64,000 nucleotides of DNA from Lacrimispora indolis DSM 755. GTDB lineage: Bacteria > Bacillota > Clostridia > Lachnospirales > Lachnospiraceae. Location: contig NZ_AZUI01000001.1 in the NCBI RefSeq assembly GCF_000526995.1, forward strand, positions 3,824,001-3,888,000. The letters are read 5' to 3'. The notes below the pieces were generated by a model. The model searched no databases, was not told where the DNA came from, and was given only the letters and a program-made list of their open reading frames with translations. Below, one piece after another: positions 1-64,000 of this stretch. The position numbers and the translations under genes were made by a program. Each line of letters opens with the position of its first letter. The stretch's first letter is position 1.

Positions 1-1790
1 TTCTCATTCATGGAACCAATGGAAAGGAAATCAAGGTCCATTATAAGGGGCAGCGAGGAGAAGGTATTTATGACGTGTCCTTTGAGGGCCTGGTCCAGAA
101 CGTTGCCCGGAGATACCGGGAAACTTATTCTGAGTCCTCCAAGGCAGAGTATGAGTCCTTTATGCGGATTACCCCCTGTCCTGCCTGCGGCGGGATGAGG
201 CTGAAAAAGGAGTCTCTGGCTGTTACGGTAGGAGATAAGAACATTTATGAAGCGACCAACATGTCCATTGTCAAGTTCCGGAATTTTATGGACGAGCTGG
301 AGCTGACGCCTATGCAGCATGCCATCGGAGACCAGATCTTAAAGGAAATAAGGGCCAGGATTTCTTTCCTCATTGACGTTGGCCTTGATTATCTGACCCT
401 GACCCGTGCCACAGGGACTCTGTCCGGCGGCGAAGCCCAGAGAATCCGTCTGGCGACTCAGATCGGTTCCGGTCTGGTGGGTGTGGCTTACATTCTGGAC
501 GAGCCCAGCATCGGTCTTCATCAGAGAGATAATGATAAATTGTTAAAAACCCTTTTGCATCTTCGGGATTTGGGAAACAGCGTAATTGTGGTGGAACATG
601 ACGAGGATACCATGATGGCAGCGGACTACATTGTGGATATCGGTCCCGGTGCAGGAGAGCACGGCGGAAATGTAGTGGCTGCCGGAAATGCGAAGCAGAT
701 CATGAAGAATAAGGATTCCGTTACAGGGGCTTACTTAAGCGGACGGATCAAAATCCCGGTTCCAAAGGAAAGACGGCAGCCTGCCGGTTATCTGACCGTG
801 AGAGGAGCGGCAGAGAACAACTTGAAGAACATTGACGTGACCTTCCCTCTGGGAGTCATGACCTGTGTCACCGGTGTATCCGGTTCCGGAAAGAGTTCTC
901 TGGTCAACGAAATCCTATATAAATCCCTGGCAAAAAAGTTGAACCGTGCCAGAATCATTCCAGGAAAGCATAAGACAATTGAGGGAACTGAGCAGCTGGA
1001 TAAGATCATTGCCATTGACCAGTCTCCCATTGGACGGACCCCAAGATCCAATCCGGCAACCTATACAGGGGTATTTGATTTGATCCGTGATTTATTTGCT
1101 TCCACTCCTGACTCAAAGGCAAAGGGATATTCCAAGGGACGTTTCAGCTTTAATGTAAAGGGCGGACGATGCGAAGCCTGCAGCGGCGACGGAATCATTA
1201 AGATCGAGATGCATTTCCTTCCGGATGTTTACGTTCCCTGCGAAGTCTGCGGCGGAAAACGGTATAACCGTGAGACGCTGGATGTTAAGTACAAGGGAAA
1301 AAGCATTTATGATGTTCTGAATATGACAGTAGAGGAAGCTCTCAAATTCTTTGAAAATGTTCCTTCCATTGCAAGGAAGATTGCCACCTTAAATGATGTG
1401 GGGCTTTCCTATATCAGGCTTGGACAGCCCTCTACGGAGCTTTCCGGAGGAGAGGCTCAGAGAATCAAGCTGGCGACGGAGCTGAGCAAGAGGGGAACAG
1501 GAAAAACCATTTACATTTTGGACGAGCCTACCACCGGCCTTCACTTTGCGGATGTCCATAAGCTGATTGAGATTTTGCGCAAGCTGTCGGAAGGCGGCAA
1601 TACGGTGATCGTCATTGAACATAACCTGGATGTGATTAAGACCGCGGATTACCTCATTGATATCGGACCTGAGGGAGGAGAAAAGGGCGGTACAATAATC
1701 GCCCAGGGCACACCGGAAGAAGTAGCAGAATGTCCATCCTCATACACCGGTTATTACGTAAAAAGATATTTGGATAAGCCCATTGGCTGA
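1..1790 (+). CDS. uvrA: UvrA, excinuclease ABC subunit A (5' end outside window)
   Basis: This is the DNA-damage recognition ATPase of nucleotide excision repair; it works as a dimer with UvrB. The reading frame is open from base 3, so only the C-terminal ~595 residues are present. Visible in order are a CPACGG zinc site (near base 178), the first ABC signature [12 protein letters not shown] (near 421) with Walker [12 protein letters not shown], the second Walker [10 protein letters not shown] (near 878), the CEAC/CEVC zinc module (near 1171-1260), the second signature [12 protein letters not shown] and Walker [12 protein letters not shown]. All ATPase elements in the visible part look intact. 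The protein ends in TGA at 1788-1790. The promoter and any SOS box lie outside the window. Confidence 0.97.
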
Positions 1791-1808
1791 TTTTCGGCCT
1801 AGGGATTG

Positions 1809-1846
1809 TGAATCAACTGGATATGCCTGCATATCCAGTTGATTCA
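1809..1846. repeat. Perfect 17-bp inverted repeat after uvrA
   Basis: Arms at 1809-1825 and 1830-1846 are exact reverse complements around a 4-base loop. No clear T run follows, so it is either a weak terminator for uvrA or an mRNA-stabilising hairpin. It lies upstream of the guaA promoter. Confidence 0.7.
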
Positions 1847-1905
1847 TTCGTATAATAATGAAAAGGTTCCGTGGATACAGAGCTGGGAAGATTTCAAGAA
1901 AATGC

Positions 1906-1934
1906 TTGTCAAGCCATTGGAAGTAGAATATAAT
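1906..1934 (+). promoter_or_regulatory. Sigma-A promoter of guaA
   Basis: TTGTCA at 1906-1911 and TATAAT at 1929-1934 are separated by exactly 17 bases. The guaA start lies about 40 bases downstream of the expected transcription start. I see no purine riboswitch in this short leader. Confidence 0.75.
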
Positions 1935-1981
1935 GTAACCCAAAGCTTTATTTGCTGAAGATTATTTTAGGAGGAATACCC

Positions 1982-3523
1982 GTGAAGAGAGAAATGATTA
2001 TCGTTCTGGATTTCGGCGGACAGTACAACCAGCTGATTGCCAGAAGGGTCAGAGAATGCAATGTTTACTGTGAGGTTCACCCTTATACACTGTCACTGGA
2101 CAAGATTAGGGAAATGAATCCGAAAGGAATCATTTTTACAGGTGGTCCAAACAGCGTATATAAGGAGGCGTCCCCTCACTGTGAGAAGGAAATCTTTGAA
2201 ATGGGGATCCCGATTTTGGGAATCTGCTATGGCTCCCAGTTAATGGCATATATGCTGGGCGGCAAGGTTGCCACAGCGCCTGCCAGCGAATACGGCAAGA
2301 CAGAGGTTGACGTGGAGGCTGACAGCAGGATTTTAGAAAATGTAAGCTCCAAAACTGTCTGCTGGATGAGCCATACAGATTATATAGAGAAGGCGCCGGA
2401 AGGGTTCCATGTTACGGCTCATACACCGTCATGCCCGGTTGCTGGTATGGAATGTGAGGAGCAGGGCCTTTATGCCGTACAGTTCCATCCTGAGGTTATG
2501 CATACCCAGGAGGGCACCAAGATGCTTTCCAATTTTGTTTATAATGTCTGCAAGTGCTCCGGTGACTGGAAGATGGACTCTTTTGTGGAAGCTTCCATTG
2601 AGTCTATCAGAGAAAAGGTTGGCGACGGCAAGGTGCTTTGTGCCTTATCCGGCGGCGTAGATTCCTCCGTGGCTGCAGTTATGCTGGCAAAGGCGGTGGG
2701 AAAGCAGCTTACCTGTGTGTTTGTTGATCATGGCCTTCTTCGTAAGCATGAGGGGGATGAGGTTGAGGCAGTATTTGGACCGGAAGGACATTACGATTTA
2801 AACTTTATCCGCGTGAATGCACAGGACCGTTTTTATGACAAGCTGGAAGGTGTGGAAGATCCTGAAACAAAGCGTAAGATCATTGGTGAGGAATTTATCC
2901 GTGTATTCGAGGATGAGGCTAAGAAAATCGGAACCGTGGATTTCTTTGTACAGGGAACCATTTATCCTGATGTAATCGAGTCCGGTCTTGGAAAGTCTGC
3001 TGTGATCAAGTCTCATCACAATGTGGGAGGGCTTCCTGAGCATGTGGATTTTAAGGAAATTATTGAGCCTTTGAGGCTGTTATTTAAAGATGAAGTGAGG
3101 AAGGCAGGCCTGGAGCTTGGTATTCCGGAGTATCTGGTTTACCGTCAGCCGTTCCCTGGTCCGGGACTTGGTGTCAGGATCGTAGGTGCCGTAACTCCTG
3201 AGAAGGTTAGGATCGTTCAGGAGGCGGATGCCATTTATAGGGAAGAAATCGCAAAGGCTGGCGTTGATAAGGGACTTGGACAGTATTTTGCCGCATTGAC
3301 CAATATGCGTTCTGTTGGATGTATGGGAGATGAGAGAACCTATGATTATGCCATTGCGCTGAGGGCGGTGCTTACCTCTGACTTTATGACAGCTGAATCT
3401 GCAGAGCTGCCCTGGGAGGTCTTAGGGACAGTGACCAGACGTATTGTCAATGAAGTGAAGGGCGTGAACCGGGTGCTTTATGATTGTACTGGGAAGCCGC
3501 CGGCTACGATTGAATTCGAATAA
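1982..3523 (+). CDS. guaA: GMP synthase (glutamine-hydrolysing)
   Basis: GuaA converts XMP to GMP using ATP and glutamine, the last step of guanine nucleotide synthesis. The N-terminal class I amidotransferase domain shows ILGICYGSQ with the catalytic cysteine and the FHPEV histidine/glutamate pair. The ATP-pyrophosphatase domain begins with the P-loop-like [12 protein letters not shown], and the C-terminal dimerisation domain ends IEFE. I chose the GTG at 1982 (protein begins [14 protein letters not shown], 513 residues) because AGGAGG at 1969-1974 is 7 bases upstream; an ATG at 1952 is in frame but precedes the ribosome site. The gene is monocistronic, with its own promoter and terminator. 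Its 3' end is the boundary of the relic element that follows. Confidence 0.97.
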
Positions 3524-3532
3524 CAGACATTT

Positions 3533-3575
3533 AGCCCTGAACCCCCTATTTTAAAGGGATTTCAGGGCTTTTTAA
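3533..3575 (+). terminator. Rho-independent terminator of guaA
   Basis: AGCCCTGAA (3533-3541) pairs with TTCAGGGCT (3561-3569), extended inward by CCCT/AGGG, and is followed by a T run. A diverged copy of this terminator lies at about 6350-6393. Confidence 0.85.
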
Positions 3576-3643
3576 ATGCCCTGTGATGTTATTATGATGT
3601 TAAGAATGTTAAATGTACTGTTCATTGGCTCGAAGAAATTCTG

Positions 3644-3672
3644 TTGAAACGTATAAGAATGTATGATACAAT
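3644..3672 (+). promoter_or_regulatory. Promoter of the type I toxin mRNA
   Basis: TTGAAA at 3644-3649 and TACAAT at 3667-3672 have a 17-base spacer. Transcription would start near 3679, giving a leader of about 80 bases before the toxin ATG. The corresponding -10 in the second repeat copy is lost. Confidence 0.7.
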
Positions 3673-3761
3673 CGCCTATGAAAGTACCCATGACAGGGTG
3701 GTAACCTCCCGAGCCAATGACAACCGGAATGCCGGAATACATAGGAAGGGAGGTGGCGCAC

Positions 3762-3896
3762 ATGACTGCATATGAAGTCATTATGATTTTCTTAGGGATA
3801 TTGGCATTGCTGATTTCTTTTGGTGGATTAATCATTGCGTTGCTTACCTTTCTCGATAAGAGAACAAGCACAAATAAAAATGCCTCTCCTGTCTGA
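3762..3896 (+). CDS. Small hydrophobic holin-like toxin (type I toxin-antitoxin)
   Basis: The 44-residue peptide starts MTAYEVIMIFLGILALLISF, has one membrane segment (about residues 6-31) and a short charged tail (DKRTSTNK). This matches the putative holin-like toxin family common in Firmicutes, whose members insert in the membrane and are silenced by an antisense RNA. GGGAGGTGG at 3748-3756 is a strong ribosome site. The last five codons lie inside an 11-bp hairpin, and a convergent RNA on the minus strand (about 3974 to 3875) overlaps the 3' end. Family membership is by resemblance; toxicity is inferred. Confidence 0.75.
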   Translation: MTAYEVIMIFLGILALLISFGGLIIALLTFLDKRTSTNKNASPV

Positions 3897-3974
3897 TCCA
3901 CAGGAGAGGCGGTGTCCGTAAGGACATTTACCCTTTTGCTCGGAGCATCCACCTTTGGAGTGGGTGCTTTCTTT
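3875..3974 (-). ncRNA. Predicted antisense RNA antitoxin
   Basis: On the minus strand TTGAAA (4009-4004) and TATAGT (3986-3981) are 17 bases apart, so transcription should start near 3974. The RNA would contain a 5' stem-loop (3968-3960 with 3952-3944) and end in an 11-bp hairpin (3910-3900 with 3892-3882) followed by a T-rich run. It is about 100 nt and complementary to the 3' end of the toxin mRNA, the usual arrangement for TxpA/RatA-like and Fst-like type I systems. No expression data are available here. Confidence 0.7.
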
Positions 3975-3980
3975 ATATTT

Positions 3981-4009
3981 ACTATATCACAATACATTAC
4001 TAATTTCAA
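3981..4009 (-). promoter_or_regulatory. Promoter of the antisense RNA
   Basis: TTGAAA at 4009-4004, a 17-base spacer and TATAGT at 3986-3981, read on the minus strand. It overlaps the 3' end of the integrase pseudogene. The match is closer to consensus than that of the toxin promoter, as expected if the antitoxin RNA is made in excess. Confidence 0.7.
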
Positions 4010-4525
4010 GTATCTTCTGACCGCCTCAATCTATTGAGTTGACCAGCAAGCTTTTGATCCTTATCAGGATAAAGGTGAGAATAGGTGTACCAAGTAGTTT
4101 GTACCGATTCATGTCCAAGGCGTTCAGAAACTTCCAGAATGTCAAATGCCATTTCTATAAGAAGGCTGGCATGGCTATGACGAAGATCATGAGCCCTTAT
4201 GACTGGCAGGCCGGCAGCTTCTGCCTTGCGTTTGATTTCTTTTTCCAGAGCGTGTTTTGTAAAGTAGAAAATTCTTTTATCCGGCTCGCCCTCATATAGT
4301 CGGGCCCATATATTCCTGAAGTTCATCATAAAGAAAATCTGGAATAGCAATACACCGTTTACTCCTGGGTGTTTTTGGAACCAGGAACATTTCAACCCCA
4401 ATTGTTGGGGTATTTTTTTTGAACCGCCTTTTTACTAGGCGCTCACATTCTGACGAGTAAATGCATCTAATCCGATAATCCAAATAATTGTCTAGAATTA
4501 ACATCTCAAGATATTGTAATTTCAT
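4006..4525 (-). pseudogene. Tyrosine recombinase (phage/ICE integrase), frameshifted relic
   Basis: The C-terminal part carries the catalytic core: HDLRHSHASLL (the H-x-x-R box), LGHESVQTT and the nucleophile region TWYTYSHLYPDKD. Upstream sequence belonging to the same domain (FLVPKTPRSKR, IPDFLYDELQEYM) is in another frame, with the break near 4300. The N-terminal SAM-like and Arm-binding domains are absent. It is therefore inactive. It sits just inside the repeat at the guaA 3' end, a known insertion hotspot for integrative elements, so it was probably the integrase of the decayed element. Confidence 0.85.
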
Positions 4526-4542
4526 TCACAAAGTGATAATAT
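4514..4542 (+). promoter_or_regulatory. Promoter of the 4592-5744 gene pair
   Basis: TTGTAA at 4514-4519 and TAATAT at 4537-4542 are 17 bases apart. Immediately after comes a short AAGTAGT-type tandem repeat (about 4550-4568), then the AGGAGG ribosome site of the next gene. Confidence 0.55.
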
Positions 4543-4591
4543 AAATAATAAGTAGTAAGTAGTAAGTAAATACAGTTAAAGGAGGATTATC

Positions 4592-5464
4592 ATGGATTTA
4601 ACATTATCAGAACGTTTTGCACTAATTGGCTTTAACGGCTATGAGAGCGAGCATAGAGAAACTGCAAAGCAGAATGTATTAAAGGTATTAGCTGCTGCTG
4701 TATTTTTGGAGGAAAACTACGACCTTGCGACGGGTAAATGGCACTTTAATGAACAAGGAATAAAAGATGCCATGAAAAAAGCAAATAAAAAGGAATTAGA
4801 GCGAACTTACGCGGAACGCTTACAAAGCAAACAGCTTCTTTCTAAGGTTCCTAGTTTGTTAGGCTGTGATTTATATTACGATAAAAATATTAAGCTGAAA
4901 ACCTATGTAAGCGATACAAGGGAGTTTGAATGCCAGTTAGATTTGTTAAGGGCTGAGTTTTTAGAAGAAGGACCCATCTCAGAGGAAAGTATAATTTTGG
5001 TATGGCTGCTATTAGAGTCCCTATGCTTTTATCAGGTCTTTTCTGTCTATGAGCAGAATGAAATCACAGCGCGGATGGCAAGCCTCCGCAATGAAAGCAC
5101 CTTGGCAAAAGCGCTTTATCCCATTGAAATACGTTCTTTATGGGGGACTGTAGCGGTTGGTTTTTTACGGCTGAAAAGCCAGGCAGCTGCTACTGAGACT
5201 GGAAAAGGCTTTAATTTCATATTCCCATTCTTTGAAAGAAAACAATCAATCTTTATCGATACAGAAGAATATTTTCCAAACGCACAGCTGAGATTGAAGA
5301 ATGTATTGGATCGAATATCTTCACAGGGGCATGTATACGAGGTGCTTCGGGAGGGTGCAGTTCCGGTTGTAAAAATAGATAATATTAAATATGAATTAAT
5401 CCCTGGAGCTGTTGTCGGTAAAATGCCTATCCATGGAGTAAGATTACGTCGTTACAATCTGTAA
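4592..5464 (+). CDS. Conserved protein of unknown function, 290 residues
   Basis: I do not recognise the family with confidence. The protein starts MDLTLSERFALIGFNGYESE and looks soluble and mainly helical; I see no signal peptide or long membrane segment. The opening 'LTLSERFALIGxNG' is faintly like the start of GPP34/GOLPH3-type proteins, but the rest does not clearly support that. AGGAGG lies upstream of the ATG. It is followed after 10 bases by a MerR-type DNA-binding protein, so the two are probably one operon. It lies between a broken integrase and a broken toxin gene and is likely cargo of the old element. Confidence 0.6.
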   Translation: MDLTLSERFALIGFNGYESEHRETAKQNVLKVLAAAVFLEENYDLATGKWHFNEQGIKDAMKKANKKELERTYAERLQSKQLLSKVPSLLGCDLYYDKNIKLKTYVSDTREFECQLDLLRAEFLEEGPISEESIILVWLLLESLCFYQVFSVYEQNEITARMASLRNESTLAKALYPIEIRSLWGTVAVGFLRLKSQAAATETGKGFNFIFPFFERKQSIFIDTEEYFPNAQLRLKNVLDRISSQGHVYEVLREGAVPVVKIDNIKYELIPGAVVGKMPIHGVRLRRYNL

Positions 5465-5474
5465 GGAGCTGGAT

Positions 5475-5744
5475 ATGTCAAGGCAACGAACAATTGAAAA
5501 AATAATGGAGTCAGAATATGTATCAATTGGAGAATTGGTGCGACTAACCAATGCCAGATACAGCACCCTAAAGTTCTATACAGAAGAGGGAATGCTGCCT
5601 TTTGAACAGGCAGAAACGAATCTGACCAGGAGATTCAAACGTGTAGAAGCAATCGCTCGCATTGAGGAAATAAAGGAAATGCGTCAGAACGGCAAAACCA
5701 TACCGCAGATAAAGGAAGTGCTTCAGGAAACTGGGAAAGGCTGA
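5475..5744 (+). CDS. MerR-type helix-turn-helix protein, DNA-binding domain only
   Basis: The 89-residue protein has an N-terminal winged helix-turn-helix typical of MerR proteins: VSIGELVRLTNARYSTLKFY, then EEGMLPF and RRFKRVEAIARIEEIKEMR. The long dimerisation helix and sensor domain are missing, so it is a DNA-binding domain alone, like excisionase-type or short MerR accessory regulators of mobile elements. AAGGAG precedes the start. It probably controls its operon partner or the element; the target is unknown. Confidence 0.75.
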   Translation: MSRQRTIEKIMESEYVSIGELVRLTNARYSTLKFYTEEGMLPFEQAETNLTRRFKRVEAIARIEEIKEMRQNGKTIPQIKEVLQETGKG

Positions 5745-6174
5745 GAGTAAAATAGATAGACGATCACCAAAGGATACTGTGGCTGGAGAGGAACAGAGGA
5801 ATATAAAGTAATTAAGTCTGAAAGAATCAGGAGCATATGTGATTTGCCTGATAAAAGGGAGGAGCCGGCAAGATTGGGGGAATCCTGCCGGCTGTATGAA
5901 AAAAAGTTTTATTTTAAAGGGGTGCTGACCTCTTTACAATTATTAATATACCCGTAAATTGTGACGGGAGATTGATGAATCTGTGAAGAATTTGTGAAAG
6001 AAGATAAAGGTGAAAAACCATGAATTATTTTCTATACCAAAAAAAATCACGCAGGGTAAAGGTGAAGTTCTGCGGAGTAGTAATAGATAATCAGGCAGGA
6101 ACCGAATGGATCAGGAGGAGATGTTGGATAGATGAATTAATGATACGGGAAGCAGTAGAGGGGAGGTTGTGCAT
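5745..6174. other. Intergenic stretch with no convincing gene
   Basis: It contains a hairpin at 5863-5893 (AGCCGGC with GCCGGCT, plus GATT/AATC inside) that may end the MerR transcript. An open frame of 58 codons at 6020-6196 starts MNYFLYQKKSRR but has no ribosome site and no family resemblance, so I do not call it. Confidence 0.5.
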
Positions 6175-6269
6175 ATGGATGCATACCAGTACTTAAGTAT
6201 ATTTTTTTAGGCGGGTCATTCCTGATCGCATTACTGACCTATATAGATAGGAACAATAAGCGAAAGTAA
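6175..6269 (+). pseudogene. Frameshifted relic of the holin-like toxin
   Basis: The sequence begins MDAYQYLSIFF and then hits TAG; moving one base at a run of seven T (6202-6208) restores LGGSFLIALLTYIDRNNK, which matches the toxin at 3762 (IIALLTFLDKR) with an internal deletion. The hairpin that overlaps the toxin stop is also kept (6274-6284 with 6291-6301). The antisense promoter present at copy 1 is not visible here. This is a decayed second copy, unless the T run slips. Confidence 0.7.
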
Positions 6270-6335
6270 AAATGCCTACCCTGTCAGCCAACAGGATAGG
6301 CGGTGGCCGAAAGACATTTAGTCTCAAACTCCTCT

Positions 6336-6512
6336 TGAATAATAGATATTTAGCCTTGGAACCCTTATTTTAAAGGGAGTTCAGGGCTTTTTAACTATTT
6401 CGTGATGTTAGTATGATACTAAACAGGTAAATTGAATCATTTTTCTGCCCAAAGAAATTCCGTTAAAACAGATTAATTGGATGACCCGATCCCTATGAAA
6501 AATACCCATGAC
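6336..6512 (+). repeat. Direct repeat copy 2 of the guaA 3' flank
   Basis: This is a diverged copy of 3516-3694. It begins at TTGAATAATAGA (compare TCGAATAACAGA at the guaA stop), keeps the terminator hairpin at about 6350-6393 and ends at TACCCATGAC. It carries no guaA coding sequence. It likely marks the right edge of the relic element or a remnant of a third toxin copy; GGCATATGATTTTTATAGG after it resembles the toxin start with a deletion. Confidence 0.6.
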
Positions 6513-6568
6513 GGCATATGATTTTTATAGGAGAATTCACCTTTGATTTTTTAATAATGCCAGAAACA

Positions 6569-6597
6569 TTGAAATATTCCCGGTAATTTGTTATTAT
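6569..6597 (+). promoter_or_regulatory. Promoter of the PrpR-like regulator gene
   Basis: TTGAAA at 6569-6574, 17-base spacer, TATTAT at 6592-6597. The regulator's ATG is at 6652 with GAGGTGGG upstream. Confidence 0.6.
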
Positions 6598-6651
6598 TTA
6601 TCCGGCACTATTCTATTGATTTCTGTATATTTCTTATGATGAGGTGGGTGT

Positions 6652-8565
6652 ATGTCGGGGATAGCGGTTTTTTTGCCTAATGAGGCCATGTGCCGTCAGG
6701 CAGATGCAATTTTAAGTAAAAGAAAGAATCATGTTATTATGATCCGGACAACTACAATCAATAATATTGTAGAGGAAGTCAGGATGGCTATTGAGCAGGG
6801 GGCGAACATAGTCGTAGCAAGGGGGCATCAGGCGAGTAATGTTAAAAAATACACCAGCATGCCTACGGTAGAGGTAGTGATGACGGCGCAGGAGCTGGGA
6901 CTTCTGATCGTTAAGGCCAAAAAGCTGGTGAACAAGCCATTTCCCAGGATAGGTATATTCTGCTGGGCTGGCATGCTCAGTGACACCACTTATTTTGACC
7001 AGCTGCATGAGGTAAGAATCGTCACCTACCACTTAAACGATGAGGACGACTGGTATGAGAGGGTGGAGCACGCCATCTCAGATGGAGTGGATGTGCTGAT
7101 AGGCGGGGAAAAATGCGTACGGTATGCGGCCCAGAAGAATTTTCCCGCTGTGTATTTGTCCACTACGGGAGAATCCATTGAGATTGCCATTAACCAGGCG
7201 GAAACTATCTACGATATGGCGGAGTTTGAGAAAAACACCTATGCCCAGTTTACCACAGTTCTGGACAGCTCCTTTAATGGCATCATCAAAATTGGCGTGG
7301 ACGGTTTGGTTCAGACCATGAACCGGGTGATGGAAAACATGCTGAAAACATCTGTAAAGGCGGCGGTAGGTATGCATATCACGGAGCTGCTGCCGTCCAT
7401 GGATCCGGTGATGATACAAAAGCTCCTGACCGGACAGGAGGAGACTTATTCTACCTTTATCAGCAATGACAACCAGGCCATTGTTATCATTGCTGAGCCT
7501 ATTGTGGTGGATCATGTTATTTTGGGGGCAATTATATCCTGCAACAGAACCATGAGACTCAACTGGTCAGAGGATAAAATGAAGGAAAAGTTTTTGACCG
7601 GTTTTGTAGCTTATGAGCACCTGGATCATCTTCTGTCCAGAAGACCGGGGCTAAAGGAGGCGGTGAATCTGGCGAAAATCTATGCCCAATCCAACAGTCC
7701 TATCCTAGTAGAAGGCAGTTCCTCAGATGAGCAGGAGCAGTTCTGCCAGGGAATCCATAATTACAGCTTAAGAAAAAACGGGCCGTTTGTTATGGTGAAT
7801 ATAGAAAATATTCCGGCTTCCCAGCAGCTGCACTCTCTGTTTGGCATTTCGGAGGAGGGATTTGACAAAAAACAGAAGGGTTCCTTTATGAAAGCAGGAG
7901 ACGGCACTCTGGTTATTAGGGAAATTGATAAGATGAGCCTTTCCGTACAAAAATATTTGCTGGGCGTGATACGGAAAAACAGATTCAGTCTTTTAAATAT
8001 TGAGAACGAGAGTGTGCAGGTGGTGGATTCCCGGGTCATTGCCTGTACAAGCGCAGATTTAAGAAAGCTGGTCAATCAGGGTAAGTTCAACAAGAATCTT
8101 TATTATCTGCTGAAGGCATTCACCATCACTCTTCCCAAATCCTGCGACCGCAGGGAAGATTTGGAGATATTGCTGGATGGGTATTATCAGAAGTATCTGG
8201 AACGGTACTCCAGATATCATATTCTGACACCGGAGGCCAGAGCGAAGATTTTGGATTTTCCCTGGGATAACAATGATATTCAGCTGGAATCTTTCTGTGA
8301 GCGCATGATTTTAACGGCAAATAAAAGGAAAATTACAAGCGAGTACGTTTTAAGCCTGCTGAGCAGTCTCTATGATCTGTCGGAAAAGGATAAGGAAGAG
8401 GAAATCTGGGAAAAGCCCAAAAGAAGTCTGCTGGAAGAGGAGAGAGTGAGAAATATACAGGCCAGCCTTCTCAAATATAATGGCAACCGGATGACCACAG
8501 CCCAATCCCTGGGAATCAGTAAATCCACCTTGTGGAGGTATATGAAAAAGTATAATTTAATGTAA
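6652..8565 (+). CDS. PrpR-like transcriptional regulator with degenerate AAA+ domain
   Basis: The order is a PrpR-type N-terminal ligand-sensing domain (about 1-190; ANIVVARGHQASNVKK), a PAS domain (about 205-310), a sigma-54 AAA+-like region (about 330-530) and a Fis-type helix-turn-helix (about 596-637; MTTAQSLGISKSTLWRYMKK). The AAA+ part has lost its working parts: Walker A reads VEGSSSDEQEQF, the GAFTGA loop is gone (EEGFDKKQKGSF), and the Walker B acid before the conserved E is replaced (GTLVIREID). It is therefore unlikely to hydrolyse ATP or activate sigma-54, and I see no convincing -24/-12 promoter in front of the next gene. It probably senses a small metabolite and controls the sugar operon at 8797-16449. 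Confidence 0.8.
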   Translation: MSGIAVFLPNEAMCRQADAILSKRKNHVIMIRTTTINNIVEEVRMAIEQGANIVVARGHQASNVKKYTSMPTVEVVMTAQELGLLIVKAKKLVNKPFPRIGIFCWAGMLSDTTYFDQLHEVRIVTYHLNDEDDWYERVEHAISDGVDVLIGGEKCVRYAAQKNFPAVYLSTTGESIEIAINQAETIYDMAEFEKNTYAQFTTVLDSSFNGIIKIGVDGLVQTMNRVMENMLKTSVKAAVGMHITELLPSMDPVMIQKLLTGQEETYSTFISNDNQAIVIIAEPIVVDHVILGAIISCNRTMRLNWSEDKMKEKFLTGFVAYEHLDHLLSRRPGLKEAVNLAKIYAQSNSPILVEGSSSDEQEQFCQGIHNYSLRKNGPFVMVNIENIPASQQLHSLFGISEEGFDKKQKGSFMKAGDGTLVIREIDKMSLSVQKYLLGVIRKNRFSLLNIENESVQVVDSRVIACTSADLRKLVNQGKFNKNLYYLLKAFTITLPKSCDRREDLEILLDGYYQKYLERYSRYHILTPEARAKILDFPWDNNDIQLESFCERMILTANKRKITSEYVLSLLSSLYDLSEKDKEEEIWEKPKRSLLEEERVRNIQASLLKYNGNRMTTAQSLGISKSTLWRYMKKYNLM

Positions 8566-8573
8566 TTTATGAA

Positions 8574-8610
8574 AAAAGCCGGCTTTCCGTTTTTGGGAGA
8601 GCCGGCTTTT
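8574..8610 (+). terminator. Terminator after the PrpR-like gene
   Basis: AAAAGCCGGCT (8574-8584) pairs with AGCCGGCTTTT (8600-8610); the A run and T run make it usable in both directions. Confidence 0.8.
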
Positions 8611-8661
8611 GCTGCGGGAAAATTGCAGTAATGAAATGTTCTGAACCCTGTGTGAGACCGA

Positions 8662-8723
8662 TTGAAACAAAAAACTGAAACTATGGATATTTTTATCAAT
8701 TTATTTCAAGAATCTCGTATAAT
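8662..8723 (+). promoter_or_regulatory. Putative activator-dependent promoter of the 8797 operon
   Basis: A TATAAT at 8718-8723 has no good -35 at 16-18 bases, which fits activator dependence. Upstream are direct repeats TTGAAAC and CTGAAAC (8662-8681) and a reversed TTTCAAG (8704-8710), candidate binding sites for the neighbouring regulator. The assignment to that regulator is inference. Confidence 0.4.
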
Positions 8724-8796
8724 ATGTCAATTGTAACAAAAATACTGATATGTAATAATGTTTTTTAGCTAAAACACACGAAAAGAGGAGCGGGTA

Positions 8797-9939
8797 ATGT
8801 TTGATTTCACGGACAAGATTCAATTCACGAAAGCGGTTTATTACAGCATGAGAAAGATTCCTCTGTACAGGCCATTTAAGGATGGAACCGGTGGGCTTGG
8901 AAGGTTTGCGCCGGAGACCGGCTTTCTGGAACTATATGATCAGGAGGGCTGCTGCGCCCACCATCTTTCCATAGACAGAGAGTTTGTAAGGACTATGCTG
9001 CCCAGACTGCTGACCGGAGAAAATAAATCCTACAATGAGTGGAGGCACAGCCTGTACTGGCAGATTCGAAACAGCGGATTTCAAAGCGGTCAGGCAGTGG
9101 ATGTGGGCAGTGTCGACTTAATGATGCTGGACATCCTGGCACAGAGATATGAGAAGCCTTTCCACCGCTTTCTGGGCGCTCAAAAGGACTATGCGGTGTG
9201 CTACAAGGGAGGCGGTTCCCTGCTTTTGACAGATGAGGAGCTGGTAGACGATATGTGCCGCTATGCGTCTGAGGGTTATAAAACAGTGAAATTCAAGGTA
9301 GGCAGTGACAATGGCAAAAATATCAAACGGGATCTGGAACGGATAGCCAAAGTGCGGGAGGCTCTGGGAGAAGAGATCGGGATAGCGGTGGATGCCAATC
9401 AGGCCTTTGATATAAAGACTGCTGCTTTTTTTGCCAGGGAGGCAGAGCCATACAGTCTGGAATGGCTGGAAGAGCCGATTCATGCCCATGATATGAATGG
9501 AATCAGACAGCTTAAGGAGTTGGGCGTCACCCAGCCCATTGCCTTTGGTGAGTCCATGCGGATTTCCTATGCATATGAAACCTATATAGAAAAGGGAGTT
9601 GATCATTTGCAGCCGTCTCTGGGGAGAATGACCAGGATGGACGATTTACTGAGGATAAGGGATATGTGCAGGGAAAATCATAAAACCTTTTCTTCCGGCG
9701 GCAGACTTTACACGAATCTGCTTTTTGGCTGCCTTTACAATGATCAGGAGCGGATCGAATTCCATGAACCGATCAACGCGCCGGTGATGGAGTATACCAT
9801 GTTTCCTCCTGTAAGAGAAGAGAACCGTTTTTACTGGCAGGATGGCATTGTTGGAATTCCCCTCCGGATGAATACGGAAAAGCTGGAAAAGGACGGACTG
9901 CTTTTAACCAGGGAAATCTATTTGCAGGAGAACATGTGA
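8797..9939 (+). CDS. Enolase-superfamily (mandelate racemase/muconate lactonising-like) enzyme
   Basis: Enolase-superfamily enzymes abstract a proton next to a carboxylate; in sugar loci they are usually acid-sugar dehydratases or epimerases. The barrel shows the paired-lysine motif TVKFKVG (about residues 163-169), metal ligands in IAVDANQAF (about 196-204), WLEEP (about 223-227) and AFGES (about 248-252). AAGAGGAG lies upstream of the ATG. It is the first gene of an operon with a sugar ABC transporter and a GH105 hydrolase, so a uronate- or aldonate-type substrate is likely. The stop overlaps an in-frame GTG of the next gene, but that gene's better start is at 9954. The exact substrate cannot be read from the sequence. 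Confidence 0.8.
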   Translation: MFDFTDKIQFTKAVYYSMRKIPLYRPFKDGTGGLGRFAPETGFLELYDQEGCCAHHLSIDREFVRTMLPRLLTGENKSYNEWRHSLYWQIRNSGFQSGQAVDVGSVDLMMLDILAQRYEKPFHRFLGAQKDYAVCYKGGGSLLLTDEELVDDMCRYASEGYKTVKFKVGSDNGKNIKRDLERIAKVREALGEEIGIAVDANQAFDIKTAAFFAREAEPYSLEWLEEPIHAHDMNGIRQLKELGVTQPIAFGESMRISYAYETYIEKGVDHLQPSLGRMTRMDDLLRIRDMCRENHKTFSSGGRLYTNLLFGCLYNDQERIEFHEPINAPVMEYTMFPPVREENRFYWQDGIVGIPLRMNTEKLEKDGLLLTREIYLQENM

Positions 9940-9953
9940 CAGGAGAGGATAAT

Positions 9954-10871
9954 ATGAAAAAAAAGGCGGGAAGAGAGAAATATCTCTATTACAAAAGGCA
10001 GGCAGTTCCTTATATTCTGCTGGCACCGATACTGATCTTTGTATCCCTGTTTCTGCTTTGGCCTATGATTAACGTTTTTCTTATGAGCGTGCAGGAATAT
10101 GAGCTTTTAAAGCCCAGGAACAGGAAATTTATCGGTTTGGATAATTTTATTTCCGTATTTACTGAAGACAAAGTATTTTTAAAAGCAATCAGAAATTCAG
10201 TCACATGGGTGTTTGTCAGTGTGCTGGCTCAGACTGTGCTGGGTTTCTGGCTGGCTTACTTATTAAACCAAAAATTCAAAGGCAGGGGACTGTACCGGGC
10301 GCTGGTGCTGTCGCCATGGGCGGTGGCGGGAGTTATGGTAGCCATTATCTGGTCCCTCATATATGGGGAGACTTTCGGAGTGCTGAATGACCTGCTTTTG
10401 AAACTGGGGATCATACATAAGAATATTTCCTGGTTTTCCGACTCGGGCCGGGCCATGACTGCGGTTATCATTGCAAATGTATGGAGAGGCATACCATTTT
10501 TTACCATCAGCTATTTGTCTGCGCTGTCAGGCATATCAGATGACATTTATGAATCAGCCAGAATTGACGGGGCCAATTCTGTTGTGACTCTGTTCCGGAT
10601 TACCATACCCATGATCCGGGATACGATTGTGATCACCACACTTCTAAGATCCATATGGACTTTTAATGCCGTTGACTTAATCAATACGATGACAGGAGGA
10701 GGGCCTAACAATGCCACCATGACCATGCCTCTTTACATCATGCAGAAATTCAAGCTGGACTATAATTACGGATATGCATCGGCTTTGGCTGCAGTTGCAA
10801 GCCTGATTATGATGATTATAGCATTTTCATATATTCATATAGGGAAACTGGGGAAGGAGGAGATGTACTGA
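9954..10871 (+). CDS. Sugar ABC transporter permease (MalF/UgpA type)
   Basis: This is an inner membrane subunit of a CUT1-type oligosaccharide importer. It has about six membrane segments, starting with PYILLAPILIFVSLFLLWP. The EAA loop that contacts the ATPase reads ESARIDGANSVVTLFRITIP (about residues 203-222). The conserved FNAVDLINTMTGGGP segment follows. I chose ATG 9954, 305 residues, with AGGAGAGG just upstream. It pairs with the permease at 10871 and the binding protein at 11753. No ATPase gene is present in the operon; as is common in Firmicutes, a shared MsmX-like ATPase elsewhere probably drives it. Confidence 0.92.
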   Translation: MKKKAGREKYLYYKRQAVPYILLAPILIFVSLFLLWPMINVFLMSVQEYELLKPRNRKFIGLDNFISVFTEDKVFLKAIRNSVTWVFVSVLAQTVLGFWLAYLLNQKFKGRGLYRALVLSPWAVAGVMVAIIWSLIYGETFGVLNDLLLKLGIIHKNISWFSDSGRAMTAVIIANVWRGIPFFTISYLSALSGISDDIYESARIDGANSVVTLFRITIPMIRDTIVITTLLRSIWTFNAVDLINTMTGGGPNNATMTMPLYIMQKFKLDYNYGYASALAAVASLIMMIIAFSYIHIGKLGKEEMY

Positions 10872-11713
10872 TGGATATTAAAACGAAAAAGCTCTTTAAA
10901 AAGATCCTGTTTCTGGTGCTGCCCTTAAGCTTTTTTATGATAATCACCCTGGCTCCCTTTTACTGGATTTTGATAACCGCATTAAAAACCAGCACAGAGG
11001 TATTTGCCAAGCCCCTGACTTACTGGCCGCGGAACATCACCTACGATAATTTTATTAACCTGTTTCAGAAACTGCATTTTGAGCGTTATTTCTTAAACAG
11101 CTTTATCGTGTCTGTGTCCGTGACCGCTCTGGTCAGCGTCATGGCTTTAATCGGAGGCTATGCCATGTCACGTTATAAGTTTAAGGGAAAAACCTTTGTG
11201 TATATTCTGCTTTTGTGCACGCAGATGTTTCCTGCGGTAGTGCTGATGATTCCCCTGTTTCAGACCATGAATCAGCTGAAGCTGATCAATGATCTGCGGT
11301 CTCTGATTATTGTGTGCTCCTGCACCAATCTTCCTTACTGCATGTTTATGATGATGGGATACTATAATGCCATTCCTAGAACCCTGGAGGAGGCAGCCCA
11401 GGTAGACGGCTGCAATCTCCTTCAGGCTGTATTTAAAATACTTCTCCCTGCCATGAAGCCAAGTATCGTGGCTACCGGGGCCTATGCATTTATCAATTCC
11501 TGGAACGTTTATGTATATGCCACGGCTTTTATCACCAGAAAGGAGAAATATACCATCCCACTGGCGCTGAGTATTTTCCAGGGGGAGGCCAATACCAACT
11601 ACGGCGGAATTGCTGCCGCCTGTGTATTTGCCCTGGTTCCCGCACTGCTCTTGTTTGCGTTTATTCAGAAGAATCTGGCAGGAGGGTCCACCAGCGGGGC
11701 TGTAAAAGGATAG
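10871..11713 (+). CDS. Sugar ABC transporter permease (MalG type)
   Basis: This is the second membrane subunit of the importer. It has a long N-terminal membrane segment, six helices overall and the EAA loop EEAAQVDGCNLLQAVFKILL (about residues 175-194). The C-terminus ends GGSTSGAVKG, the typical MalG-type tail. Its ATG overlaps the stop of the preceding permease by one base, implying translational coupling. The 280-residue length is normal. Confidence 0.92.
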   Translation: MDIKTKKLFKKILFLVLPLSFFMIITLAPFYWILITALKTSTEVFAKPLTYWPRNITYDNFINLFQKLHFERYFLNSFIVSVSVTALVSVMALIGGYAMSRYKFKGKTFVYILLLCTQMFPAVVLMIPLFQTMNQLKLINDLRSLIIVCSCTNLPYCMFMMMGYYNAIPRTLEEAAQVDGCNLLQAVFKILLPAMKPSIVATGAYAFINSWNVYVYATAFITRKEKYTIPLALSIFQGEANTNYGGIAAACVFALVPALLLFAFIQKNLAGGSTSGAVKG

Positions 11714-11752
11714 TTCTATGTTTTTATTAAAATATTTTAGGAGGAAAGAAAT

Positions 11753-13144
11753 ATGAAAAAACGAATTGCATGGATCATGGCGGCGGCGCTCCTTGCCGGG
11801 AGTTTGGGAGGTTGCCGGGGAACTGAAAAAGAGGCGCAGAGTCAGCCGTCACCGGCAGAGAGCAGCGACGGCACCACGGCAGAGGCCCAGGCTACAGAGG
11901 CAAAAAAAAGCGGTGAAAAGCAGAAAATTGAATTCTGGTATCATGCCGCTGATGAGCAGTCTTCCATTATGTTTGAAGGAATCTTCAAGGATTTGAATGC
12001 TGCCCAGGATACCTATGAATTTGTTTACACCGGTTTTGCAAACAAGGATTTCCCTGATGCATTTGCAACGGCTGTTGCCACAGGCACCATGCCGGATGTG
12101 GTGAGCCTTGGATTCTCCAATGTAATGACCTATGCGGCTATGGAGGCCCTGCATCCCATTCAGACAGAGTTTGCCGCATGGGAGGATTCGGGTAAAATCG
12201 TACCTTCTCTGATCACCACCTTAAAAGACCTGGCAGGAGGAGAGAATTTGTACGGTGTTCCCTATGGATATAATCAGGATCTTTCCTGGTACAATGCTGC
12301 CGCTTTTAAGGAGAAGGGGATTGAAGTGCCTCTGACCCAGAAGGATTTTCTGGAAGACTGTGAAAAGTATGCAGACAAGGACAACGGAAATTATTTCTTC
12401 AGTTTAAGGGGAAACAAGCCTTATGATAACCTGCTGGGCTGGCTCTTTACCTATACGGACGGTCTGGGCTATGAGGGCTCTTACTTTGATGAGAGCGGTC
12501 AGTGCATCCTGGGGGATCCTGCATTTGCTGAAGCCATGGATGCCTATGTAGATATTTACAAAAACGGTCTGGTATCAGGAGACAGCGTTAACAACGGTTT
12601 CAATGAGATGGTAGCAGAGTTCGGTGCAGGAACGGCCCTTTATGTAATGCATAATTCCTCCTCCGAGAAGAGCCACAGGGAGAATCTTGGCGAGGGGAAT
12701 TACGGAATAGCCAAAGCCCTGACCAATGACAAAGGAAGGTACTTTACCTCTGCCATGCAGCCTAATATTTTCTCCGTATGCAACAAAGGTGATGACGCAG
12801 ATTACAGCGGTGCCATGGAGCTGATCCAGTATTTGTGCTCCGCCGATAATATGAATGAAATGGACCAGCTTATGTCCAAGGTCCCCACCAATACAGACTG
12901 CTATAAAACAGACTGGTTTAAGGATAACAGTACCATGCAGTTGTGTATGGACATTATTCAGGATAAGAATTTTGTACAGATCCAGAATCCCTACTGGCTG
13001 ACTTCCTATTTTTCTTTTATAAACGGAGAGATGACTACAGATTTCCAGGCAGTTATGCTGGGAGAAATGACATCTCAGGACTGCTTAAATAAATGGGCGG
13101 ACTTCCTGACAAAGGAGCAGGCGGCATATAAAGCACAGCAGTAG
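11753..13144 (+). CDS. Sugar-binding lipoprotein of the ABC importer
   Basis: This is the extracellular solute-binding protein. The signal peptide ends in a lipobox SLGGC, so the cysteine near residue 21 is lipidated and anchors it to the membrane. A Ser/Ala/Glu-rich linker follows, then the binding domain beginning KIEFWYHAADEQSS and including GVPYGYNQDLSWYN. The length of 463 is usual for oligosaccharide-binding family 1 proteins. AGGAGG lies upstream. The ligand is probably an oligosaccharide of pectin origin, judged from the GH105 neighbour. Confidence 0.9.
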   Translation: MKKRIAWIMAAALLAGSLGGCRGTEKEAQSQPSPAESSDGTTAEAQATEAKKSGEKQKIEFWYHAADEQSSIMFEGIFKDLNAAQDTYEFVYTGFANKDFPDAFATAVATGTMPDVVSLGFSNVMTYAAMEALHPIQTEFAAWEDSGKIVPSLITTLKDLAGGENLYGVPYGYNQDLSWYNAAAFKEKGIEVPLTQKDFLEDCEKYADKDNGNYFFSLRGNKPYDNLLGWLFTYTDGLGYEGSYFDESGQCILGDPAFAEAMDAYVDIYKNGLVSGDSVNNGFNEMVAEFGAGTALYVMHNSSSEKSHRENLGEGNYGIAKALTNDKGRYFTSAMQPNIFSVCNKGDDADYSGAMELIQYLCSADNMNEMDQLMSKVPTNTDCYKTDWFKDNSTMQLCMDIIQDKNFVQIQNPYWLTSYFSFINGEMTTDFQAVMLGEMTSQDCLNKWADFLTKEQAAYKAQQ

Positions 13145-13200
13145 AGAGATGCAGCGGCTTGCGGATGGGACAATCTGCACAGAATAAGGAGTATATAAAA

Positions 13201-15204
13201 ATGGACAATATATTATTTCAGGATGATTTCACCTCATTTCCCCTGGGCTCGTTTCCTTATGACCATGCCCATACCGCCATGGGAGAGTATCACTACTATC
13301 CGGTGGAGGGTTATACCGGTCAATGGTATGATCCCATTGTAAATGCCAATTACAGAGGTCCCAGCTGGCTGATCACGGAAATGGACGGAACCAGATACAT
13401 AGAGCAGATGCGCGTAAGAAATCCTCTTACAAAAAATGTAAGTCCCCTTCTGACAGCAGGGGATGTGAGATGGAGAGATTATACCGCCAGTGTGCGTATG
13501 CGTCCTCTCAGCACCAAAGAGGAGGCAGGGCTTGTTTTCCGTTATCAGACCTCTCTGATGAACTATGGGTTCTTTCTTCACGCAGGTGAGGCCCAGCTAT
13601 GGAAAATCCATAAAAAGGAGCGTATGCTGCTGGTCAGCAGGACCTTTGAATTTAATGGAGATGAGTATTATCATCTTGAGGTAGAGTGCAGGGGCAGCCG
13701 TTTTACCTGCAGAATCAACGGGGAGACGGTGCTGACTGCCCAGGATGACAGCTATTCCTGGGGTAAGATCGCCTTGTCCAGCTACATGCCGGCACAGTTT
13801 ACCGATGTGGTTGTAAAAACAGATGACAAATCCTTCCGTGAATGGACAAAGGAGAAGAGGCAGGATGAAAAGAGGGTGGCAGAGAAGAAAAGCCGTTATG
13901 CCCAGCCCAGGCTACATAAGGTGATTGATTTGAAAAATTTCGGTGCAGCAAGACAGCTGCGGTTCGGTCATCTGTGCGGAGGAAATGAATGGTATTTTGT
14001 TATGGCACAGCATCAGAAACGGGTGCATAAGGACCGGTATTCCAATATCAGCTGCCTTACAGCTGTCAGCGTAGAAACCGGACAGATTCTCTGGCAGGTG
14101 GGTGAGCCCTCAGACTGGAAGGAAAACCAGAATGTAACAGCAGATCTTCCCTTCCAGCTCTATGATATTGATCATGACGGCAGTGATGAGGTGATCATGG
14201 CCAGAGATTTTAAACTGATGATCCTTGACGGCAGGACCGGGGAAGTGAAGAAGTGGATTCATACTCCGAAAAACGACATTCCGGAAAGCGAGCTGTATGG
14301 AATTGAATTTCAAAAGCACGCCTTTGACCGTCTGAATGTGGATGCAGTCCGCATCGTTAACGTATCTGGAAACGACAGACCTTCGGACATTCTGATTAAG
14401 GACCGGTATTCCCGCCTCTGGGTATATGACAAAGATTTAAACCTGCTCTGGAAATTCAATTACAAAAATACCGGCCACTTTCCATTTAGTTATGATTTTA
14501 ACAAAGATGGAAAAGACGAAATATTCAGCTGCTATAATATGATCGGAAGCGATGGAAAGCTCATTTGGACCCTTCCCGTAGAAGTCGATCATACGGACGA
14601 GATCATTGTAGGAAAGTTTGACCCGGATGAGGATGAAATGATTGCCATGGTATCCGGCTGGGAAGGCTTTATGCTGGTGGACAAGCAGGGAAATATCAGG
14701 CTTCGTGATCTAAACGGACACGGACAGAGGATCAGTGCGGCCAATTACTGCCCGAAACAAAAAGGGCTGGAGATCTGTACCACCACTTATTGGGAATATC
14801 AGGGAATTATCTATCTGTATGACTGCAAGGGAAGGGAGCTGTGGCATATGGAGCCCGGCTCCAACGGCAATGTAATAGCGCCGGTCAACTGGCAGGGAGA
14901 CGGCACAGAGCTGATTCTCCTAAATGGCAGCACCCGCTTTGGAGGAATGCTGGACGGAGAGGGGGATGTAGTGGTTTCGTTCCCTGACGACGGACATCCG
15001 GAGCTGTGTGCAGAGGTGATCAATTTAACAGGGGATGCGCGGGATGAAATTGTGCTGTGGGATGCCAGCCGGATGTACATCTACACTCAGGACAGTCTTT
15101 CACCTGTTACTGACAGAGAGTACACGCCTGAAAAATATCCCCATTATAACTGTTCCAATTACAGGGGCGAATATTCCTTTGCCAATTGGACATTAAAGAA
15201 TTAA
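13201..15204 (+). CDS. Intracellular two-domain protein: lectin-like N-terminus and FG-GAP-type propeller
   Basis: There is no signal peptide, so it is likely cytoplasmic. The N-terminal ~220 residues (DDFTSFPLGSFPYD...) look like a concanavalin/DUF1080-type beta-sandwich. After a Lys/Glu-rich linker the C-terminal ~440 residues carry repeats such as YDIDHDGSDEVIMA, YDFNKDGKDEIFS and TGDARDEIVLW, the calcium-binding FG-GAP pattern also seen in PL11 rhamnogalacturonan lyases. I chose ATG 13201 (667 residues) because AAGGAG precedes it; an earlier in-frame ATG at 13159 lacks a site. A carbohydrate-active role, lyase or binding, fits the operon, but the catalytic activity is not proven. Confidence 0.65.
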   Translation: MDNILFQDDFTSFPLGSFPYDHAHTAMGEYHYYPVEGYTGQWYDPIVNANYRGPSWLITEMDGTRYIEQMRVRNPLTKNVSPLLTAGDVRWRDYTASVRMRPLSTKEEAGLVFRYQTSLMNYGFFLHAGEAQLWKIHKKERMLLVSRTFEFNGDEYYHLEVECRGSRFTCRINGETVLTAQDDSYSWGKIALSSYMPAQFTDVVVKTDDKSFREWTKEKRQDEKRVAEKKSRYAQPRLHKVIDLKNFGAARQLRFGHLCGGNEWYFVMAQHQKRVHKDRYSNISCLTAVSVETGQILWQVGEPSDWKENQNVTADLPFQLYDIDHDGSDEVIMARDFKLMILDGRTGEVKKWIHTPKNDIPESELYGIEFQKHAFDRLNVDAVRIVNVSGNDRPSDILIKDRYSRLWVYDKDLNLLWKFNYKNTGHFPFSYDFNKDGKDEIFSCYNMIGSDGKLIWTLPVEVDHTDEIIVGKFDPDEDEMIAMVSGWEGFMLVDKQGNIRLRDLNGHGQRISAANYCPKQKGLEICTTTYWEYQGIIYLYDCKGRELWHMEPGSNGNVIAPVNWQGDGTELILLNGSTRFGGMLDGEGDVVVSFPDDGHPELCAEVINLTGDARDEIVLWDASRMYIYTQDSLSPVTDREYTPEKYPHYNCSNYRGEYSFANWTLKN

Positions 15205-15258
15205 ATACGCTGCCGGCGGTGGAAACCGCCGGCTTTATAAGTATAGAAGGAGACAAAC

Positions 15259-16449
15259 ATGCTGCTGGAACGTTACATTATGAATTATATGGGAGAATTT
15301 AACCGGCTGGACAGAAACTTCTGGAATTATGAGGATGGCTGTGTTCTCATCGGAGCCGAGAAATTGTACCATGCTTCAGGCGAAGAATTTTATTATGACT
15401 GTATCAAAAATTATGTGGACCGCTACGTCAGTGAAAACGGGGAGATAAAGGGCTACGAGGAAGAAGAGTACAATCTGGACAGAATACCCGCCGGACTTGT
15501 CCTGTTTCTTCTGTATGAGAAAACCTCCCTGCCAAAATACAGGTCCGCCATGGCAAGACTGCGTAATCAGCTGACCCATCAGCCCAGAACAGAAAGCGGA
15601 AGCTTCTGGCACAAAAAGATCTACCCTTATCAGGTGTGGCTGGACGGCCTGTATATGGCAATGCCCTATTATCTTACCTATGAGAGGCGGTTTGGAAACG
15701 GAGAGGGGTATGAGGACATTCTTCTGCAGTTTGACAATGCCAGAAGGACGCTCTTTGATGAGGAAAAGAAGTTGTATTATCACGCCTTTGATGAAAAAAA
15801 GCAGATGTTCTGGGCAGATAAGCAGACCGGACTGTCAGAAAACTTCTGGTCCAGAGCCATGGGCTGGTACTTGATGGCATTAGCAGACTGTCTGGAACTG
15901 TTTGCCGGAGAAGAAAAATTCAAGAAACGGCTTTCAGCGCTTTTTTCAGAGGCAGTGGAAGGGCTGCTTCCCTATCAGGACAGGGAATCCGGACTGTTTT
16001 ACCAGCTTACGGCGCTGCCCGGTCTGGAGGGAAATTATCTGGAGACTTCCGCCTCTCTCATGTTTGCCTATGCCCTTTTTAAAGGAGTCCGTCTTGGAGT
16101 TTTACCGGAATCCCCCTATCTTATTAAGGGAGAGGAGATATTCCTGGCTGTTGAGACAGAAAAGTTTGCCCTTTCCGGAGGGCGCCTGCAGCTGACCGGA
16201 ATGTGCAAGGGTGCAGGCCTGGGGCCGGAGAACAACCGGGCCAGGGACGGAAGCAGGGCATACTATCTTAAAGAGCCGGTGGTGGCAGATGAACAGAAGG
16301 GAGCGGGCGCTCTGATGATGGCATACAGCGAGTGGCTCCTTCTGAAGAAAAAGGGCCCTGTAAGGCCGGAGACATTTCCCAGGGTGGAGATTTGGAACGG
16401 AAACTATACCCATTTCTTTGAGCAGAAAAGCAGCAGATTACGGATCTGA
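15259..16449 (+). CDS. GH105 unsaturated rhamnogalacturonyl/glucuronyl hydrolase
   Basis: GH105 (YteR-like) enzymes remove the unsaturated uronic acid left by polysaccharide lyases. Diagnostic segments are NFWNYEDGCVLIGA near the start, YPYQVWLDGLYMAMPYY (about residues 121-137, containing the catalytic-type aspartate) and ENFWSRAMGWYLMALAD (about 194-210). There is no signal peptide, consistent with hydrolysis of imported disaccharides. AGGAG lies upstream and a hairpin (GCCGGCGG with CCGCCGGC, 15211-15233) separates it from the previous gene. The C-terminal ~35 residues extend past the barrel. Confidence 0.88.
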   Translation: MLLERYIMNYMGEFNRLDRNFWNYEDGCVLIGAEKLYHASGEEFYYDCIKNYVDRYVSENGEIKGYEEEEYNLDRIPAGLVLFLLYEKTSLPKYRSAMARLRNQLTHQPRTESGSFWHKKIYPYQVWLDGLYMAMPYYLTYERRFGNGEGYEDILLQFDNARRTLFDEEKKLYYHAFDEKKQMFWADKQTGLSENFWSRAMGWYLMALADCLELFAGEEKFKKRLSALFSEAVEGLLPYQDRESGLFYQLTALPGLEGNYLETSASLMFAYALFKGVRLGVLPESPYLIKGEEIFLAVETEKFALSGGRLQLTGMCKGAGLGPENNRARDGSRAYYLKEPVVADEQKGAGALMMAYSEWLLLKKKGPVRPETFPRVEIWNGNYTHFFEQKSSRLRI

Positions 16450-16572
16450 CAGCTGGATTTTGCTGCAGTATCCAATATTCCTTGAATTCCTCTCTGGAAA
16501 TTTTCTGCTGTTTCCTCACGTTTATGTGATAAAAACTGTTAATAATATAACAAAGTATCATTTGCAACCGCT

Positions 16573-16628
16573 GGTTGACAAATTATACAACGCAATTGGT
16601 GGTTGTCAACCTAAAAATATTCTATAAT
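16573..16628 (+). promoter_or_regulatory. Inverted repeat and -10 upstream of the XRE regulator
   Basis: A perfect inverted repeat GGTTGACAA (16573-16581) / TTGTCAACC (16603-16611) lies just upstream of TATAAT at 16623-16628. The second arm contains TTGTCA, but only 14 bases from the -10. The repeat is a likely operator, perhaps for the HTH protein encoded 94 bases downstream. The rest of 16450-16721 shows nothing further. Confidence 0.5.
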
Positions 16629-16721
16629 GCAAGAGTCATACATCACCAGGTGTACATAGCTACTTCTTTCCTGCACTTGAAGAATGAATGGCATAAATAA
16701 ATTTTGAGAGGATGGTACATT

Positions 16722-17717
16722 GTGATATTAGCAGAAAAAATTATTGCATTGCGCAAAAAGGCCGGCTGGTCCCAGGAGGAGCTTGCTTACCAGATGGGCG
16801 TATCACGGCAGTCAGTATCCAAGTGGGAATCCGGATCTTCAATTCCTGATTTAGAACGAATTTTAAAGCTGAGCCAGGTATTTGGTGTCAGCACAGATTA
16901 TTTATTAAAAGAAGAGATAGAGACAGCTCCTGCATCTATTATCATGGAATCCGATTCTGATGAGGTGCAAAAAAGGGTCACCCTTGAAATGGCCAATGAA
17001 TTCATGGAGATCAAAATCCGCTGGGCGAAAAAGGTGGCTTTGGCTGCAGCAGCTTACATTCTGTCTCCTGCTGCACTGATTTTTCTTGGAGGATTATCCG
17101 AATTAAAAGATAAAAGTATCAGTGGAAACGTGGCAGGAGGACTTGGACTGGTCATATTGCTTCTGATTGTTGGAATTGCCACAGTGTTTTTTGTAATGCA
17201 TGGAATGAAAACGGAACCTTATCAATTTTTAGAGAAAGAAGTTTTTCGTCTGGAATATGGTGTGGAAGGGGTCGTACGGAAACGGATGGCAGAGTATGAA
17301 GGAACCTATAGAATATGTACCATGGCAGGTGTTTTCCTATGTATTATCTGCGCCTTGCCATTGATGGCAGCTGTTGCATTAAGCAGTTCGGACTTTGTTT
17401 ATGTTTTGTGTGTAGATTTTATTTTGATCATAGTGGCTTGTGCCGTATTTTTATTCATGGCGGCAGGAGAGAAAAAGGGCTGTTTTCAGATGCTTCTGCA
17501 GGAGGGGGATTATACGGCAGAGAAGAAGCTGGAAAAAAAGCAGTCAGAACACCTTCCTGCCATATATTGGTGTACCATTACTGCGGTATATCTGGGCATC
17601 AGTTTTTATACGGGAAATTGGAGCAGGACGTGGATCATCTGGCCTTGTGCGGGAGTTATGTATGCGGCAGTGCAGGCAATAGCTGCTGCATTAAAAGATA
17701 AGAAAATGCATGATTAA
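16722..17717 (+). CDS. XRE-family regulator with C-terminal membrane domain
   Basis: The N-terminal ~65 residues are a classic Xre helix-turn-helix ([27 protein letters not shown], split here for clarity as [10 protein letters not shown] and SRQSVSKWE). Residues ~108-330 contain at least five hydrophobic segments, so the protein is a membrane-bound transcription factor of a type frequent in clostridia. GTG at 16722 is preferred: GAGAGGA is 9 bases upstream and the HTH begins immediately; a TTG at 16704 overlaps that site. The gene is isolated, facing a bidirectional terminator. The signal sensed is unknown. Confidence 0.8.
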
Positions 17718-17786
17718 GCAGTTATATACGCTTCAGATAAACCTGTATTTAAAGGCTTTAGAGATTAAAGACCCAAATTAAATAAT

Positions 17787-17830
17787 AAAGATACAGACCC
17801 TTCCATTCTAAGGATAGGGTCTGTATCTTT
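17787..17830. terminator. Bidirectional terminator
   Basis: Perfect 15-bp arms AAAGATACAGACCCT (17787-17801) and its complement (17816-17830), between convergent genes. Confidence 0.85.
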
Positions 17831-17840
17831 ATAAAGAGTT

Positions 17841-18959
17841 TCATCGTGAGAAAAGCGTGATATAGTTACGCATAATGGCGTAACGTCCTTCAGCCGTCAG
17901 TTTCACCAGACCGCCGGATAGCTGGACGCAGTCCTCCCGTTCTAAGGATTTGATGATTTTTGATGTAAACTCACCGGTCCAGTGCAGGTGGGACTTTATG
18001 GTGTCAACGCCTGCCTCCGAATTTTCTTCCGCACTGTTTTCATGATTAGAAAGGTGAAAGAGCAGTGTCGCCTTAGCAAATTCCAGTTTCTGATTTCTGC
18101 GTTTAAGCAGTGAACGGATCAGTCCTCTGCGTGGGGCAAAAACAAACACAAGGAAGAAGACCAATCCGGTTACCACGGCCATGCTGCCTGCAATGGACAC
18201 ATCCAACAGAGCAGCTGCCTGATACCCCAGGATTCCGTTGACGGCTCCGATGATCCCGCTTAAAATCAGCATTTGTTTGAGATCGTCCGTCAGTAAGTAA
18301 GCCGTCACCGGAGGGCCGATCATAAATGCCACCACCAATACGGATCCAACTGCCTGAAATGCTCCCACTGTGGTGAGAGATACCAGGGTCATCAGCCCGT
18401 AATGTACCAAGGCCGGTGAAAAGCCCAGCACAGCGGACAGCATGGGATCAAAGGTTGCGACCTTCAGTTCTTTAAAGAAAATAATAATTGCCGCCAGATT
18501 GATCAGCAGCAGGATCCCTGTTGTATAAATCGCTTTTGCGCCTATATCCGTGCCGCCTATGACCATACGGTCAAAAGGAGCAAAAGCCAGCTCTCCCAAA
18601 AGTACGGAATCAGTATCCAGATGAACCGATCCGGCATAACGGGTAATCAGAATAATGGCTATGGAAAAGAGCAGAGGAAACACCACTCCGATGGCGGCGT
18701 CTTCCGCCAGCAGCCGCGTCCGGCTCAGCAATTCCGTCAGCCACACGGTCACCACTCCCATCAGTGCGGCTCCCACAATCAGCAAAGGGGAGGAGAGATC
18801 ATGGGTGCCGAAAAATGCGAGTACAATTCCCAACAGAATCGTATGGGTAATGGAATCGGACATCATTGACATTTTCCGAAGCACCAGAAACGTTCCGGGC
18901 AGAGCACAGGCCACAGCAACAATAACGGCTATGATTTGAATTTCAATTTGCGGTGCCAT
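17841..18959 (-). CDS. Metal ABC transporter permease with C-terminal winged-helix-like domain
   Basis: This is an ABC-3 family membrane subunit for Mn/Zn/Fe import (MntD/TroD type). About eight to nine hydrophobic segments span the first ~280 residues, with the family's GTFLVLRKMSMMSDSITHTIL region near the start. Residues ~310-372 are unusual: TIKSHLHWTGEFTSKIIKSL and GGLVKLTAEGRYAIMRNYI read like a winged helix of the DtxR/MarR kind, giving a permease fused to a possible regulatory domain. I chose ATG 18959 (372 residues) because GGAGG precedes it. It overlaps the end of the previous permease gene and is last in the operon. Confidence 0.85.
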   Translation of the reverse strand: MAPQIEIQIIAVIVAVACALPGTFLVLRKMSMMSDSITHTILLGIVLAFFGTHDLSSPLLIVGAALMGVVTVWLTELLSRTRLLAEDAAIGVVFPLLFSIAIILITRYAGSVHLDTDSVLLGELAFAPFDRMVIGGTDIGAKAIYTTGILLLINLAAIIIFFKELKVATFDPMLSAVLGFSPALVHYGLMTLVSLTTVGAFQAVGSVLVVAFMIGPPVTAYLLTDDLKQMLILSGIIGAVNGILGYQAAALLDVSIAGSMAVVTGLVFFLVFVFAPRRGLIRSLLKRRNQKLEFAKATLLFHLSNHENSAEENSEAGVDTIKSHLHWTGEFTSKIIKSLEREDCVQLSGGLVKLTAEGRYAIMRNYITLFSR

Positions 18960-19869
18960 CCGGCACACCTCCTTCCAGCTTATATAGAACCTTATTTTTT
19001 CTGCGCTGATATACTCTGTGCAGGACACCCCGCCCAGGAGCAAACAAAACGCTGATGATTACGATGGAACTGACACAAACCACGATAGCCGGGCCTGTGG
19101 GCAGCTTTGGAACAAGAGAACTGGCCGCCGTTCCTGCAACGCCGGATACAGCACCGAAAAGCGCCGATAAAACCACCATGACCCACAGCTTATTGGTCCA
19201 CTGGCGTGCGGCAACCGCAGGGGTAATCAGCATGGCGCTCATGAGAATAACGCCAACTGTCTGCAATCCGATAATGATTGCCAGTACGATCATAAATGAC
19301 AGCAGGAGATTCAGCTTCTTTGGGGAAAACCCAAGGCTCTGGGCAAAGTCGCTGTCAAAAGTGAAAAGCTTAAATTCCTTCCAGAACAGCAGTACCAGTG
19401 CGAGCAATATAAGGCCGCAGATCATCATCAGAATGATATCCCGCTGTAAAAGCGTGGACGCCTGCCCGAAGATGAAGCGCTTTAAGCCTGCCTGATTAGA
19501 GTTGGGAATCTTCTGCACGTAGGTGAGCAGCACCAGGCCAAGTCCAAAGAATACCGACATTACAAGAGCCAGCGCACTGTCAAACTTCACGCGGGTATGC
19601 CGCACAATGCTGACAATAAACAGTGTTGCCAGTAAACCGGAAACAAGGGCGCCCAGCAGCAGAACCTCCGTATTTTTGCTGCCCAGGAGTACAAAGGCCA
19701 TCACAACCCCGGGAAGGGCGGAGTGGGATACCCCGTCTCCCAGCAGGCTTTGCTTGCGAAGTACTGCAAAGCTGCCGAGCACTCCGCTGATCAGTCCTAG
19801 CAGGGCGGAACCCAGAGCTACTGTCTGGAACGTATAGTCGGAAAATAAAGAAATAATACTGCGAAACAT
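18943..19869 (-). CDS. Metal ABC transporter permease (MntC/TroC type)
   Basis: This is a second ABC-3 family permease. It begins with hydrophobic FQTVALGSALLGLISGVLGS and carries the conserved LRKQSLLGDGVSHSALPG motif (about residues 37-54), the counterpart of the motif in its partner. It has about eight membrane segments and 308 residues. Its ATG overlaps the ATPase stop (TGATG), so translation is coupled. Having two different permeases is typical of the TroABCD/MtsABCD-type importer. Confidence 0.9.
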   Translation of the reverse strand: MFRSIISLFSDYTFQTVALGSALLGLISGVLGSFAVLRKQSLLGDGVSHSALPGVVMAFVLLGSKNTEVLLLGALVSGLLATLFIVSIVRHTRVKFDSALALVMSVFFGLGLVLLTYVQKIPNSNQAGLKRFIFGQASTLLQRDIILMMICGLILLALVLLFWKEFKLFTFDSDFAQSLGFSPKKLNLLLSFMIVLAIIIGLQTVGVILMSAMLITPAVAARQWTNKLWVMVVLSALFGAVSGVAGTAASSLVPKLPTGPAIVVCVSSIVIISVLFAPGRGVLHRVYQRRKNKVLYKLEGGVPDGTAN

Positions 19870-20621
19870 CACATCACACCCCTTAAAAGCGCACCGGAGC
19901 TGTGGTAGGTCTTTTTTAAATTGTCTTCGTGGAATACTTCATCCACAGGCCCACAGGCAACCACGCGCAGATTGATCAGGGTAACCCAGTCAAAGTAATC
20001 GGGTACCGTTTGCAGATCGTGATGGACCACAACCACGGTCTTATTCTGCTCCTTCAGTTCCTTCAGCAGTGCCACAATAGCCCGTTCCGTCTGAGCGTCT
20101 ACCCCCTTAAAAGGTTCATCCATAAAGTAAACCTCTGCTTCCTGTGCCAGGGCACGGGCCAGGAAAACCCGCTGCTGCTGGCCGCCGGAAAGCTGGCTGA
20201 TCTGGCGGCCACCGTACTCCTCCATACCTACCTTTGCCAGCATCTGTTTTGCCAGCTCCACATCCGATTTACGGGGACGGCGGATCCAGCCCAGCTTGCC
20301 GTAGCAGCCCATGAGCACTACATCCTGCACTGTGGCCGGGAAATCCCAGTCCACGCTTCCGCTTTGGGGAACATAGCCGATGCGGTTTTTCAAGGTGCGC
20401 AGATCGTCGTTCCCATCCAGAAACCGGACAGCCCCGGTCACAGGTTTTAAGAGCCCCAGCATGGCTTTGATCAAGGTCGTTTTGCCGGCTCCGTTGGGAC
20501 CGACCACCGCCATCAGCTTTCCCTTTGGGATTTTTAAATCAATATCCCAAAGAACAGGCTTTGCATCATAGGCTACGGTCAAATCCTCTACCTCCACCGC
20601 ATAGTTTTGTTGTCTTTCCAT
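19869..20621 (-). CDS. Metal ABC transporter ATPase
   Basis: This is the energy-coupling subunit. Walker A is GPNGAGKTTL (about residues 43-52), the signature LSGGQQQRVFLARAL (about 146-160), Walker B VYFMDEPFKGVD (about 167-178) and the switch histidine is in VVVVHHDL. I chose ATG 20621 (250 residues) with AGGAGGG six bases upstream. It lies between the binding protein and the permeases in a tight operon. Confidence 0.93.
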   Translation of the reverse strand: MERQQNYAVEVEDLTVAYDAKPVLWDIDLKIPKGKLMAVVGPNGAGKTTLIKAMLGLLKPVTGAVRFLDGNDDLRTLKNRIGYVPQSGSVDWDFPATVQDVVLMGCYGKLGWIRRPRKSDVELAKQMLAKVGMEEYGGRQISQLSGGQQQRVFLARALAQEAEVYFMDEPFKGVDAQTERAIVALLKELKEQNKTVVVVHHDLQTVPDYFDWVTLINLRVVACGPVDEVFHEDNLKKTYHSSGALLRGVM

Positions 20622-20635
20622 ATGATTCCCTCCTG

Positions 20636-21574
20636 TCACTTTAAGGCATCCACAATTGTGTCAATATTAGCTTTGACGGTCAGGATGTAAGTATCAGCTC
20701 CAGACTGGGCATCACCCAGGGAGTCGGAATAAAGCTCCCCGCCGATGGAAACATCAAAGCCCTTTGCTTTTACCGCAGCCTGCAGCGCTTCAATGGTTTT
20801 CGGGGGCACGGAAGATTCTACGAAAATAGCCTTGATCTGCCGTTCTACAATGAAACCTGCCAGATCGCTTACATCGGCTGTACCTGCTTCTGCATCAGTG
20901 CTGATACCCTGCAGTCCCCGTACTTCAAATCCATAGGCTTTGCCAAAGTATTGGAACGCATCGTGAGCAGTCACCAGCACGCGCTGTGCTTCCGGCAGTT
21001 CGGCAGCCCTGCCGCGGATGTATTGATCCGTCTCATTAAGCTCTTTTAAGTAGGCGTCCAGATTTGCCTCATAATCAGCTTTTCCATTGGGATCGGCTTC
21101 GGCTAATCCCTTTGCAACGGTTTTAGCTGCATCCTCCCACAGAGAAACGTCAAACCAGATATGAGGATCATGGATAGAGCTGTCATCTTCCCACGCAAGA
21201 AGCATGGATTCGTCTAAGCCTTTTTCAATGCAGATGACTGCCGGCCCCTGACTGGACAGGTTCTCAAATATTTCTCCCATTTTTCCTTCCAGATGCAGGC
21301 CGTTATATACCACCACATCCGCTTTCTGCATCAGGGAAACATCTCCTGCGCTGGCCTGATATAAGTGCGGATCAATACCTGGTCCCATCAGACCGTTTAC
21401 TGAAACCCGGTCTCCGCCGATGACTGTAGACAGATCAGCCAGCATGGTAGTGGTAGCAACAATGTTTAATTTATCTTTTGATGAGTCTTGGTTTACTGCC
21501 GGAGCAGAACAAGCCGTAAGAAATAATGTAAGACTCAGGATCGTGCCCAAAAGGCCTTTGGTTTTTTGATTCAT
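20636..21574 (-). CDS. Metal-binding lipoprotein (cluster A-I, TroA/ZnuA/MntA-like)
   Basis: This is the extracellular metal-binding subunit. The signal peptide ends at lipobox LTAC, with cysteine near residue 22. Metal-site candidates are the histidines in GIDPHLY, NGLHLEG and HDPHIWFDV and the aspartate/glutamate of GISTDAEAG. There is no long His-rich loop, which makes zinc-specific ZnuA less likely and Mn or Fe more likely; the DtxR-family regulator in the same operon supports Mn or Fe. AGGAGG lies upstream. Confidence 0.9.
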   Translation of the reverse strand: MNQKTKGLLGTILSLTLFLTACSAPAVNQDSSKDKLNIVATTTMLADLSTVIGGDRVSVNGLMGPGIDPHLYQASAGDVSLMQKADVVVYNGLHLEGKMGEIFENLSSQGPAVICIEKGLDESMLLAWEDDSSIHDPHIWFDVSLWEDAAKTVAKGLAEADPNGKADYEANLDAYLKELNETDQYIRGRAAELPEAQRVLVTAHDAFQYFGKAYGFEVRGLQGISTDAEAGTADVSDLAGFIVERQIKAIFVESSVPPKTIEALQAAVKAKGFDVSIGGELYSDSLGDAQSGADTYILTVKANIDTIVDALK

Positions 21575-21602
21575 AAGAAACCTCCTAAAATTATATTTGA
21601 TG

Positions 21603-22259
21603 TCACAGCCTCTCTGTCTCGTCTACATAGATCTGACAGGCGGCCTTATAACTGATTTGAACGCACTTGCCTTCCAGGTCAAGGGTCAGCGGTCCTTCGT
21701 ATGGTGCGGCTTCTATAATGCGTACGGAGCTTCCAATGGTAATTCCGCTTTCCTGCAGATAGTCCAGCAGTTCTTTTTCTTCCTTTACACGCCGGATATG
21801 GGAAGCTGCACCGGAGGAAAGTAAGTTTAAGGTCACCAGGGGAGCACGGTCTATTTGGCCGTCAGCATGGGGAATTGCGCTTCCGTGGGGACAATAGGCC
21901 GGGTAATTTAAAAACTGATCCAGCCGGGCCGTCAGGCGTGAAGGGGTAATGTGTTCCAGCAGCTCCGCGTCTTCATGTGCCTCGCTCCAGGAATAGCCGA
22001 GATGACGCATCAGGAAAACCTCCCAGAGACGGTGTCCCCGTACCAGGGAAATGGCAACTTTAATTCCCTCAGGCGTCAGGCATGAACCTTTGTAAGGCTC
22101 ATAATGGATCAGCCCCTCCTTCTTCAGCTTTCCCAGCATTTCCGTCACAGAAGCCGGGGCGATCTGCAAAGCTTCCGCAATCTGCTTATTGTTTACCAGT
22201 TCTTCCATTCCGCCCAGTTTATAAATGGCCTTTAAATAATCTTCTTTGTTTGGTGTCAT
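21603..22259 (-). CDS. DtxR/MntR-family metalloregulator, full-length form
   Basis: The N-terminal winged helix (MTPNKEDYLKAIYKL, PASVTEMLGKLKKEGLIHYE) is followed by the dimerisation and metal-binding domain (ISLVRGHRLWEVFLMRHLGYSWSEAHEDAELLEH, quoted in parts) and a C-terminal SH3/FeoA-like domain (IGSSVRIIEAAPYEGPLTL), so this is the long IdeR/ScaR-like architecture. It probably represses its own operon when Mn or Fe is sufficient; a matching operator lies at 22479-22494. It is the second gene of the transporter operon, 29 bases before the binding-protein gene. Confidence 0.9.
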   Translation of the reverse strand: MTPNKEDYLKAIYKLGGMEELVNNKQIAEALQIAPASVTEMLGKLKKEGLIHYEPYKGSCLTPEGIKVAISLVRGHRLWEVFLMRHLGYSWSEAHEDAELLEHITPSRLTARLDQFLNYPAYCPHGSAIPHADGQIDRAPLVTLNLLSSGAASHIRRVKEEKELLDYLQESGITIGSSVRIIEAAPYEGPLTLDLEGKCVQISYKAACQIYVDETERL

Positions 22260-22339
22260 TTTATCTTCCTCCGTTTTAGATATATAAGCCCAGCCATCAG
22301 CTTGGGTAAGAATATTGTTTGAAAGTGTATGAGATTCTT

Positions 22340-22444
22340 TTATACCGCAAAAATTTTCCTAAGCCATCCAATCAGCAGGATGAGGGCGATTACTATTAAA
22401 GGAGGTATCTTGCGGCGAAAAAGCTGTTTTGTATAAGCATCCAT
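22340..22444 (-). CDS. 34-residue single-pass membrane peptide heading the metal operon
   Basis: The frame starts at ATG 22444 with AGGAGA upstream and reads MDAYTKQLFRRKIPPLIVIA..., a basic N-terminal patch followed by a hydrophobic stretch (about residues 14-27) and WLRKIFAV. It lies immediately after the metal-regulated promoter and before the DtxR-family gene, so it would be the first translated product of the operon. I do not recognise it. It could be a transporter-associated small membrane protein or a leader peptide. Confidence 0.6.
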   Translation of the reverse strand: MDAYTKQLFRRKIPPLIVIALILLIGWLRKIFAV

Positions 22445-22478
22445 ATTTTTTCTCCTGTTGTGTTGTTTGTTTTATATA

Positions 22479-22532
22479 TTTAGGCATACCTAAATTTAAT
22501 TATATTATATGCCTAAACACGTAAAAATGCAA
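22479..22532 (-). promoter_or_regulatory. Metal-operon promoter with DtxR-type operator
   Basis: On the minus strand TTGCAT (22532-22527) and TATAAT (22509-22504) are 17 bases apart. Just downstream of the expected start lies TTTAGGCATACCTAAA (22479-22494 on the plus strand), an almost perfect palindrome of the DtxR/IdeR type, and a further half-site GCCTAAA (22511-22517) lies in the spacer. Binding of the metal-loaded regulator would block transcription. Confidence 0.8.
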
Positions 22533-22671
22533 GTGTTTTGCATATGAAATTAATCATTTCATCATCCGGATCCGTTAGGGGTGGGAAATAATGTTTCCTT
22601 TGGCTAATTTATGAGACCTAAGTGGAAAGTGTTACGAATACACTATATAAAATCTGAAAAACAGAGGATGA

Positions 22672-23181
22672 ATGGCAATGAACCAATTTCCGCCTCAGGA
22701 ATTCCGTACTATTCGGGGATATGAACTGAAAAAACAAAATGAGAGCAGACTTACGCCTGCTCTTGAGGATTATTTAGAAATGGCATACCGGTTATGTCTG
22801 GAAGAAAGCTGTATCCGCATAAACAAGCTTTCAGAACGTCTGCACGTCCGCCCTCCGTCTGCATCAAAGATGGTGTCCAAGCTTGTTCAGCTGGGTTATT
22901 TAAGGTACGATCGATTTGAGAACATCCTGCTGACTGATGAGGGAAGAGTAACGGGCTGTTATCTTCTGGAACGTCATAATACTTTGGAGCATTTTTTTAT
23001 CATGCTTAAAAGTCAGCGGCCTTTGGAAGAAGCAGAGATGGTTGAACACATGCTGGGTGATTTGACTGTATTGGAAATAAAGGTTCTGATGGAGTTTTTT
23101 ATCCAAAATCCAGATATTGAAAAACAGTTTAAGAGTTTTAGGGATATGGTTATCTTTCCGGAAGACATTCCGGAAGAATAA
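22672..23181 (+). CDS. Second DtxR/MntR-like regulator, short form
   Basis: This gene is divergent from the metal operon. A winged helix (LEDYLEMAYRL, INKLSERLHVRPPSASKMVSKL, LGYLRYDRF) precedes a short helical region with ERHNTLEHFFIML that resembles the MntR dimerisation/metal domain. The 169-residue protein lacks the SH3-like domain. AGAGGA is a weak ribosome site before ATG 22672; an ATG two codons later is possible. It may sense manganese or regulate the neighbouring transporter; direct evidence is lacking. Confidence 0.8.
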   Translation: MAMNQFPPQEFRTIRGYELKKQNESRLTPALEDYLEMAYRLCLEESCIRINKLSERLHVRPPSASKMVSKLVQLGYLRYDRFENILLTDEGRVTGCYLLERHNTLEHFFIMLKSQRPLEEAEMVEHMLGDLTVLEIKVLMEFFIQNPDIEKQFKSFRDMVIFPEDIPEE

Positions 23182-23280
23182 CTGGTGTTCAATGATCAAG
23201 GAAAACGTTTGTTTGTGTTTTACAGCTATGCTCTTGCTGGAAATCATGTTAGGCTTCTGCCTTCCCTGAAAACAGAAAAA

Positions 23281-23312
23281 CCACATGCCCTATCCCAGTT
23301 CCGGGCATGTGG
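23281..23312 (-). terminator. Terminator of the CPA antiporter gene
   Basis: CCACATGCCC (23281-23290) pairs with GGGCATGTGG (23303-23312); on the minus strand a T-rich run follows. Confidence 0.75.
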
Positions 23313-23335
23313 TTAAGCTGTGAGATCCTGTTTGA

Positions 23336-24586
23336 TTATAGTGGAATATCCTCATATGTGGGTACGGCCTCATGGCTGTTTGGCGGGAGAAAGGTCCTGG
23401 CATTGCCGCCGCTTCTTATAAGCAGCCTTTTATAGGTTGCATCCACGCCGATCGCCCCAAGGGGAGCTGTGATCAGGATTGCCAAAACAGCAACCGTCAG
23501 AATCGTATTACCGGCCCCAACGCCTGCCGCCAAAGGAAGCCCGCCGATTGCCGCCTGCACAGTTGCCTTGGGCAAATAGGCAATGGCACAAAACAGACGT
23601 TCCTTTGCGCTTATGGGAGTTTTGGCAAGGCAGATAAATACGCCGCATATCCGTATCAGCAAAGCGATAAAGATGAGAGCGACGGCTATAAATCCAGCCT
23701 TTGCCGCATAGCTTATGTCCACTGTTGCACCCACCAATATGAACAGCATCAATTCCGCGGCAACCCAGATTTTAGAAAACTTGCCTGACAGGCGCTTTGC
23801 TAAAATATCGTACTGCTTCAGGAGGGTGCCGCCTAAAGCCATGACAGCCAGCAAACCGGACATAGGCACATAGGCTTTTATGGCTGTTTCAAGAGAAACC
23901 AGAAGGAACGCAGTGCTTAATAAAATCAAAATCTTGGCGGTATCTCGCATGTGGATTTTTTGAAACACCTTCACCAGAGCAAGACCCAGTAAAATGCCCA
24001 CCAACAAGCCTGTCACAATGGCAGCGGGTATTTTAAGAAGGCTTATGGCATCAAAGCTGCTTCCCTCATACATACCCATAAATGATGTAAAAAGGACAAT
24101 GACATAAATGTCATCAACGGACGCTCCGGCCATAATAAGCTGCGGAATACTTTTTGCCCTGCCGTAGCCGTTTTCCATCAGCTTTAACATTTTAGGAACG
24201 ATAACCGCCGGGGAGACCGCGCCCAGCACCGTTCCCATGATAGCCGCTTCCAAATGGGAAATAGGAAAGAACATAGGTGCAAAAACAGTAGTGGCGGCTA
24301 TTTCAAAACTTGCCGGAATAAAGCACATAAGAATTGCAGGACGGCCGACCTTTTTCAAATCCTTAATATCCAGCGCCAGCCCTGCCCTTGTGAGAATTAC
24401 GATCAGGGCAATTTGCCTTAAATCAGCGGAAACATTCAACAGCTCCGGCGCGATTAGATTCAGCGCATACGGCCCTAGCACAATACCGGTGAGAAGCATG
24501 CCAACAAGGCCGGGGAGTTTTAGTTTCTGCATGGTTCCGCTCAATATCATACCGCAGAGAACCATCATTGCAAGACTGAAAAGCAT
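23336..24586 (-). CDS. CPA-type cation/proton antiporter under fluoride riboswitch control
   Basis: This is a monovalent cation:proton antiporter-family membrane protein of 416 residues with about 12 hydrophobic segments. Typical features are GLVGMLLTGIVLGPYALN near the start, RAGLALDIKDLKK, VLGAVSPAVIVPKM and GASVDDIYVIVLF with paired acidic residues in a helix. The start at 24586 is set by AGGAGG with six-base spacing; the longer open frame upstream overlaps the riboswitch. The leader carries a fluoride aptamer, so the gene is probably switched on by fluoride. It may exchange cations or help expel fluoride or protons. It is transcribed alone. Confidence 0.88.
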   Translation of the reverse strand: MLFSLAMMVLCGMILSGTMQKLKLPGLVGMLLTGIVLGPYALNLIAPELLNVSADLRQIALIVILTRAGLALDIKDLKKVGRPAILMCFIPASFEIAATTVFAPMFFPISHLEAAIMGTVLGAVSPAVIVPKMLKLMENGYGRAKSIPQLIMAGASVDDIYVIVLFTSFMGMYEGSSFDAISLLKIPAAIVTGLLVGILLGLALVKVFQKIHMRDTAKILILLSTAFLLVSLETAIKAYVPMSGLLAVMALGGTLLKQYDILAKRLSGKFSKIWVAAELMLFILVGATVDISYAAKAGFIAVALIFIALLIRICGVFICLAKTPISAKERLFCAIAYLPKATVQAAIGGLPLAAGVGAGNTILTVAVLAILITAPLGAIGVDATYKRLLIRSGGNARTFLPPNSHEAVPTYEDIPL

Positions 24587-24611
24587 ATATTTCCTCCTTT
24601 GTGCAGAAATG

Positions 24612-24707
24612 TAAAAAAGCCGACACTTCTGCAATAAAATAATCGCAGAAGTCATCAGCTTAATAAGCGGTTCGGCTATAATCAGCACGGGGAGAACTTC
24701 ATTCCCT
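24612..24707 (-). promoter_or_regulatory. Fluoride riboswitch (crcB motif)
   Basis: On the minus strand the leader reads GGGAATGAAGTTCTCCCC, then AACCGCTTATTAAGCTGATG, then ACTTCTGC. These are the conserved blocks of the fluoride aptamer: hairpin, pseudoknot strand and GCTGATGACTTCTGC. The last block also forms a terminator stem with GCAGAAGT, followed by a run of T (24617-24612). Fluoride binding would stop termination and turn on the antiporter gene. Confidence 0.85.
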
Positions 24708-24713
24708 CGGGTT

Positions 24714-24742
24714 ATTATAGCAAAGACGGGGGTAAATTTCAA
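24714..24742 (-). promoter_or_regulatory. Promoter of the riboswitch-antiporter transcript
   Basis: TTGAAA (24742-24737), 17-base spacer, TATAAT (24719-24714) on the minus strand. Transcription would start near 24707, right at the aptamer. Confidence 0.8.
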
Positions 24743-25089
24743 GAAATATATTTATATCACTGGTTTTCTTTGCCTTTTTTAAGGAATAACGGTACAATAT
24801 TTCTATAAACAAAATCAGCATAACATAGTTGTTATTTTCATTCAAAATTCAACCAGCAGGCATCCCTTTATAAAAATTGGGTATTCCCAAGAAAGGAAAC
24901 GGAACATAATATAGCTTCATGATTAATGCTCGTATTTTCACAGGGAGAATGGGAGTGAAAGATATTAACAGGAAAATCATTGATTCAATCAGGGATATCA
25001 AAGGACTTGAGGCAATGGTGCCTGGCGCTTGTGCAGACATGGATCGCCGGTAACAGCAAATAAAACTCAAATTAGGAGGGCAGCGCCAT
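24743..25089. other. Intergenic stretch; one doubtful short frame
   Basis: Between the antiporter promoter and the ClbS-like gene there is a 34-codon frame at 24949-25053 (or from GTG 24955, with GGGAGA six bases upstream) reading MGVKDINRKIIDSIRDIKGL. It has no recognisable family. It could be a small gene or a fragment. Confidence 0.35.
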
Positions 25090-25605
25090 ATGACGGAATA
25101 TAAAGATAAGAAGGAATTGATGGATGAAATTTCAAACCGGGCAAAATTATTCATTGATGAATTCTCTCATATTAAGGAGGACGATAAGGACAAACTGATC
25201 GACGGTGTGGACAGAACTCCGGCGCAGATGGTTGCTTATCAATTGGGCTGGCTTAACCTCCTTCTTTATTGGGAGGATGAGGAGCAGCAGGGAAATACAG
25301 TGATAACCCCGCATCCTGATTATAAATGGAACAATCTTGGCGGATTATATGAGAGCTTTTACAGGCAATATGAGAAATACAGTTTGCAGGAATTATGCAC
25401 CATGTTTCAGGAAGCGGTACAAAAGATCATAGAGCTGACAGAACAATATACGGATGCCCAGCTTTTTCAGCCCGGAGTCAGAAAATGGGCTTCTTCAACA
25501 CCTTCCAGCTGGGCAGTCTGGAAATGGATCCACATCAACACGGTTGCACCTTTCAAATCCTTTAGAAGTAAGGTCAGAAAATGGAAGAAGCTGAATTGCG
25601 GCTGA
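25090..25605 (+). CDS. ClbS/DfsB-family (DUF1706) four-helix-bundle protein
   Basis: The family signature is clear: VDRTPAQMVAYQLGWLNLLL, TPHPDYKWNNLGGLYESFY and the C-terminal WKWIHINTVAPFKSFRSKVR. Members fold like DinB. The founding protein ClbS protects against colibactin by hydrolysing its cyclopropane; most clostridial members have no assigned substrate. The 171-residue length is normal and GGAGGG lies upstream. The gene stands alone with no toxin or NRPS/PKS genes nearby, so the role is probably general protection or unknown. Confidence 0.85.
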   Translation: MTEYKDKKELMDEISNRAKLFIDEFSHIKEDDKDKLIDGVDRTPAQMVAYQLGWLNLLLYWEDEEQQGNTVITPHPDYKWNNLGGLYESFYRQYEKYSLQELCTMFQEAVQKIIELTEQYTDAQLFQPGVRKWASSTPSSWAVWKWIHINTVAPFKSFRSKVRKWKKLNCG

Positions 25606-25686
25606 ATGTCTGTTGTCCATATATTCGGCTGCAATTAATATTTCCTTCTTCCATTACATTTCATTGTTTATAATTGCTGCAATATG

Positions 25687-26574
25687 TCACTGGTTCCTAT
25701 GTATTGGGGGGCTGAGGAAAAAGAGCACAAGCCCAGACATAATGGTGGCTATTCCGATACCCTGCTGAAGGGAAATTGCTTCATTTAAAATAAAATAGGC
25801 CAGAATACATGTGCCAATGGTTTCTCCTAAAATGCTCATGGATATCACTGTTGCAGGAATCCACTTTAAAAGCCAGTTAAAAATAAATTGTCCGAATACC
25901 GTTGAAATCAGCGCCAGACCCCCAAACGCCATCCAGGTAGCTCCGGAATAGCCGGTAAAAGGATTGCCTTCGATTATGGCATAGCATCCTAAAAACGCGG
26001 AACTGCTTAAATAGCTTATGACAGAATAGGGGACAGCAGATAATTCCTTTCTTACTGCCTGCCCTATGAAAAAATACAAGCTGATAATACTCGCCGCCAA
26101 TAACGCCAATAAATCCCCAAACAGAGCCTGGGAGCTAATTTGAAAATCTCCCCATCCGATCATAAAGCAGCCCATAATGGCGATCACACATCCCCCGATT
26201 GCCAGCTTGTGGAATCGTTCTTTTAGAAACACATATCCGATGGCAATGGAGAAAAGGGGCTGCAAGGTTACAATGACCGTTGAACTGGCCACTGACGTAT
26301 GCCGCAGGGATTCAAACCACAGCATATAATGGGCGGATAAAAGAAGTCCTGACAAAATCCCAAACGTCCATTGTTTTTTTGATAGAGAAAGCAGCTGACG
26401 TTTGTTTTGTTTGCTGCTCAGTAAAAATGGCAAGAGGATCAGAGCGGCAAAAAACAACCGGAAAAATGCTGTTATGGCAGAGGGGGCATTGGCCAGACGC
26501 ACAAAAATTGCGGAGGTGGAAAGGGAAAAGACGCCAAAAAGCAGAGCCAGGTACAATCCGATGTTAGTTTTCAA
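25687..26574 (-). CDS. EamA/DMT-superfamily transporter
   Basis: This is a ten-helix drug/metabolite exporter built of two EamA repeats; the first starts GLYLALLFGVFSLSTSAIFV and the second ALFGDLLALLAASIISLYF. Conserved features include FFRLFFAAL and TVIVTLQPLFSIAIGYVFLKE (seen in parts). I propose a TTG start at 26574 (295 residues) with AGGAG just upstream; an upstream ATG at 26625 would lie inside a 37-bp palindrome that looks regulatory. The substrate cannot be inferred. Confidence 0.85.
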   Translation of the reverse strand: MKTNIGLYLALLFGVFSLSTSAIFVRLANAPSAITAFFRLFFAALILLPFLLSSKQNKRQLLSLSKKQWTFGILSGLLLSAHYMLWFESLRHTSVASSTVIVTLQPLFSIAIGYVFLKERFHKLAIGGCVIAIMGCFMIGWGDFQISSQALFGDLLALLAASIISLYFFIGQAVRKELSAVPYSVISYLSSSAFLGCYAIIEGNPFTGYSGATWMAFGGLALISTVFGQFIFNWLLKWIPATVISMSILGETIGTCILAYFILNEAISLQQGIGIATIMSGLVLFFLSPPIHRNQ

Positions 26575-26595
26575 AGTTTTTCTCCTATGTAGTAA

Positions 26596-26632
26596 ATGAC
26601 TTATACATGATACCGTATCATGCATAAGTCAT
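26596..26632. repeat. 37-bp palindrome in front of the DMT transporter
   Basis: Arms 26596-26612 and 26616-26632 (ATGACTTATACATGATA and its near-complement, one mismatch) flank a 3-base centre. On the minus strand a TATAAT lies just upstream (26637-26632). It is most likely an operator over the transcription start of the transporter, perhaps for a TetR- or MarR-type protein encoded elsewhere. It has no T run for termination. Confidence 0.6.
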
Positions 26633-26669
26633 TATAGTATGATCTTTTTCTAAAAGCCAGAGTTTTATA

Positions 26670-28319
26670 TTATTCAGACTCAAAAAAAGTTTCTTCTTTC
26701 TTTGACAAGAGTTCCTGACTTGCGTTGATTCGGTAACTGTTGCTGGCCATATTATAATGTTTCCTGAAACAGCTGCTGAAATATTTTGGATCGCGGAACC
26801 CAACCTTTTCGCTGATTTCATATGAGCGAAGCTGCGTGGTCAATAGCAGCTCAGCAGCTTTTTTCAGCCTTAATTCTGTCAGATATTTTGTAAAGGTGGT
26901 ATCTGTTTCAACCTTGAACAGACGGCTTAAATAGCTGGCATTCAGATAGAATCTGCCCGCCACAGAGCTAAGGCTTAAGTCCGGATTTTCAAAATTATTT
27001 TCCATATATCGAAGAATGGCATGGATGGTGTTGGTATTTTTCTCAGTTCGTATGGAGGAAAAGGTCTCAATAATTGCACGGATTAAATTATGTACCATAT
27101 TTTCCAATTCCGCTGCAGTTTCCAGGCGGAATAGGCGTTCATATGCAGCCAGGGAATAGCGGAAGGCATCAGTACCACGGAGTCCGGATTGAATCAGCAT
27201 ATCAGATAAATGATTTATGATGGTTGAAACTGTTACACGGATTGGAATGATATCCGTATAATCATCCGTAATCTGGTTGGTGATACAGTGGTTTATCAGC
27301 GCAATGGAAGCAGGCAGATCTTCTGATTTAACGGCTTCCAGTATGGATGCAATGGCATCTTCTAAATGAAAGGAGGAATTTTGCTTTTCAGTTTTAATAT
27401 AGTCATATAAAATTACCTGGTTTTTACCTGAGACCGTGCGGTATTTAACAGCTTCCACCGCATTTTGATAGGAATTGCGTATTTGCGATAAAGTGGAAAC
27501 AGCATTACCGATTCCTATTGTAACGCTGCAGGGAAGCTGTTCCAGTAAAATGACTTTCACATGCTCCAGTGTGCTGGAAAGGGGCATAGCCGGGGCGTTG
27601 GAGAGAATAACGTTGGTGTGATTATAATCAAAAAAAAGGTACACATTTTCGTGTTTTTTCAGTTCCTTACTTAGGATCCGGGCGCATTCCATGGAAAGCA
27701 GGTAAGGATTTTCACTGTTCTTATTGCCTGGAATATCCTCGGAAGAAAGTGAGACAATGGCCACCTGAAAATACGGATTTGCGAAATCAACAGATAAAAA
27801 CTGGAGCCGCCGGATAATGCTCCCGATATCAGCAGACGGAAGCATAAGTGCATTCAAATTATTTTCTATTAAAAAGTCCCGGCTGTCAGTAAAGTATTCC
27901 TTCAGTTTTTCTAATTCATTATCTCTATCCTGTTCATGGAAAATATCTTCCTTTAGTTTTTGTATGACAGTTAAAATCTTTTCCTCATCAATAGGCTTCA
28001 GCAGATAAGCGGATACACCTGCGTCAATTCCGCGGGAAGCATAGTTAAAGTCGCTGTGGCCGGAGAGGAGGACAATCTTAATGTAGGGATAGGCCTCCCT
28101 GACTTTCTGGCTGAATTCTATCCCATCCATAAAATTCATACAGATATCAGAAAATATTATATTGGGCTGCAGTTCCTCTACTAATTGCAGCCCCTCTTCC
28201 GCACAGGTACATTCCCCGCATATCTCAATTCCGAGAGACTGCCAGTCAATGCAGTATTTTAACAGGCTGCGGACATGCTTTTCGTCATCAACAATCAGAA
28301 GTTTTAATCGGTTTCTCAT
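26670..28319 (-). CDS. YesN-type response regulator with AraC DNA-binding domain
   Basis: The N-terminal receiver has the acidic pair VDDEKH, the phospho-acceptor aspartate in IIFSDICMNFMDGIEF (about residue 57) and the conserved lysine in YLLKPID. A ~270-residue middle region links it to a C-terminal AraC-type double helix-turn-helix (LSSVAGRFYLNASYLSRLFK; YEISEKVGFRDPKYFSSCFRK). This is the usual build for regulators paired with YesM-type kinases that control sugar uptake. It overlaps the kinase stop by four bases (ATGA) and probably activates the divergent operon at 30352. Confidence 0.93.
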   Translation of the reverse strand: MRNRLKLLIVDDEKHVRSLLKYCIDWQSLGIEICGECTCAEEGLQLVEELQPNIIFSDICMNFMDGIEFSQKVREAYPYIKIVLLSGHSDFNYASRGIDAGVSAYLLKPIDEEKILTVIQKLKEDIFHEQDRDNELEKLKEYFTDSRDFLIENNLNALMLPSADIGSIIRRLQFLSVDFANPYFQVAIVSLSSEDIPGNKNSENPYLLSMECARILSKELKKHENVYLFFDYNHTNVILSNAPAMPLSSTLEHVKVILLEQLPCSVTIGIGNAVSTLSQIRNSYQNAVEAVKYRTVSGKNQVILYDYIKTEKQNSSFHLEDAIASILEAVKSEDLPASIALINHCITNQITDDYTDIIPIRVTVSTIINHLSDMLIQSGLRGTDAFRYSLAAYERLFRLETAAELENMVHNLIRAIIETFSSIRTEKNTNTIHAILRYMENNFENPDLSLSSVAGRFYLNASYLSRLFKVETDTTFTKYLTELRLKKAAELLLTTQLRSYEISEKVGFRDPKYFSSCFRKHYNMASNSYRINASQELLSKKEETFFESE

Positions 28320-30088
28320 AGCGGATTCTCCTTGTATGCGTGGCTGGAAAAATGGATGATTGTAAACGAGATACGGGTTCCCTGGTTCCGTGTACTGTCA
28401 ATGGCATACGAGCAGTCCTGTCCGTAAAAAAGCTGCATCCGTTCCAGAGTGGCAGCAAGTCCAAAACTTCGGGAAGGACTGAGATAAGTTTTCCCGGTAA
28501 TTTGCCGGACGAGTTCCGGTTCCATCCCCCTTCCATTGTCTTCCACAGAGAGATATAAAATATCTTCCCCGGAAAACCGGCAAGTAATAGTGATGATTCC
28601 CTCATCCAATCCATAGAGACCATGCTTGATACAGTTTTCCACCAAGGGCTGCAGGATGAACTTCAATATAGGAAGGGGCCGTACTTCCTCGGACACATCG
28701 TATTGAATGAGAAAATCATGATTATCCTGAAAGGATAAGATCGTCTCGTATTGTTTGATGCTGTTCAGCTCATGGTCTATGGAAATAAGGTCCATGCCTT
28801 TGCTGAGTATTGTCTGATAATAAATTCCCATGGCTTTCAGCAGAGATTGTGCATCCTTTGTGTCTCCGGAGAGGCATAATATCCTTGCGCTGTCAATTGT
28901 ATTATAAAGAAAATGGGGCTTAAACTGGGCCTGCAGCAGGCTTAATTCCAAATGCCTGCGGTGCTTTTCAGCAGCAAGCTCCTTCTTTAAAAGTTCCTGG
29001 ATTTCAACCGTCATTTCGTTATAGGAGCAGGCAAGGTATCCGATTTCATTGCTGGACTCGAAATCTGTGTGGATTTTTCTGAATTCCTTTCTGTGAAGCT
29101 GCCGTATTTTTTCAGCCAAAGCAGTAATTGGCCTGGTAAGGGAAACAGATACCATGTAAATTCCTATAAGGATTAAAACAAAATTAATCATCAGAAGTAA
29201 CAGGATCATGAGAAAGGTGCTGAACCCCACCTCTGACATGGAACGGAAGTCCTGAAAGATACCTATGAAAAACGGATAATTGTCCAAAGCTTTGTAATAA
29301 AGGAAACCATCTGCATTCTTTTCTTTGACCGGCAGGATATAAGACAAATGATTCTCTGGCGGTATAAGTGTTGTATAATCAAAAGAAAAAGATAAACTGC
29401 TGAGAACGGGGATATTCTCTTTGCTGAGAATAAAACCTCTGCTTACGGTGCTGTCCGGAAAAGCCGAAGCAAGATCTTTACTGGGAATGTTGATAACCAG
29501 GATTCCCATAGGCTTTAATGTGTCCAGATTTTTGATAATCCTTGCTGCGGAGATTCCCTGTACATCCGGATAAATCCCTGAGGAGTCCAAGTATACGGTT
29601 TTTCCGTCAGCCTCCTCTATTTGAAGATAGATATCTGCTTGATTGACAGAGGTCTTCCCAAGTTTTTTTTTACCGTTGGAATCTGAAAAATAACAAAAAC
29701 CATCAGCTGTATAAAGGTACGCAGATAAATGATTTGCTGAAGTGGCACATGCGTTGTAAAGTGTGTTTTCTAACAGAGTAATCTCACTGGGATCGTGCAT
29801 TTTAGCCGGCCTTCTGAGAAAGCTTTGGAGTACATTGTTTGAGAGCAGAGAGGTGGAAATCTTTCCGGCTCCATTCAGGGTCTGTGTGAGGTTGGCATCG
29901 CTTAGGGATAAGTTATTAAGTGATATCTGGTCCATTTGTTCCTGTGTATTTTTCTGGTTAAAATGCCTGACCAGAAACATAGAAGGTATGGTAATAAGGA
30001 TGAACAGCATCATAAATATAATGAGCATATTCGTGTGTAGCTTATTTTTATGATAGTGGTGCTTAATGATTGAAACCAAAGCTGCCAT
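28316..30088 (-). CDS. YesM-type sensor histidine kinase
   Basis: This is a membrane sensor with an N-terminal helix (LIIFMMLFILITIPSMFLV), an extracellular region of ~230 residues, a second membrane helix (about residues 290-315), a HAMP linker, the His_kinase domain with LLQAQFKPHFLYNTIDSARI (phospho-histidine in KPHFLYN) and an HATPase domain with VENCIKHGLYG and DNGRGM. ATG 30088 (590 residues) follows AGGAGT. It is transcribed with YesN and divergent from the sugar operon, so it likely senses an oligosaccharide or the loaded binding protein. Confidence 0.93.
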   Translation of the reverse strand: MAALVSIIKHHYHKNKLHTNMLIIFMMLFILITIPSMFLVRHFNQKNTQEQMDQISLNNLSLSDANLTQTLNGAGKISTSLLSNNVLQSFLRRPAKMHDPSEITLLENTLYNACATSANHLSAYLYTADGFCYFSDSNGKKKLGKTSVNQADIYLQIEEADGKTVYLDSSGIYPDVQGISAARIIKNLDTLKPMGILVINIPSKDLASAFPDSTVSRGFILSKENIPVLSSLSFSFDYTTLIPPENHLSYILPVKEKNADGFLYYKALDNYPFFIGIFQDFRSMSEVGFSTFLMILLLLMINFVLILIGIYMVSVSLTRPITALAEKIRQLHRKEFRKIHTDFESSNEIGYLACSYNEMTVEIQELLKKELAAEKHRRHLELSLLQAQFKPHFLYNTIDSARILCLSGDTKDAQSLLKAMGIYYQTILSKGMDLISIDHELNSIKQYETILSFQDNHDFLIQYDVSEEVRPLPILKFILQPLVENCIKHGLYGLDEGIITITCRFSGEDILYLSVEDNGRGMEPELVRQITGKTYLSPSRSFGLAATLERMQLFYGQDCSYAIDSTRNQGTRISFTIIHFSSHAYKENPL

Positions 30089-30273
30089 GCCGGTACTCCT
30101 TTTTCGCAATGATATAATGATATTATAGCAAAAGAGATTCTTTAAAAGCAAGATGCTTGGAAAATGGTAAAAAAAGCAGGTAAATGTAAAAAATTCTGGA
30201 AAGAAAATGAGAAAGACAAGGAATCCATACAGAAAAAGTAAAAATATTCGGGATAACAGGTCATTTTATTCAG

Positions 30274-30302
30274 TTTAAAATAAAGGAAATGGCAGCTATA
30301 CT
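30274..30302 (+). promoter_or_regulatory. Probable promoter of the sugar operon 30352-35068
   Basis: TTTAAA at 30274-30279, 17-base spacer, TATACT at 30297-30302. The -35 is weak, consistent with activation by the divergent YesN. Confidence 0.5.
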
Positions 30303-30351
30303 GTTTTCATAGCAGACAAAGCACAAATGAAATTTACGGGAGGTAAGGAAA

Positions 30352-31662
30352 ATGAAGTTGAAAAGAGTACTGGCAATGATTTTGGCGGCTTCTATGGCAA
30401 TGGGGCTTGCAGGGTGTGGAGGATCTTCTTCCGGGAAGACGCCGGAAAGTGTTGCAGGAAAAGAAACCCAGTCTGGCGATAAGATAAAGATTTCCTTGTG
30501 GCATGTATGGCCCGAAGGAAACGGAGGAACTGCGGAAAGCTTTAAGAAGACCTTGGCAGAAATGGAGGAAAAGTTTCCGGAGGTGGACTTTGTCATTGAT
30601 GCTGTGGCGGATTCCGGAGACGCATATAAGACGAAAATTAAAACAGCTATAGCAGGCGGTGAAGCGCCGGACATTTTCTACAGCTGGGGAGGCGGCTTTT
30701 CTAAAGCATTTGTGGATGCAGGAAAGGTGATGTGTCTGGATGATTACATGGATGATGAGACAAAAGCAAAGATAATAGAAGGCACTACCAATAATTTTAT
30801 ATACGATGGCAAGCTGTATGGACTGCCAACCCGCGTGAACATTGGACTGTTGTATTGTAATAAATCCATGTTTGATGAGGCAGGACTGGAATTGCCGGCA
30901 ACCTATGATGAATTGATGAATGCAATCAACGTATTTAAAGACAAGGGAATCACTCCCATGTGCGTAGGTGCTAAGGATACCTGGACTGCAGCCATGTATT
31001 TAAACGCCCTGACCATGCGGGAAGCAGGAACTGATTATGTCAATCAAGTGGTAAATGGTGAAGCAACCATTGACACTCCGGAGATCAAAAAATCTGTAGA
31101 GCTGTATCAGGGAATGATAGATGCAGGGGCGTTTACAGAAGGTGCCATTGCAATCAGCAAGGATGAATCCCAGGCAGTGTTTTTGTCAGGCGGGATGCCC
31201 ATGTACTATAACGGAAGCTGGTTATGCGCCAATATCTTTGACTCTCCTATAAAAGACGATATTGTTGCACTGAACTTCCCTGTGGTGGAAGGGGGGAAAG
31301 GTGATCCCAATGAATTCCTGGGGGGTGCTGACCAGACTTTTATGATAAACAGCGAGACGAAAAATCCGGAAAAAGTAGTGGAAGTATATAAGTTTATGTG
31401 TGAGAGCTTTTCAAAGAACGTATTTACCAGCGGGGCAGGCCTGCCCACATGGAAGAGCCAGGTGGATACAAGCACGATTGAAAATCAGCTGCTGGTAGAT
31501 GCCTATAACCTGTATCAAAACTGTACCGGCCTTTCCTTGTGGTGGGATACTGCTTTGACAAGTGAAAAAGCGACCAACCATCTGGAAACGGTGACAGAAA
31601 CCTTTATGAAGACAATAACTCCAGACGAGTTTATAGAAAAGCATAAAACCTTTTTGCAGTAA
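30352..31662 (+). CDS. Sugar-binding lipoprotein
   Basis: This is an extracellular solute-binding protein (family 1). The signal peptide ends at lipobox LAGC with a Gly/Ser tail (GGSSSGK). The mature part begins KIKISLWHVWPEGNGGT, and contains APDIFYSWGGGFSKAFVDAGKV (in parts) and DGKLYGLPTRVNIGLLYCNK, typical of xylo- or arabino-oligosaccharide receptors in clostridia. GGGAGG lies upstream. A strong hairpin after the stop probably raises its level relative to the permeases. Confidence 0.92.
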   Translation: MKLKRVLAMILAASMAMGLAGCGGSSSGKTPESVAGKETQSGDKIKISLWHVWPEGNGGTAESFKKTLAEMEEKFPEVDFVIDAVADSGDAYKTKIKTAIAGGEAPDIFYSWGGGFSKAFVDAGKVMCLDDYMDDETKAKIIEGTTNNFIYDGKLYGLPTRVNIGLLYCNKSMFDEAGLELPATYDELMNAINVFKDKGITPMCVGAKDTWTAAMYLNALTMREAGTDYVNQVVNGEATIDTPEIKKSVELYQGMIDAGAFTEGAIAISKDESQAVFLSGGMPMYYNGSWLCANIFDSPIKDDIVALNFPVVEGGKGDPNEFLGGADQTFMINSETKNPEKVVEVYKFMCESFSKNVFTSGAGLPTWKSQVDTSTIENQLLVDAYNLYQNCTGLSLWWDTALTSEKATNHLETVTETFMKTITPDEFIEKHKTFLQ

Positions 31663-31677
31663 GTTTAAGAAATGATG

Positions 31678-31704
31678 AGAGCAGTCCTTTTCATGGACTG
31701 CTCT
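31678..31704 (+). terminator. Intercistronic hairpin after the binding-protein gene
   Basis: AGAGCAGTCC (31678-31687) pairs with GGACTGCTCT (31695-31704), followed by TTC. It is likely a partial terminator or 3' stabiliser that makes binding protein more abundant than permeases. Confidence 0.65.
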
Positions 31705-31722
31705 TTCAAAAAGGAGATAACC

Positions 31723-32607
31723 ATGAATAAGATGTTGAGTAATAAAAAAGCAATCCTCATATTTATATTCCCATCACTGTTGATATTCTTGTTTGTGGTA
31801 GTTACATCCATTGGAATGTCTTTTTATTACAGCTTGACAGAATGGGATGGGATTACGAAAAAGATGTTTGTGGGGCTGGATAACTATAAATCCCTGTTTA
31901 TACATAATACGGATGGATTTGTAGCTGCCCTTAAGAATTCCCTTTTACTGGCAGGTCTTTCAGTCATTGGGGAATTGGTACCTGCGACGGCACTGGCAAT
32001 TATACTGGCAAGGGGAGTGAAAGGAGAAGGATTTTTCAGGACAGTCTTTTTTGTACCGGTACTTCTGTCCTCGGTGGTTTTAGGGCAGCTCTGGGGAATG
32101 ATTTATAATCCCACCTATGGCATGCTTAATTCCATTGGAATGAAGCTGGGTTTTCTGAATAAGGCAGTTGCATGGCTTGGAAATCCGGACACTGCTCTGC
32201 TGTGTGCCTTTGTAGTAGTGATCTGGCAGTATATTGGCTATCATATGCTTTTGATTTATTCAGGGGTAAAACGGATTCCCCAGGATATCTTTGAGGCGGC
32301 TGAGATTGATGGAGCTACCAGATTCCAGACAGCAGTCAGAATTATCATACCGCTGATTCTTCCAACGATTAAGACTTCCATGGTGCTTGCAGTGATCGGG
32401 TCTCTGAAAATATTTGACCTTATCTATGTGCTGACCGGAGGTGGTCCAAACCATGCTACGGAAGTTGCAAGTACGTTAATGTATACAAATATTTTCAAGA
32501 AAAATCTTTATGGATATGGGAGTTCCATGGCTATTTTTATTGTAATTGAATGTCTGGTTTTCACCGTGTTAATTAATCTCTGGAAGCCAAAGCAGTATAC
32601 CTATTAG
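31723..32607 (+). CDS. Sugar ABC transporter permease (MalF/UgpA type)
   Basis: This is the first membrane subunit of the importer. It has six membrane segments from ILIFIFPSLLIFLFVVV onward, the EAA loop EAAEIDGATRFQTAVRIIIP (about residues 191-210) and IFDLIYVLTGGGPNHATEV. ATG 31723 (294 residues) is chosen because AAGGAG lies a few bases before; an in-frame ATG at 31672 falls in the hairpin. No ATPase gene is present nearby, so a shared MsmX-like ATPase is expected. Confidence 0.92.
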   Translation: MNKMLSNKKAILIFIFPSLLIFLFVVVTSIGMSFYYSLTEWDGITKKMFVGLDNYKSLFIHNTDGFVAALKNSLLLAGLSVIGELVPATALAIILARGVKGEGFFRTVFFVPVLLSSVVLGQLWGMIYNPTYGMLNSIGMKLGFLNKAVAWLGNPDTALLCAFVVVIWQYIGYHMLLIYSGVKRIPQDIFEAAEIDGATRFQTAVRIIIPLILPTIKTSMVLAVIGSLKIFDLIYVLTGGGPNHATEVASTLMYTNIFKKNLYGYGSSMAIFIVIECLVFTVLINLWKPKQYTY

Positions 32608-32620
32608 AGAGGAGTACACC

Positions 32621-33460
32621 ATGAAGCAAGTGAAACAATCAGGAATCGCAAAGAAAATGGTATTTCTGATTCTGTGCATATATGCAGTTATCCAAATATT
32701 TCCCCTCTTGTGGCTGATTATGTTTTCTTTAAAGGATAATACACAGATATTCGGAGGAAATGTACTTGGCCTGCCGTCCCCATGGGTATTTAATAATTAT
32801 TTGGTGGCAATTGGCGGAGCAAAGGTGGGACTTTATTTGATAAACAGTGTAATTATCACCGGCTCCACGATTATCATTACGATTATTGTATCCACAATGG
32901 CCTCCTATGCCATTGCACGGCTCAAGTGGGGGCTAAGCAATGCATTTCTTCTATTTATTACGATGGGAATGATGATTCCGGTCCATGCTTCCCTGCTGCC
33001 TTTATTTTTGAATTTCAGCAAGGTGGGAATCCTGAATACAAGGTTGTCACTGATCTTACCGTACGTAGGATTTGCCATTCCTCTGGCAATCAATGTACTG
33101 ACCATATTTTTTAAGACAATACCATTAGAAATGGAGGAGGCAGCAGTGATTGACGGATGCAATGTTTATCAGACATTTGTCCAAATCATGCTTCCCATGG
33201 TGAAGCCGGCTTTGGCTACGGTTTCCATTTTTACCTATCTTACGGCATGGAATGAATTGATGTTTGCAAATACCTTTATTAACAAGGCTGGTTTAAAGAC
33301 CCTTACGGTGGGAATCATATCCATGGTAGGAGAATATGCGACCAGCTGGGGCCCCATCGGTGCCGGTTTGGTGGTTGCGACAATTCCCAGCATTATCGGA
33401 TATATGTTTGTGAGTGCAAAGCTTCCGGAGGCAATGTCTGCCGGTGCGGTGAAAGGATAA
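32621..33460 (+). CDS. Sugar ABC transporter permease (MalG type)
   Basis: This is the second membrane subunit. It has about six hydrophobic segments, the EAA loop EEAAVIDGCNVYQTFVQIML (about residues 173-192) and the tail LPEAMSAGAVKG. It starts 13 bases after its partner with GAGAGGAG upstream. The 279-residue length is normal. Confidence 0.92.
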   Translation: MKQVKQSGIAKKMVFLILCIYAVIQIFPLLWLIMFSLKDNTQIFGGNVLGLPSPWVFNNYLVAIGGAKVGLYLINSVIITGSTIIITIIVSTMASYAIARLKWGLSNAFLLFITMGMMIPVHASLLPLFLNFSKVGILNTRLSLILPYVGFAIPLAINVLTIFFKTIPLEMEEAAVIDGCNVYQTFVQIMLPMVKPALATVSIFTYLTAWNELMFANTFINKAGLKTLTVGIISMVGEYATSWGPIGAGLVVATIPSIIGYMFVSAKLPEAMSAGAVKG

Positions 33461-33466
33461 GTACAT

Positions 33467-35068
33467 ATGAGAAAGATAGAAAATCCGATTCTTCGGGGAT
33501 TTAATCCGGATCCGTCCATTGTGCGGGTGAAAGACGAATATTTTATCGCCACATCCACATTTGAATGGTTTCCGGGGGTTCAAATACATAAGTCAACAGA
33601 TCTGGTAAACTGGAAATTGATAGCCCATCCCTTAAATACGCTAAAACTTTTAGATATGGAGGGAAATCCTGATTCAGGCGGTATTTACGCGCCATGTCTC
33701 ACTTATGACCAGGGTATTTTTTATCTGGTTTATACGGATGTAAAGAATGTGTCAGGAAGTTTTTGGGATTGCAGGAATTACCTGACCACAGCCAGCCGGA
33801 TAGAAGGTCCTTGGTCGGCTCCTGTATATCTGCACGGAAGCGGAATAGACCCATCTTTATTTCATGATGAGGATGGCCGTAAATGGCTGGTGAACGCATT
33901 GCTAAGTCATAGAGAGGGTCCAAAGGTAGGATTTCCACAGTGGGAGGGAATAATTTTACAGGAATATTCTTCTGAAAAAAAAGCACTGATAGGGGAAAGA
34001 AAGGTGATTTACAAGGGAAGCGGGCTTGGAACCGTAGAAGGACCTCATCTATACAAACGAAACGGAATCTATTATCTGTTAACCGCAGAAGGAGGTACAT
34101 TCTATAATCATGCAGTTACCATGGCAAGGGCCGAACGGATTGACGGACCCTACGAGACGGACCCGGAGAATCCGGTCATGACCTCAAGGTATGACTGTAC
34201 CCTGCCTTTGCAGCGGACAGGACATGCTGACCTGGTGGAAACTCAGGATAGAGAATGGTATATGGTACATTTATGCGGTCGTCCATTGCCCTCAAAGGGC
34301 CGTTCCATAATGGGAAGGGAGACTGCCATACAGAAGGTAAGGTGGACAGATGACGGCTGGCTGCGGTTAAACAGAGAAGGGCATACGGCAGAGGTATGGG
34401 TGGAGGCCCCGGTACGGGAAGAATACATTGTGGAAAAGGCTCCGGTACGGGATGATTTTGATCGCCCTGAATTGGACATTAATTTCCAGACGCTCCGCAT
34501 TCCCTTGGATAAAAGCATGATGTCCCTGACAGAGAGAAGCGGTTATTTAAGACTGTATGGGCATGAATCACTGAGCTCCAGATTCCGCCAAAGCTTTGTT
34601 GCCAGACGCCAGCAGAGTTTTGTATTCAGAGCGGAGACTTCGCTGGAGTTTGAACCTGGGAATTTTCAGCAAATGGCGGGACTTACCTGTTTTTATGATA
34701 CAACAAACTATATTTATCTGTATGTAAGCAGAGATGAAGAAAAGGGAAGGATTATTAACCTTATGATTAATGATTTAAACCAATTCTCTTATCCGCTGCA
34801 GGAAGAAATTGTGATTCCAGATATGGGAAAAGTGTATTTGCGTGCAGAGATTTATTATGATATGGCCAGATTCTATTATTCTATTGACGGAATTTCATGG
34901 AATACGGTGGGAGGATATGTGGAATATAGCAAGCTCTCAGACGAGTATTTTAAAGAGCGAAAGATTGAGCGGTTTACCGGGGCATTTGTGGGAATCTGCT
35001 GCCAGGACTTTACAGGAAGCCATGCATATGCGGACTTTGATTATTTTGATTATGAGGAAAAGGACTGA
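33467..35068 (+). CDS. GH43 glycoside hydrolase (beta-xylosidase/alpha-arabinofuranosidase type)
   Basis: GH43 five-bladed propeller: the general base aspartate is in GFNPDPSIVR (about residue 14), the pKa-modulating aspartate in GSGIDPSLFHDEDG (about 125-138) and the general acid glutamate in GTVEGPHLYKRNG (about 190-202). A C-terminal beta-sandwich of ~200 residues (from about 325) matches the GH43 subfamily 11/12 build of XynB-like beta-xylosidases. There is no signal peptide, so it acts inside the cell on imported xylo- or arabino-oligosaccharides. It follows the permease after six bases and is last in the operon. Confidence 0.9.
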   Translation: MRKIENPILRGFNPDPSIVRVKDEYFIATSTFEWFPGVQIHKSTDLVNWKLIAHPLNTLKLLDMEGNPDSGGIYAPCLTYDQGIFYLVYTDVKNVSGSFWDCRNYLTTASRIEGPWSAPVYLHGSGIDPSLFHDEDGRKWLVNALLSHREGPKVGFPQWEGIILQEYSSEKKALIGERKVIYKGSGLGTVEGPHLYKRNGIYYLLTAEGGTFYNHAVTMARAERIDGPYETDPENPVMTSRYDCTLPLQRTGHADLVETQDREWYMVHLCGRPLPSKGRSIMGRETAIQKVRWTDDGWLRLNREGHTAEVWVEAPVREEYIVEKAPVRDDFDRPELDINFQTLRIPLDKSMMSLTERSGYLRLYGHESLSSRFRQSFVARRQQSFVFRAETSLEFEPGNFQQMAGLTCFYDTTNYIYLYVSRDEEKGRIINLMINDLNQFSYPLQEEIVIPDMGKVYLRAEIYYDMARFYYSIDGISWNTVGGYVEYSKLSDEYFKERKIERFTGAFVGICCQDFTGSHAYADFDYFDYEEKD

Positions 35069-35187
35069 ATATTCAATAAGAATACATCATATGGAGCAGC
35101 CGAAGTTTCTGAACTTCATCGAAGAGCAGATTAATAATGTAATACCATTGGTTTTGTTGTAAGTAACGGGCTTGAATTAGAAACAAG

Positions 35188-35233
35188 AGGCCGTCATACT
35201 GTTTGATAGATAGAACAGAGGCGGTCTTTTTTT
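35188..35233 (+). terminator. Terminator of the GH43 operon
   Basis: AGGCCG (35188-35193) and CTGTT (35199-35203) pair with AACAG (35214-35218) and CGGTCT (35222-35227), then seven T. The rest of 35069-35452 holds no gene I trust: a 23-codon frame at about 35090 has no clear ribosome site. Confidence 0.7.
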
Positions 35234-35452
35234 GTCTGGTATGAAAAGGGGAGATTGGCATTTTGTTTAACTGGTGATATATTTCTATCGTGCAGTGCCA
35301 GTATTTCTCAAAACTCTGTATTGGAAGGAAAGGCATGGATATGGTATTTAAATCTCTAAATTCAAGAAACCCTGTGGCATATTTCAAATACAAATGGTAT
35401 AATGGATACAGTAAAGAAAAAACAAAAGATAAGGAGCAGAAACAAAGGTTAT

Positions 35453-37315
35453 ATGGATAAACATCAAGCATTAAAGCACTATTTCGGTTACGACAGTTTC
35501 CGTGAAGGGCAGGAGATTCTTATTGACAGCATTTTAGCCGGACGGGATGCCCTTGGGATCATGCCAACCGGTTCCGGAAAGTCTCTGTGTTTTCAGATTC
35601 CTGCTCTCATGATGGAAGGAATCACACTGGTTATTTCCCCGCTGATCTCTCTCATGAAAGATCAGGTAACAACTCTCAATCAGGCAGGCATTCACGCCGC
35701 ATATCTTAACAGTTCTTTAACTGCAAGTCAGTATTATAAGGCCCTGGCCTATGCGCGGGAAGGGCGGTATCCCATTATTTATGTAGCACCGGAGCGTCTG
35801 GTAACGGATGAATTTCTGGATTTTGCATTGAACACAAATATTTCCATGGTAGCGGTGGATGAGGCTCACTGTGTTTCCCAGTGGGGACAGGATTTCAGGC
35901 CCAGCTATTTGAAAATCGTGGATTTCATTGACAGGCTTCCAAAGCGTCCGGTCATCAGCGCTTTTACGGCCACTGCTACAAAAGAGGTCCGTGAGGATGT
36001 CATCGATATTCTCATGCTCCGGGAACCGGCTGTGGTATCTACCGGTTATGACAGACCTAATCTCTATCTGGGAGTCCAGTCCCCAAAGGATAAGTATGCC
36101 ACTTTAAAGAACTATGTGGAGTGTCATCCCGATCAGTGCGGAATCATTTACTGCCTGACCAGGAAGCTGGTGGAAGAGGTATGTGACCGGCTGAATCAGG
36201 AGGGATTTTCTGCGACCAAGTATCATGCAGGATTAAGCGATGAGGAGCGGCGGAAGAACCAGGATGACTTTATCTACGACAGAAGTCAGATCATGGTGGC
36301 AACCAACGCCTTTGGCATGGGGATCGATAAATCCAATGTACGGTTTGTCATCCATTACAACATGCCGAAGAACCTGGAATCTTACTATCAGGAGGTGGGC
36401 CGGTGCTCCAGAGACGGAGAACCGGGAGAATGCATCCTGCTGTACAGCGGCCGGGATGTGGTGACCAACCAGATGTTCATCGACAACAACCAGGACAATC
36501 AGGAGCTGGATCCCCTTACACACCGGATGGTCATGGAACGGGACCGTGAACGGCTTAAAAAGATGACCTTTTACTCCTTTACAAACGAATGTCTCAGGGA
36601 TTACATTCTGCGGTATTTTGGGGAGTATGGAGAGAATTACTGCGGGAATTGTTCCAACTGCTTAAGTCAGTTCGAGACAGTGGATGTGACGGATATTGCA
36701 AAGGGACTGACAGGCTGTGTGGAATCCTGCCGTCAGCGGTATGGTGTGAATGTGATTATTGATACAGTTCATGGAGCTAATACTGCGAAAATCCGGAATT
36801 ACCGGATGGATCAGAATGCCTATTATGGAGCGTTGGCAAAGGTGCCGGCTTATAAGCTTAGACAGGTTATGAATTATTTGATGCTGAATGAATTCCTGAC
36901 AGTCACAAATGACGAGTATTCCATTGTAAAACTGACCGAAAGGTCAAAGGCAGTTTTAGCGGATGGCGGATCTGTTGTCATGAAAATGGCGAAAGAACAG
37001 GAGCATACGGCGAAAATAAAGGAAGAGAAGAAATCAAAGAAAAACAAGATGTCAGCGGCATCCGGTGCTGGCCTTTCAGAAAAAGATGAAGAGCTGTTTG
37101 AAACCTTACGGGCACTTCGTATGGAGATAGCCAAGGAGGAAAAAGTACCGCCTTATATTGTTTTTTCGGATAAGACATTGGTACATATGTGTATGGTGAA
37201 GCCAAAGACAAAAGAGGAAATGCTGTCGGTATCCGGAGTGGGAGAATTTAAGTATGAGAAGTATGGGGAGCGGTTTTTAGTCTGTGTGAAGGAATCGGGC
37301 GGACATTTTACGTGA
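35453..37315 (+). CDS. recQ: RecQ-type ATP-dependent DNA helicase
   Basis: RecQ is a 3'-5' SF2 helicase in recombination and fork repair. It shows FREGQEILI (Q-motif side), Walker A GIMPTGSGKS (about residues 35-44), VDEAHCVSQWGQDFRP, SAFTATAT, MGIDKSNVRFVIHYNMP and the arginine-finger region QEVGRCSRDG. The zinc site is CGNCSNC (about 396-402), followed by the RQC winged helix and a C-terminal HRDC domain (SGVGEFKYEKYG). ATG 35453 (620 residues) is preferred because a TATAAT lies at 35398-35403, which rules out an ATG at 35402. Confidence 0.93.
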   Translation: MDKHQALKHYFGYDSFREGQEILIDSILAGRDALGIMPTGSGKSLCFQIPALMMEGITLVISPLISLMKDQVTTLNQAGIHAAYLNSSLTASQYYKALAYAREGRYPIIYVAPERLVTDEFLDFALNTNISMVAVDEAHCVSQWGQDFRPSYLKIVDFIDRLPKRPVISAFTATATKEVREDVIDILMLREPAVVSTGYDRPNLYLGVQSPKDKYATLKNYVECHPDQCGIIYCLTRKLVEEVCDRLNQEGFSATKYHAGLSDEERRKNQDDFIYDRSQIMVATNAFGMGIDKSNVRFVIHYNMPKNLESYYQEVGRCSRDGEPGECILLYSGRDVVTNQMFIDNNQDNQELDPLTHRMVMERDRERLKKMTFYSFTNECLRDYILRYFGEYGENYCGNCSNCLSQFETVDVTDIAKGLTGCVESCRQRYGVNVIIDTVHGANTAKIRNYRMDQNAYYGALAKVPAYKLRQVMNYLMLNEFLTVTNDEYSIVKLTERSKAVLADGGSVVMKMAKEQEHTAKIKEEKKSKKNKMSAASGAGLSEKDEELFETLRALRMEIAKEEKVPPYIVFSDKTLVHMCMVKPKTKEEMLSVSGVGEFKYEKYGERFLVCVKESGGHFT

Positions 37316-37352
37316 TTCCAGGGAAAAGAGGTACAATAAGGGTAAGCCTGTC

Positions 37353-37381
37353 TTGACAATATAAATGCCACAGGGTAAAAT
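37353..37381 (+). promoter_or_regulatory. Promoter of the response regulator-GGDEF gene
   Basis: TTGACA at 37353-37358, 17-base spacer, TAAAAT at 37376-37381. A leader of about 130 bases follows; I do not see a c-di-GMP riboswitch fold in it. Confidence 0.65.
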
Positions 37382-37515
37382 ATGTAAAACATAAGTTCTG
37401 CCAATGTACATGACGAAATGGGTGTCATTCAAATGTCTGCCCCAGTGTTTTTATGAGTATTCCCACATTGGCTGTTTCTGGCTATTTTGTTCGGCGATAA
37501 CATAGGGGGATTATC

Positions 37516-38418
37516 ATGGAAAATGAAATTGTATATAAAATACTCATTGTCGAGGATGGAATAATAGGCCAGAAAATGTTGGTGGATACCTTACAGGATA
37601 CATACTACGTCAACGTTGTGTCGACTGGCAAAGAAGCGATGCGAATGGTCAGGCGGTTTCGTCCTCATCTGATTTTGCTTGATATCATACTGCCGGATGC
37701 AAATGGGTTCGATATCCTGAAGGAATTGAAAGAAAATCAATCCACTCAGAACATTCCCGTTATTGTTATCACAGGACTGGATACTGATGCGGATGAGGAA
37801 AAAGCACTGCGTTTGGGTGCGGTCGACTATGTACGGAAACCTTTTAACAAAGTTTTGGTGAATGCACGTGTAAAAACCCATATTAAAATCGTAGAACAAT
37901 TGCTTACTATTGAAAAACTTAGTTTCTACGATGCCCTGACCGACCTTGCAAACCGCCGTAAGTTTGATTATCATATGGAATATGAATGGCAGCGGGCATT
38001 ACGGAAAAAAACTACCATCGGATTGCTGCTGTTGGATTTGGACAACTTTAAAAATTACAATGATACATATGGCCACAGGCAGGGAGATATCATGCTAAAA
38101 GCTGTGGCAGATGTTTTGAAAAATACTTTAAAACGTGCTACTGATATACCATGCCGCTGGGGCGGCGAAGAATTTGCTGTTCTCATACCGGAAATCAGTC
38201 AGGAAGAAGTATTATTAATTGCAGAGAAAATACGTTCCAGAATCGAGGCTTTGGAAGTGCCCAGGAGTAATTCTGATGAGATTACAAGGATAACTTCCAG
38301 CATTAGTGCAATCTGCGCGATTCCATATCAATGCCAACAACTGGAAAGCTTTCTTGAAAGCGCTGACTGTCTTCTTTATCAGGCTAAAAAGGAAGGCAGG
38401 AACCGGGTGCAGTTTTAA
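37516..38418 (+). CDS. Response regulator with diguanylate cyclase (GGDEF) domain
   Basis: The N-terminal receiver shows KILIVEDG, phospho-acceptor aspartate in LILLDIILPDANG (about residue 57) and lysine in DYVRKPFN. The GGDEF domain carries LDLDNFKNYNDTYGHRQGD and the active-site CRWGGEEFAVLIP (GGEEF about residues 215-219), so it should make c-di-GMP. An inhibitory I-site RATD lies five residues before GGEEF. The usual SIGVA block reads SSISAICAI, slightly degenerate. No kinase is nearby. AGGGGG lies upstream. Confidence 0.9.
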   Translation: MENEIVYKILIVEDGIIGQKMLVDTLQDTYYVNVVSTGKEAMRMVRRFRPHLILLDIILPDANGFDILKELKENQSTQNIPVIVITGLDTDADEEKALRLGAVDYVRKPFNKVLVNARVKTHIKIVEQLLTIEKLSFYDALTDLANRRKFDYHMEYEWQRALRKKTTIGLLLLDLDNFKNYNDTYGHRQGDIMLKAVADVLKNTLKRATDIPCRWGGEEFAVLIPEISQEEVLLIAEKIRSRIEALEVPRSNSDEITRITSSISAICAIPYQCQQLESFLESADCLLYQAKKEGRNRVQF

Positions 38419-38444
38419 CCGTTTAGCCAAGATTGTAATGTAGT

Positions 38445-38560
38445 ACGGCTATGTTGCAAAAGAGGTTCGGAAAGGTGTCATTAATATTCTTGTGCTCAGA
38501 GAATCTGGAAATGAAAGGCTATGGAGAGCTGTTTTTACCTGTGCGAAGGAATTGTGCTGA
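38445..38560 (+). pseudogene. Decayed recQ fragment
   Basis: AAAGAGGTTCGGAAAGGTGT and the following codons read AKEVRKGVINILVLRE, matching ATKEVREDVIDILMLRE of the intact recQ at about 35975. It then jumps directly to ERLWRAVFTCAKE, matching YGERFLVCVKE at the recQ C-terminus, and stops at TGA 38558-38560. A large internal deletion and a small frameshift make it non-functional. It is probably the remnant of a second recQ copy. Confidence 0.75.
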
Positions 38561-38651
38561 AACGGTTAACGGGCAAAGGCGCGGAAATTGAAATTATGAC
38601 TAGAAAACCGATTAGTAAGCGAAGGTTGAAGTTATGCAGGCAAATGAGAGA

Positions 38652-38686
38652 GGCGGCGGCTTGTTTTTGTAAGCAGCCGCCTTTTC
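38652..38686 (+). terminator. Terminator-like hairpin
   Basis: GGCGGCGGCTT (38652-38662) pairs with AAGCAGCCGCC (38671-38681), one bulge, then TTTTC. It may be the old terminator of the deleted recQ copy. The rest of 38561-38843 shows no gene. Confidence 0.6.
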
Positions 38687-38843
38687 TATAGAAAGGGTGA
38701 CTTGCTGCCCTGTATTGTATTTCCCCAAAAGTTACTCCTGGTCTGTCCTGAATCGTCTTACATCTCCCTGTTCATAGCCTGAAAATTATGGTATGATTGA
38801 AAAAAAGCGGCTTACAGGTACAAAGAGCAAAGGATGAGTTTTT

Positions 38844-41800
38844 ATGGAACAAACGGCCAGAAATATTTTTAGAGCAGTTCATGAGGGAAAGTGGCTGAGC
38901 ATTGAATACAGGAATAAAAAGGATGAGATAACCAAGTACTGGATTGCCATTCACGGCATTGACCCAAAAAACAAAACCCTGAAGGTGGAGGGCTTTCACC
39001 TGACTTTGTTTACTGCGGATAAATTTCCGTGTATTTATGTGGATTCCATCCTATCTTCTTCTGTGGTGGAGGGCTCCTATTATGAAGTGGATCCTCTCCT
39101 TGTCCAGGACATCAGTGAAAACCCTGAGAAATACCGGAACCTCTTTGCTTCCTCCGTGAATTTAAAAATACTGGATTATCTGACGGACTGCAGCCGTCTG
39201 GACACAAGACCCTACCAAAGCGATTATTCCCTCATTCACCATTTGGATGGGGAATGTCTGACTGAAGGAGAATATCCTTTAAGCGATGCCCAGTTTAAAG
39301 AGATCGTAAACCGCTTTCAGGAAGAAGCGGCCGGAGCGGGAAACAGGAAGAGCTGGAAACTGCGTCAGCTTTCCATGAATGTGCTCAGCATTGTGGTCAA
39401 AGGAAAGGGGCGGCAGCGGGAGTCTCTTTATGTTCTGGCATACAAACGGCTTTTCCTTGATGTAAAACGGCGGGTGCTGAAGCCGGCAAAGGAAATCACC
39501 ATATGCAGAGAATTCACCATCAGCGGAGAGTGTCAGAGCATCCGTAAGTTTCTTGACCCATCCGAATATGATCTTTTGGATGATTTTGAAAAGAATCAGG
39601 AGCTCATTAAGGACCGGATCATAAGCGGCAGCTCTGCCGCAGGGGGAGTGGATGACAGGCCCTATCTCATTGCCCTGGAATCAGAGGTAAAAGTGGATCT
39701 AAATTACGAGTACGGCGGCATACTCACCATGTTTGAGGAAGGCAGGGCGACTTATCCGGTCAGAGCTTTTTTTGGTAACCTCACCGCAAAGGCAGACAGA
39801 AGAAAGGATTATCCCATCACCCTGCTTCAGCGCCAGGCGAACTTAGACCAGCTTCTTGCGATCCATAATGCAGTGAAATATCCTGTGACCTATGTCCAGG
39901 GGCCTCCAGGGACCGGAAAATCTTATTCCATCGTCAACACCATTGTAACGGCCTTTTTTAATGAAAAGACTGTGCTTCTTACTTCCTATAATAATCATCC
40001 CATTGATACGGTGGTTAAGGATCTTCAGTCCATTACCTACAAAGGAAGCGGCCTGATTCCTTTTCCGGTCATCCGCCTGGGAAGTGATGAAAAGGTTTCT
40101 GAGGCCCTTTCCCATATGAAGGAGCTTTATGAACAGGTGAAAAAGTGGAAGGTGTTTGAAAATACTCTGGAAAAGAACAGGGATGATAAGGCAAACCGCA
40201 TGAAGCAGCTGACCTCTCTTCTTAAAAGGCACGAGGAAATCCTTGCTTTAAGAGAGCAAAAGGAAGCCATCGAATGTCTGATGGCAGTCAATAAGCATCT
40301 GACCTTCCAGACAGACCTTCAGGGGCGTCAGCTGGAGAGAGTAAAGGAAAGGCTGGAAAAAATCGGAGAAGTGACCGACCAACAGGCATTGGCTCTTCTG
40401 GAGGATGATGAAGAGGAGTTTAAAAAGTATCTTAATTTTACTTCCGTAAAGTATTTAAAAAGGCTTGGAGAGCCTAAGAATGCAGATTTGTGGAATATTG
40501 TGGAGATGAAGGACAAGGCAGACCAGGTAAAGGCCTTTAATGAATATCTGGGAAATCCTGAAAATGTGAAAAAGTTTCTCCGCATTTTCCCTGTGGTGGC
40601 CTCCACCTGCATTTCCTCCCATAAAATCGGTCATCCGGAGCCATATTTTGATCTGGTGGTAATGGATGAAGCCAGTCAGTGTAATACAGCCCTTTCCCTG
40701 GTTCCCATAATCCGGGGTGAGAATTTGCTCCTGGTAGGAGACCCCCAGCAGCTAAATCCGGTGATCCTCCTGGACAGGAAGGACAATGAGATTTTAAAGA
40801 AACGGTATATGGTCCCTGATGAATACGATTACTGCAAAAATTCCATATACAAAGCCTTTCTTGCCAATGATTCCGTCAGCGATGAAATCCTGCTCCGTCA
40901 TCATTACCGCTGCAGCAAACAGATCATCCAGTTTAATAACATGAAGTATTATAACAACCGGCTGAATATAGACAGCAGGGTCCAGTCGGAAAATCCTCTG
41001 ATCTTTATGGATGTCAAGGACAACCGGACGGATTACAAGAATACGGCTCCTAAGGAAGCGGAAACCATCGTGGAGTATGTGAAAGCCTTTCCTGATCGGA
41101 AAATCGGTATCATTACGCCTTTTACCAATCAGAAGGAATGCATCAGCGAAATGCTGGCTGAAAATGGAATTCATGACGTAAGCTGCGGTACGGTCCATGC
41201 CTTTCAGGGGGATGAAAAGGATATCATCCTGTTTTCCCTGGCCCTTACAGACCAGACTCCGAAAAAGACCTATGAGTGGCTGAAAAATAACCGGGAGCTG
41301 ATCAATGTGGCTACTTCAAGGGCAAGGGAACAGCTTGTGATCGTATCTGACAGGAAAAACTTAGACAGGCTCCACCAGGGAGAGGAAAAGGATGATGTGT
41401 ATGAACTGGTGGAATATGTAAAGACAAAGGGAGCGTGTGAGGTTACCCCCGATGAGGTCCATTCCAGAGCCTTGGGTGTAAAGCCTTACAGTACGGAGAC
41501 AGAAAGAGCATTTTTGATCAGCTTAAATCATGCCCTTGAGAACATACTGGGCGATAACAGGAAGTGCTCCGTAAAAAAAGAAGTTGCCATATCCCAGGTG
41601 TTTGAAGAAAATACCACGGGAGACGGACTGTTTTATAACGGGCGGTTTGATTTTGTCCTCTACGAAAAGGAATTTGGTGACAGAGAGATCCCGGTGCTTG
41701 CCATTGAACTGGATGGAAAGGAACATCTGGCTGATGAGTCCGTAAAAAAACGGGATAAGAGGAAAGAGGCCATATGCCGGGAGCATGGATTCCAGCTGAT

Positions 41801-41879
41801 CCGGGTGGAAAATTCCTATGCAAGAAGATATTATTATATCAAGCATGTGCTGGAAGAGTATTTTAAACATTTAAGATAA
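38844..41879 (+). CDS. Large SF1 helicase with nuclease-like C-terminal domain
   Basis: UPF1/DNA2-type superfamily 1 helicase. Residues 1-~75 (EGKWLSIEYRNKKDE, YWIAIHGID) resemble a WYL-type small beta domain. Walker A is VQGPPGTGKSYSIV (about 350-363), Walker B VVMDEASQC (about 604-612), motif III LVGDPQQLNP (about 630-639), and the C-terminal motifs are CGTVHAFQGDEKD (about 780-792) and NVATSRAREQLVIV (about 820-833). A coiled-coil insertion sits at ~410-520. The last ~130 residues (GRFDFVLYEK ... AIELDGKEH ... KAICREHGFQLIRV in parts) fit a Vsr/PD-(D/E)xK nuclease fold. It neighbours RecQ and SbcCD, suggesting DNA repair or defence. Confidence 0.75.
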   Translation: MEQTARNIFRAVHEGKWLSIEYRNKKDEITKYWIAIHGIDPKNKTLKVEGFHLTLFTADKFPCIYVDSILSSSVVEGSYYEVDPLLVQDISENPEKYRNLFASSVNLKILDYLTDCSRLDTRPYQSDYSLIHHLDGECLTEGEYPLSDAQFKEIVNRFQEEAAGAGNRKSWKLRQLSMNVLSIVVKGKGRQRESLYVLAYKRLFLDVKRRVLKPAKEITICREFTISGECQSIRKFLDPSEYDLLDDFEKNQELIKDRIISGSSAAGGVDDRPYLIALESEVKVDLNYEYGGILTMFEEGRATYPVRAFFGNLTAKADRRKDYPITLLQRQANLDQLLAIHNAVKYPVTYVQGPPGTGKSYSIVNTIVTAFFNEKTVLLTSYNNHPIDTVVKDLQSITYKGSGLIPFPVIRLGSDEKVSEALSHMKELYEQVKKWKVFENTLEKNRDDKANRMKQLTSLLKRHEEILALREQKEAIECLMAVNKHLTFQTDLQGRQLERVKERLEKIGEVTDQQALALLEDDEEEFKKYLNFTSVKYLKRLGEPKNADLWNIVEMKDKADQVKAFNEYLGNPENVKKFLRIFPVVASTCISSHKIGHPEPYFDLVVMDEASQCNTALSLVPIIRGENLLLVGDPQQLNPVILLDRKDNEILKKRYMVPDEYDYCKNSIYKAFLANDSVSDEILLRHHYRCSKQIIQFNNMKYYNNRLNIDSRVQSENPLIFMDVKDNRTDYKNTAPKEAETIVEYVKAFPDRKIGIITPFTNQKECISEMLAENGIHDVSCGTVHAFQGDEKDIILFSLALTDQTPKKTYEWLKNNRELINVATSRAREQLVIVSDRKNLDRLHQGEEKDDVYELVEYVKTKGACEVTPDEVHSRALGVKPYSTETERAFLISLNHALENILGDNRKCSVKKEVAISQVFEENTTGDGLFYNGRFDFVLYEKEFGDREIPVLAIELDGKEHLADESVKKRDKRKEAICREHGFQLIRVENSYARRYYYIKHVLEEYFKHLR

Positions 41880-41951
41880 AAGGAATTTTGGGAGGAAGCG
41901 CCCTGCGGGCATACCTTTATGCCCAGAAAACATGGGCGGAAAAGAGGAAAC

Positions 41952-43121
41952 ATGAAGATTTTTCATTTGTCTGATCTGCATATCGGAAAACAGTTAATCG
42001 GTTACAGCCTAAAAGAGAATCAGGAAGCAGTCTTAAAGCAGATCGTGGATTATGCGGCAGTCCATCATCCGGATGCAGTCTTGATCTGCGGTGATATTTA
42101 TGATAAAACGGCGCCTTCCGGGGAGGCCTATACGATGTTCGGAAATTTCCTGGAAGCTCTTTCCGGGATAAAGCCTAAAGTTTCTGTCCTGATCATTGCC
42201 GGAAACCACGATTCGCCGGAACGTCTGTCTTATGCCGGAGCCTTTCTGGAACGGCATCACATCCATTTATCTGCGTTCCCTCCCAAAAGCCCGGAAGAGC
42301 ACATAAAAAAGGTGGTATTGCTGGATGAAAACGGCCCGGTAAATTTCTACTTTCTTCCCTTTTTAAAACCAGGGTATGTAAGGCAGCTTTTTCCGGAGAA
42401 CCAGCCGGAGGGATACGAAAGCGCCGTAAAGGCTGTTTTGGAAAGGGAAACCATTGATACGGGTGAGAGAAATATCCTTTTATCCCATCAATTTTATGCA
42501 GCAGGAAATAAGGATCCGGAAACCTGTGAATCAGAGCAGGCAGTTATCATGGCAGGAGGCTTGGACCGGATAGATTCTGACATTCTTTCAGCCTTTGATT
42601 ACGTTGCCCTTGGCCATCTTCACGGTTCCCAGAAAGTAGGAAGAGCCATGGTCCGGTATTGCGGGACTCCCTATAAATATTCCGTCAGCGAGGAAAACCA
42701 TAAAAAATCCATTACAGTGGTAAATCTGGGGAAAAAGGGAGAGGAGCCGGAACTGGAGTTTCTCCCTCTTTGTGGAATTCAGGATGTAAGGCGGGAAAGG
42801 GGAAACTTATCTGAAATCCTGAAAAGGGCAACGGAAGAAAACCGCCATGATTTTGTCAGCGTTACACTCACCGATGAGGAAGACCCTTACCGGGTCAGAG
42901 AGCGTTTAGAAGAGGTTTTTGACCATTTGCTGGAGCTTCGGGTGGACAACGAGCGGACCAGGCAAAAGCGTCTGGAAGAGGGAGATACGGTGCCTGTCCT
43001 TAAGCCCCTGGAGGCATTTAAGCAGTTTTTCAAGGCGGTAAGAGGCACAGACATGACAAAAGAGGAAGAAAAAGCCATGGAGCGGATCGTACAGGAAGCA
43101 AAGGAGGAAGAGGGATTATGA
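41952..43121 (+). CDS. sbcD: SbcD, nuclease subunit of SbcCD
   Basis: This is a Mre11-like Mn-dependent phosphoesterase that cuts hairpins and blocked DNA ends. Metal-binding motifs are FHLSDLHIGK (residues 4-13), ICGDIYDKT (about 48-56), IIAGNHDSPERL (about 88-99), LLSHQFY and ALGHLHGSQ. ATG 41952 (389 residues) follows AAGAGGAA; the in-frame ATG at 41919 lies in a small hairpin. It overlaps sbcC by four bases (ATGA), so the two subunits are coupled. Confidence 0.95.
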   Translation: MKIFHLSDLHIGKQLIGYSLKENQEAVLKQIVDYAAVHHPDAVLICGDIYDKTAPSGEAYTMFGNFLEALSGIKPKVSVLIIAGNHDSPERLSYAGAFLERHHIHLSAFPPKSPEEHIKKVVLLDENGPVNFYFLPFLKPGYVRQLFPENQPEGYESAVKAVLERETIDTGERNILLSHQFYAAGNKDPETCESEQAVIMAGGLDRIDSDILSAFDYVALGHLHGSQKVGRAMVRYCGTPYKYSVSEENHKKSITVVNLGKKGEEPELEFLPLCGIQDVRRERGNLSEILKRATEENRHDFVSVTLTDEEDPYRVRERLEEVFDHLLELRVDNERTRQKRLEEGDTVPVLKPLEAFKQFFKAVRGTDMTKEEEKAMERIVQEAKEEEGL

Positions 43122-46100
43122 AACCATTGCAGTTGACCATGTCCGCTTTTGGTTCCTATGGGGAAAAGGAAACCGTGGATTTTGAGAAGATCGGCCATGG
43201 CATTTTCCTCATTACCGGAGATACGGGTGCAGGAAAGACCACTGTTTTTGATGCTGTAACTTTTGCCCTGTTCGGAGAAACCAGCGGACAGAAGCGGGAG
43301 CCTTCCATGATGCGCAGCCAGTATGGGGCAGAAGATCAGGAAACCTATGTTTCCCTGAAATTCTCTCAGGGGGGAGAAGCTTATGAAATCACCAGAAGCC
43401 CTTCCTATACAAGGATCAGTAAACGGAAGAATAAAAACGGGGAATATACAGCCGTTCCGGTTCCTGCTAAGGCTTCTCTTCTTTTGCCTGATGGGTCGGA
43501 ATATGCAGGCAGCCTTCGGGATATCAACTTAAAGATCCAGGAGATCGTGGGCGTGGACCAGAACCAGTTTTCTCAAATCGCCATGATCGCCCAGGGAGAT
43601 TATTTAAGGCTTCTTCATGCCTCCTCCAGGGAGCGGAAGGAGATTTTTTCCAGGATTTTCAACACTGGAATCTACAGCCGTATCCAGATGAAATTAAAAG
43701 AGCAGAACAACCTGCTTTATGACAGCCTGGAAGACAATCGTAAGATGTGCTTCCATGAGCTTGAGAATGTGGAGCTATTAGATGAAAGCTTTTACAGGGA
43801 ACCATGGCAGGAGCTTTTGGCTTTTAAGGAAACAAGGACAGAAGAAATCCAGAACTTATTAGGCTCTATCCTGGAAGAAATAAGGGAGATGGAGCAAAAG
43901 CTTTTTAAGGAGCGGGATCATAAAGTCAAGCTTCTTTCCCAGGTAGAAGGGCGATTAAGCAGGGCCCAGGAGGTAAACCGCCTTTTTGACGGCCTGATGC
44001 AGGCAAAGGAACATCTGGATCTTTTGGAAGGCAGGAAGGACCAATGGCTGGAGCTGACGGAACGGTTAAAGGAAGCTGTCCGGGCGGAAAGGGCGAGTGG
44101 TCTGGAAAACCAGTATCTGGATAAAAAACAGGAATATGAAATGGCTGTAAGGAGAGCAGGGCAGCTTGTAAAGGAATTGGAAGATATAACCCTTGCTCTC
44201 TCTTTTGCTGAAAAAGAGGCAAAGGAAACCAGGGAGGCATCCGCTGGCGAAGTTCCGGAATTGTCGGTTCTCATTGCCCGGCTGCAGGAGGCCAAACCTC
44301 TTTATCAACAGTGGAGGGTAATAGAAAAGACTTCTTATGAAAGGAAAAGAGAGGAAGAGGAAGCGGAGAAATGCCTTCACAACGTGGAAGCTGAGCTGTC
44401 CCGGTTAAAGGAACGGCTTTCAGCAAGCGAGACAAGGCAGGAGCAGGCGGAGAAGAAGGCAGGGAATCTGCCGGAAATCAGGCAGAAGAAGGCAGAACTT
44501 TTCGAGAGGCAGCAGGCAATGGAAACCCTTGAGAATGCGGTCAGGGAAGAAGAGGCAGCAGGAATAAAAAAAGAAAAATCCCAGGAAGCAGCTCTTTTGG
44601 CCCAAAGGGAATATGAACAGGCTGAAAGAGATTACAATGCCAGGTTTCAGGAATTTCTGGCATTGCAGGCCGGAATCATGGCCAGGGAGCTGACAGAGGG
44701 GAAGCCCTGTCCTGTCTGCGGTTCCGTTCATCACCCCATGAAAGCGGAGTTAACTGCGGGCGCTGTCACCCAGGAAGAGGTGGAACAGGCAAAGGCGAAC
44801 AGAAATCAGGCGGAGGAACGGCGTTCCCAAACCGCCCAGGCTGCCGTCAGGGCGCTGGAAGCCTTTCGCCACCAGAAAGAGCTTGTGGAGGGAGAGGAAG
44901 AAAAATGGTTTGGAGCGTCCTTTCCTCAGGATCAGCTGAAAGCTCTCCTGTCTGAAGAAAGGAACCGGGCCGGCACGCTTTTTAGGGGAGCAGAGAAGGA
45001 AGAACAGGAGGCATTGGATGCAGACCGCCTTTTAAAGAATATCCTGGAAGAGAGAAAGGCGGACCGGGGCAGACTTGAGGAGCTGGAAGTTTATAAGGAA
45101 AAAGCAATGAAGGACTGGCAGCAGAAACAGGTGAATAAAGCAGCTGTTCTGGCGGAAGCTGATCATGTGAAGAAACTTCTTCCATACCCTGAGGAGGAGA
45201 GAGCCGTAAAAGAACTGGAGCGCTTCCAGAAAAGAAAGGAAGAGCTTTTATTGGCAGAGGAGCATGCGGAAAAACGGTTTCGGATCATTTCGGAAAAGGA
45301 AAAGGAAGGAAAGGGCCGTCTGGCCTCGGAAAAGGAAAACCGGGAGATGCGCAGGCTTGCCATGGAACAGGCGTATCATGCCTTTCAGTCTGCTTTGGAT
45401 ACCCTGGGCTTTTCCGGGGAAGAGGATTACCGCAGGGCAAGACAGTCCCCGGAAACTGTGAGGCAGTGGGAGCAGGAAACCGGGAATTACGAAAAGGAGC
45501 TGTTAAAGGCCCGCACTGTTTACGGCCAGTATGAGGAGCAGACCAAGGGGCGTGAACGGATAGAAACAGAGCAGTGGAAGGAACAGGCTGAAGCTCTTAA
45601 AGAGGAACAAAGGCAGTTGCAGGCCAGGGAAGCCAGGGTTACAGCTATTGGCAGCAGGGCGTTTCAGGCAGCTGAAAATTTAAGGCGGCTGTGGAGAGAA
45701 AGAGAACAGCTGGAAGAAACGTACCGGCTGTACCATACCTTATTCCAGACCGCCAATGGGAAAATGGCGGGCACCGCCAGCCTGGATTTTCAGACTTACG
45801 TCCAAAGACAGTATTTTAACCAGATGATCCATGCGGCAAACAAACGGCTGGATGTCATGACAGACGGCCAGTTTTTGCTTCAGTGCAGGGATTTGGAGAC
45901 CCTTGGAAAACAGGGAGAGGTGGGCCTGGATCTGGATGTATACACCATGGCAACGGATAAGGTGCGGGATGTAAAAACTCTTTCAGGCGGAGAATCCTTT
46001 ATGGCGGCTCTTGCCATGGCCCTTGGCATGGCAGATATCATTCAGAGCACTGCAGGAAATGTTAGCATGGATGCCCTTTTCATTGATGAAGGCTTTGGTT

Positions 46101-46300
46101 CCCTGGATGAGGAATCCAGGCTTAAGGCGGTCCGCATCCTTCAGGAACTGGCAGGAGAACGAAGGCTGATCGGAATCATTTCCCATGTGACAGAGCTAAA
46201 GGAACAGATCGGAAAGAAGCTGGTGGTGAAAAAGACGGAAAAAGGAAGCAGGATTTTATGGGATATGGATACCCTTCCAATGGAACAATTAAAAACTTGA
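43118..46300 (+). CDS. sbcC: SbcC, ATPase/coiled-coil subunit of SbcCD
   Basis: This is a Rad50-like SMC protein. The N-terminal Walker A is ITGDTGAGKTTVFDAV (about residues 32-47), then a long coiled coil interrupted by the zinc hook CPVCGSVHHP (about 530-539), then a second coiled coil and the C-terminal half with LSGGESFMAALAMALGMAD (about 955-973) and Walker B ALFIDEGFGSLDEE (about 985-998). The length of 1060 fits the family. With SbcD it forms the end-processing nuclease. The strong terminator at 46380 ends the transcript. Confidence 0.95.
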   Translation: MKPLQLTMSAFGSYGEKETVDFEKIGHGIFLITGDTGAGKTTVFDAVTFALFGETSGQKREPSMMRSQYGAEDQETYVSLKFSQGGEAYEITRSPSYTRISKRKNKNGEYTAVPVPAKASLLLPDGSEYAGSLRDINLKIQEIVGVDQNQFSQIAMIAQGDYLRLLHASSRERKEIFSRIFNTGIYSRIQMKLKEQNNLLYDSLEDNRKMCFHELENVELLDESFYREPWQELLAFKETRTEEIQNLLGSILEEIREMEQKLFKERDHKVKLLSQVEGRLSRAQEVNRLFDGLMQAKEHLDLLEGRKDQWLELTERLKEAVRAERASGLENQYLDKKQEYEMAVRRAGQLVKELEDITLALSFAEKEAKETREASAGEVPELSVLIARLQEAKPLYQQWRVIEKTSYERKREEEEAEKCLHNVEAELSRLKERLSASETRQEQAEKKAGNLPEIRQKKAELFERQQAMETLENAVREEEAAGIKKEKSQEAALLAQREYEQAERDYNARFQEFLALQAGIMARELTEGKPCPVCGSVHHPMKAELTAGAVTQEEVEQAKANRNQAEERRSQTAQAAVRALEAFRHQKELVEGEEEKWFGASFPQDQLKALLSEERNRAGTLFRGAEKEEQEALDADRLLKNILEERKADRGRLEELEVYKEKAMKDWQQKQVNKAAVLAEADHVKKLLPYPEEERAVKELERFQKRKEELLLAEEHAEKRFRIISEKEKEGKGRLASEKENREMRRLAMEQAYHAFQSALDTLGFSGEEDYRRARQSPETVRQWEQETGNYEKELLKARTVYGQYEEQTKGRERIETEQWKEQAEALKEEQRQLQAREARVTAIGSRAFQAAENLRRLWREREQLEETYRLYHTLFQTANGKMAGTASLDFQTYVQRQYFNQMIHAANKRLDVMTDGQFLLQCRDLETLGKQGEVGLDLDVYTMATDKVRDVKTLSGGESFMAALAMALGMADIIQSTAGNVSMDALFIDEGFGSLDEESRLKAVRILQELAGERRLIGIISHVTELKEQIGKKLVVKKTEKGSRILWDMDTLPMEQLKT

Positions 46301-46379
46301 CAGGAGAAGAGAAACCTGTATAATAGTTCTGGAATGGGAATGAAGCGCTCCCATGATAGGAATATCAAAACCGCAATTT

Positions 46380-46432
46380 GCTGATGGCTTCTGCATATTT
46401 TGATTAAATATGCAGAAACTGTCAGCTTTTTT
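46380..46432 (+). terminator. Terminator of the helicase/sbcDC region
   Basis: TTCTGCATATTT (46389-46400) pairs perfectly with 46406-46417, with an outer GCTGA/TCAGC stem, followed by six T at 46427-46432. Confidence 0.88.
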
Positions 46433-46462
46433 AGTTTGCAGGATTCACCCAATTGTCAGTGT

Positions 46463-46492
46463 TTGAATTCCTATAAAAATGTAAAATATAAA
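46463..46492 (+). promoter_or_regulatory. Possible promoter of the CLC gene
   Basis: TTGAAT at 46463-46468, 18-base spacer, TATAAA at 46487-46492. The leader is too short and lacks the conserved blocks of a fluoride riboswitch. Confidence 0.4.
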
Positions 46493-46541
46493 GTGACCGG
46501 ATCTTTTACAGGTGGTCATGATCTCAAGGAGGTTTTGGTAT

Positions 46542-47768
46542 ATGCTGGAAGAAAAACTGACAAAGTATAAGGAATTGCTGGTTTTAGGAATTTGCGGAGT
46601 TGTGATCGGCATTGTTGTGGGAGCATTGGATACAGGTTTTGGCAAGGTTCTGCTTTTTGTGACAGAATTGCGGGAAAGATATTTTATTCCTCTGATCATT
46701 TTTCTTCCTGCAGCAGGGGTCCTGGCAGTCAGATTGTATCGCTGGGATGAGGGGAAATGCATAAAGGGGATGGGATTGATTTTTCAGGTCGGTCATGGGG
46801 ACGAAGACAGAATCCCTTTGCGGCTGATCCCGTTAACAGTTTTAGGCACCTGGATCACTCATTTATTCGGCGGAAGCGCAGGGAGAGAAGGGGTAGCCGT
46901 ACAGATCGGAGCTACATTTTCCCACTGGGTCGGCCGTAAAATAAAGGTGAAAAACAGCTCCAGGATCTTTTTAGTCACAGGTATGGCAGCAGGTTTTGCA
47001 GGTTTATTTGAAACGCCTATAGCCGCTTGTTTTTTTGCATTGGAGGTTTTAACAGCTGGTACCTTGGAATATTCCGCCCTGTTTCCGGCCATAGCCGCTT
47101 CCTTTACGGCCAGTACGGTTTCAAAGGCGCTGGAATTGGAAAAGTTCCATTATGACCTTAGTGCAAAGCTTCCGTTGGATGCTCCCTTTGTGGTGAAACT
47201 GATTATCATAGGCATCTTGTTTGGTCTGGTGGGATCAATGTTTGCACACGGTCTGGCAGTTATGAAAAGTAAGCTTGGGAAAATCTTCCCGGACCCGGTT
47301 ATAAAGGCAGTCATAATCGGCAGCCTTTTGGCAATGCTGTTTATTCTTCTTGGAATGGGAAGATATTCCGGTCTGGGTACGAATTTAATTTCAGACGGCT
47401 TTCATGGAGGGCATATCAGTAGCTGGGACTGGATTTTAAAGCTCATTCTGACCATCATCACCATTGCGGCAGGGTTTCAGGGAGGAGAGGTCACTCCTCT
47501 GTTTGCCATAGGAACAAGCCTGGGGGCGGCCATTGCAGGAGTCCTTGGATTGCCTGTTGAATTTGTTGCTGCCATGGGGTATGCGGCAGTTTTCGGAAGC
47601 GCTACAAACACTCTTTTAGCGCCTGTTTTTATCGGGGCTGAGATTTTCGGCTACTCTTATATGCCGTATTTTTTTATGGTCTGTAGCGTTGCCTATCTAT
47701 GCAATGGAGACAGATCCATTTATACGGCTCAAAAGAAATTGTACAACATAAGACTTCTTGACAAATAA
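46542..47768 (+). CDS. CLC-family anion transporter, probably CLC-F fluoride/proton antiporter
   Basis: This is a CLC membrane protein of 408 residues. The key loop reads HLFGGSAGREGVAVQIG (about residues 106-122) with the gating glutamate in GREGV. The canonical chloride motif GSGIP near the first third is absent; the aligned region reads KGMGLIF, with methionine where chloride CLCs have serine, as described for the fluoride-specific CLC-F branch. THLFGGSAGREG is itself typical of that branch. Later segments GFQGGEVTPLFAIG and FGSATNTLLAPVFIGAE line the pore. ATG 46542 follows AGGAGG. It likely exports fluoride, so it is functionally linked to the riboswitch gene at 23336. Confidence 0.82.
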   Translation: MLEEKLTKYKELLVLGICGVVIGIVVGALDTGFGKVLLFVTELRERYFIPLIIFLPAAGVLAVRLYRWDEGKCIKGMGLIFQVGHGDEDRIPLRLIPLTVLGTWITHLFGGSAGREGVAVQIGATFSHWVGRKIKVKNSSRIFLVTGMAAGFAGLFETPIAACFFALEVLTAGTLEYSALFPAIAASFTASTVSKALELEKFHYDLSAKLPLDAPFVVKLIIIGILFGLVGSMFAHGLAVMKSKLGKIFPDPVIKAVIIGSLLAMLFILLGMGRYSGLGTNLISDGFHGGHISSWDWILKLILTIITIAAGFQGGEVTPLFAIGTSLGAAIAGVLGLPVEFVAAMGYAAVFGSATNTLLAPVFIGAEIFGYSYMPYFFMVCSVAYLCNGDRSIYTAQKKLYNIRLLDK

Positions 47769-47849
47769 ATCAATGGATGAAACAAGTATTTTGCTCTATA
47801 ATTGAATGGAGCCATAAATAAGAAATTTACAAACAGAAAGGAAGATACC

Positions 47850-48473
47850 ATGTTAAACTGCGAGAGAACCAGTGTTATGAACATAGAAAATGCCATCAGA
47901 GGTGCAAGAAATCCCATGAACAGCTGGGACCGTATGGACAGCGGCTATAATGATGAAGGAGAATACATCCTTGGCCCCAACGATCTTGGCCTTGCAAAGC
48001 GGCTGAGAAAGGCCGGCAGCGATCACCGCAAATACATCCGGCAGATCCTGGTGTCTGTGGACATTACGGCGCCCATGTACTGGTGGAAAGAATACGACAC
48101 TTACAAAGTGGCTACCGTGGCCAATTCTACCAGCACTATGCATAAGATCCACAGCAAGCCCTTTGAGCTGACTGATTTCAGCCATGACCATATGACGGAG
48201 GGGACACTTAACTTTATGGAAACCGTGGTAGCGGAACTGGAAAAGATCCGTCTCCGTTACATAGAGACCAAGAAAAAAGAGGACTGGTATGATTTAATCC
48301 AGCTTCTTCCATCCAGTTACAACCAGATGAGGACATGCACCTTAAATTACGAGACACTGATCAACATCTACTTTGCGAGGCGGAGCCACAAGCTGGTGGA
48401 ATGGCATGCTCTCTGCCGGTGGATCGAAACCCTTCCTTATGCAAAAGAGCTGATCATGGGGGAAGAGGAATAA
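47850..48473 (+). CDS. Conserved protein, possible divergent ThyX-like enzyme
   Basis: The 207-residue protein has the striking segments SDHRKYIRQILVSVDITAP, MYWWKEYDTYKVATVANSTS and LLPSSYNQMRTCTLNYETL followed by RRSHKLVEWHALCRW. Their order resembles flavin-dependent thymidylate synthase (ThyX), but the diagnostic RHRxxS motif is missing. It lies 21 bases before dihydrofolate reductase, the partner expected for thymidylate synthesis. ATG 47850 follows AAAGGAAG. The assignment is tentative; it could also be a related nucleotide-binding protein of phage origin. Confidence 0.55.
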   Translation: MLNCERTSVMNIENAIRGARNPMNSWDRMDSGYNDEGEYILGPNDLGLAKRLRKAGSDHRKYIRQILVSVDITAPMYWWKEYDTYKVATVANSTSTMHKIHSKPFELTDFSHDHMTEGTLNFMETVVAELEKIRLRYIETKKKEDWYDLIQLLPSSYNQMRTCTLNYETLINIYFARRSHKLVEWHALCRWIETLPYAKELIMGEEE

Positions 48474-48494
48474 AAGGAAAGGAGGGGGTGACTT

Positions 48495-48986
48495 ATGAAC
48501 ATTATCGTTGCAGTGGATAAAAACTGGGCTATCGGCAATCAGGGCCAGCTTCTTGTTTCCATCCCGGAGGATAAAAAGCTGTTCCGGGACGAAACCATGG
48601 GAAAGGTGATCGTCATGGGTCGAAAGACCCTGGAGAGCCTTCCCGGAAAACAGCCGCTCTATGGAAGGACCAACATCGTGTTGACTAAGAATCCGGATTA
48701 CAAAGTAAAGGGAGCGGTCGTCTGCCACAGCCTTTCAGAGGCAATGGAAGAGCTTGGCAAATATCCTGAGGAGGATTGTTTTATCATAGGCGGACAAAGC
48801 ATTTATGAGCAGTTCCTTCCATATTGTAATACAGCCCATGTGACTTATATTGACTATAGGTACAGCGCTGACACCTATTTCCCCAATTTAGATCAGGATC
48901 CTTCATGGGAAATGGCGGCGGAGAGCGATGAACAGACTTATTTTGATTTATGCTATACATTCCGAATGTATCAGAGGAAAGTTTGA
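48495..48986 (+). CDS. folA: Dihydrofolate reductase
   Basis: This enzyme reduces dihydrofolate to tetrahydrofolate with NADPH. Motifs are MNIIVAVDKNWAIGNQGQLL at the start, the substrate-binding acid in IPEDKKLFRDET, VIVMGRKTLESLP for NADPH binding, CFIIGGQSIYEQFL and a normal C-terminal strand. The 163-residue length is typical. AAAGGAGGGGG provides a strong ribosome site and the upstream ThyX-like gene is likely co-transcribed. Confidence 0.95.
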   Translation: MNIIVAVDKNWAIGNQGQLLVSIPEDKKLFRDETMGKVIVMGRKTLESLPGKQPLYGRTNIVLTKNPDYKVKGAVVCHSLSEAMEELGKYPEEDCFIIGGQSIYEQFLPYCNTAHVTYIDYRYSADTYFPNLDQDPSWEMAAESDEQTYFDLCYTFRMYQRKV

Positions 48987-49129
48987 AAAAAAGGCGTTCT
49001 CAATTCCCTGCTTGCAGATTAATGGGATATTCAGGCATATCCGCTGGGTTTATTAATATGCAGAATTTGTCAAAAAAAGCAGAAAATCCCCTGTATCCAT
49101 AAAATTTCATCGATATTTTTGAATAAATG

Positions 49130-49158
49130 TTGTCAGTAACCTTTAAAAATGGTAATAT
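49130..49158 (+). promoter_or_regulatory. Promoter of nfnAB
   Basis: TTGTCA at 49130-49135, 17-base spacer, TAATAT at 49153-49158. The leader to the nfnA start is about 80 bases. An imperfect hairpin (GGATAT at 49025-49030 with ATATCC at 49037-49042) after folA has no T run. Confidence 0.65.
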
Positions 49159-49243
49159 GATACGAGTACTGTTGACCTGATTGTTGGGGAAGCTATCAGG
49201 GACGGTGTATAGGTATATTCACGAAGATATTAGGAGGATGAAG

Positions 49244-50134
49244 ATGTATAAGATTTTAAAAGCAGAGATGTTAGCTGACAAGATCTATCTGATGGATGTG
49301 GAAGCACATCGGATTGCCAAAGCCTGCCAGCCTGGAGAATTTGTTATTGTCAAGATGGATGACAGAGGAGAGAGAATTCCTCTTACCATCTGTGATTATG
49401 ATCGTGAGAAGGGTAGCATTACTATCGTATTTCAGACAGTGGGTGCCAGCACAGAAAAGATGGCTGAATTAAAGACAGGAGACAGCTTTGCAGACGTGGT
49501 GGGACCTTTGGGCAATGCGTCTGAATTCGTGCACGATGATATAGAAGAACTGAAGAAAAAGAAATATTTATTTGTGGCCGGAGGTGTTGGAACGGCTCCG
49601 GTTTATCCCCAGGTAAAATGGATGAGAGAACACGGCATTGACGTGGATGTTATCATGGGGGCAAAGACCAAGGACTTATTAATTTTGGAAGATGCTATGA
49701 GAGAGCAGGCCGGAAATTTATATGTGACCACAGATGACGGCTCTTATGAAAGAAAGGGCCTGGTTACTGAGGTAATCAAGGACCTGGTTCAGAACCAGGG
49801 AAAAAAATACGATGTGTGCGTAGCCATCGGACCGATGATCATGATGAAATTCACCTGCCTTGTGACCAAGGAGCTGGGTATTCCGACCGTTGTCAGCTTA
49901 AACCCTGTTATGGTAGACGGAACCGGCATGTGCGGCGCCTGTCGTGTCACAGTTGGAGGAGAGGTGAAATTCGCCTGCGTGGATGGACCGGAGTTTGACG
50001 GCCACCTGGTTAATTTTGACGAGGCCATGAAGCGCCAGATGATGTATAAATCTGAAGAAGGGCGCGCAGTTTTAAAAGAGCGTGAAGGCGATACCCATCA
50101 CGGCGGCTGCGGATTGTGTGGAGGTAACGAGTAA
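49244..50134 (+). CDS. nfnA: NfnA-like ferredoxin-NADP reductase subunit (FAD/NAD and 2Fe-2S binding)
   Basis: This is the small subunit of NADH-dependent reduced ferredoxin:NADP oxidoreductase, an electron-bifurcating complex of anaerobes. The FAD-binding barrel contains RIPLTICDYD, the nucleotide-binding domain FVAGGVGTAPVYPQ (about residues 107-120), and the C-terminal 2Fe-2S cysteines are in DGTGMCGACRVTVGGEVKFAC. It ends GGCGLCGGNE. ATG 49244 (296 residues) is six bases after AGGAGG; an ATG at 49238 directly abuts that site and is less likely. Its stop overlaps nfnB (TAATG). Confidence 0.88.
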   Translation: MYKILKAEMLADKIYLMDVEAHRIAKACQPGEFVIVKMDDRGERIPLTICDYDREKGSITIVFQTVGASTEKMAELKTGDSFADVVGPLGNASEFVHDDIEELKKKKYLFVAGGVGTAPVYPQVKWMREHGIDVDVIMGAKTKDLLILEDAMREQAGNLYVTTDDGSYERKGLVTEVIKDLVQNQGKKYDVCVAIGPMIMMKFTCLVTKELGIPTVVSLNPVMVDGTGMCGACRVTVGGEVKFACVDGPEFDGHLVNFDEAMKRQMMYKSEEGRAVLKEREGDTHHGGCGLCGGNE

Positions 50135-51522
50135 TGGATGTATTAAAGAAAGTACCAGTAAGAGAACAGGACCCAAAGGTAAGAGCGACGAACTTTGAAG
50201 AGGTTTGTCTTGGATATAATGAGGAAGAGGCAAAGGAAGAAGCCAGCCGCTGCATTCAGTGTAAGAACCCGAAGTGTGTAGCAGGCTGTCCGGTATCCAT
50301 CAATATTCCAGGCTTTATTAAGGAAGTGGAAGACGGAAATCACGAAGAGGCAGCTAAGATCATTGCCCAGTCCTCCGCACTTCCGGCAGTCTGTGGCCGT
50401 GTGTGTCCACAGGAGAGCCAGTGCGAAGGCCGGTGCATCCGCGGAATCAAGGGAGAGCCTATTTCCATCGGAAAACTGGAGCGTTTTGTGGCAGACTGGT
50501 CCAGAGAGCACGGTTTTGTACCCGCTGCCCCGGAAACGACCAATGGCAAGAAGGTAGCTGTCATCGGTTCCGGTCCTTCCGGACTGACCTGCGCCGGAGA
50601 CTTAGCGAAGCTTGGCTATGAGGTTACCATTTTTGAAGCCCTTCATGAGCCGGGCGGCGTACTGACCTACGGCATACCTGAGTTCCGTCTTCCAAAGGAA
50701 GGTGTGGTTCAGCCGGAAATTGACAACGTAAGAAAGCTTGGCGTTAAGATCGAGACCAATGTGATCGTGGGCAAGTCCGTGACCATTGATGAGCTTTTAG
50801 ATGAAGAAGGCTTCCAGGCGATATTCATCGGCTCAGGAGCAGGTCTTCCCATGTTTATGGGAATTCCGGGAGAGAATGCCAACGGCGTATTCTCTGCCAA
50901 CGAATATTTAACAAGAAGCAATCTGATGAAGGCGTTCCGAAGTGATTATGATACCCCCATCGTTGCAGGCAAAAAGGTAGCAGTCGTAGGCGGCGGAAAC
51001 GTTGCCATGGATGCGGCCAGGACAGCCCTTCGTCTCGGTGCGGAGGTACATGTTGTCTATAGAAGAAGTGAGGCAGAGCTTCCTGCAAGAGTGGAAGAGG
51101 TTCATCACGCAAAAGAAGAAGGCATCATTTTTGACCTTTTAACCAACCCGTTAGAGATCCTTACGGATGAAAAGGGCTGGGTAAATGGAATGAAATGCAT
51201 CAGAATGGAGCTTGGTGAGCCGGATGCTTCCGGCAGAAGAAGACCTGTGGAGATAGAAGGGTCTGAATTCATCATTGATGTGGATACGGTTATCATGTCT
51301 TTGGGAACCTCACCAAATCCGCTTATATCCAATACAACAAAGGGACTGGATATCAACAAGCGCAAATGCATCATTGCTGAGGAATCTACAGGAAAGACCA
51401 GCAAGGAAGGTGTTTATGCCGGAGGAGATGCGGTTACAGGAGCTGCAACCGTGATTCTGGCTATGGAAGCCGGACGTGCTGGAGCAAGAGGGATTCACGA
51501 ATATCTTTCTTCAAAGGAATAA
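50134..51522 (+). CDS. nfnB: NfnB-like / glutamate synthase small-subunit-like NADPH oxidoreductase
   Basis: This protein is homologous to GltD/GltA. An N-terminal domain with two 4Fe-4S clusters has CIQCKNPKCVAGCPV and CGRVCPQESQCEGRC. Two Rossmann domains bind FAD (VIGSGPSGLTCAGDLA, about residues 144-159) and NADPH (VAVVGGGNVAMDAARTALRLG, quoted in parts). Because it is coupled to the NfnA-like gene and no glutamate synthase large subunit lies nearby, electron bifurcation between NADH, ferredoxin and NADP is more likely than glutamate synthesis. It is often annotated gltA. Confidence 0.88.
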   Translation: MDVLKKVPVREQDPKVRATNFEEVCLGYNEEEAKEEASRCIQCKNPKCVAGCPVSINIPGFIKEVEDGNHEEAAKIIAQSSALPAVCGRVCPQESQCEGRCIRGIKGEPISIGKLERFVADWSREHGFVPAAPETTNGKKVAVIGSGPSGLTCAGDLAKLGYEVTIFEALHEPGGVLTYGIPEFRLPKEGVVQPEIDNVRKLGVKIETNVIVGKSVTIDELLDEEGFQAIFIGSGAGLPMFMGIPGENANGVFSANEYLTRSNLMKAFRSDYDTPIVAGKKVAVVGGGNVAMDAARTALRLGAEVHVVYRRSEAELPARVEEVHHAKEEGIIFDLLTNPLEILTDEKGWVNGMKCIRMELGEPDASGRRRPVEIEGSEFIIDVDTVIMSLGTSPNPLISNTTKGLDINKRKCIIAEESTGKTSKEGVYAGGDAVTGAATVILAMEAGRAGARGIHEYLSSKE

Positions 51523-51535
51523 TCCAGATAGTCAA

Positions 51536-51566
51536 AGGGCCGCCATTTTACTGGCGGTCCTTTTGA
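51536..51566 (+). terminator. Terminator of nfnAB
   Basis: AGGGCCGCCA (51536-51545) pairs with TGGCGGTCCT (51552-51561) and is followed by TTT. Confidence 0.85.
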
Positions 51567-51586
51567 AAGGTTGTGAAAATTATTTT

Positions 51587-52966
51587 ATGAATAAAAAAAT
51601 TGATTTATTAAGGGGACATATATTTACCTCCCTTACCGGACTGGCTCTTCCTATCATGGTTACAGCCCTGGTTCAGATGGCTTACAGCCTGACTGATATG
51701 GCGTGGATCGGGCTGGTAGGTTCCCCGGCTGTTGCGGCGGTGGGAGCAGGAGGCATGTATGTCTGGCTTTCCCAGGGCGTTGTGGCCCTTGCAAAAATGG
51801 GCGGCCAGGTAAAGGTAGCCCACTCCCTTGGAAGGGGTGATAAGGAAGACGCGGCAGTTTTCGCTTCCGGTGCACTCCAAATGGGCTTTTTGTTTGCGTT
51901 TCTTTATGGCGCTGTGTCGTTTTTCGGAGCAAAGCCATTGATCGGTTTTTTTGGTCTGAATGATATTTCTGTGGTACATAATGCCCAGGTTTATTTGAAG
52001 ATCACCTGCGGCTTGATTATATTTTCCTTTCTGAACGTGATTATTACCGGGATCATGACAGCCATGGGGGACAGCCGGACGCCGCTGTTCGCTAACTTTA
52101 TCGGCCTGGTTTTGAATATGGTTCTGGATCCTGTCCTGATCTTTGGAATAGGTCCGATAAAAGGTTCCGGGGTGGCAGGAGCTGCCATTGCAACAGTTAT
52201 GGCTCAGGCAGTTGTGACCCTGGTGTTTTTTATGGTCATAAAAAAGGACCGGCTGCTGTTTGATAAAGTGAAGGTGTTCCATAAAGTTTCCTGGGATCAT
52301 ATGAAGGCAATGATACAGATAGGATTTCCTGCTTCCGTGCAAAACTTAATCTATACCAGCATTTCCATGGTCCTGACCAGGTTTGTGACCGGGTTTGGTG
52401 ATACGGCTGTGGCGGTTTTGCGCGTAGGCGGGCAGATCGAATCCATATCCTGGATGACGGCAGATGGATTTGCAGCCGCCATTAATTCTTTTGTCGGGCA
52501 AAATTATGGAGCAGGACAATATGGAAGAGTAAAAAAGGGCTATTTTACGGCGACAGGAGTCATGTTTGTCTGGGGATTGTTCTGCACGGCCCTTTTGATC
52601 GGTCTTCCGGAGCAGATCTTCGGATTATTCATCCATGAAGCAGAGGTCATTCCAATGGGGATTCGCTATCTGGTGATCCTTGGACTTTGTCAGATGTTCA
52701 TGTGCATAGAACTGACGACCGTAGGAGCTCTCTCCGGCCTTGGAAAGACTCTTCTCTGCTCAGTCCTCAGCGTTGTATTTACTTCTGCCAGGATCCCTCT
52801 TGCCATGATTTTAAGCGGTACTGCCCTTGGGCTTGACGGAGTCTGGTGGGCATTTACTATTTCAAGCATTATCAAAGGAATCTTATTCTTTTTTTCTTTT
52901 CTCATTGTGGTGAGAAGACTGCCCCAGGATGAACATCGGACCCGGATGGAAGCGGGGCTTGAATAA
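51587..52966 (+). CDS. MATE-family efflux transporter (first of two)
   Basis: This is a twelve-helix multidrug/toxic compound extrusion protein of 459 residues. It starts MNKKIDLLRGHIFTSLTGLA with LPIMVTALVQMAYSLTDMAWIG, a typical first MATE helix. The GDSRTPLFANFIGLVLNMVLDPVLIFG block (in parts AMGDSRTP, NMVLDPVLIFG) occurs near residue 165-190. ATG 51587 has only a weak GAAAGG about 11 bases upstream. The open frame extending upstream enters the nfnB terminator. Substrate unknown. Confidence 0.88.
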   Translation: MNKKIDLLRGHIFTSLTGLALPIMVTALVQMAYSLTDMAWIGLVGSPAVAAVGAGGMYVWLSQGVVALAKMGGQVKVAHSLGRGDKEDAAVFASGALQMGFLFAFLYGAVSFFGAKPLIGFFGLNDISVVHNAQVYLKITCGLIIFSFLNVIITGIMTAMGDSRTPLFANFIGLVLNMVLDPVLIFGIGPIKGSGVAGAAIATVMAQAVVTLVFFMVIKKDRLLFDKVKVFHKVSWDHMKAMIQIGFPASVQNLIYTSISMVLTRFVTGFGDTAVAVLRVGGQIESISWMTADGFAAAINSFVGQNYGAGQYGRVKKGYFTATGVMFVWGLFCTALLIGLPEQIFGLFIHEAEVIPMGIRYLVILGLCQMFMCIELTTVGALSGLGKTLLCSVLSVVFTSARIPLAMILSGTALGLDGVWWAFTISSIIKGILFFFSFLIVVRRLPQDEHRTRMEAGLE

Positions 52967-52988
52967 TACCTTGAAAGGGGAGCTGTAA

Positions 52989-54377
52989 ATGAAAAAACCA
53001 TTGACAAAGGAGGAACGGTATGATCAGATGATCGGTACTCCGGTTTCCTCCTTAATTCCCCGCCTGGCGGTGCCCACGATCATCAGCATGCTGGTAACCT
53101 CTGTTTACAATATGGCGGATACTTTTTTTGTAAGCCAGATAGGTACCAGCGCTTCCGGCGCCGTGGGAGTCACGTTTTCCGCTATGGCAATGATCCAGGC
53201 CGTAGGCTTTACCCTTGGGATGGGAAGCGGAAACTATATTTCCCGGTCCTTAGGAAACCGGGATGAGACTCATGCAGACCAGGCGGCAGCCACCGCGTTT
53301 TTTACGGCAATACTGATCGGCCTGGTGGTCACGGTATTCGGCCTGATCTTTTTAGAGCAGCTTGTTTATTTTCTGGGGGCAACAAAGACCATAGCGCCTT
53401 ATGCAATGGATTATGCCAGATACGTCCTGTTTGCAGCGCCCTTTATGATGTCCTCTTTTGTAATGAACAATATTTTAAGATCCCAGGGAAATGCCTTTTT
53501 TGCCATGGCGGGAATCACACTGGGAGGGGTTTTAAACATGATCCTGGATCCTCTTTTTATTTTCGGATTGGGAATGGGAATTTCAGGAGCAGCCATTGCG
53601 ACCATGATAAGCCAGATCATAAGCTTTATGGTATTGTTTTATCAGTGTAATTTCAGGGAGGGCTGTATTAAGCTTAAGATTAAAAACTTTATGCCCACAT
53701 GGAACATGTACGGGGAGATTCTCCACGCAGGGCTTCCCTCTTTCTGCCGTCAGGGACTTGCGAGCGCAGCCATGGTGACCTTAAATTTTGCGGCAGGTCC
53801 CTTTGGAGATTCTGCCATTGCCGCCATGTCCATTGTCACCCGGTTTATGATGTTCATCAATTCCGCGCTGATCGGGTTCGGCCAGGGATTTCAGCCTGTC
53901 TGCGGCTTTAATTTTGGAGCGAAACGGTATGACCGGGTCCTGGAGGCTTACTGGTTCTGCGTAAAGGTGGCGGTGGTCATGCTGACCGTGCTGGGGATCG
54001 GGGCCTTTGCTTTCAGCCGGCCCATTATTACGGCCTTCCGGCGGGAGGATATGGAGGTCATAGAGATAGGGACTCTTGCTTTGCGGCTTAATATGCTGAC
54101 CCTTCCCATCCAGGCATGGGTGATCATGGTGAATATGCTGACCCAGTCCATTGGCTACGGATTCCGGGCATCCCTGGTGGCAATGGGAAGACAGGGGCTT
54201 TTCCTGATCCCGGCGCTTCTGGTGTTACCAGGATTTTTAGGCGTCCTGGGACTTCAGATATCCCAGCCGGTTGCGGATGTATTTACCTTTGTCCTTGCCA
54301 CGGTCATAGTGGTGAAAATATTGAATGAATTGAAATTTATGAGGGATGAAGAGGCAGGAACTTTGGCCGTATCTTAA
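52989..54377 (+). CDS. MATE-family efflux transporter (second of two)
   Basis: This is a twelve-helix MATE protein of 462 residues. Features are RLAVPTIISMLVTSVYNMAD, GMGSGNYISRSLGN, LRSQGNAFFAMAGITLGGVL and NMILDPLFIFGLGMGISGAA. It lies 22 bases after the first MATE gene with AAAGGGG upstream, so the two are probably co-expressed. The sequences are clearly diverged from each other, so they are not a recent duplication and may have different substrates. Confidence 0.9.
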   Translation: MKKPLTKEERYDQMIGTPVSSLIPRLAVPTIISMLVTSVYNMADTFFVSQIGTSASGAVGVTFSAMAMIQAVGFTLGMGSGNYISRSLGNRDETHADQAAATAFFTAILIGLVVTVFGLIFLEQLVYFLGATKTIAPYAMDYARYVLFAAPFMMSSFVMNNILRSQGNAFFAMAGITLGGVLNMILDPLFIFGLGMGISGAAIATMISQIISFMVLFYQCNFREGCIKLKIKNFMPTWNMYGEILHAGLPSFCRQGLASAAMVTLNFAAGPFGDSAIAAMSIVTRFMMFINSALIGFGQGFQPVCGFNFGAKRYDRVLEAYWFCVKVAVVMLTVLGIGAFAFSRPIITAFRREDMEVIEIGTLALRLNMLTLPIQAWVIMVNMLTQSIGYGFRASLVAMGRQGLFLIPALLVLPGFLGVLGLQISQPVADVFTFVLATVIVVKILNELKFMRDEEAGTLAVS

Positions 54378-54467
54378 AAATATCAAAATTTTCCAAAATA
54401 GGACTTGAATTTTACCCTGGTTATACGGTAACATATAAGGTAGAAAAAAGGGGAAAAGGAACTGACG

Positions 54468-55718
54468 ATGAAACGAAAAATACAGATTATGTATGAAAGA
54501 AACAGAAAAATGCTGCAAAAGCTTCTCTGCGGCCTGTTAGTAAGTGCAATGGTCTGCGGCCAGACTGTTCCCGCCTGGGCTACGTCAAAAGCGGAAAAAG
54601 AGAAACAGGAAGCCCAGAAAAAGTTGGAAGAGGCAAATAAAAAGGCTCAGGACGCAGAAAGCAAAAAGAGTGCCGCCCAGAATCAGGTATCAAAGCTGAC
54701 CACTGACCTGACTGCTCTTTTGTCTGATATCAAGGTTCTGGAAAGTGATATGGCCAACAAGGAAGCAGAGATCAAGCAGGCGGAGCTGGACTATGCTGCG
54801 GCTAAGAAAGATGAAGAAAAGCAGTATGCTTCCATGAAAAAGAGAATCCAGTACATGTATGAAAAGGGAGATACAGAATATCTGGATATTTTCCTTCAGG
54901 TGAAAAACATGTCTGACCTTCTTAATAAGGCAGAATACGTAGAAGGAATTTATACATACGACCGGAACATGCTGATCACCTTTCAGGAGACAAAGCAGAA
55001 GGTGGCCGATTATAAGTCTGACTTAGAAGAGGACAAGGCTGAGATGGAGGTCATGGAGCTGGAGTATAAGGATCAGCAGTCCCAGCTTGAGACGCTGATC
55101 TCCACGAAGAAAAAGGAAGTTTCCAATTTTGACAGCCAGCTTGCACAGGCCAAGCAGGATGCGGCAGTTTATGCTCAGACGGTAGCAAAGAAGAATGAGG
55201 AGATCCGCAAGGCGAAGGAAGAGGAGGCCAGGAAGAAGGCAGCCGAAGAAGCCAGGAAAAAGGCGGAGGAAGAGGCCAGAAAGAAGGCTGCTGCTAACAC
55301 CAGCTCAAAACCCAAGTCCTCCAATGCCAACAACAAGTACACCGGTCCCACAGCCAACAAGAGCAATGGCGGAACCGCCGAAGGACGTGCGGTTGCAGAT
55401 TATGGGCTTCAGTTTGTGGGGAATCCTTATGTATTTGGAGGAACCAGCCTGACCAGTGGTGCGGACTGTTCCGGATTTGTATTGTCCGTATACAGGCATT
55501 TCGGATATTCTCTTCCAAGAAGCTCTTCAGAGCAGCGCTCCGCAGGACGTGAGGTATCTTATTCTGAGGCCCAGCCCGGAGATTTGATCTGCTATGCAGG
55601 CCATATAGGGATTTATATCGGCAATGGACAAATTGTTCATGCAAGTTCCCCGGCAACCGGAATTAAAGTGGGAACAGCTACATACCGGACCATTCTTTCC
55701 GTCAGGAGAATTTTATAA
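54468..55718 (+). CDS. Secreted NlpC/P60 peptidoglycan hydrolase with coiled-coil domain
   Basis: The signal peptide (LLCGLLVSAMVCGQTVPAWAT) is followed by a PcsB-like coiled coil (about residues 40-265) rich in Lys/Glu/Ala, with an EEARKKAEEEARKK tail, a Ser/Asn-rich linker and a C-terminal NlpC/P60 domain (about 305-416). Catalytic residues are the cysteine in GADCSGFVLS, the histidine in YAGHIGIYIG and the histidine in IVHASS. It should cleave D-Glu-DAP stem peptide bonds during growth or cell separation, with the coiled coil regulating access as in PcsB/CwlO. Confidence 0.93.
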   Translation: MKRKIQIMYERNRKMLQKLLCGLLVSAMVCGQTVPAWATSKAEKEKQEAQKKLEEANKKAQDAESKKSAAQNQVSKLTTDLTALLSDIKVLESDMANKEAEIKQAELDYAAAKKDEEKQYASMKKRIQYMYEKGDTEYLDIFLQVKNMSDLLNKAEYVEGIYTYDRNMLITFQETKQKVADYKSDLEEDKAEMEVMELEYKDQQSQLETLISTKKKEVSNFDSQLAQAKQDAAVYAQTVAKKNEEIRKAKEEEARKKAAEEARKKAEEEARKKAAANTSSKPKSSNANNKYTGPTANKSNGGTAEGRAVADYGLQFVGNPYVFGGTSLTSGADCSGFVLSVYRHFGYSLPRSSSEQRSAGREVSYSEAQPGDLICYAGHIGIYIGNGQIVHASSPATGIKVGTATYRTILSVRRIL

Positions 55719-55724
55719 AGAACA

Positions 55725-55761
55725 AAAAAAGCAGGGAGGATTCGTTCCTCCCTGCTTTTTT
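55725..55761. terminator. Bidirectional terminator after the NlpC/P60 gene
   Basis: AAAAAAGCAGGGAGGA (55725-55740) with its complement (55746-55761) and a TTCGT loop. Confidence 0.92.
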
Positions 55762-55874
55762 GGAAAAAATACTTGCGGAAACCGACATTATATGAGAAAA
55801 TATGATCAAGTATGATGTGATATAATTAACAAAGTACTGTTCACAATGATTACTTATTCGAAAGGAGTATTAAC

Positions 55875-56567
55875 ATGATTTATTCACAGGAAGTAGAAGA
55901 GATGTGCATAGTGGCACAGGGCGTTCATCACGGCGCAGCTCCAATCCCGGAAGAAGCAAAATGGGTAAAATCTAGAGAAGTTAAAGATATCTCCGGTCTG
56001 ACACATGGCGTTGGCTGGTGTGCTCCCCAGCAGGGCGCATGCAAGCTGACTCTTAACGTAAAAGAGGGCATTATTCAGGAAGCATTAGTAGAGACAATCG
56101 GATGTTCCGGTATGACACATTCCGCTGCTATGGCGGCTGAGATTTTACCGGGACTGACCGTTTTAGAAGCATTAAATACAGACCTTGTCTGTGATGCTAT
56201 CAATACAGCAATGAGAGAATTATTCTTACAGATCGCATACGGAAGAACCCAGAGCGCTTTCTCTGAAGACGGACTTCCTGTAGGTGCAGGTCTGGAAGAC
56301 TTAGGAAAGGGTCTCCGTTCACAGGTTGGAACCATGTACGGAACATTAAAGAAAGGTCCTCGTTATTTAGAGATGGCGGAAGGTTATGTAACCGGCATTG
56401 CTTTGGATGAAGAAGACCAGATTATTGGCTATCAGTTCGTAAGCCTTGGAAAGATGACAGACTTCATCAAGAAGGGCGATGATCCGAACACCGCTTGGGA
56501 AAAGGCTAAGGGACAGTACGGCCGCGTTGCAGATGCTGCTAAGATCATTGACCCAAGACATGAATAA
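55875..56567 (+). CDS. NifU-like iron-sulfur cluster assembly scaffold protein
   Basis: The 230-residue protein contains the NifU/IscU-like fold signature: VGWCAPQQGACKLTLNV, TIGCSGMTHSAAMAAEILPG and an alpha-helical C-terminal part. Its cysteines (WCAPQQGAC, GCSGMTHS) differ in spacing from classical IscU. It is annotated in many clostridia as a scaffold protein of Fe-S assembly and is almost always followed by a GGGtGRT protein, as here. AAAGGAG precedes the ATG. The actual cluster or partner is not established. Confidence 0.8.
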   Translation: MIYSQEVEEMCIVAQGVHHGAAPIPEEAKWVKSREVKDISGLTHGVGWCAPQQGACKLTLNVKEGIIQEALVETIGCSGMTHSAAMAAEILPGLTVLEALNTDLVCDAINTAMRELFLQIAYGRTQSAFSEDGLPVGAGLEDLGKGLRSQVGTMYGTLKKGPRYLEMAEGYVTGIALDEEDQIIGYQFVSLGKMTDFIKKGDDPNTAWEKAKGQYGRVADAAKIIDPRHE

Positions 56568-56642
56568 TCGGATTGTCGGAGGATTGTCGGTTACCGGTTA
56601 TCAAAGCGAAGATATTTGGCCAATAATAAGGAGGACAAGATA

Positions 56643-57653
56643 ATGGCATTATTTGAATCATATGAGAGAAGAATTGACAAAATCAATTCTGTATTAAACA
56701 GCTATGGTATTGCTTCAATTGAAGAAGCTGAGAAGATTACAAAAGATGCAGGCTTAGATGTGTACGAGCAGGTAAAAAAGATCCAGCCGATCTGCTTTGA
56801 GAATGCCTGTTGGGCTTACATAGTGGGAGCAGCTATCGCAATCAAGAAAGGCTGCAGAAAAGCATCTGACGCAGCAGCAGCCATTGGAGAGGGACTTCAG
56901 GCTTTCTGTATTCCAGGCTCCGTTGCAGACCAGCGTAAAGTAGGTCTGGGACATGGCAACTTAGGAAAGATGCTTCTGGAAGAAGAGACAGACTGCTTCT
57001 GTTTTTTAGCAGGCCATGAGTCCTTTGCGGCAGCAGAAGGTGCAATTGGTATTGCTGAGAAGGCAAACAAGGTTCGTCAGAATCCTTTAAGAGTTATCTT
57101 AAATGGTTTAGGAAAGGATGCAGCTCAGATCATTTCCAGAATCAATGGATTTACATACGTAGAAACAGAGATGGATTATTACACAGGCGAAGTAAAAGAG
57201 CTTTGGAGAAAGTCCTACTCAGAAGGTTTAAGAGCAAAAGTTAACTGCTACGGCGCAAACGATGTAACAGAAGGCGTTGCAGTTATGTGGAAGGAAGGCG
57301 TTGACGTTTCCATCACAGGCAACTCCACCAACCCAACCAGATTCCAGCATCCGGTAGCAGGAACCTATAAGAAGGAATGTACAGAGAAGGGCAAGAAATA
57401 TTTCTCCGTAGCTTCCGGCGGCGGTACAGGACGTACCCTTCATCCGGACAACATGGGAGCAGGCCCGGCTTCCTACGGTATGACTGATACCATGGGACGT
57501 ATGCACTCTGATGCCCAGTTCGCAGGTTCTTCTTCTGTTCCGGCTCACGTGGAAATGATGGGTCTGATCGGTATGGGCAATAACCCTATGGTCGGCGCTA
57601 CCGTTGCTGTGGCTGTTGGGATCGAGGAAAGTGCAAAAGAAGGTAAATTCTAA
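56643..57653 (+). CDS. GGGtGRT protein, function unknown
   Basis: The protein carries the name-giving motif SGGGTGRTLHPDNMGAGPAS (about residues 260-279) and ends with a glycine/methionine-rich region (GLIGMGNNPMVGATVAVAVG). Conserved cysteines include CFENACWAY and CFCFLAGHE. The 336-residue length is normal. ATG 56643 follows AAGGAGGAC. It is the constant partner of the NifU-like gene 76 bases upstream; the pair is well conserved in anaerobic Firmicutes but its biochemical role has not been assigned to my knowledge. Confidence 0.88.
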   Translation: MALFESYERRIDKINSVLNSYGIASIEEAEKITKDAGLDVYEQVKKIQPICFENACWAYIVGAAIAIKKGCRKASDAAAAIGEGLQAFCIPGSVADQRKVGLGHGNLGKMLLEEETDCFCFLAGHESFAAAEGAIGIAEKANKVRQNPLRVILNGLGKDAAQIISRINGFTYVETEMDYYTGEVKELWRKSYSEGLRAKVNCYGANDVTEGVAVMWKEGVDVSITGNSTNPTRFQHPVAGTYKKECTEKGKKYFSVASGGGTGRTLHPDNMGAGPASYGMTDTMGRMHSDAQFAGSSSVPAHVEMMGLIGMGNNPMVGATVAVAVGIEESAKEGKF

Positions 57654-57696
57654 GGATAAACCTTTATTTTTAAAGGTAAAATACCATTTGATAGAG

Positions 57697-57730
57697 AAAA
57701 GAGGAGTTCGCTTTAGGCGGCTCCTCTTTT
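57697..57730 (+). terminator. Terminator after the GGGtGRT gene
   Basis: AAAAGAGGAG (57697-57706) pairs with CTCCTCTTTT (57721-57730), with T run. Confidence 0.85.
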
Positions 57731-57734
57731 TGTG

Positions 57735-57850
57735 GTGCGCCCAGCGGGCGCACGTTCTAATGGAAAGTCCCTGGTCCGCCCTGGTGGTGGGAAGGACATA
57801 GCCAAGACCAAGGGTGTCCATCGCGAGGTGGAAGCTGAAGTCCAATGGAA
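57735..57850 (+). mobile_element. 5' fragment of a group II intron
   Basis: It starts GTGCGCCCAGCGGGCGCAC, the typical 5' splice-site block of bacterial group II introns, and continues with the domain I segments CCGCCCTGGTGG, ATAGCCAAGACCAAGGGTGT and CATCGCGAGGTGGAAGCTGA, as I recall them from Firmicutes introns. It breaks off after about 115 bases: there is no maturase gene and I found no domain V. It lies directly after the terminator of the GGGtGRT gene, where such introns often insert. Confidence 0.6.
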
Positions 57851-57933
57851 TGAATATATAAAGAAAATTACTGGCTATTTATAATTACGGCATAAAGTTT
57901 TTTAAACATCAAATTATTCAAGAAAACTGTTAT

Positions 57934-58227
57934 TTAATTGGTCTTGAGAGCCCATAGACCGTCCTCCCGAAAATAGGTAAGTGTCACCTTTTGGCGCGTA
58001 TCGTTTGCAGTAACATCACAAATATAAGTAGTCTGACGGAAGCGTTTATCAATATTTACAACGCGATCAATGGCAATATCAGTGTAAGTACCGTCAGTAA
58101 AAATATATCTAAAATAAATTGGTACGCAATCGCCGCGGGCATTAAAGCTGGCGATCACCGGTAAAGTGCGATTATAGGATAAATCAATGGTTTCTTTTGG
58201 GCATGGACGATCAATATAAAATGGCAT
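57934..58227 (-). CDS. 97-residue protein of unknown function with SOS-type promoter
   Basis: I do not recognise the family. The protein starts MPFYIDRPCPKETIDLSYNR and reads as a small beta-rich domain (CVPIYFRYIFTDGTYTDIAI, TYICDVTAND, LTYFREDGLWAL). ATG 58227 has GAGGTGAT upstream. Two sites of the form GAACNNNNGTTT lie in the promoter region, so expression should respond to DNA damage through LexA. Small proteins of this kind sometimes accompany SOS polymerases or inhibit division, but none of those partners is adjacent. Function unassigned. Confidence 0.65.
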   Translation of the reverse strand: MPFYIDRPCPKETIDLSYNRTLPVIASFNARGDCVPIYFRYIFTDGTYTDIAIDRVVNIDKRFRQTTYICDVTANDTRQKVTLTYFREDGLWALKTN

Positions 58228-58244
58228 TACTATCACCTCGGTGG

Positions 58245-58311
58245 CAATTATAATAAACGTACGTTCTGGTGCATAATAGGAATTATAGCAAACATATGTT
58301 CTTGATGGCAA
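58245..58311 (-). promoter_or_regulatory. SOS-type promoter with two LexA-like boxes
   Basis: On the minus strand GAACATATGTTT (58301-58290) lies between TTGCCA (58311-58306) and TATAAT (58287-58282). A second box GAACGTACGTTT (58266-58255) is followed by another TATAAT. Both fit the Gram-positive LexA consensus GAAC-N4-GTTC/T, and their inner 10 bases are perfect palindromes. Confidence 0.7.
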
Positions 58312-59117
58312 TAGGGAGTAAAAGGAAAAAGGCAGGAGGGATACATTAAGAAATTCACCAAAAGAGCGCCGGTTGCAATATGAGCATGGCAGAGGATCAC
58401 ACTGAGGCAGCCTTAGCAATTAAGGTTTTGCCTGCAACGACCTTCTTTGCAACGAGGCCGGCTTATACATATAGGAGTTTATGTCCAGATCGGAGACTGG
58501 GTAAAGCACCAGGACGAAGACTGGAGCACTTGAGAGGGACAAAAGCCCAAGTAACGAAAAGGAAGGTTACTCAGGCTTATACACGAGATGGGACACAATT
58601 ATAATTCCCAATAAATCAAAAATTATTCATAAAATAACAGTGATTTGATGGAAAAATTGGCATCAGGGACGCGAGTGTTTGAAAAAAGAGTTAGCAGAGC
58701 AGCTGGTAAGGACAGCAGCCTTGGAGGCTGTAAGGGAATAATGTACTGGATCAGGGCTATTGACAAATCGTGTCTTTGTAATGTCCACACGGCTGATTTA
58801 TAATGATGATATCTAAAATCAGGTAAATTTGGCCCCCTGCGGCTGCCATGTGTAATGGCTTAGTGGCCGATTGAAAACGATGATTTTTCTTGACTAAATA
58901 ATTTTAATAAAAAAATTTCAAGATAGTCACGGGACAGGTCGAAGCTTTATATCTTAACATTGTAAGATTATCCGTATACGACATAAAATTCATAGTCAAT
59001 TATTCATAGATTTCCCTCCTTTTTTTTGAAAACGCCTGTCGTAATTTGATCGATGGGTGTTTTCTTTTCCAACATAATTCTTCTAATAATCGTCCATACT
59101 ATGGCTGAGGTGATAAT
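58312..59117. other. Gene-poor stretch with degenerate sequence
   Basis: Only broken frames are present. A 74-codon frame at 58380 has no ribosome site. A stem pairing AAGCC/GGCTT and AGTAAC/GTTACT lies at about 58544-58580. KKELAEQLVRTAALEAVRE at about 58682-58742 looks like a gene fragment of unknown type. It appears to be a scrap region following the intron remnant. Confidence 0.45.
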
Positions 59118-59273
59118 ATGGAGAAAAACAAGGAAAATCGGAAGCCTAAAAAAGATGTGGCTGAGGAAGTCAATACTTTCAACAACCACTGGGGAACAGG
59201 ACATTTTCTGGGACCTAATACGCTGAGGCATGAAGAAAACAGAGAAGCTTATGAGGAAGAGGACAGCGAGTAG
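59118..59273 (+). CDS. 51-residue hydrophilic protein of unknown function
   Basis: The frame starts at ATG 59118 with GAGGTG eight bases upstream. It reads MEKNKENRKPKKDVAEEVNT, then NNHWGTGHFLGPNTLRHEEN and an acidic tail. It is very charged, without a membrane segment. The coding-like composition and good ribosome site support it as real, but I know no family. It could be a spore-associated or regulatory small protein. Confidence 0.5.
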   Translation: MEKNKENRKPKKDVAEEVNTFNNHWGTGHFLGPNTLRHEENREAYEEEDSE

Positions 59274-59648
59274 CTGTCTTTTTCTTTGCCGGGAGACTGT
59301 ACAGTGCAACCGCGCAGTGTGCCTGTGCTGTTATTGTAACTTTAATCCTGGTGTCGATTATGGCCAATTAGGCAGTGAAAAAATGGGATGATGCCGCTTC
59401 ATTTGAAGCGAGGAAAGCCTCTGTAGCTGCTGAAAGCCCAGTGGAAAAGTTAACTTAGGCAATAAGCAGAAGCGCTTTCATTTTTTCGGAAATCGGGAAA
59501 TGATGAGGGGTCTGTGAGCAGGAGAGGAGAGAATAAAAAATACCATGCATAAATGAGGTGTTGCTTCCTCTTTATACATGGTATTAGAAATCAGCAGATC
59601 AGGAATATCTTTTTATAAAAACAAAGACTGAAGAATGCACGTGTAAAA
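59274..59648. other. Intergenic stretch without a clear gene
   Basis: A palindromic run at about 59540-59583 (TACCATGCATAAATGAGG with CCTCTTTATACATGGTA) can form a hairpin with an imperfect loop and may end the MarR transcript on the minus strand. Nothing else is recognised. Confidence 0.4.
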
Positions 59649-60101
59649 TCAATTGGAGCCAGGTGGAAAAGAAGGTGTAGTCTCTATATTATTAAGCATT
59701 TTGTTTAAGGCTGATTTGAAGCTGTCAAGCTCCAGCTGGGTAAGACCATTAAGTACGTCTGACTTAAATTTTTCAGTGATTGCCAGCATCTCATCTTCAA
59801 TTTTTATCCCGTCATTTGTAAGCGTTAATAATTTCGTTCTTTTATCACTTTCATTGTTCACTCTATGCACCCACCCAAGCGCTTCCATCTTATCAATTAA
59901 CCGTACAACGCTTGGTTCTTTGAGTGACATCTTGTCCGATAATTGCTTTTGGGTAATCAAGTTGTTATTTTTTATATAATATAATGCAATCCACTGGGAT
60001 CTTGTAATATTATAATGATTTAATCTTTTTTCTAAACAATCGGCTAATTTCTTTGCACCTCTGCAGGTTATAAAAGCAATACAGTCATCTAAATCAAACA
60101 T
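59649..60101 (-). CDS. MarR-family regulator, possibly OhrR-like
   Basis: The 150-residue protein has a winged helix with ITQKQLSDKMSLKEPSVVRL, DKMEALGWVHRVNNESDKRT and KLLTLTNDG, all standard MarR features. A cysteine at residue 7 (FDLDDCIAFI) sits near the position of the redox-sensing cysteine of OhrR. It is the last gene of the OsmC/lipoyl operon, so redox control of that operon is a reasonable inference. A palindrome AAGTATA-C-TATACTT lies 59 bases upstream of its start. Confidence 0.8.
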   Translation of the reverse strand: MFDLDDCIAFITCRGAKKLADCLEKRLNHYNITRSQWIALYYIKNNNLITQKQLSDKMSLKEPSVVRLIDKMEALGWVHRVNNESDKRTKLLTLTNDGIKIEDEMLAITEKFKSDVLNGLTQLELDSFKSALNKMLNNIETTPSFPPGSN

Positions 60102-60137
60102 AATTCATCACCATCTAATTCCTTTTTGTTTATATAG

Positions 60138-60174
60138 ATTATATTAACATAAAAGATTTAAGTATACTATACTT
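60138..60174 (-). promoter_or_regulatory. Palindrome and promoter in front of the MarR gene
   Basis: AAGTATACTATACTT (60160-60174) is a perfect 7-bp inverted repeat around one base. On the minus strand it overlaps the -35 position of a TATAAT at 60143-60138. It is a likely operator for the MarR protein, allowing autoregulation. Confidence 0.6.
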
Positions 60175-60194
60175 TTTTTGCTGGCAGGACAGAA

Positions 60195-61116
60195 TTAAGA
60201 TAGTTTTAAATGGTTTAGAATATACAGGTCCATACACTCCCATATTGTTGCTTCGTCAAATTGTTTCTCACTTAGATTATTCTCACATATTCTGAAATCA
60301 TAAAGCTGCAGACTGTCTGTACTGATTTTGGCATTTTTTATTATCCCATCAGATATTGAGATGTGCACGGATACGTTTCCTAAAGAATATTTACGTTCCA
60401 ATACGATGTCGAAATTGGGTGATTGTGCATACAGCCAATCATAAGATGAGAGAAGTGATTCCAAAGGGGCATTAAAGTTAGTTTTATTAATATACTCTAT
60501 TTTTTTACTATCAAAGGTCTCGATGAATGCTTCTATTACTCTTTCTGTGGTTATTTTCTTACTGATTTCTGATAAGTTTATGACTCTGTTTTTAACGGAC
60601 TTAACTCCTTTGGATTGTAATTTTAATGTGGAGGGTGTGAGGGCTTTTTCTAACCGCCCAAAGTCCACATGAACTAAAATTGTGCCGTGATACATATAAT
60701 TATCGTTATCAGTATAATAAGCATGTCCGGAAAACTTCTGGTTTTTATACAGCAAATCATTTCTGCCGCTAAATTCACAATCAATACCGAGTCTCAACAT
60801 TACTGATTGGATGATTTCTATGAACTGGACATGACTTGCCAAGGCTTCTTTTGTAATAAAGGTAAAATTAACATTTCCCTTATCATGGTATACGGCCCCG
60901 CCTCCGGAAAACCTGCGAACCGCCTTGATATTCTGCTCCTTAAGGTATGAAAGATTACATTCGGCGTATAAGTTCTGGTTTCTTCCTATGATCACAGAAG
61001 CATCATTTTGCCATAGAAATAGATGGATATCTTCGTCAGAGGCCAGAAACAACTGATGTTCTGCAGCGATGTTAAAATATGGATCAAATTCTTTTGAAAC
61101 TATTATTTTTTTTCAT
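60195..61116 (-). CDS. lplA: Lipoate-protein ligase A, apparent frameshift at start
   Basis: This enzyme activates lipoate with ATP and attaches it to lipoyl domains. Diagnostic are RRFSGGGAVYHDKGNVNFTF, GRNDLLYKNQKFSGHAYY (with the catalytic-type lysine) and MYHGTILVHVDF; a C-terminal accessory domain follows. The conserved N-terminus (IVSKEFDPYFNIAAEHQLFL) is encoded, but the only suitable ATG (61116, overlapping the stop of the E3 gene as TAATG) is followed by eight A, which shifts the frame; seven would restore it. In-frame codons otherwise begin after a TGA. Slippage, an assembly error or a start at an internal TTG are all possible. It lies directly behind its likely substrate gene. Confidence 0.85.
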
Positions 61117-62798
61117 TATTGGTGCAAAGCTCCGATTCCAAGATCCAGTGCAGCTTCATGAATCACCTCACTGGTAGTTGGGTGTGAAAATATTGTCTCT
61201 GTTATTTGTTTTTCGGTAAATCCATTGGCAATCGCCAGAGTCAGTGTGCTTATTAAGGAGGAAGCATCAGGGCCTATAATAGATCCTCCGATAATCTTTT
61301 GAGAATCGTTGTTTTTCACCAGTTTTATAAAACCCCGTGGTTCATTCATTGTCAATGCTTTTCCATTTCCTTTAAATGAAAATCTGCCGATCGTGATATC
61401 CATTCCCTCTGCCATTGCTTTATCTTCGTTTATACCAACGCTTGCAATTTCCGGAGTGGTAAATATGACATTTGGAACGGCCGAGTAATCCATCTCTTTA
61501 CTTTTCCCTAATATATTGTCTACAGCAACAATAGCCTGATGAGAAGCCACGTGGGCCAGTTGAATAATGTCTGTTACGTCCCCAATTGCATAAATATGAT
61601 CAATATTTGTGCGCATGGAAGAATCTACCTGAATGCCTCTTCCCCTGCTGTTTAATGAGACATCGCTATGATTAAGTGATAGCCCATCTAAATCAGGCTC
61701 CCTGCCGATAGCTACTAAAACTTTGTCGCTTACAATCAAATGCTCACCATTTTTATCCTCATAGGTAATGACTGCCGCATCATTAATAGAACTTTGAATT
61801 TTCAACACCTTTGAGCCAGTGTGGATCTTAATTTTTGCTTCTTCTGCAATAGCGTGCATTTCATTGGATATGTCATTGTCAACCATGGTTAATATACGAT
61901 CCATAAATTCAATAACGTGTACATCAACGCCAAAATTTTTATAGATAAACGCAAATTCCATACCAATGACCCCGCCTCCAATAATTGCAATGGATTTAGG
62001 AAGATCCGTGTCAGACAGCGCGGTGGTGCTGTTTAATACAAAAGGCAGGTCCAGACCGGGGATTGCCGGTTTTGAAATTTTAGACCCCGTTGCTATGATA
62101 ATATCCTTTGCTTTAATCATGTAGCTTTGACTTCCATTCACTGCGACGGTATACATGTCAATAAAAGACGCCTGACCGGAGATTACATTGATTTCATTTT
62201 TACTCATGAGATAATCAATTCCGGAAACAAGCTTATCTTTTATCTGGTCCTTGCGGGCAATGACCTGCTTCATATTGACCGAGATTCTACCTTCGATTTC
62301 TACGCCGAAAATGGAAGCTGTGTTTGCATTATGGCAGATTTCAGAAGATTTTACAAGCGCCTTAGTAGGAATACAGCCGACATTTAAGCATGTTCCCCCT
62401 AACTCTGATTTTTCCACCAGAGTTACCGTTAAACCGTTTTTGGCCGCGTAAATAGCTGCCACGTATCCCCCTGGTCCTCCGCCGATTATAAGTAAATCCG
62501 TGGAGAGTTCCACAGAAGCTGTTTGCGCCATGTCTTTTAAATCTGATTCTGTTGATTTTCCAGCAACCAAACATTCCGTGATATCAAACAATTCAGTATT
62601 GGGGGCAATTTCGGAACCTTCTTCACATAATATTCTAAAAACTGCGCCATCCGATGTTGCCTTTATCGGGCGATTTCCTTTTGCTGTCTCTACTTGCACA
62701 AGGATGTCGCCGACAGCTACTTTATCGCCAACTTTTACATTTATTTTTCCTACTTTACTTGTTTTTCCGCCAGGGATTGCTGGCATTTTAATGATCAT
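61116..62798 (-). CDS. lpdA: Dihydrolipoyl dehydrogenase (E3) with fused N-terminal lipoyl domain
   Basis: This flavoenzyme oxidises or reduces lipoyl groups with NAD(H). Residues 1-75 are a lipoyl domain with the target lysine in VETAKGNRPIK (Lys40). After an Ala/Asp linker (about 80-110) comes the E3 core: FAD motif LLIIGGGPGGYVAAIYAAKN, redox disulfide GGTCLNVGCIPTK, NAD motif AIIGGGVIGMEFAFIY, FAD site YAIGDVTD and the C-terminal HPTTSEVIHEAA. ATG 62798 (560 residues) follows AGGAGA. No E1 or E2 subunits are nearby, so it is probably not part of a dehydrogenase complex. OsmC and LplA as neighbours suggest a peroxide-reducing system. Confidence 0.93.
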   Translation of the reverse strand: MIIKMPAIPGGKTSKVGKINVKVGDKVAVGDILVQVETAKGNRPIKATSDGAVFRILCEEGSEIAPNTELFDITECLVAGKSTESDLKDMAQTASVELSTDLLIIGGGPGGYVAAIYAAKNGLTVTLVEKSELGGTCLNVGCIPTKALVKSSEICHNANTASIFGVEIEGRISVNMKQVIARKDQIKDKLVSGIDYLMSKNEINVISGQASFIDMYTVAVNGSQSYMIKAKDIIIATGSKISKPAIPGLDLPFVLNSTTALSDTDLPKSIAIIGGGVIGMEFAFIYKNFGVDVHVIEFMDRILTMVDNDISNEMHAIAEEAKIKIHTGSKVLKIQSSINDAAVITYEDKNGEHLIVSDKVLVAIGREPDLDGLSLNHSDVSLNSRGRGIQVDSSMRTNIDHIYAIGDVTDIIQLAHVASHQAIVAVDNILGKSKEMDYSAVPNVIFTTPEIASVGINEDKAMAEGMDITIGRFSFKGNGKALTMNEPRGFIKLVKNNDSQKIIGGSIIGPDASSLISTLTLAIANGFTEKQITETIFSHPTTSEVIHEAALDLGIGALHQ

Positions 62799-62830
62799 GT
62801 GATATTCTCCTTTATTTTTTGTACGTATAA

Positions 62831-62863
62831 GCAAAAGAGCCAATTATAAAAAGGCTCTTTTGC
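62831..62863 (-). terminator. Hairpin between osmC-like and lpdA genes
   Basis: GCAAAAGAGCC (62831-62841) and GGCTCTTTTGC (62853-62863) are perfect 11-bp arms. On the minus strand TTTTGC follows the stem, so it may act as a partial terminator that lowers lpdA relative to the OsmC gene. Confidence 0.65.
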
Positions 62864-62879
62864 TGTATGTAGGTATTAA

Positions 62880-63320
62880 TTAGTCAATTGCCACACCTGA
62901 TAATACTAATTTCACACCATTAGCCAGGCAATCGCCTACAGGGCAGGTTTGCTCAATAAACTTTGCATAGTTTTCAATTTTCTCTTTGGGTTCATTGGTC
63001 TTAAAATGCATTACAAAGCGAATTTCCTGAAAGCCGTTTCTTACATTGGCTAAGCCCATGAAACCATCCGGATCCAAATCCCCTTCAAGTTCAACATGAA
63101 ATTCCTCAAATACGATGTCGTGGGCAGCTGCAAATGCGGTTGCTACGATTGTCTGGCAAGCTCCCAGGGCACATAAAAGAGCCTCCACAGGATTCATGAA
63201 AGCATCAGTGCCTCCCATTTCCTCAGGCTCATCAAGGAGTATTTTAAAACCTCTTGAATTTGTTTCAACTTGTAAACCATCGGATAATTTTGTTGCAGTA
63301 GCTTTGAATGTAGTCAGCAT
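62880..63320 (-). CDS. OsmC/Ohr-family peroxidase
   Basis: Proteins of this family reduce organic hydroperoxides with a pair of cysteines and are recharged by dihydrolipoyl groups. Cysteines are in ALLCALGACQTIVATAF (Cys50, Cys55) and EQTCPVGDCLANG (Cys126, Cys131); Cys55 and Cys126 match the expected catalytic pair. Glycine-rich GGTDAFMNPVEALLCALGAC (in parts) is the usual family start of helix 2. ATG 63320 (146 residues) follows AAAGGAG. It is first in the operon with the lipoyl E3 and LplA genes, which supports lipoyl-dependent turnover. Confidence 0.88.
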   Translation of the reverse strand: MLTTFKATATKLSDGLQVETNSRGFKILLDEPEEMGGTDAFMNPVEALLCALGACQTIVATAFAAAHDIVFEEFHVELEGDLDPDGFMGLANVRNGFQEIRFVMHFKTNEPKEKIENYAKFIEQTCPVGDCLANGVKLVLSGVAID

Positions 63321-63374
63321 AACACTATCTCCTTTCCACAGGTATTTGTCAATACCGTGATTAAATTTGTTAAT

Positions 63375-63403
63375 AATGTAACACATTTGATTTCTAAAAT
63401 CAA
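63375..63403 (-). promoter_or_regulatory. Promoter and operator-like repeat of the OsmC operon
   Basis: On the minus strand TTGATT (63403-63398) and TACATT (63380-63375) are 17 bases apart. The inverted repeat TTGATTT-CTA-AAATCAA (63387-63403) covers the -35, a suitable site for a MarR repressor. Confidence 0.6.
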
Positions 63404-63440
63404 TAGTTAGCTAAGTAAATATTTTCTTGTTTTTCATTTT

Positions 63441-63887
63441 TTGCATTCTCATATCATCATAACCAATGAATCTTTGAGGGCAGTCTACGATAAGTTTGCA
63501 AGTGCATTAAATCGTACGGAAATCAACGTATTAGGCGTGGCTGCAACGATGGCGGCTTATGCACATGGCCAGGAATGGCTGGATCATGTATTGGAAATTA
63601 TTGAGGATAACTACAGTTATTTAAGAGATATGTTAAATGAGAAGGCACCTGCTATCACGGTATGTGATCTTGAGGGCACTTATCTGGTTCTGCTTGATCT
63701 GCGAAAATGCGTGGATCAGAATTGTGTTAAGGAATTTATACAGGATAAATGCCGGCTCGCTGTTGATTATGGCGAGTGGTTTGGTGAGAATTTTAAAGGT
63801 TTTGTCCGTCTGAACCTTGCAACGGACCCTGCATATGTACGGCAGGCAGTGGATAATATTGTAAATCAGTTGAGTAATTGCAATTAG
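63441..63887 (+). pseudogene. C-terminal fragment of a PatB/MalY-type aminotransferase
   Basis: The frame contains only the C-terminal third of a PLP-dependent cystathionine beta-lyase/aminotransferase: INVLGVAATMAAYAHGQEWL, TYLVLLDLRKCVD, LAVDYGEWFGENFKGFVRLN and a typical final helix (VRQAVDNIVNQL). The PLP-binding lysine domain is missing and there is no ribosome site, so the gene is truncated. Its left edge abuts the OsmC operon promoter region, suggesting a deletion or rearrangement there. Confidence 0.75.
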
Positions 63888-63900
63888 GATGATATAGTAG

Positions 63901-63938
63901 ATGAAAGCATGGCAGCAGTGCTGCTGCCATGCTTTCAT
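63901..63938 (+). terminator. Perfect 18-bp hairpin after the aminotransferase fragment
   Basis: ATGAAAGCATGGCAGCAG (63901-63918) pairs exactly with 63921-63938 around TG; a T-rich stretch follows. Confidence 0.85.
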
Positions 63939-63964
63939 TAATTTTATATTTAAGGGAGTTTTTT

Positions 63965-64000
63965 ATGGAAAAGAAAAATATGGACTGGGAAAATATTGGT
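63965..64000 (+). CDS. ilvE: Start of a gene, probably branched-chain aminotransferase (3' end outside window)
   Basis: Only MEKKNMDWENIG is visible after AAGGGAG. This resembles the opening residues of clostridial IlvE proteins (MEKKNxDWxNxG). Twelve residues are too few to be sure. Confidence 0.5.
   Translation, partial: MEKKNMDWENIG

What the first reader, a model, noticed from the sequence alone, without database searches (positions are those of the whole stretch)
59649..63403. Self-contained lipoyl-dependent peroxide defence operon
OsmC/Ohr peroxidases are recharged by dihydrolipoyl proteins and E3. Here one operon encodes OsmC, an E3 carrying its own lipoyl domain, the ligase that loads lipoate, and a MarR protein with an OhrR-like N-terminal cysteine. 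No 2-oxoacid dehydrogenase subunits are present. This would be a compact NADH-to-peroxide electron path independent of central metabolism.
Basis: partly seen in the sequence, partly recalled or inferred. Interest (0 to 1): 0.75.

Follow-up and report, generated by a model that had tools for sequence, protein, structure and literature searches.

The report
Lipoate-powered OsmC redox operon
A small gene cluster in a bacterium related to Lacrimispora encodes an OsmC-family redox protein, a reductase that carries its own lipoic-acid arm, and the enzyme that loads the lipoic acid; the set recurs in distant bacteria, which makes a dedicated lipoate-driven detoxification pathway likely, though not yet proven.

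Summary
On the minus strand lie an OsmC-family protein, a dihydrolipoyl dehydrogenase (E3) with an N-terminal lipoyl domain, a lipoate ligase (LplA) and a MarR regulator. The genome has no other OsmC, no E2 subunit, and no lipoyl synthase over its cut-off; its glycine-cleavage operon has a separate LplA and plain E3. The linkage is real: in a phylum sample, OsmC relatives at 65% identity or more lie beside a lipoyl-E3 in 7 of 7 other genomes, against 1 of 49 more distant ones. Gene order differs between lineages and the tree needs two origins. A palindrome at the osmC promoter is conserved and occurs exactly once in the genome. Best reading: NADH reduces E3, E3 its lipoyl arm, the arm recharges OsmC. 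Corrections: this OsmC is neither Ohr, classical OsmC nor YhfA proper, and lacks the Ohr catalytic Arg and Glu at their columns; MarR is not specifically OhrR-like; the lplA start is out of frame in this assembly; in five of six genomes of one lineage the set adjoins glycine-cleavage genes. The idea has precedents (Trichomonas OsmC with L and H proteins; Ohr with lipoyl proteins). New variant of a known kind; no activity was tested.

The parts
62880..63320 (-). osmC: OsmC-family protein, 146 aa; Cys55 and Cys126 as peroxidatic and resolving Cys; invariant Arg23 and Glu46
   Evidence: PF02566 70 bits; invariant columns in a 22-row alignment; fold model
61116..62798 (-). lipoyl-E3: dihydrolipoyl dehydrogenase, 560 aa, N-terminal lipoyl domain (residues 3-73), lysine in ETAKGN, redox motif GGTCLNVGC
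   Evidence: TIGR01350 531 bits, PF00364 42 bits; lysine aligned in 18 of 18 rows
60195..61115 (-). lplA: lipoate-protein ligase; the conserved ATG overlapping the E3 stop is out of frame with the rest in this assembly; next listed start is TTG at 61052
   Evidence: TIGR00545 288 bits over cut-off 280; starts compared; intact relatives exist
59649..60101 (-). marR: MarR-family regulator, 150 aa, invariant Cys7
   Evidence: MarR_2 54 bits; conserved beside lplA; Cys7 invariant
63405..63416 (-). candidate MarR operator ACTTAGCTAACT, next to the TTGATT -35 box of osmC
   Evidence: conserved in relatives with MarR; one exact copy in the genome, at G000:C1:3887405-3887416
62799..62879 (-). osmC-E3 spacer with a 9-bp hairpin (AAAAGAGCC...GGCTCTTTT), possible attenuator or processing site
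   Evidence: paired in 8 of 8 aligned rows; one compensatory change, 120 of 500 shuffles as high, so weak support

Best explanation
The cluster is a dedicated lipoyl-dependent detoxification module. LplA attaches scavenged lipoate to the lysine of the lipoyl domain fused to E3. E3 uses NADH to reduce its own lipoyl arm. The arm then reduces the Cys55-Cys126 disulfide of OsmC, which re-forms when OsmC reduces its substrate, most likely an organic hydroperoxide. MarR represses the osmC promoter at the TTAGCTAA palindrome and is released by an unknown, possibly redox, signal. Shown here: gene content, domains, Cys and Lys conservation, linkage, absence of an E2 and of a second OsmC. Inferred: the electron path, the substrate, the regulation.
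For: Linkage of OsmC to a lipoyl-E3 in 9 of 9 close E3 relatives, in 7 of 7 other genus genomes that have this OsmC, and in 7 of 7 phylum-sample genomes at 65% identity or more, in two gene orders and with two origins on the tree. LplA in 8 of those 9, 7 of 7 and 6 of 7. Lipoyl Lys and both OsmC Cys invariant. No E2, no second OsmC, no lipoyl synthase over cut-off; the glycine-cleavage operon has a separate LplA and E3. An AhpD-type gene sits between E3 and OsmC in L061 and L062. Precedent for each step: Ohr and OsmC reduced by lipoyl systems incl. LpdA (passages), Trichomonas OsmC with L and H proteins (review passage).
Against: The Ohr catalytic Arg and Glu are absent at their columns, and biochemistry of the similar YhfA class is said to be open (passage). 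OsmC relatives at 57-63% identity in three Bacilli genomes are unlinked, as are 48 of 49 more distant ones, so OsmC proteins of this kin can work without such an E3. In 5 of the 6 LplA-E3-OsmC clusters glycine-cleavage genes are adjacent, so that E3 may serve them. One linked genome (L059) has no lplA in the cluster. The window's lplA start is out of frame. No OsmC-E3 fusion was seen among the 120 best E3 relatives listed.
Confidence: 0.66

Rival explanations
1. The electron path is right but the substrate is not a peroxide: OsmC of this group reduces another oxidant or a disulfide, persulfide or electrophile.
For: Ohr Arg and Glu columns not kept, own invariants Arg23 and Glu46. The neighbourhood outside the window has several sulfur amino-acid genes.
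Against: The closest fold, the M. pneumoniae OsmC-like protein, also lacks the Glu, and MG427 of M. genitalium, which I recall as its ortholog, reduces organic hydroperoxides and H2O2 (review passage). SOD- and rubrerythrin-like ORFs lie close by outside the window (from the translations).
Confidence: 0.2
2. The lipoyl-E3 mainly serves glycine cleavage or another lipoyl enzyme; OsmC is a co-regulated stress protein recharged by any lipoyl protein, for example GcvH.
For: 5 of 6 LplA-E3-OsmC clusters adjoin glycine-cleavage genes; Trichomonas OsmC uses the H protein (review passage).
Against: The window genome's glycine-cleavage operon has its own plain E3 and LplA 1.9 Mb away. In the window, in the 9 close E3 relatives, in the 7 genus loci, in L059, L064 and L077 no glycine-cleavage gene was detected in the stretch searched (window; the rest).
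Confidence: 0.17
3. The cluster is decaying in this strain: lplA has lost its start, and the E3 is lipoylated, if at all, by the glycine-cleavage LplA.
For: The conserved ATG is out of frame; a truncated C-S lyase remnant lies beside osmC.
Against: The rest of lplA, and E3, osmC and marR are open and closely conserved. The difference lies in an A run, where sequencing errors are common (recalled). A near-identical intact protein is in the database (its source is not shown).
Confidence: 0.15

Closest known systems
[quoted passage not shown] original title seen in reference lists; not read)
   Same: OsmC recharged through lipoate and an E3-type L protein without a 2-oxoacid dehydrogenase
   Different: There lipoyl carrier and E3 are two proteins (L and H). 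Here they are one, with a linked ligase and a regulator; bacterial gene cluster
Ohr/OsmC lipoyl-dependent peroxidases (passages; the 2010 paper was not held)
   Same: OsmC fold, two Cys, reduced by lipoylated proteins and Lpd
   Different: Ohr Arg and Glu columns not kept; separate group on the tree; dedicated lipoyl-E3 instead of metabolic E2
SirTM operon of S. aureus and S. pyogenes: LplA2, GcvH-L, sirtuin, macrodomain, oxidoreductases (passages)
   Same: operon-dedicated lipoylation pair tied to oxidative stress
   Different: no OsmC mention in that paper (0 occurrences); GcvH-like carrier, ADP-ribosylation
M. tuberculosis lipoyl-dependent defence with AhpC/AhpD, E2 and E3 (cited in a passage; details recalled)
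   Same: NADH to E3 to lipoyl to thiol peroxidase
   Different: uses a metabolic E2 and AhpD/AhpC; here an AhpD-like gene was seen only in L061 and L062 among the linked loci read
E3 with N-terminal lipoyl domain of classical complexes (5u25, aligned to residues 3-552; the S. pneumoniae and Neisseria cases are recalled)
   Same: domain order lipoyl-E3
   Different: there part of pyruvate or 2-oxoglutarate dehydrogenase; here no E2 in the genome

Membership tests
Ohr/OsmC hydroperoxidase | OsmC fold | tested here: met
Ohr/OsmC hydroperoxidase | peroxidatic and resolving Cys | tested here: met
   Cys55 and Cys126 invariant in 22 rows and aligned to E. coli OsmC
Ohr/OsmC hydroperoxidase | catalytic Arg and Glu near the peroxidatic Cys | tested here: not met
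   Val45 at the Glu column and Ser13 at the Ohr Arg column (by sequence alignment; the E. coli OsmC Arg column was not tested). Arg23 and Glu46 might substitute; geometry not inspected
Ohr/OsmC hydroperoxidase | peroxidase activity reduced by dihydrolipoyl | not testable with these tools
   bench assay needed
YhfA | groups with E. coli YhfA | tested here: not met
   YhfA groups with L110, L114, L130, L136, L140 outside the window's group (quick tree, long branches)
lipoyl-E3 (dihydrolipoyl dehydrogenase) | E3 equivalog score, redox disulfide, lipoyl domain with Lys | tested here: met
   TIGR01350 531 bits over 409; PF00364; Lys in 18 of 18 rows
lipoate-protein ligase | catalytic and C-terminal domain | tested here: met
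   TIGR00545 288 bits over 280
lipoate-protein ligase | full-length open frame from a usual start | tested here: not met
   relatives' ATG out of frame in the window
OhrR | score over the NCBIfam OhrR model | tested here: not met
   45.5 bits against 200 (a Vibrio-type model)
OhrR | sensing Cys at the OhrR position | tested here: inconclusive
   Cys7 invariant; the alignment ends 3-141 to 9-145 of 1z91 put it about two residues before OhrR Cys15 (position recalled); residue alignment not seen

The most novel reading that the evidence does not exclude
A further group of OsmC proteins, distinct from Ohr, OsmC and YhfA, has its own fused lipoyl-E3 reductase and lipoate ligase. In cells without an E2 or a lipoyl synthase, lipoic acid is then scavenged for glycine cleavage and for this detoxification module: a cofactor known from carbon metabolism serves largely as a dedicated electron arm of stress defence. 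The pairing arose at least twice and sometimes recruits an AhpD-like relay.
Probability: 0.55. Interest if true: 0.66.

Novelty: new variant of a known kind. Interest (0 to 1): 0.52.

Why it matters
If true, electron donor, carrier, loading enzyme, redox protein and regulator lie in one cluster that can be rebuilt in a tube, so the open question of how OsmC-type proteins outside Ohr are recharged becomes directly testable. It also points to a use of scavenged lipoate in Clostridia beyond carbon metabolism, and defines an OsmC subgroup by its partner instead of the generic label 'OsmC family protein'.

Tried and rejected
Chance neighbourhood: rejected by conservation and tree. OsmC-E3 fusions as direct proof: none among the 120 best E3 relatives listed, of 8000 scored. 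Known RNA family in the cluster: none; the one Rfam hit at E up to 1 is a weak mir-449 match outside the cluster (63896-63943). Promoter scan: 14 found, 14.1 expected. Terminator scan: 8 found, 3.2 expected, none of them in the osmC-E3 spacer, whose hairpin has a loop longer than the scan allows. Covariation of that hairpin is not decisive. A MarR regulon beyond this cluster: the 12-mer has 1 exact and 3 one-mismatch sites against 24 for the reversed control pattern. Residue-level comparison of the active site in 3D was not possible, as fold search gives ranges only. A second structure job was not used.

Papers: ten searches of the open-licence library. Six (15, 22, 40, 63, 81, 82) bore on this gene set; in their listings and in the passages I read I saw no description of it. 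The library lacks most subscription papers. Passages only were seen of seven papers: PMC4518038, PMC5962072, PMC8945050, PMC10332631, PMC9262362, PMC7946386, PMC3669245; none was read whole.

Results against the reading and rows dropped: of the 12 loci, L024-L026 are E3s of 37-52% identity in which no OsmC was detected; they are not in the '9 of 9'. In L019 lplA is split into two ORFs and in L021 the E3 frame is broken. Several distant OsmC loci stop at contig ends or lie close to one (L087, L089, L091, L094, L095, L096, L100, L108, L109, L111, L116), so absence there is only partly tested. The L022 upstream region was not interpretable and is not counted for the operator. For the tree I dropped L123, L124, L125, L127 and L135 (repeats of genes already in) and L022 (cut short); L153 and L155 were not added because their contig lengths equal those of L015 and L017.
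Full report
WHAT IS THERE. The window is positions 3,824,001-3,888,000 of a 6.38 Mb single-contig genome. Named relatives of its proteins are Lacrimispora and other Lachnospiraceae or Clostridiaceae. On the minus strand, in order of transcription, are osmC (63320-62880), a lipoyl-E3 gene (62798-61116), lplA (ending at 60195) and marR (60101-59649). All four score over curated cut-offs. The E3 is a full dihydrolipoyl dehydrogenase (TIGR01350, 531 bits) with one lipoyl domain at residues 3-73 (on the identical database protein P0121); the lipoyl lysine aligns in 18 of 18 rows. Upstream of osmC, on the other strand, is roughly the last 140 residues of a PatB-type C-S lyase, apparently a remnant.

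GENOME CONTEXT. Two LplA-type ligases score 38 bits each against PF03099; a third, stronger match I take to be a biotin ligase, unchecked. The second LplA lies in a glycine-cleavage operon (T, H, both P subunits, LplA, plain Lpd; named from the translations) at about 5.82 Mb. It is 39% identical to the window's LplA, and that Lpd is 37% identical to the E3 core. No E2 is found, OsmC is single-copy and lipoyl synthase is far below its cut-off, so lipoate is presumably scavenged. The two strongest PF00364 proteins carry the biotin motif EAMK. The lipoyl carriers recognised are GcvH and this E3; the weaker PF00364 hits were not resolved.

CONSERVATION. The E3 search found 12 loci in named genomes. 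Nine are close relatives (73% identity or more) and all nine have osmC upstream; eight have lplA and seven marR, the rest ending at contig ends. The cluster is patchy: in the family sample 3 of 299 genomes match, own included, and the other two are 36-40% identical and unlinked. In the phylum sample 57 of 398 match, own included. I fetched all 56 others: the 7 at 65% identity or more all lie beside a lipoyl-E3; of the 49 others one does (L077). Two architectures occur: OsmC-E3-(LplA)-MarR in the Lachnospirales relatives and in L059 (an unnamed 6.5 Mb genome, no lplA in the cluster), and LplA-E3-OsmC in six genomes whose E3 is about 40% identical. In five of those six, glycine-cleavage genes are adjacent. 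In the Bacilli-class sample (class of the L059 genome) 4 of 398 match at 1e-50: the L059 genome, and three at 57-63% identity that are unlinked. On a quick tree of 92 OsmC proteins the 22 linked ones need two changes (500 shuffles, mean 20, none as low; near-copies inflate this): a clade of 21 (SH-aLRT 94, just under the starred level) and L077. L077's E3 has two lipoyl domains. In L061 and L062 a CMD/AhpD-type protein with a CSYC motif lies between E3 and OsmC. Lists of three independent protein searches share contig length and organism name, for example Spirochaetaceae with 4823 bases (P0108, P0223, P0336) and Oscillospiraceae PP1C4 with 466394 (P0043, P0184, P0331). This hints at the set in spirochaetes; adjacency was not checked there.

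REGULATION. In all loci where marR was seen (window, L015-L019, L021, L023, L059, L153-L159) the region upstream of osmC holds (A/G)CTTAG(C/T)TAACT or, in L059, the perfect palindrome ACTTAGCTAAGT, next to a TTGA-type -35 box. L020, cut off before marR, has it too. In the clusters without MarR (L060-L065, L077) no TTAGCTAA lies upstream of osmC. The 12-mer occurs exactly once in the genome. It is a good candidate for a single-target operator; binding is inferred. Cys7 is invariant in nine aligned MarRs and in all seven genus loci. The best sequence relatives of known structure are Lin2960 and SlyA; OhrR ranks 17th. The osmC-E3 spacer hairpin is paired in 8 of 8 rows (at most 76% when slid), but one compensatory change, matched by 120 of 500 shuffles, is weak evidence. 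If real it could keep OsmC above E3 in amount (inference).

LPLA START. In relatives lplA begins with an ATG that overlaps the E3 stop. In this assembly that ATG is out of frame with the rest, at an A run; the next listed start, TTG at 61052, would remove a conserved N-terminal stretch. Intact copies exist, among them a near-identical 306-aa protein (source not shown). Sequencing error, slippage on the A run and real loss are all possible.

MECHANISM. NADH to FAD and the E3 disulfide, to the fused lipoyl arm, to the OsmC disulfide, to the substrate. Each step has precedent: Ohr and OsmC are reduced by lipoyl systems, LpdA among them (passages), and in Trichomonas OsmC receives electrons from lipoate through L and H proteins (review passage). 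Fusion of carrier and reductase, a linked ligase and a regulator make this a compact variant. The function is inferred, not shown.

VERDICT. Observation confirmed. Interest 0.52; new variant of a known kind.

Noticed in passing
63441-63887 (+): C-terminal remnant of a PatB-type C-S lyase beside osmC; a PatB-like 394-aa ORF that looks complete lies about 7 kb further, outside the window (L004 14919-16103).
   Followed up: partly
L004 9961-10596 (-) and 16233-16826 (-), outside the window: ORFs that read like a superoxide dismutase and a rubrerythrin close to the cluster, among sulfur amino-acid genes (from the translations only).
   Followed up: no
55875-57653 (+): A 230-aa protein with a weak NifU match followed by a GGGtGRT protein (PF14057, 637 bits): a pair of unclear function.
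   Followed up: no
63896-63943 (+): Strong hairpin after the C-S lyase remnant, listed by Rfam as a weak mir-449 match below its gathering score; probably a terminator.
   Followed up: no
L061 6803-7135 and L062 7026-7358: CMD/AhpD-type gene with CSYC between lipoyl-E3 and OsmC, a possible relay.
   Followed up: partly
L064 4859-6130 (-): DsbD/CcdA-like membrane protein and an AhpC/TSA-type lipoprotein-like ORF just beyond OsmC.
   Followed up: partly
L077 5012-6943 (-): E3 with two tandem lipoyl domains next to a divergently transcribed OsmC: the second origin of the pairing.
   Followed up: yes
L156-L159, downstream of marR: Two ORFs that read like hydrogenase maturases HydG and HydF (from the translations only).
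   Followed up: no
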